8,701 nucleotides of DNA from an uncultured Clostridia bacterium (lineage in GTDB: Bacteria; Bacillota; Clostridia; Oscillospirales; Ruminococcaceae). Of the stretch, positions 1 to 8,701 are shown piece by piece; the stretch's first letter is position 1; each line of letters begins with the position of its first letter. The notes under the pieces are model-generated. The model was not told the origin of the DNA. It searched no databases and worked only from the letters and a program-made list of their open reading frames with translations. The DNA lies in NCBI GenBank assembly GCA_947385505.1, contig CANDLP010000078.1, positions 1 to 8,701 of the forward strand. Direction: 5' to 3'. The translations under genes and the position numbers were made by a program.

Positions 1-2
1 AA

Positions 3-1187
3 GCCCTTTCCGATAGGTGTAGCGGCTTTAAGAGCCTTAGCGTCGAACTGAGGGTGGAGAAGTGTGTCAAGGTTACGGGGATCGATCATAAGAACGGCCT
101 CCTGCTCGGTTCTCATGCCCTCGTCAACCAGATCGCAGGCGATTTTAAGCGCCGCCTGAGCGGTTCTCTTACCGTTACGGGTCTGGAGCATGTAAAGCTT
201 GCCGTGTTCAACGGTAAACTCCATATCCTGCATATCTCTGTAATGATTTTCAAGAGTGGAGCAAACGTCAACAAACTGCTTGAAAGCTTCGGGGAATTTC
301 TGCTCCATTTCGTTGATGTGCATAGGTGTACGAACGCCGGCAACAACGTCTTCGCCCTGTGCATTGGTCAGGAATTCGCCGAAGAGACCCTTTGCGCCGG
401 TCGCGGGGTCGCGGGTGAAGGCAACGCCTGTTCCGCAGTCATCGCCCATATTGCCGAAGGCCATGGACTGAACGTTAACGGCGGTACCCCAAGAATAAGG
501 AATATCGTTGTCGCGGCGGTATACGTTGGCTCTGGGGTTATCCCAAGAACGGAATACTGCCTTTACCGCGCCCATAAGTTGTTCCTTAGGATCGGTGGGG
601 AAATCGTTGCCGATCTTTGTTTTATATTCTGCCTTAAACTGGGTAGCAAGCTCCTTAAGGTCGTCGGCGGACAGTTCAACGTCCTGCTTAACGCCCTTTT
701 CTTCCTTCATCTTGTCGATGAGCTGTTCAAAATATTTCTTTCCGACTTCCATAACAACGTCGGAATACATCTGAATGAATCTTCTGTAGCAGTCCCATGC
801 CCAGCGGGGGTTATTGGACTTTTCGGCCATAACGGCAACAACGTCTTCGTTAAGACCCAGGTTAAGGATAGTGTCCATCATACCGGGCATTGACGCTCTC
901 GCGCCGGAACGAACGGAGACGAGAAGGGGATTCTCCTTGTCGCCGAACTTCTTGCCGACAATTTTTTCCATTTTTTCAATATACTCGTTGATCTCGGCCT
1001 GGATATCCGCATTGATTTCACGGCCGTCTTCATAATACTGTGTACAAGCCTCTGTTGTGATGGTGAAGCCCTGGGGTACGGGAAGACCGATATTGGTCAT
1101 TTCCGCAAGGTTAGCGCCCTTGCCGCCCAGAAGCTCTCTCATGTCAGCATTGCCCTCTGAGAAAAGATAACAATACTTTTTTGCCAT
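3..1187 (-). CDS. ppdK: Pyruvate, phosphate dikinase (PPDK), N-terminal part, cut by the window edge
   Basis: This cytosolic enzyme interconverts pyruvate + ATP + Pi and PEP + AMP + PPi. In many anaerobic clostridia it links PEP and pyruvate in glycolysis or gluconeogenesis. The frame opens with MAKKYCYLFSEGNADMRELL and GGKGANLAEM, typical of the N-terminal ATP-binding domain. It continues with SVRSGARASMPGMMDTILNL (residues 91-110), GAVKAVFRSWDNPRA (206-220), GTGVAFTRDPATG (252-264) and LYMLQTRNGKRT (331-342). Glu323, Gln335 and Arg337 fall at the positions of nucleotide-site residues I recall for the Clostridium symbiosum enzyme. The last visible residues, near 390-395, lie in the linker before the phosphohistidine domain. 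The central His domain and the PEP/pyruvate-binding barrel are therefore outside the window (the family is about 875 residues long). The ATG at 1187 is set by a perfect AGGAGG at 1197-1202. The gene has its own promoter and follows the protease terminator. Identity is very secure; no defect is visible. Confidence 0.97.
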   Translation of the reverse strand, partial: MAKKYCYLFSEGNADMRELLGGKGANLAEMTNIGLPVPQGFTITTEACTQYYEDGREINADIQAEINEYIEKMEKIVGKKFGDKENPLLVSVRSGARASMPGMMDTILNLGLNEDVVAVMAEKSNNPRWAWDCYRRFIQMYSDVVMEVGKKYFEQLIDKMKEEKGVKQDVELSADDLKELATQFKAEYKTKIGNDFPTDPKEQLMGAVKAVFRSWDNPRANVYRRDNDIPYSWGTAVNVQSMAFGNMGDDCGTGVAFTRDPATGAKGLFGEFLTNAQGEDVVAGVRTPMHINEMEQKFPEAFKQFVDVCSTLENHYRDMQDMEFTVEHGKLYMLQTRNGKRTAQAALKIACDLVDEGMRTEQEAVLMIDPRNLDTLLHPQFDAKALKAATPIGKG

Positions 1188-1211
1188 TTGAGTAATCCTC
1201 CTAAAGTGTTA

Positions 1212-1253
1212 AAGTTTTTAAAATCGGCTTGTCCTTTCTTACTTAAAAAACTT
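1212..1253 (-). repeat. A/T-only inverted repeat in the ppdK leader
   Basis: AAGTTTTT (1212-1219) and AAAAACTT (1246-1253) are perfect 8-base complements separated by 26 nt. They lie between the inferred ppdK start site and its ribosome-binding site. The stem contains almost only A-U pairs, so any RNA structure would be weak. It could be chance in AT-rich DNA. No known riboswitch class is recognised here. Confidence 0.25.
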
Positions 1254-1283
1254 ATCGCGGGACTAACCAATCATAACATTATT

Positions 1284-1312
1284 ATTATAACAGAATAGAG
1301 CACAAATTTCCA
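1284..1312 (-). promoter_or_regulatory. Promoter of ppdK with extended -10
   Basis: On the minus strand a perfect TATAAT (1284-1289) is preceded by TGT, giving an extended -10 (TGnTATAAT). It lies exactly 17 bp from a -35-like TGGAAA (1307-1312, four of six consensus positions). Transcription would start near 1277 and give a leader of about 90 nt that ends in the strong AGGAGG of ppdK. This is a housekeeping sigma-A type promoter by pattern. The start site is inferred, not shown. Confidence 0.7.
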
Positions 1313-1365
1313 GTACTTTTTCAAAATTTTCCGTAATTTTTTACAAAAATATGTTGTTTTTTAAG

Positions 1366-1405
1366 AAAAAAACAAAACCCCCGCGCAGTAACACGAGGGT
1401 TTTGT
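1366..1405 (-). terminator. Rho-independent terminator after the protease gene
   Basis: Read on the minus strand, ACAAAACCC (from 1405) pairs perfectly over 9 bp with GGGTTTTGT (ending at 1372). The loop is 16 nt and could add two more C-G pairs beyond one mismatch. A run of T follows at once (1371-1366), as expected for an intrinsic terminator. It lies about 55 nt beyond the TGA stop of the protease frame and upstream of the ppdK promoter, so it separates the two transcripts. Confidence 0.88.
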
Positions 1406-1418
1406 CAATTGTCCTTTA

Positions 1419-1448
1419 AATTTTCCTTGTAATTCCCGCAGGAAAATT
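1419..1448 (-). repeat. Perfect 9-bp inverted repeat between stop codon and terminator
   Basis: AATTTTCCT (1419-1427) and AGGAAAATT (1440-1448) are exact complements around a 12-nt spacer. They start 12 nt past the protease stop codon and lie just before the terminator hairpin. In the mRNA they would form an extra 3' stem-loop. It has no T-run of its own, so it is not a second standard terminator. A 3'-end stabilising role is possible but is inference only. Confidence 0.45.
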
Positions 1449-1460
1449 CAATAAGTCAGA

Positions 1461-4400
1461 TCAGCTTCTGCGCTTCTTTGAAACAAGCACCGCCAGAGCC
1501 GAAACCGCCGCGGGAGCAATAAAGAGGAGCGCGCCGGTATTGATATTCTTATCATCGTTTACGCCGTCAGTGCCGCCTGTATTGCCCGTATTGCCGGTAT
1601 TTTCCGAAGAACCGTTATCGCCGGAATTATCACCGTCAGGTATATCAATATTATCAATATCCTCCACGTTATTTATTCCGCCGTTATCAACATCATCACC
1701 GTTGTCACCGCCATCGGTGGTTACAGCGGGTTCCGAAGTATTCTCCGTATTTTCGCCGGAAACGTCGGTAGTTTCAGAAGGAGCTTCCGTTTCGGTGGAT
1801 TCCTCGGTCGCTGTAGGATCGGTGGATGAATCGCCGCCGGAAGGATATCCGGGCGTGGGATCAGTTATAGCTCCCGCGTCAATCTCAACGTTTTCGGATG
1901 CAAATATGCTCTTGATAACGTCTTCAAGTTCGGGATTCTGCTCAACCAAAGCCTTAACTATACTGTCAAGCTGTTCGGTTACTGTAGAAACGTCAACGGT
2001 TACGATAGGATCAGTTTCTATATTTCCGTCCTCGTCCTTTACAAAAGCGCCGTTTTCGTCGGTCTTGGGAACAGCTTCCAACTTATTGGTGTTATCGGTT
2101 TCGACATTGGTTACGTCAATTCCGCTTTCAGCGGCAAGGGCTTCATTTTCTATTCTGAACATTGCGATTTGCGCAGGTTCGTTTTCGGGAATGATGTAGC
2201 TGGGACTTGCATAAGCCACAATAAGCACGCCCTTTGTTTCATCGATAGTGTAGGAGTTAAATACGCCGTTAATATCGTCTATTCCCCTGAACCGGAACGC
2301 TTCGGGATTGTAATTAACTATAAACATTCCGTTGGTGGATTCTACAGCTTCCTTATTTTCATGAGCCTTAAGCTGAAGCTCAACGTTTCTGCCGGATACC
2401 GTAGCGTCGGAAACGCTTCCTTCGGAAGCGGAATCATCTTCCTCAGCCATAACAGCGATATCGCCGTAAAGGGAGAAAGCTTCCGCAGTTTCGGGAAGGC
2501 TCAGTACGCAATCAAGCTTCTTGCTGATTGAGGAAGCAGATAACGATGCTTCAAATAATTCTTCAGCGGAGCCGGTTTCTGCTGCCGCTTCGGCAGCTTC
2601 GGTATTGTCAAATACATTAAACTCGCTTACAGAAGCCGATTCGGTCATTACCTTAAAGCTGTTGGCGTAAGCCGCCGCTGCGGGTGCATTGGCCGCCGCG
2701 GAAATTATAGCGGCGTGCCATACTCCGTCGCCTGCATTTCCGAAATAAGAAGCTATAGCTCCGTTTTCGTTAAGCGCTATGCGATAGTAATTGGCGGTGT
2801 TTCCGTCAAATACCGAGAGATACAGATAACCGTCTGTGCCGTATGCCAAAGAGCAGTATTCGCCCTTGGAGTTTCCTCCCAGGAAGCCGACGGGCAGTAC
2901 GGAACGGTAAGTATCCCAATATATCGTGCCGTCCGTGAGTACAAAATCCCAAAGATTTCCCGCGTTGTCTATCGCTACAAGCTCCTCGCCGGAAACAGGA
3001 CCGTCTTCGGTATCAATTGTAACAGCGCCGCCGCTGGTGAGGGCAATAAATTTGGACGCGCCGTTACCGGATACGTAAGAAGTGAGATTATATCCGCTTC
3101 CGCTTATATTCATAGGATCGTCGGGAGATAGTATCCAAGCTTCATAAATGCTTGCAAACAATGGAGAGTCGGGTGTGGACTCAACATAGCTGTAAGCCAT
3201 GTCCGCCAGCGGCAGAATAATGCCTGCGCTTTCAATATCCGCGCCCGTTTCGGGATCAATCTTGTGCATAGTGCTGCCGGAATCGCAGATATAAACGTTG
3301 CCCTGTCCGTCAATTGACGCGGATACTATATCTCCGCCAAGTCCGTTTATAGCTGTTGTGCCATTCCATGTGTCGTCGGTCTCAACGTTCCATTCATAGA
3401 ATGTTGGTTTGCCTTCATCGTTCTGCAAAGCGCCGAAAAGAGTGGCTTCCACATTTTCAACGATTACATTACAGGAAGCGTATACTTTTCTGTCGGCGGC
3501 AGCGCTTGCGGTGATTACGCATTCGCCAGCCTTATGAGCGGTGATAGTGCCGTTTGAATCTACCGTCGCTACGCTTGTGTCGGAAGACGACCATACGATT
3601 CCGCGGCTTGTCGCCGTCCAAGGAGTAACATCCGCTTCAAGCTGATATGTTCCATTGGGAACCATAACGGCGGAACCGGTGGAAATATTGACGCCGTATA
3701 CGTCCCTTGTGGGCTTAGACCAAAGTATTGTGCTTAAGAATACATACGCGTCATGCGTATCGAAATCTCCGTCTCCGTCAACGTCAATGTTTTCTATATT
3801 GGAAATTTCGCTTATTGCGCCGGTACGGTAATCTAAGAGAGCCTGTCCGTCCGCCGCATTGACTCTTCCGTCACCGTTAAAGTCATAGTTCTTCGTTTCA
3901 GTCTTGTCGGTAATAATAAGACCGAAGAGACGTGCGCCGATAAACGCTGCGTCAACAAGATCAAAATCGAGAGTCATATTCGCAAGATCAAGATCAATAG
4001 CAAATTCAAGATAATAAGCCGTATTCTGATTGCCTTGTTCGGTTTTTTCGGTTGTGAAGCTGGTCCAGCAGAGGTTATTTGTATTGGGATCCGTCTCCAT
4101 TCCCTGTGCGCCGTTTGTCACGCCGATTCCAAGCTCGCTTATATCAAAGAGAGCCACGGGCTCAAGCGCGTCAAGTGAGAATGCGAACACAATACCGGTG
4201 CCGTACAGGTTGCAGTAGAAAATACCGTCTTTGTCACAGGCTAATGTAACCGTATCGGGAACGTCAGCTATTTTGGTAACCTCGCCGGTAAGCTTGTCGA
4301 TCCTTACAAGGCTGTTATAGCCGGTAACGCCGTAAATCTGCTTATCCTGAGGATTAAATGCCATATCGTCTATACGGACGCCTAAATTGGTTATCCTTAT

Positions 4401-6305
4401 ATAACTGTAAATATCGTCCTCAGGTATTACATATAAGTCATTGTTTTCATCCGCCGCAAAGATAAAGTGATCCGCTATGGTTGCCGAAACAAAGTTTTTG
4501 GGAGCATAAGCGTAAACGTCGAACGGTTTCTGCTGATTTGCGGTATCAATGTAGTTCCAAGCGGTGGAGTTAAGCTTGGAGTTATAGCTGAGAGCAAGCA
4601 TATCCGGATTAGGAAGGTCTTCGCCTATATTCTCGCTGAAACGGTATGTGCTCATGTTGTTGGCATAGTCAGCGGCCTGAATAAGGAACTCTGTGCCCTT
4701 TACTCCGTCAACAGGGATCAGGAATTCACTGGTTTCCCCCGCATTTTCGTCGGGAGAGGAACCTACCTGAGAAATGATCGCGTCGCCGGTCTTATTGTAC
4801 AAGGATACGGCGGCAACATACTGATTGTCCTTTACGGTAACTTTCAGTACATTATTGGCTTCATCAAAGGAAATCTTTGTAATTTCGGGGTTGGTATTAT
4901 CCACTGTGAGAGGAATCTCAAAATAAGCGCCCTCGCCCAGTTTATCCCATGCTGTGACAGTTTCTTCCTCTCCCTCTTCCACATAATATTCGGGAGCAAG
5001 AGTGAATCTAACCGTAAACTTTTCCCCTTCCTTATAGCCAAAAGAGTTGGGGGAGAAGCCCAGATTAAGGGAGTAAGTAGTATTGCGCCATTCGGCCGCA
5101 TTGTCGTAGAAGAAAGCCGCATCTACGGAGCCTGCTTCAATATCGGCGCTCTTTTCGGGATCGTCCTCGCTGATAATCGAAACCATAGAGTTGGCCGCAT
5201 TTCTTATGGCGGTAAAAATTACAGCGCTTACTGCATCGCCGCCGTTTATGGCGTTGCGCTCTTCCATATAGATTTCGTCCATTACAATGGGGTTGCCGCC
5301 TAAAATATAAGTACTTCCGGGATCGCTTGCATATTCAACGCCGAATACGTTTTCGGTCATGCTGCCGAGGTAAGGCACGCGGGTTTCTTCACCGGAAATA
5401 TATTCGATGTAAGAGCCTACGTCGAACATTGAAGGATCGGTCCAGTTTCCGAGGAAGCCTAAGATAGGAATGGAGTGAACTGTGCCTACGGCGCCTTCCT
5501 CATCGGTCAAGCCCTCCGCATAGGTATAGCCTTCGATGTACATTCCCTTGTCAAATACAGACATAAGCGCCTGCATATAAGAATCTGCAAGATCAAGCTC
5601 AACCGAAGCGGTAACCTTTACGGAACCACCTGCGGGAACGGTTATAACGCCGCCCTCATCCACGGTCGTTCCGTTTACGCCGTACTGCGCGCTGTATATC
5701 AGCGGAATAGTGGACGTATACATATAGAAGCTTTCACCGTCGGAAATAGGCATCTGTGTGAACATATCCGTAAAGAGAGCATAATCCTTTGCGGTATCGG
5801 TGAGGTTATTTACGGTAAAGCTAAAGGAATATTTGCCTTCCATATCGGGATCGTCGCCAAGCTCAACCTTTATCTTGCCGTCCTTATAGGAATCGGTAGC
5901 GTCGGCTTCCATAAGAATGTAGCTGTCCGCGTTGATAACGTCGTTGATATTGGCAAGACCGGCGCCCTGCTGGAATACGGAGTAGATGTAATGCTCACCG
6001 TCCTCGGTTCCCATAAGAGGGGAAGCAGTGGACATAAGAAGACTCTGGATAAGTACGCGGGAACTGAGACCTGTCTTTTTCACGAGATCGTTCTCACGTA
6101 TATACTGAGCCGCAAGAGCGGACATACCCGCAACCTGGGGAGACGCCATGGATGTACCGGACATATTTTCATAGGAGGTACCTCCGGGAATCAAACCGTT
6201 GACAGAATATATATTTCCGCCGGGGGCTGTGATTTCTGGTTTAAGCTCCAAAGAACCCGGCATACCCCAGCTTGAGAAATTGCTCATTGTCTGGTATATG
6301 TCCAC
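1461..6305 (-). CDS. C-terminal portion of S8 surface protease: catalytic Ser segment, Fn3/Ig, propeller, dockerin, Big_2, cohesin-like, anchor
   Basis: This is the reading frame after the amber codon, counted from a GTG at 6305 (codon 695 of the whole frame). The GTG is a nominal start; no proper Shine-Dalgarno precedes it, and the coding pattern continues upstream to 6428. Residues 1-120 finish the S8 domain, including PEITAPGGNIYS and the nucleophile motif GTSMASPQVAGM (Ser52, codon 746, DNA 6150-6152). Residues about 144-240 resemble the Fn3-like domain of C5a peptidase. Residues 255-295 contain the lactocepin-like segment SIPILGFLGNWTDPSMFD. An Ig-like domain (about 460-560) follows. Propeller-like strands occupy about 600-800, a dockerin 806-862, Big_2 868-950, more propeller-like strands 955-1200 and a cohesin-like domain 1300-1412. 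The end is an acidic Ser/Thr/Asp/Gly linker and a hydrophobic segment followed by SKKRRS. Alone it lacks a signal peptide and the catalytic Asp and His, so it should not work as a separate enzyme. Confidence 0.85.
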   Translation of the reverse strand: MDIYQTMSNFSSWGMPGSLELKPEITAPGGNIYSVNGLIPGGTSYENMSGTSMASPQVAGMSALAAQYIRENDLVKKTGLSSRVLIQSLLMSTASPLMGTEDGEHYIYSVFQQGAGLANINDVINADSYILMEADATDSYKDGKIKVELGDDPDMEGKYSFSFTVNNLTDTAKDYALFTDMFTQMPISDGESFYMYTSTIPLIYSAQYGVNGTTVDEGGVITVPAGGSVKVTASVELDLADSYMQALMSVFDKGMYIEGYTYAEGLTDEEGAVGTVHSIPILGFLGNWTDPSMFDVGSYIEYISGEETRVPYLGSMTENVFGVEYASDPGSTYILGGNPIVMDEIYMEERNAINGGDAVSAVIFTAIRNAANSMVSIISEDDPEKSADIEAGSVDAAFFYDNAAEWRNTTYSLNLGFSPNSFGYKEGEKFTVRFTLAPEYYVEEGEEETVTAWDKLGEGAYFEIPLTVDNTNPEITKISFDEANNVLKVTVKDNQYVAAVSLYNKTGDAIISQVGSSPDENAGETSEFLIPVDGVKGTEFLIQAADYANNMSTYRFSENIGEDLPNPDMLALSYNSKLNSTAWNYIDTANQQKPFDVYAYAPKNFVSATIADHFIFAADENNDLYVIPEDDIYSYIRITNLGVRIDDMAFNPQDKQIYGVTGYNSLVRIDKLTGEVTKIADVPDTVTLACDKDGIFYCNLYGTGIVFAFSLDALEPVALFDISELGIGVTNGAQGMETDPNTNNLCWTSFTTEKTEQGNQNTAYYLEFAIDLDLANMTLDFDLVDAAFIGARLFGLIITDKTETKNYDFNGDGRVNAADGQALLDYRTGAISEISNIENIDVDGDGDFDTHDAYVFLSTILWSKPTRDVYGVNISTGSAVMVPNGTYQLEADVTPWTATSRGIVWSSSDTSVATVDSNGTITAHKAGECVITASAAADRKVYASCNVIVENVEATLFGALQNDEGKPTFYEWNVETDDTWNGTTAINGLGGDIVSASIDGQGNVYICDSGSTMHKIDPETGADIESAGIILPLADMAYSYVESTPDSPLFASIYEAWILSPDDPMNISGSGYNLTSYVSGNGASKFIALTSGGAVTIDTEDGPVSGEELVAIDNAGNLWDFVLTDGTIYWDTYRSVLPVGFLGGNSKGEYCSLAYGTDGYLYLSVFDGNTANYYRIALNENGAIASYFGNAGDGVWHAAIISAAANAPAAAAYANSFKVMTESASVSEFNVFDNTEAAEAAAETGSAEELFEASLSASSISKKLDCVLSLPETAEAFSLYGDIAVMAEEDDSASEGSVSDATVSGRNVELQLKAHENKEAVESTNGMFIVNYNPEAFRFRGIDDINGVFNSYTIDETKGVLIVAYASPSYIIPENEPAQIAMFRIENEALAAESGIDVTNVETDNTNKLEAVPKTDENGAFVKDEDGNIETDPIVTVDVSTVTEQLDSIVKALVEQNPELEDVIKSIFASENVEIDAGAITDPTPGYPSGGDSSTDPTATEESTETEAPSETTDVSGENTENTSEPAVTTDGGDNGDDVDNGGINNVEDIDNIDIPDGDNSGDNGSSENTGNTGNTGGTDGVNDDKNINTGALLFIAPAAVSALAVLVSKKRRS
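1464..1553 (-). other. C-terminal cell-surface sorting signal, non-LPXTG variant
   Basis: The protein ends with DKNINTG, a hydrophobic segment LLFIAPAAVSALAVLV and the basic tail SKKRRS. This is the three-part layout of a sortase substrate. The motif NINTG resembles the NPxTG-type signals of some clostridia rather than LPXTG. If no matching sortase exists, the segment would act as a simple C-terminal membrane anchor. A sortase gene is not in the window. Confidence 0.6.
1554..1862 (-). other. Acidic, Thr/Ser/Gly/Asn-rich wall-spanning linker
   Basis: About 100 residues before the anchor are dominated by Thr, Ser, Glu, Asp, Asn and Gly, with runs such as ATEESTETEAPSETTDVSG and the short repeats GNTGNTGGTDG. 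Low-complexity linkers of this kind commonly extend surface proteins through the peptidoglycan. The Asp/Asn/Gly-rich part could bind calcium, but no regular RTX nonapeptide is present. Confidence 0.7.
2070..2408 (-). other. Cohesin-like domain
   Basis: Residues about 1300-1412 after the 6305 GTG follow the cohesin strand pattern. There is NVELQLKAHEN, then GMFIVNYNPEAFRFRGID, then GVLIVAYASPSYIIPENEP and AQIAMFRIENEAL, ending with VTNVETDNTNKLE. This resembles cohesin and related carbohydrate-binding-like jelly-roll folds, in which a strand with YxPxxF and a later GxxxVAYA are typical. Assignment is by pattern only; a CBM-like or other beta-sandwich is possible. Confidence 0.5.
3456..3704 (-). 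other. Bacterial Ig-like domain, group 2 (Big_2)
   Basis: The segment shows the Big_2 signature in order: VPNGTYQLEADVTPWTA, then IVWSSSDTSVATVDSNGTIT, then HKAGECVITASAA and a closing strand YASCNVIVE. Such domains occur in bacterial surface proteins as spacers or adhesive modules. It follows the dockerin after about six residues, which makes a dockerin-Big_2 unit. Confidence 0.88.
3720..3890 (-). other. Dockerin type I-like domain (internal)
   Basis: Two calcium-binding loop-helix repeats are visible. The first is YDFNGDGRVNAADGQALLDY, the second IDVDGDGDFDTHDAYVFLS. Each has the Dx(N/D)xDGxxxxxD loop followed by a helix, the classic duplicated F-hand of dockerins, which bind cohesin domains in cellulosome-like assemblies. 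Here it lies at residues about 806-862 after the 6305 GTG, in the middle of the protein rather than at its end. The calcium ligands look intact. The binding partner cannot be told from sequence. Confidence 0.8.
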
Positions 6306-6362
6306 CTCTTCGGGTGAAACCGAGATTGAGTCTGTGCTTATTATTAATGACGCTGCATAACC

Positions 6363-6593
6363 TGCGGGCGCATCAGCGGCAGTGTCTGCAGCGGGTTCGG
6401 CGGGAATTTCCGTACTTTCCGCAGAATCCTATGTGATTTCTTCGGAAGTTTCTTCATCGGTCACTTCATCAGCTGCTTCTGTAATCTCTTCGGGTGTTCC
6501 CTCGACTGCCGCCGTATCCTCTGTGGTTTCATCGGGTTCAGCAGTCTCTTCGGGCGTCTCAGCGGCTGTTTCGCTTTCCGTCTCTTCCAAAGC
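6363..6593 (-). other. Acidic Glu/Thr/Ala-rich low-complexity insertion inside the catalytic domain
   Basis: Codons about 599-675 are almost entirely Glu, Thr, Ala, Asp, Ser and Pro, with repeated short units such as ETAAETPEETAEP, TPEEIT and EETSEEIT, and no aromatic residues. It lies between the PA domain and the strand GYAASLIISTDS that resumes the S8 fold. Such tracts are usually disordered linkers between domains. Finding one inside a protease catalytic domain is unusual. The amber codon falls about two thirds of the way along it. The composition resembles the C-terminal linker of the same protein. Confidence 0.75.
6429..6431 (-). other. In-frame amber (TAG) codon, codon 653 of the protease frame
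   Basis: The minus strand reads GAA ATC ACA TAG GAT TCT, giving EIT-stop-DS. Acidic low-complexity coding continues in the same frame on both sides. The codon separates Asp211, His311 and Asn422 from Ser746. A single base change from GAG, CAG, AAG, TCG or TAC/TAT could create it. The base after the stop is G, so it does not match the classic leaky UAG-CARYYA context. The frame's own terminator is TGA, so the window gives no evidence on how TAG is read elsewhere in this genome. Confidence 0.9.
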
Positions 6594-8387
6594 GTTGCCG
6601 GCCGCGGGAGCAACCGGGGTACCGTTTGCAACGGCGTATGCTCTCAAAACAGCGCCGGCTTCCTTAGTTATGGAAACATAAGGATTTTTGAAATTATAAC
6701 CCTCGGCTCCCATATTTACGGTGCCGGGCGCATTGTTATATACTATTGTGGCAATTGCTCCGTATTTAACCGCATTATTGGCTTTTTCCACAAAGTTTAT
6801 TTCACCGCGGGAACATACTGCGATTCTGCTCTTAAGGGAATTGCCCAGCGCCGCCCAGTCCTCTTCGGTGCCAAAACCGTCTATAAATACATATTCAACG
6901 GGTTTTCCGGACAATGTAACAAGAGGATCGTAAGTATCGGGACTTTCGCTGTAGAACATTTTTTCGTCGCCCACTTGAATGTAGCGGCCGGTCGCACCTT
7001 CGTTGTCAACGGAAGCTACGGTAAGGGCGTTGGTATAGGATCCGGGGCTGCCGTCAGTCTGCATGCTTACATCATCGCTGTAAAGCAAGCCTGTCTTGCT
7101 GCTTGCCGCCCAGTAACCTGAATTGCCGGCGGAGAAAGCAACTACCACACCGCTGTTTGTCAGGTTATCCATGATTTCCTGATACTTCTTGACGGAGCAT
7201 CTGGAGGTTCCGGGGTTGCCGCTGCCCAAAGACAGGTTGACGGAGTCCGCCTTAAGTACGATGGCGTCTTCAATGGCAACCATATAGTCGGAATCATAAG
7301 CTCCGCCGCCCTTGCCGAACACCTTCATGGTGATAAGCTGAGCGTCGGGCGCTACGCCCTGTGTCAGCGCCATGGAATAATCAAGCGCCTTAACGAACTC
7401 GCCGTCCGCTTCAATATAGCGGTTTGCGGTGGCAATGCCGGCAACGTGGGAGCCGTGTTCGCCCTGCTTATCATTGTCATGGTTTATGTCATAATCGCTG
7501 TCTACATAGTTGTATGCAAAAGGAAGCTTGGCGTTAAGATATGCCTGTTCGGTTATGGGCATAACGGAGTTTTGACCGTTATACGCCGTGCCGGCGTTAA
7601 GCTTGTCCTTTACGGAGTCAATCTCTTCCCATGTAAGAAGATTTAAGCTCTCCGCGTATTCTTCAAAGGTTAAGCCCTTGTCCTCAGCAAGCTCTTCCAG
7701 CGCGTGGAGGTAGCCTTCCTCGCTGAAGGATTGGTGATCGTCGTCCGTACCGGTATCGATGATCGCTATTCTTGTGCCCGCTCCTGTATAGCCGGTGTCC
7801 CATGCGCCTTGGGAACCGATCTGCATGGATGATGTGGCCATATCGGGGTCAACGGGGAGGGTATCTTTAATTACGTCGGGGTAATACTGAGTTTCTATAA
7901 GAACCTCTTCTACCTCCTCCAACGCTTCGATCTCCTCGATCTGTCCGTACTCCACATTTGCCGAAATAATATTTGCGGCAAGGGTAAGATTCCAGACAAC
8001 GTCCAGATCTTCATCGATAACGCTTTCGATTTCGTTTACAACATTTGCCTGCTTGTCCTGAAGAACACTGCGATAGCTCATCGCGGCGGAGTTTTCGGCT
8101 ATGTTTTCGATATCATAGCCCATGTCCACCGTGTTTTCGATGGTGGATTTGTCCTTCAGAACAATGGAAACGCGGACCACGTCGGTATCCAGATAGGACG
8201 GCGCGCCGCTTTCCGTATCAAGCTCTCTGTCGGTAGAAGGCTTGACGGAAACACTGTTGCCGCTCACCTGCTTAAAATCGATGGAGCTGCTGTCGTCCGC
8301 AAGGGCGCTGAAAGTCAGGCTGTTAACGGTAACGGCAGCTGCCAGCGATACGGCAAGTATGCGCTTTAACAGAGGCTTTTTTTCCAT
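6429..8387 (-). CDS. N-terminal portion of secreted S8 (subtilisin/lactocepin-like) protease, ending at an amber codon
   Basis: This encodes a secreted serine endopeptidase of the S8 family, cut at residue 652. A signal peptide (KKPLLKR, hydrophobic core, cleavage probably after ALA at 30) is followed by an I9-like propeptide (about 68-168). The catalytic domain then shows Asp211 in IAIIDTGTDDDH, His311 in EHGSHVAGIATA, SVNLSLGSG (382-390) and oxyanion Asn422 in VVVAFSAGNSG. Asp and His are 100 residues apart, far more than in simple subtilisins, with a charged helical insertion at about 222-262. A PA domain follows at about 465-585 (RIAVCSRGEINFVEKANN, IATIVYNNAPG). The fragment stops inside an acidic Glu/Thr/Ala-rich tail and lacks the catalytic serine, which lies downstream in the same frame. 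The ATG at 8387 is fixed by AAGGAGA at 8397-8403, 9 nt upstream, and by the signal peptide right after it. Family assignment is secure; natural substrates are not readable from sequence. Confidence 0.9.
   Translation of the reverse strand: MEKKPLLKRILAVSLAAAVTVNSLTFSALADDSSSIDFKQVSGNSVSVKPSTDRELDTESGAPSYLDTDVVRVSIVLKDKSTIENTVDMGYDIENIAENSAAMSYRSVLQDKQANVVNEIESVIDEDLDVVWNLTLAANIISANVEYGQIEEIEALEEVEEVLIETQYYPDVIKDTLPVDPDMATSSMQIGSQGAWDTGYTGAGTRIAIIDTGTDDDHQSFSEEGYLHALEELAEDKGLTFEEYAESLNLLTWEEIDSVKDKLNAGTAYNGQNSVMPITEQAYLNAKLPFAYNYVDSDYDINHDNDKQGEHGSHVAGIATANRYIEADGEFVKALDYSMALTQGVAPDAQLITMKVFGKGGGAYDSDYMVAIEDAIVLKADSVNLSLGSGNPGTSRCSVKKYQEIMDNLTNSGVVVAFSAGNSGYWAASSKTGLLYSDDVSMQTDGSPGSYTNALTVASVDNEGATGRYIQVGDEKMFYSESPDTYDPLVTLSGKPVEYVFIDGFGTEEDWAALGNSLKSRIAVCSRGEINFVEKANNAVKYGAIATIVYNNAPGTVNMGAEGYNFKNPYVSITKEAGAVLRAYAVANGTPVAPAAGNALEETESETAAETPEETAEPDETTEDTAAVEGTPEEITEAADEVTDEETSEEIT
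6618..6995 (-). other. PA (protease-associated) domain inserted in the S8 domain
   Basis: Residues about 465-590 of the protease match the PA domain pattern found in lactocepins and C5a peptidases. Visible are a strand with RIAVCSRGE, the helix NFVEKANNAVKYGA, then IATIVYNN and the closing PYVSITKEAGAVLRAYA. In this family the PA domain sits between the oxyanion Asn and the catalytic Ser and influences substrate access. Here its end runs directly into the acidic insertion that holds the amber codon. Confidence 0.8.
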
Positions 8388-8550
8388 TTGCTATTATCTC
8401 CTTCATATTTATTATAACTTAAAGCGCCGCGGCTTCCCCATACTTGTTCGGTAAAAATATGACAGCTGTATAATGGGATAAGTCTGTCAAATTTTCATGC
8501 AATTTAAATCGTTAAAGTAAAAGAAGAACATTTAACAGGAAAATTTGTTT

Positions 8551-8586
8551 TGTACCGAGGCAAAAAGATATCAAAAAAACGGTACA
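8551..8586. repeat. Inverted repeat TGTACCG / CGGTACA in the protease leader
   Basis: TGTACCG (8551-8557) and CGGTACA (8580-8586) are perfect 7-base complements with 22 nt between them. The spacer contains the palindrome GATATC near its centre. It lies just downstream of the inferred transcription start. It could be an operator bound by a dimeric regulator, or a 5' stem-loop in the mRNA. No regulator gene is nearby to support either. Confidence 0.4.
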
Positions 8587-8587
8587 T

Positions 8588-8603
8588 GGTGATTTAAGTT
8601 ACC
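8588..8603. promoter_or_regulatory. Imperfect 16-bp palindrome at the inferred transcription start (possible operator)
   Basis: GGTGATTTAAGTTACC matches its own reverse complement at 12 of 16 positions. It overlaps the expected start of transcription, where a repressor could block RNA polymerase. It adjoins the TGTACCG repeat. This is a positional argument only; I do not recognise it as the site of a known regulator. Confidence 0.3.
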
Positions 8604-8608
8604 TTAAT

Positions 8609-8637
8609 ATAATATCACATTTTCCCATATTTTTCAA
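8609..8637 (-). promoter_or_regulatory. Promoter of the protease gene
   Basis: On the minus strand TTGAAA (8632-8637) and TATTAT (8609-8614) are exactly 17 bp apart. TATTAT is preceded by TGA, giving an extended -10 (TGn). Five of six bases match consensus in each box. Transcription would start near 8602, leaving an unusually long leader of about 215 nt before the ATG at 8387. This is a pattern-based call. Confidence 0.6.
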
Positions 8638-8701
8638 TTGTTTTTTTTAGGGCTTGTTTGAAAAATAAATGGAATAGTGCTAAATTAACAAAATTGAAAT
8701 T

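What the first reader, a model, noticed from the sequence alone, without database searches (positions are those of the whole stretch)
6429..6431. Single in-frame amber codon separates the catalytic Ser from the Asp/His of a giant surface protease
Seen: the frame from 8387 to 1461 has one internal stop, TAG at codon 653, and the pieces on both sides are in the same frame and rebuild one normal lactocepin-like protein. Asp211, His311 and Asn422 lie before it, Ser746 after it. No further stop has accumulated in 1,655 downstream codons. Options are translational readthrough or an amber suppressor giving a low level of full-length enzyme, a very recent nonsense mutation, a mixed population in a metagenome assembly, or a sequencing error. 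The stop lies in low-complexity sequence, where almost any inserted residue would be tolerated, which would suit regulated readthrough.
Basis: partly seen in the sequence, partly recalled or inferred. Interest (0 to 1): 0.72.

Follow-up and report, generated by a model that had tools for sequence, protein, structure and literature searches.

The report
Recent stop in a giant protease
An uncultured bacterium's giant surface protease gene carries one in-frame stop codon before its catalytic serine, most likely a very recent disabling mutation (an assembly error would look the same) rather than a special decoding mechanism, because different stops interrupt two other conserved genes in the same draft genome.

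Summary
Asp211, His311 and Asn422 lie before the stop, Ser746 after it. The stop is private: 11 of 11 related places in 59 other congeneric genomes show none, and 1 of 150 listed subtilase rows from 396 family genomes has one, the window's own. RF1 is present, PylS absent, no CUA tRNA seen, though the tRNA set is incomplete. Most telling, the same draft genome has an in-frame TAA in flgK and a TGA near the end of a dihydroorotase gene, so nothing here is amber-specific. Conserved positions are kept on both sides and no second stop exists, so the TAG is younger than about 1.3% neutral divergence or is not real. Best reading: a recent nonsense allele, predicted to give a secreted stump without Ser or anchor; a consensus error in a 415-contig MAG cannot be excluded without reads. 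Ordinary.

The parts
6429..6431 (-). in-frame TAG, codon 653 of the protease frame
6429..8387 (-). N-terminal open frame, 652 aa: signal-like N-terminus (by eye), first part of the S8 catalytic domain with Asp211, His311, Asn422, and the inserted PA domain
1461..6428 (-). in-frame continuation, 1,655 codons plus TGA: rest of the S8 domain with Ser746, weak Fn3-like match, dockerin, Big_2, C-terminal tail
6363..6602 (-). acidic low-complexity linker that joins the PA domain to the serine-bearing part; holds the TAG; variable in length and sequence in the 13 relatives compared
   Evidence: borders by eye
7755..7757 (-). catalytic Asp211 codon
   Evidence: invariant D211
7455..7457 (-). catalytic His311 codon
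   Evidence: invariant H311
7122..7124 (-). oxyanion Asn422 codon
   Evidence: invariant N422
6150..6152 (-). catalytic Ser746 codon (S93 of the downstream piece)
   Evidence: nearly invariant
3744..3887 (-). Dockerin_1 match
   Evidence: 26.2 bits, cut-off 22.9
3501..3701 (-). Big_2 match
   Evidence: 42.9 bits, cut-off 22.8
1464..1553 (-). C-terminal tail DKNINTG + hydrophobic stretch + KKRRS, a sorting/anchor-like end; similar tails in other own proteins
   Evidence: two similar tails printed

Best explanation
The TAG is likely a very recent nonsense mutation, carried by the sampled strain or part of its population, in an otherwise intact lactocepin-like surface protease gene. It falls in a variable acidic linker between the PA insert and the serine-bearing part of the catalytic domain. 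Shown: the stop, the open frame on both sides, intact relatives, conservation on both sides, RF1 present, other kinds of stop inside two other genes of the same draft genome. Inferred: ordinary RF1 termination at the TAG would yield a secreted 652-residue stump with Asp, His and Asn but no Ser, dockerin or anchor, and so no protease activity; any downstream product begun at a later GTG/ATG would lack a signal peptide. The most plausible fate is reversal or loss; no special decoding is needed.
For: Stop private: in 59 other congeneric genomes the 11 non-own places found show no stop inside, 9 of the 11 in open frames of 1,983 aa or more; 13 of 13 aligned database relatives run through the linker (three of them share one linker, and database proteins are ORFs by construction, so the genome search is the fairer test). 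Young: no second stop although 712 single changes would make one, which bounds neutral divergence since the TAG at about 0.013 per site (95%, equal rates assumed). Deviations at columns invariant in the 11 others are 5 of 226 before and 4 of 289 after the stop, within the range of five intact relatives (1-5 of 222-226 and 1-18 of 286-303); after the stop the window's branch from the common node is 0.126, its two sisters' 0.104 and 0.140. Not amber-specific: flgK of the same genome is cut by TAA (halves match TIGR02492 at positions 3-91 and 95-314; 5 of 5 relatives compared have no stop there), and a dihydroorotase-like gene by TGA 15 codons before the next stop of its frame, with those codons still similar to the relative. 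0 of 65 ABC matches in the own genome hold a stop.
Against: No reads, so a consensus error is not excluded; three sporadic nonsense codons in about 31% of a 415-contig draft with 0 frameshift-like breaks among 153 gene pairs also suit substitution errors. Before the stop the window's branch (0.112) is longer than its sisters' (0.042 and 0.061, weakly resolved), and at columns invariant in its five closest relatives it deviates more than its two nearest sisters on both sides (18 of 385 against 10 of 377 and 7 of 374; 27 of 549 against 7 of 529 and 8 of 530); the last 405 residues deviate at 5 of 33 columns invariant in the 11 others (1-4 of 29-32 in five relatives). This could mean somewhat weaker constraint for longer. 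No second strain of this species was found, so polymorphism is not shown.
Confidence: 0.58

Rival explanations
1. Consensus or assembly error in a fragmented metagenome bin: the organism's gene is intact and the TAG is not in the cell.
For: G000 is an 87.5% complete draft in 415 contigs; three sporadic interior stops of three kinds in 61 stretches (792 kb) would need a per-base rate near 1.3e-4 if all were errors; only substitutions, 0 of 153 frameshift-like breaks. In the reverse comparison all 5 stops flagged in 169 places of relatives lie at query positions 14-58 near the start of the frame and were judged to lie before the true start.
Against: Real nonsense alleles give the same picture; counts are tiny and the window was preselected; no reads or second assembly seen. 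The database cluster of the downstream product (P0121) is said to hold 3 member sequences, which I could not inspect.
Confidence: 0.31
2. Translational readthrough or amber suppression yields a low, perhaps regulated amount of full-length protease.
For: Both sides of the stop are conserved; the stop lies in a linker that would tolerate almost any residue (inferred); the tRNA matches in this draft are few (15), so a suppressor could be missing. A 171-nt piece around the stop folds better than most shuffles (z -2.28, 3 of 200 as good), and the 120-nt window that begins 81 nt after the stop ranks 8th of 114 by z. Belinky et al. 2021 argue that readthrough of in-frame stops is widespread in prokaryotes.
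Against: Stop not conserved; RF1 present; PylS absent; no CUA among 14 own and 27 sister tRNAs typed; of 5 same-frame TAG junctions in 61 stretches the 4 others have a start codon 1-5 codons on and look like gene borders; the two windows that hold the stop rank 22nd and 79th of 114 by z; two other genes are cut by TAA and TGA. Belinky et al. themselves assume that most such stops have no functional recoding.
Confidence: 0.06
3. The two pieces are made separately and reassemble (split protease).
For: First start codon 41 codons and first ATG 47 codons after the stop; the database holds a 1,608-aa downstream product (P0121).
Against: No signal peptide seen on the downstream piece (by eye); no relative examined has this arrangement; the stop is too young for an evolved split.
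Confidence: 0.02
4. An old pseudogene under neutral decay.
For: The stop removes the serine and the anchor; the window deviates at conserved columns more often than its two nearest sisters.
Against: No further stop or frame break in 2,308 codons; 0 of 153 invariant columns of the catalytic part after the stop changed.
Confidence: 0.02

Closest known systems
In-frame nonsense codons of bacterial genes (Belinky et al. 2021, PMC7918605; abstract, part 1 of Results and part 1 of Discussion read)
   Same: Single in-frame stop, coding sequence on both sides under selection, short-lived on the scale of population polymorphism; the authors also warn that many detected stops may be artefacts.
   Different: Their large set was restricted to stops shared by orthologues of two or more species, and they lean to frequent readthrough; here the stop is seen in one draft genome only.
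Lactocepin / C5a-peptidase-type cell-envelope S8 proteases (solved: 7edd, 5xya, 6vjb)
   Same: S8 catalytic domain with PA insert, very large, weak Fn3-like match after the catalytic domain, C-terminal anchor-like tail.
   Different: Dockerin and Big_2 domains, acidic linker, tail reading NINTG; here cut by a stop. Best E 1.1e-25 (N-terminal piece) and 4.1e-21 (C-terminal piece).
Code-15 phages (search listing only) and PylS/tRNA-Pyl amber decoding (recalled)
   Same: TAG inside reading frames.
   Different: Those carry many in-frame TAGs with a CUA tRNA, or PylS; here one TAG, RF1 present, no PylS found.

Membership tests
S8 cell-envelope protease (lactocepin-like) | Peptidase_S8 domain with Asp/His/Ser and PA insert | tested here: met
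   but split by the TAG
S8 cell-envelope protease (lactocepin-like) | Fn3-like domain after the catalytic domain | tested here: inconclusive
   fn3_5 23.9 bits, below the cut-off 27.6; several relatives are listed with PF06280
S8 cell-envelope protease (lactocepin-like) | curated NCBIfam model of an anchored S8 protease | tested here: not met
   NF040553 86.9 and 99.6 bits for the two pieces, cut-off 1400; pieces were scored apart
Programmed stop-codon readthrough | stop conserved in relatives | tested here: not met
Programmed stop-codon readthrough | stimulatory RNA structure just after the stop | tested here: inconclusive
   z -2.28 for one 171-nt piece; windows around the stop rank 8-79 of 114 under codon shuffling
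Programmed stop-codon readthrough | full-length product made | not testable with these tools
   needs proteomics or reporter
Amber suppression / TAG recoding | CUA tRNA or PylS | tested here: inconclusive
   PylS not found; no CUA in 14 own tRNAs and 27 of G008, but the own tRNA set is incomplete
Amber suppression / TAG recoding | RF1 lost or TAG avoided as terminator | tested here: not met
   prfA present, 507.8 bits; 58 of 641 terminated coding segments end in TAG, the window's own counted
Amber suppression / TAG recoding | many genes with in-frame TAG | tested here: not met
   0 of 65 ABC matches; of the 9 stops flagged in 153 own places the window's is the only TAG (about 31% of the genome)
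Recent nonsense allele | relatives intact and both sides conserved | tested here: met
Recent nonsense allele | present in reads / polymorphic | not testable with these tools
   no reads held

The most novel reading that the evidence does not exclude
The TAG is a natural throttle: near-cognate or suppressor tRNAs read it at a low rate in the tolerant acidic linker, so the cell makes trace amounts of an active 2,300-residue protease and an excess of a secreted serine-less stump that could act as a decoy or inhibitor.
Probability: 0.05. Interest if true: 0.55.

Novelty: new member of a known kind. Interest (0 to 1): 0.14.

Why it matters
Mainly as a caution: one in-frame stop in an otherwise perfect gene of a metagenome bin is to be expected now and then, and a look for other kinds of stop in the same genome (here TAA in flgK, TGA in a dihydroorotase gene) is a quick way to tell sporadic nonsense or consensus error from real recoding. 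If readthrough were shown, it would be an unusual bacterial case of translation-level control of a giant surface enzyme.

Tried and rejected
PylS and CUA tRNA: none found. For G008 I gave ARAGORN 16 of the 28 tRNA loci; by their coordinates the other 12 lie inside those stretches. Structure around the stop: a fairly stable downstream hairpin that is not outstanding within this gene. The first interior-stop scan was swamped by shadow ORFs on the opposite strand; I dropped it and repeated it with coding-filtered ORFs. In one search, 5 of the 9 own stops lie at query positions 13-37, near the start of the frame, and I judged them to lie before the true start (not tested further); 2 more (L062) are in a 38%-identity match and are not counted as evidence; the window's TAG and the L068 TGA remain. 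All 5 stops flagged in relatives lie at query positions 14-58 and were judged the same way. Of the 53 same-frame neighbour pairs, five with late start codons were checked by Pfam: two (L065, L056) are pairs of different families, L057 is the broken flgK, L064 and L073 stayed undecided; a sixth (L097) gave no NCBIfam match on either side; the rest were judged by their early start codons or left. Nucleotide dN/dS was not done: relatives with DNA at hand are 60% identical or less in protein, too far for dS. Same-species copies: among the best 120 listed of each search, none above 82% identity to the N-terminal piece in the alignment or above 76% over the C-terminal piece apart from the window's own product. 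Paper searches: searches found 0 papers; others gave listings that I did not follow; I looked at passages of one paper (PMC8629427).

Full report
Observation. The 652-codon ORF 8387-6429 (-) ends at TAG 6429-6431, and the same frame continues open for 1,655 codons to TGA 1461-1463. Pfam finds the first part of Peptidase_S8 (profile 1-182) and the PA domain before the stop, and S8 165-274, Dockerin_1 and Big_2 after it. It is the only S8 match reported in the genome, and the tool reports one TAG inside it.

Setting. The window is contig C78 of a draft genome of 2.57 Mb in 415 contigs, 87.5% complete. The relatives that bear names are uncultured MAGs; I did not place the organism further.

Relatives. 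One search covered 60 genomes of the genus, the own one among them; 10 match the N-terminal piece, the own one counted. The 11 non-own places show no stop inside; 9 of them lie in open frames of 1,983 aa or more, one (G016) runs to near its contig end, one (G006) is a weak match. With the C-terminal piece 8 of 71 genomes match at E 1e-60, the own one counted. In the protein database the nearest full-length relatives are 2,309 and 2,302 aa at 76% and 73%; the whole frame here is 2,308 codons. The 13 relatives aligned carry a linker of the same kind, differing in sequence and length, with no stop; three of the 13 (P0001, P0002, P0123) have one and the same linker, and database proteins cannot contain stops by construction, so the six-frame genome searches carry more weight.

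Age. On 12 taxa the window's branch after the stop (residues 48-1250 of that piece) is 0.126, while its sisters P0122 and P0123 are 0.104 and 0.140 from the same node. Before the stop (residues 1-590) it is 0.112, against 0.042 and 0.061, in a tree weakly resolved there (support 57). So there is no excess of change after the stop; the excess, if real, is before it. At columns invariant in the 11 others the window deviates at 5 of 226 (before) and 4 of 289 (after); five intact relatives deviate at 1-5 of 222-226 and 1-18 of 286-303. In the catalytic part after the stop it deviates at 0 of 153. Signs against: at columns invariant in its five closest relatives it deviates at 18 of 385 and 27 of 549, its two nearest sisters at 10 of 377 and 7 of 374, and 7 of 529 and 8 of 530; and the last 405 residues deviate at 5 of 33 against 1-4 of 29-32 (all). 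There are 712 single changes that would make another stop; none seen bounds neutral divergence since the TAG at about 0.013 per site, equal rates assumed.

Decoding machinery. RF1 is present at 507.8 bits, PylS not found. Rfam finds 15 tRNA matches in the own genome; ARAGORN types 14, none CUA; the set is far from complete. In the relative G008 there are 28 matches, 27 typed, none CUA. TAG ends 58 of 641 terminated coding segments in 61 stretches, the window's internal stop counted.

Other stops in the same genome. In 61 stretches (792 kb) I found 53 same-frame neighbours one stop apart, 5 of them at TAG. The 4 other TAG junctions have a start codon 1-5 codons later and look like ordinary gene borders. 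One TAA junction is not: in contig C2 (L057) the 110-codon upstream piece and the 281-codon downstream piece match TIGR02492 FlgK at positions 3-91 and 95-314, are 87% and 82% identical to G008, and 5 of 5 relatives compared run through without a stop. A comparison with 506 reference genes from G008 and G014 stretches and the protease loci gave 153 places in the own genome with 9 stops flagged: the window's TAG; a TGA in a dihydroorotase-like gene of C13 (L068), 15 codons before the next stop of its frame, those codons still similar to the relative; 5 near the start of the frame that I judged to lie before the true start; and 2 in a weak match. In the reverse direction 169 places in relatives had 5 stops flagged, all near the start of the frame and judged the same way. 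Frameshift-like breaks: 0 of 153 and 0 of 158 gene-subject pairs. 0 of 65 ABC matches in the own genome hold a stop. So interior stops in this draft are few, sporadic and of all three kinds, which is what nonsense alleles or substitution errors give and not what amber decoding gives.

RNA context. One 171-nt piece around the stop has z -2.28, 3 of 200 shuffles folding as well. Along the gene, 120-nt windows around the stop rank 8th to 79th of 114 by z under codon shuffling; the two that hold the stop rank 22nd and 79th, the 8th begins 81 nt after it. This is no strong case for a programmed signal.

Mechanism. Termination at the TAG would give a secreted stump with two of the three catalytic residues and the PA domain, no serine, no dockerin, no anchor-like tail (inferred). 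The tail DKNINTG...KKRRS resembles those of other own proteins. A downstream start (first start codon 41, first ATG 47 codons after the stop) would give a piece without signal peptide. I therefore expect no protease activity from this allele.

Known context. Belinky et al. 2021 (PMC7918605; abstract, part 1 of Results and part 1 of Discussion read) report that in-frame stops in bacterial genes are widespread, lie in sequences under purifying selection and mostly persist on the scale of population polymorphism. They lean to frequent readthrough, which speaks for the rival reading, but assume that most such stops have no functional recoding, and they expect artefacts among them. This case fits that kind. 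Reads are the missing evidence between a real allele and an error.

Noticed in passing
L057 (G000:C2) 1-1176 (-), TAA at 844-846: flgK, a flagellar hook-associated protein gene, is interrupted by an in-frame TAA; both halves match TIGR02492 and 5 of 5 relatives compared have no stop.
   Followed up: yes
L068 (G000:C13) 13762-13764 (+): Dihydroorotase-like gene is cut by a TGA 15 codons before the next stop of its frame, with those codons still similar to the relative's (the relative's gene named).
   Followed up: partly
L062 (G000:C7) 12006 and 12117 (+): Two in-frame stops in a weak (38%) match to a repeat protein of a relative; maybe a decayed gene.
   Followed up: no
proteins P0010, P0019, P0024, P0058, P0118: N-terminal relatives of 617-692 aa lose the expected frame around the PA-to-serine junction (by eye), two of them on contigs over 100 kb, as if frameshifted; broken copies of this protease type may be common in databases. 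The search's length filter favours short forms, so this is no rate.
   Followed up: no
L034 1501-1575 and L145 1501-1564: tRNA-like matches of 33 bits in G000 and G008 that ARAGORN does not call.
   Followed up: no
P0131 / G008:C50: A database protein named Bacteroides sp. lies on a contig of the same length (27,371) as G008:C50, a congener of this Oscillospiraceae-like genome; the name looks wrong.
   Followed up: no
window 3-1187 (-) and 1304-1341: Pyruvate phosphate dikinase-like gene downstream (recalled from its sequence, not tested), and a 20-base unit repeated 1.9 times between it and the protease gene.
   Followed up: no
The window's downstream product is in the protein database (P0121, 1,608 aa, cluster of 3 members) but its 652-aa upstream product is not among the 120 listed.
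   Followed up: no
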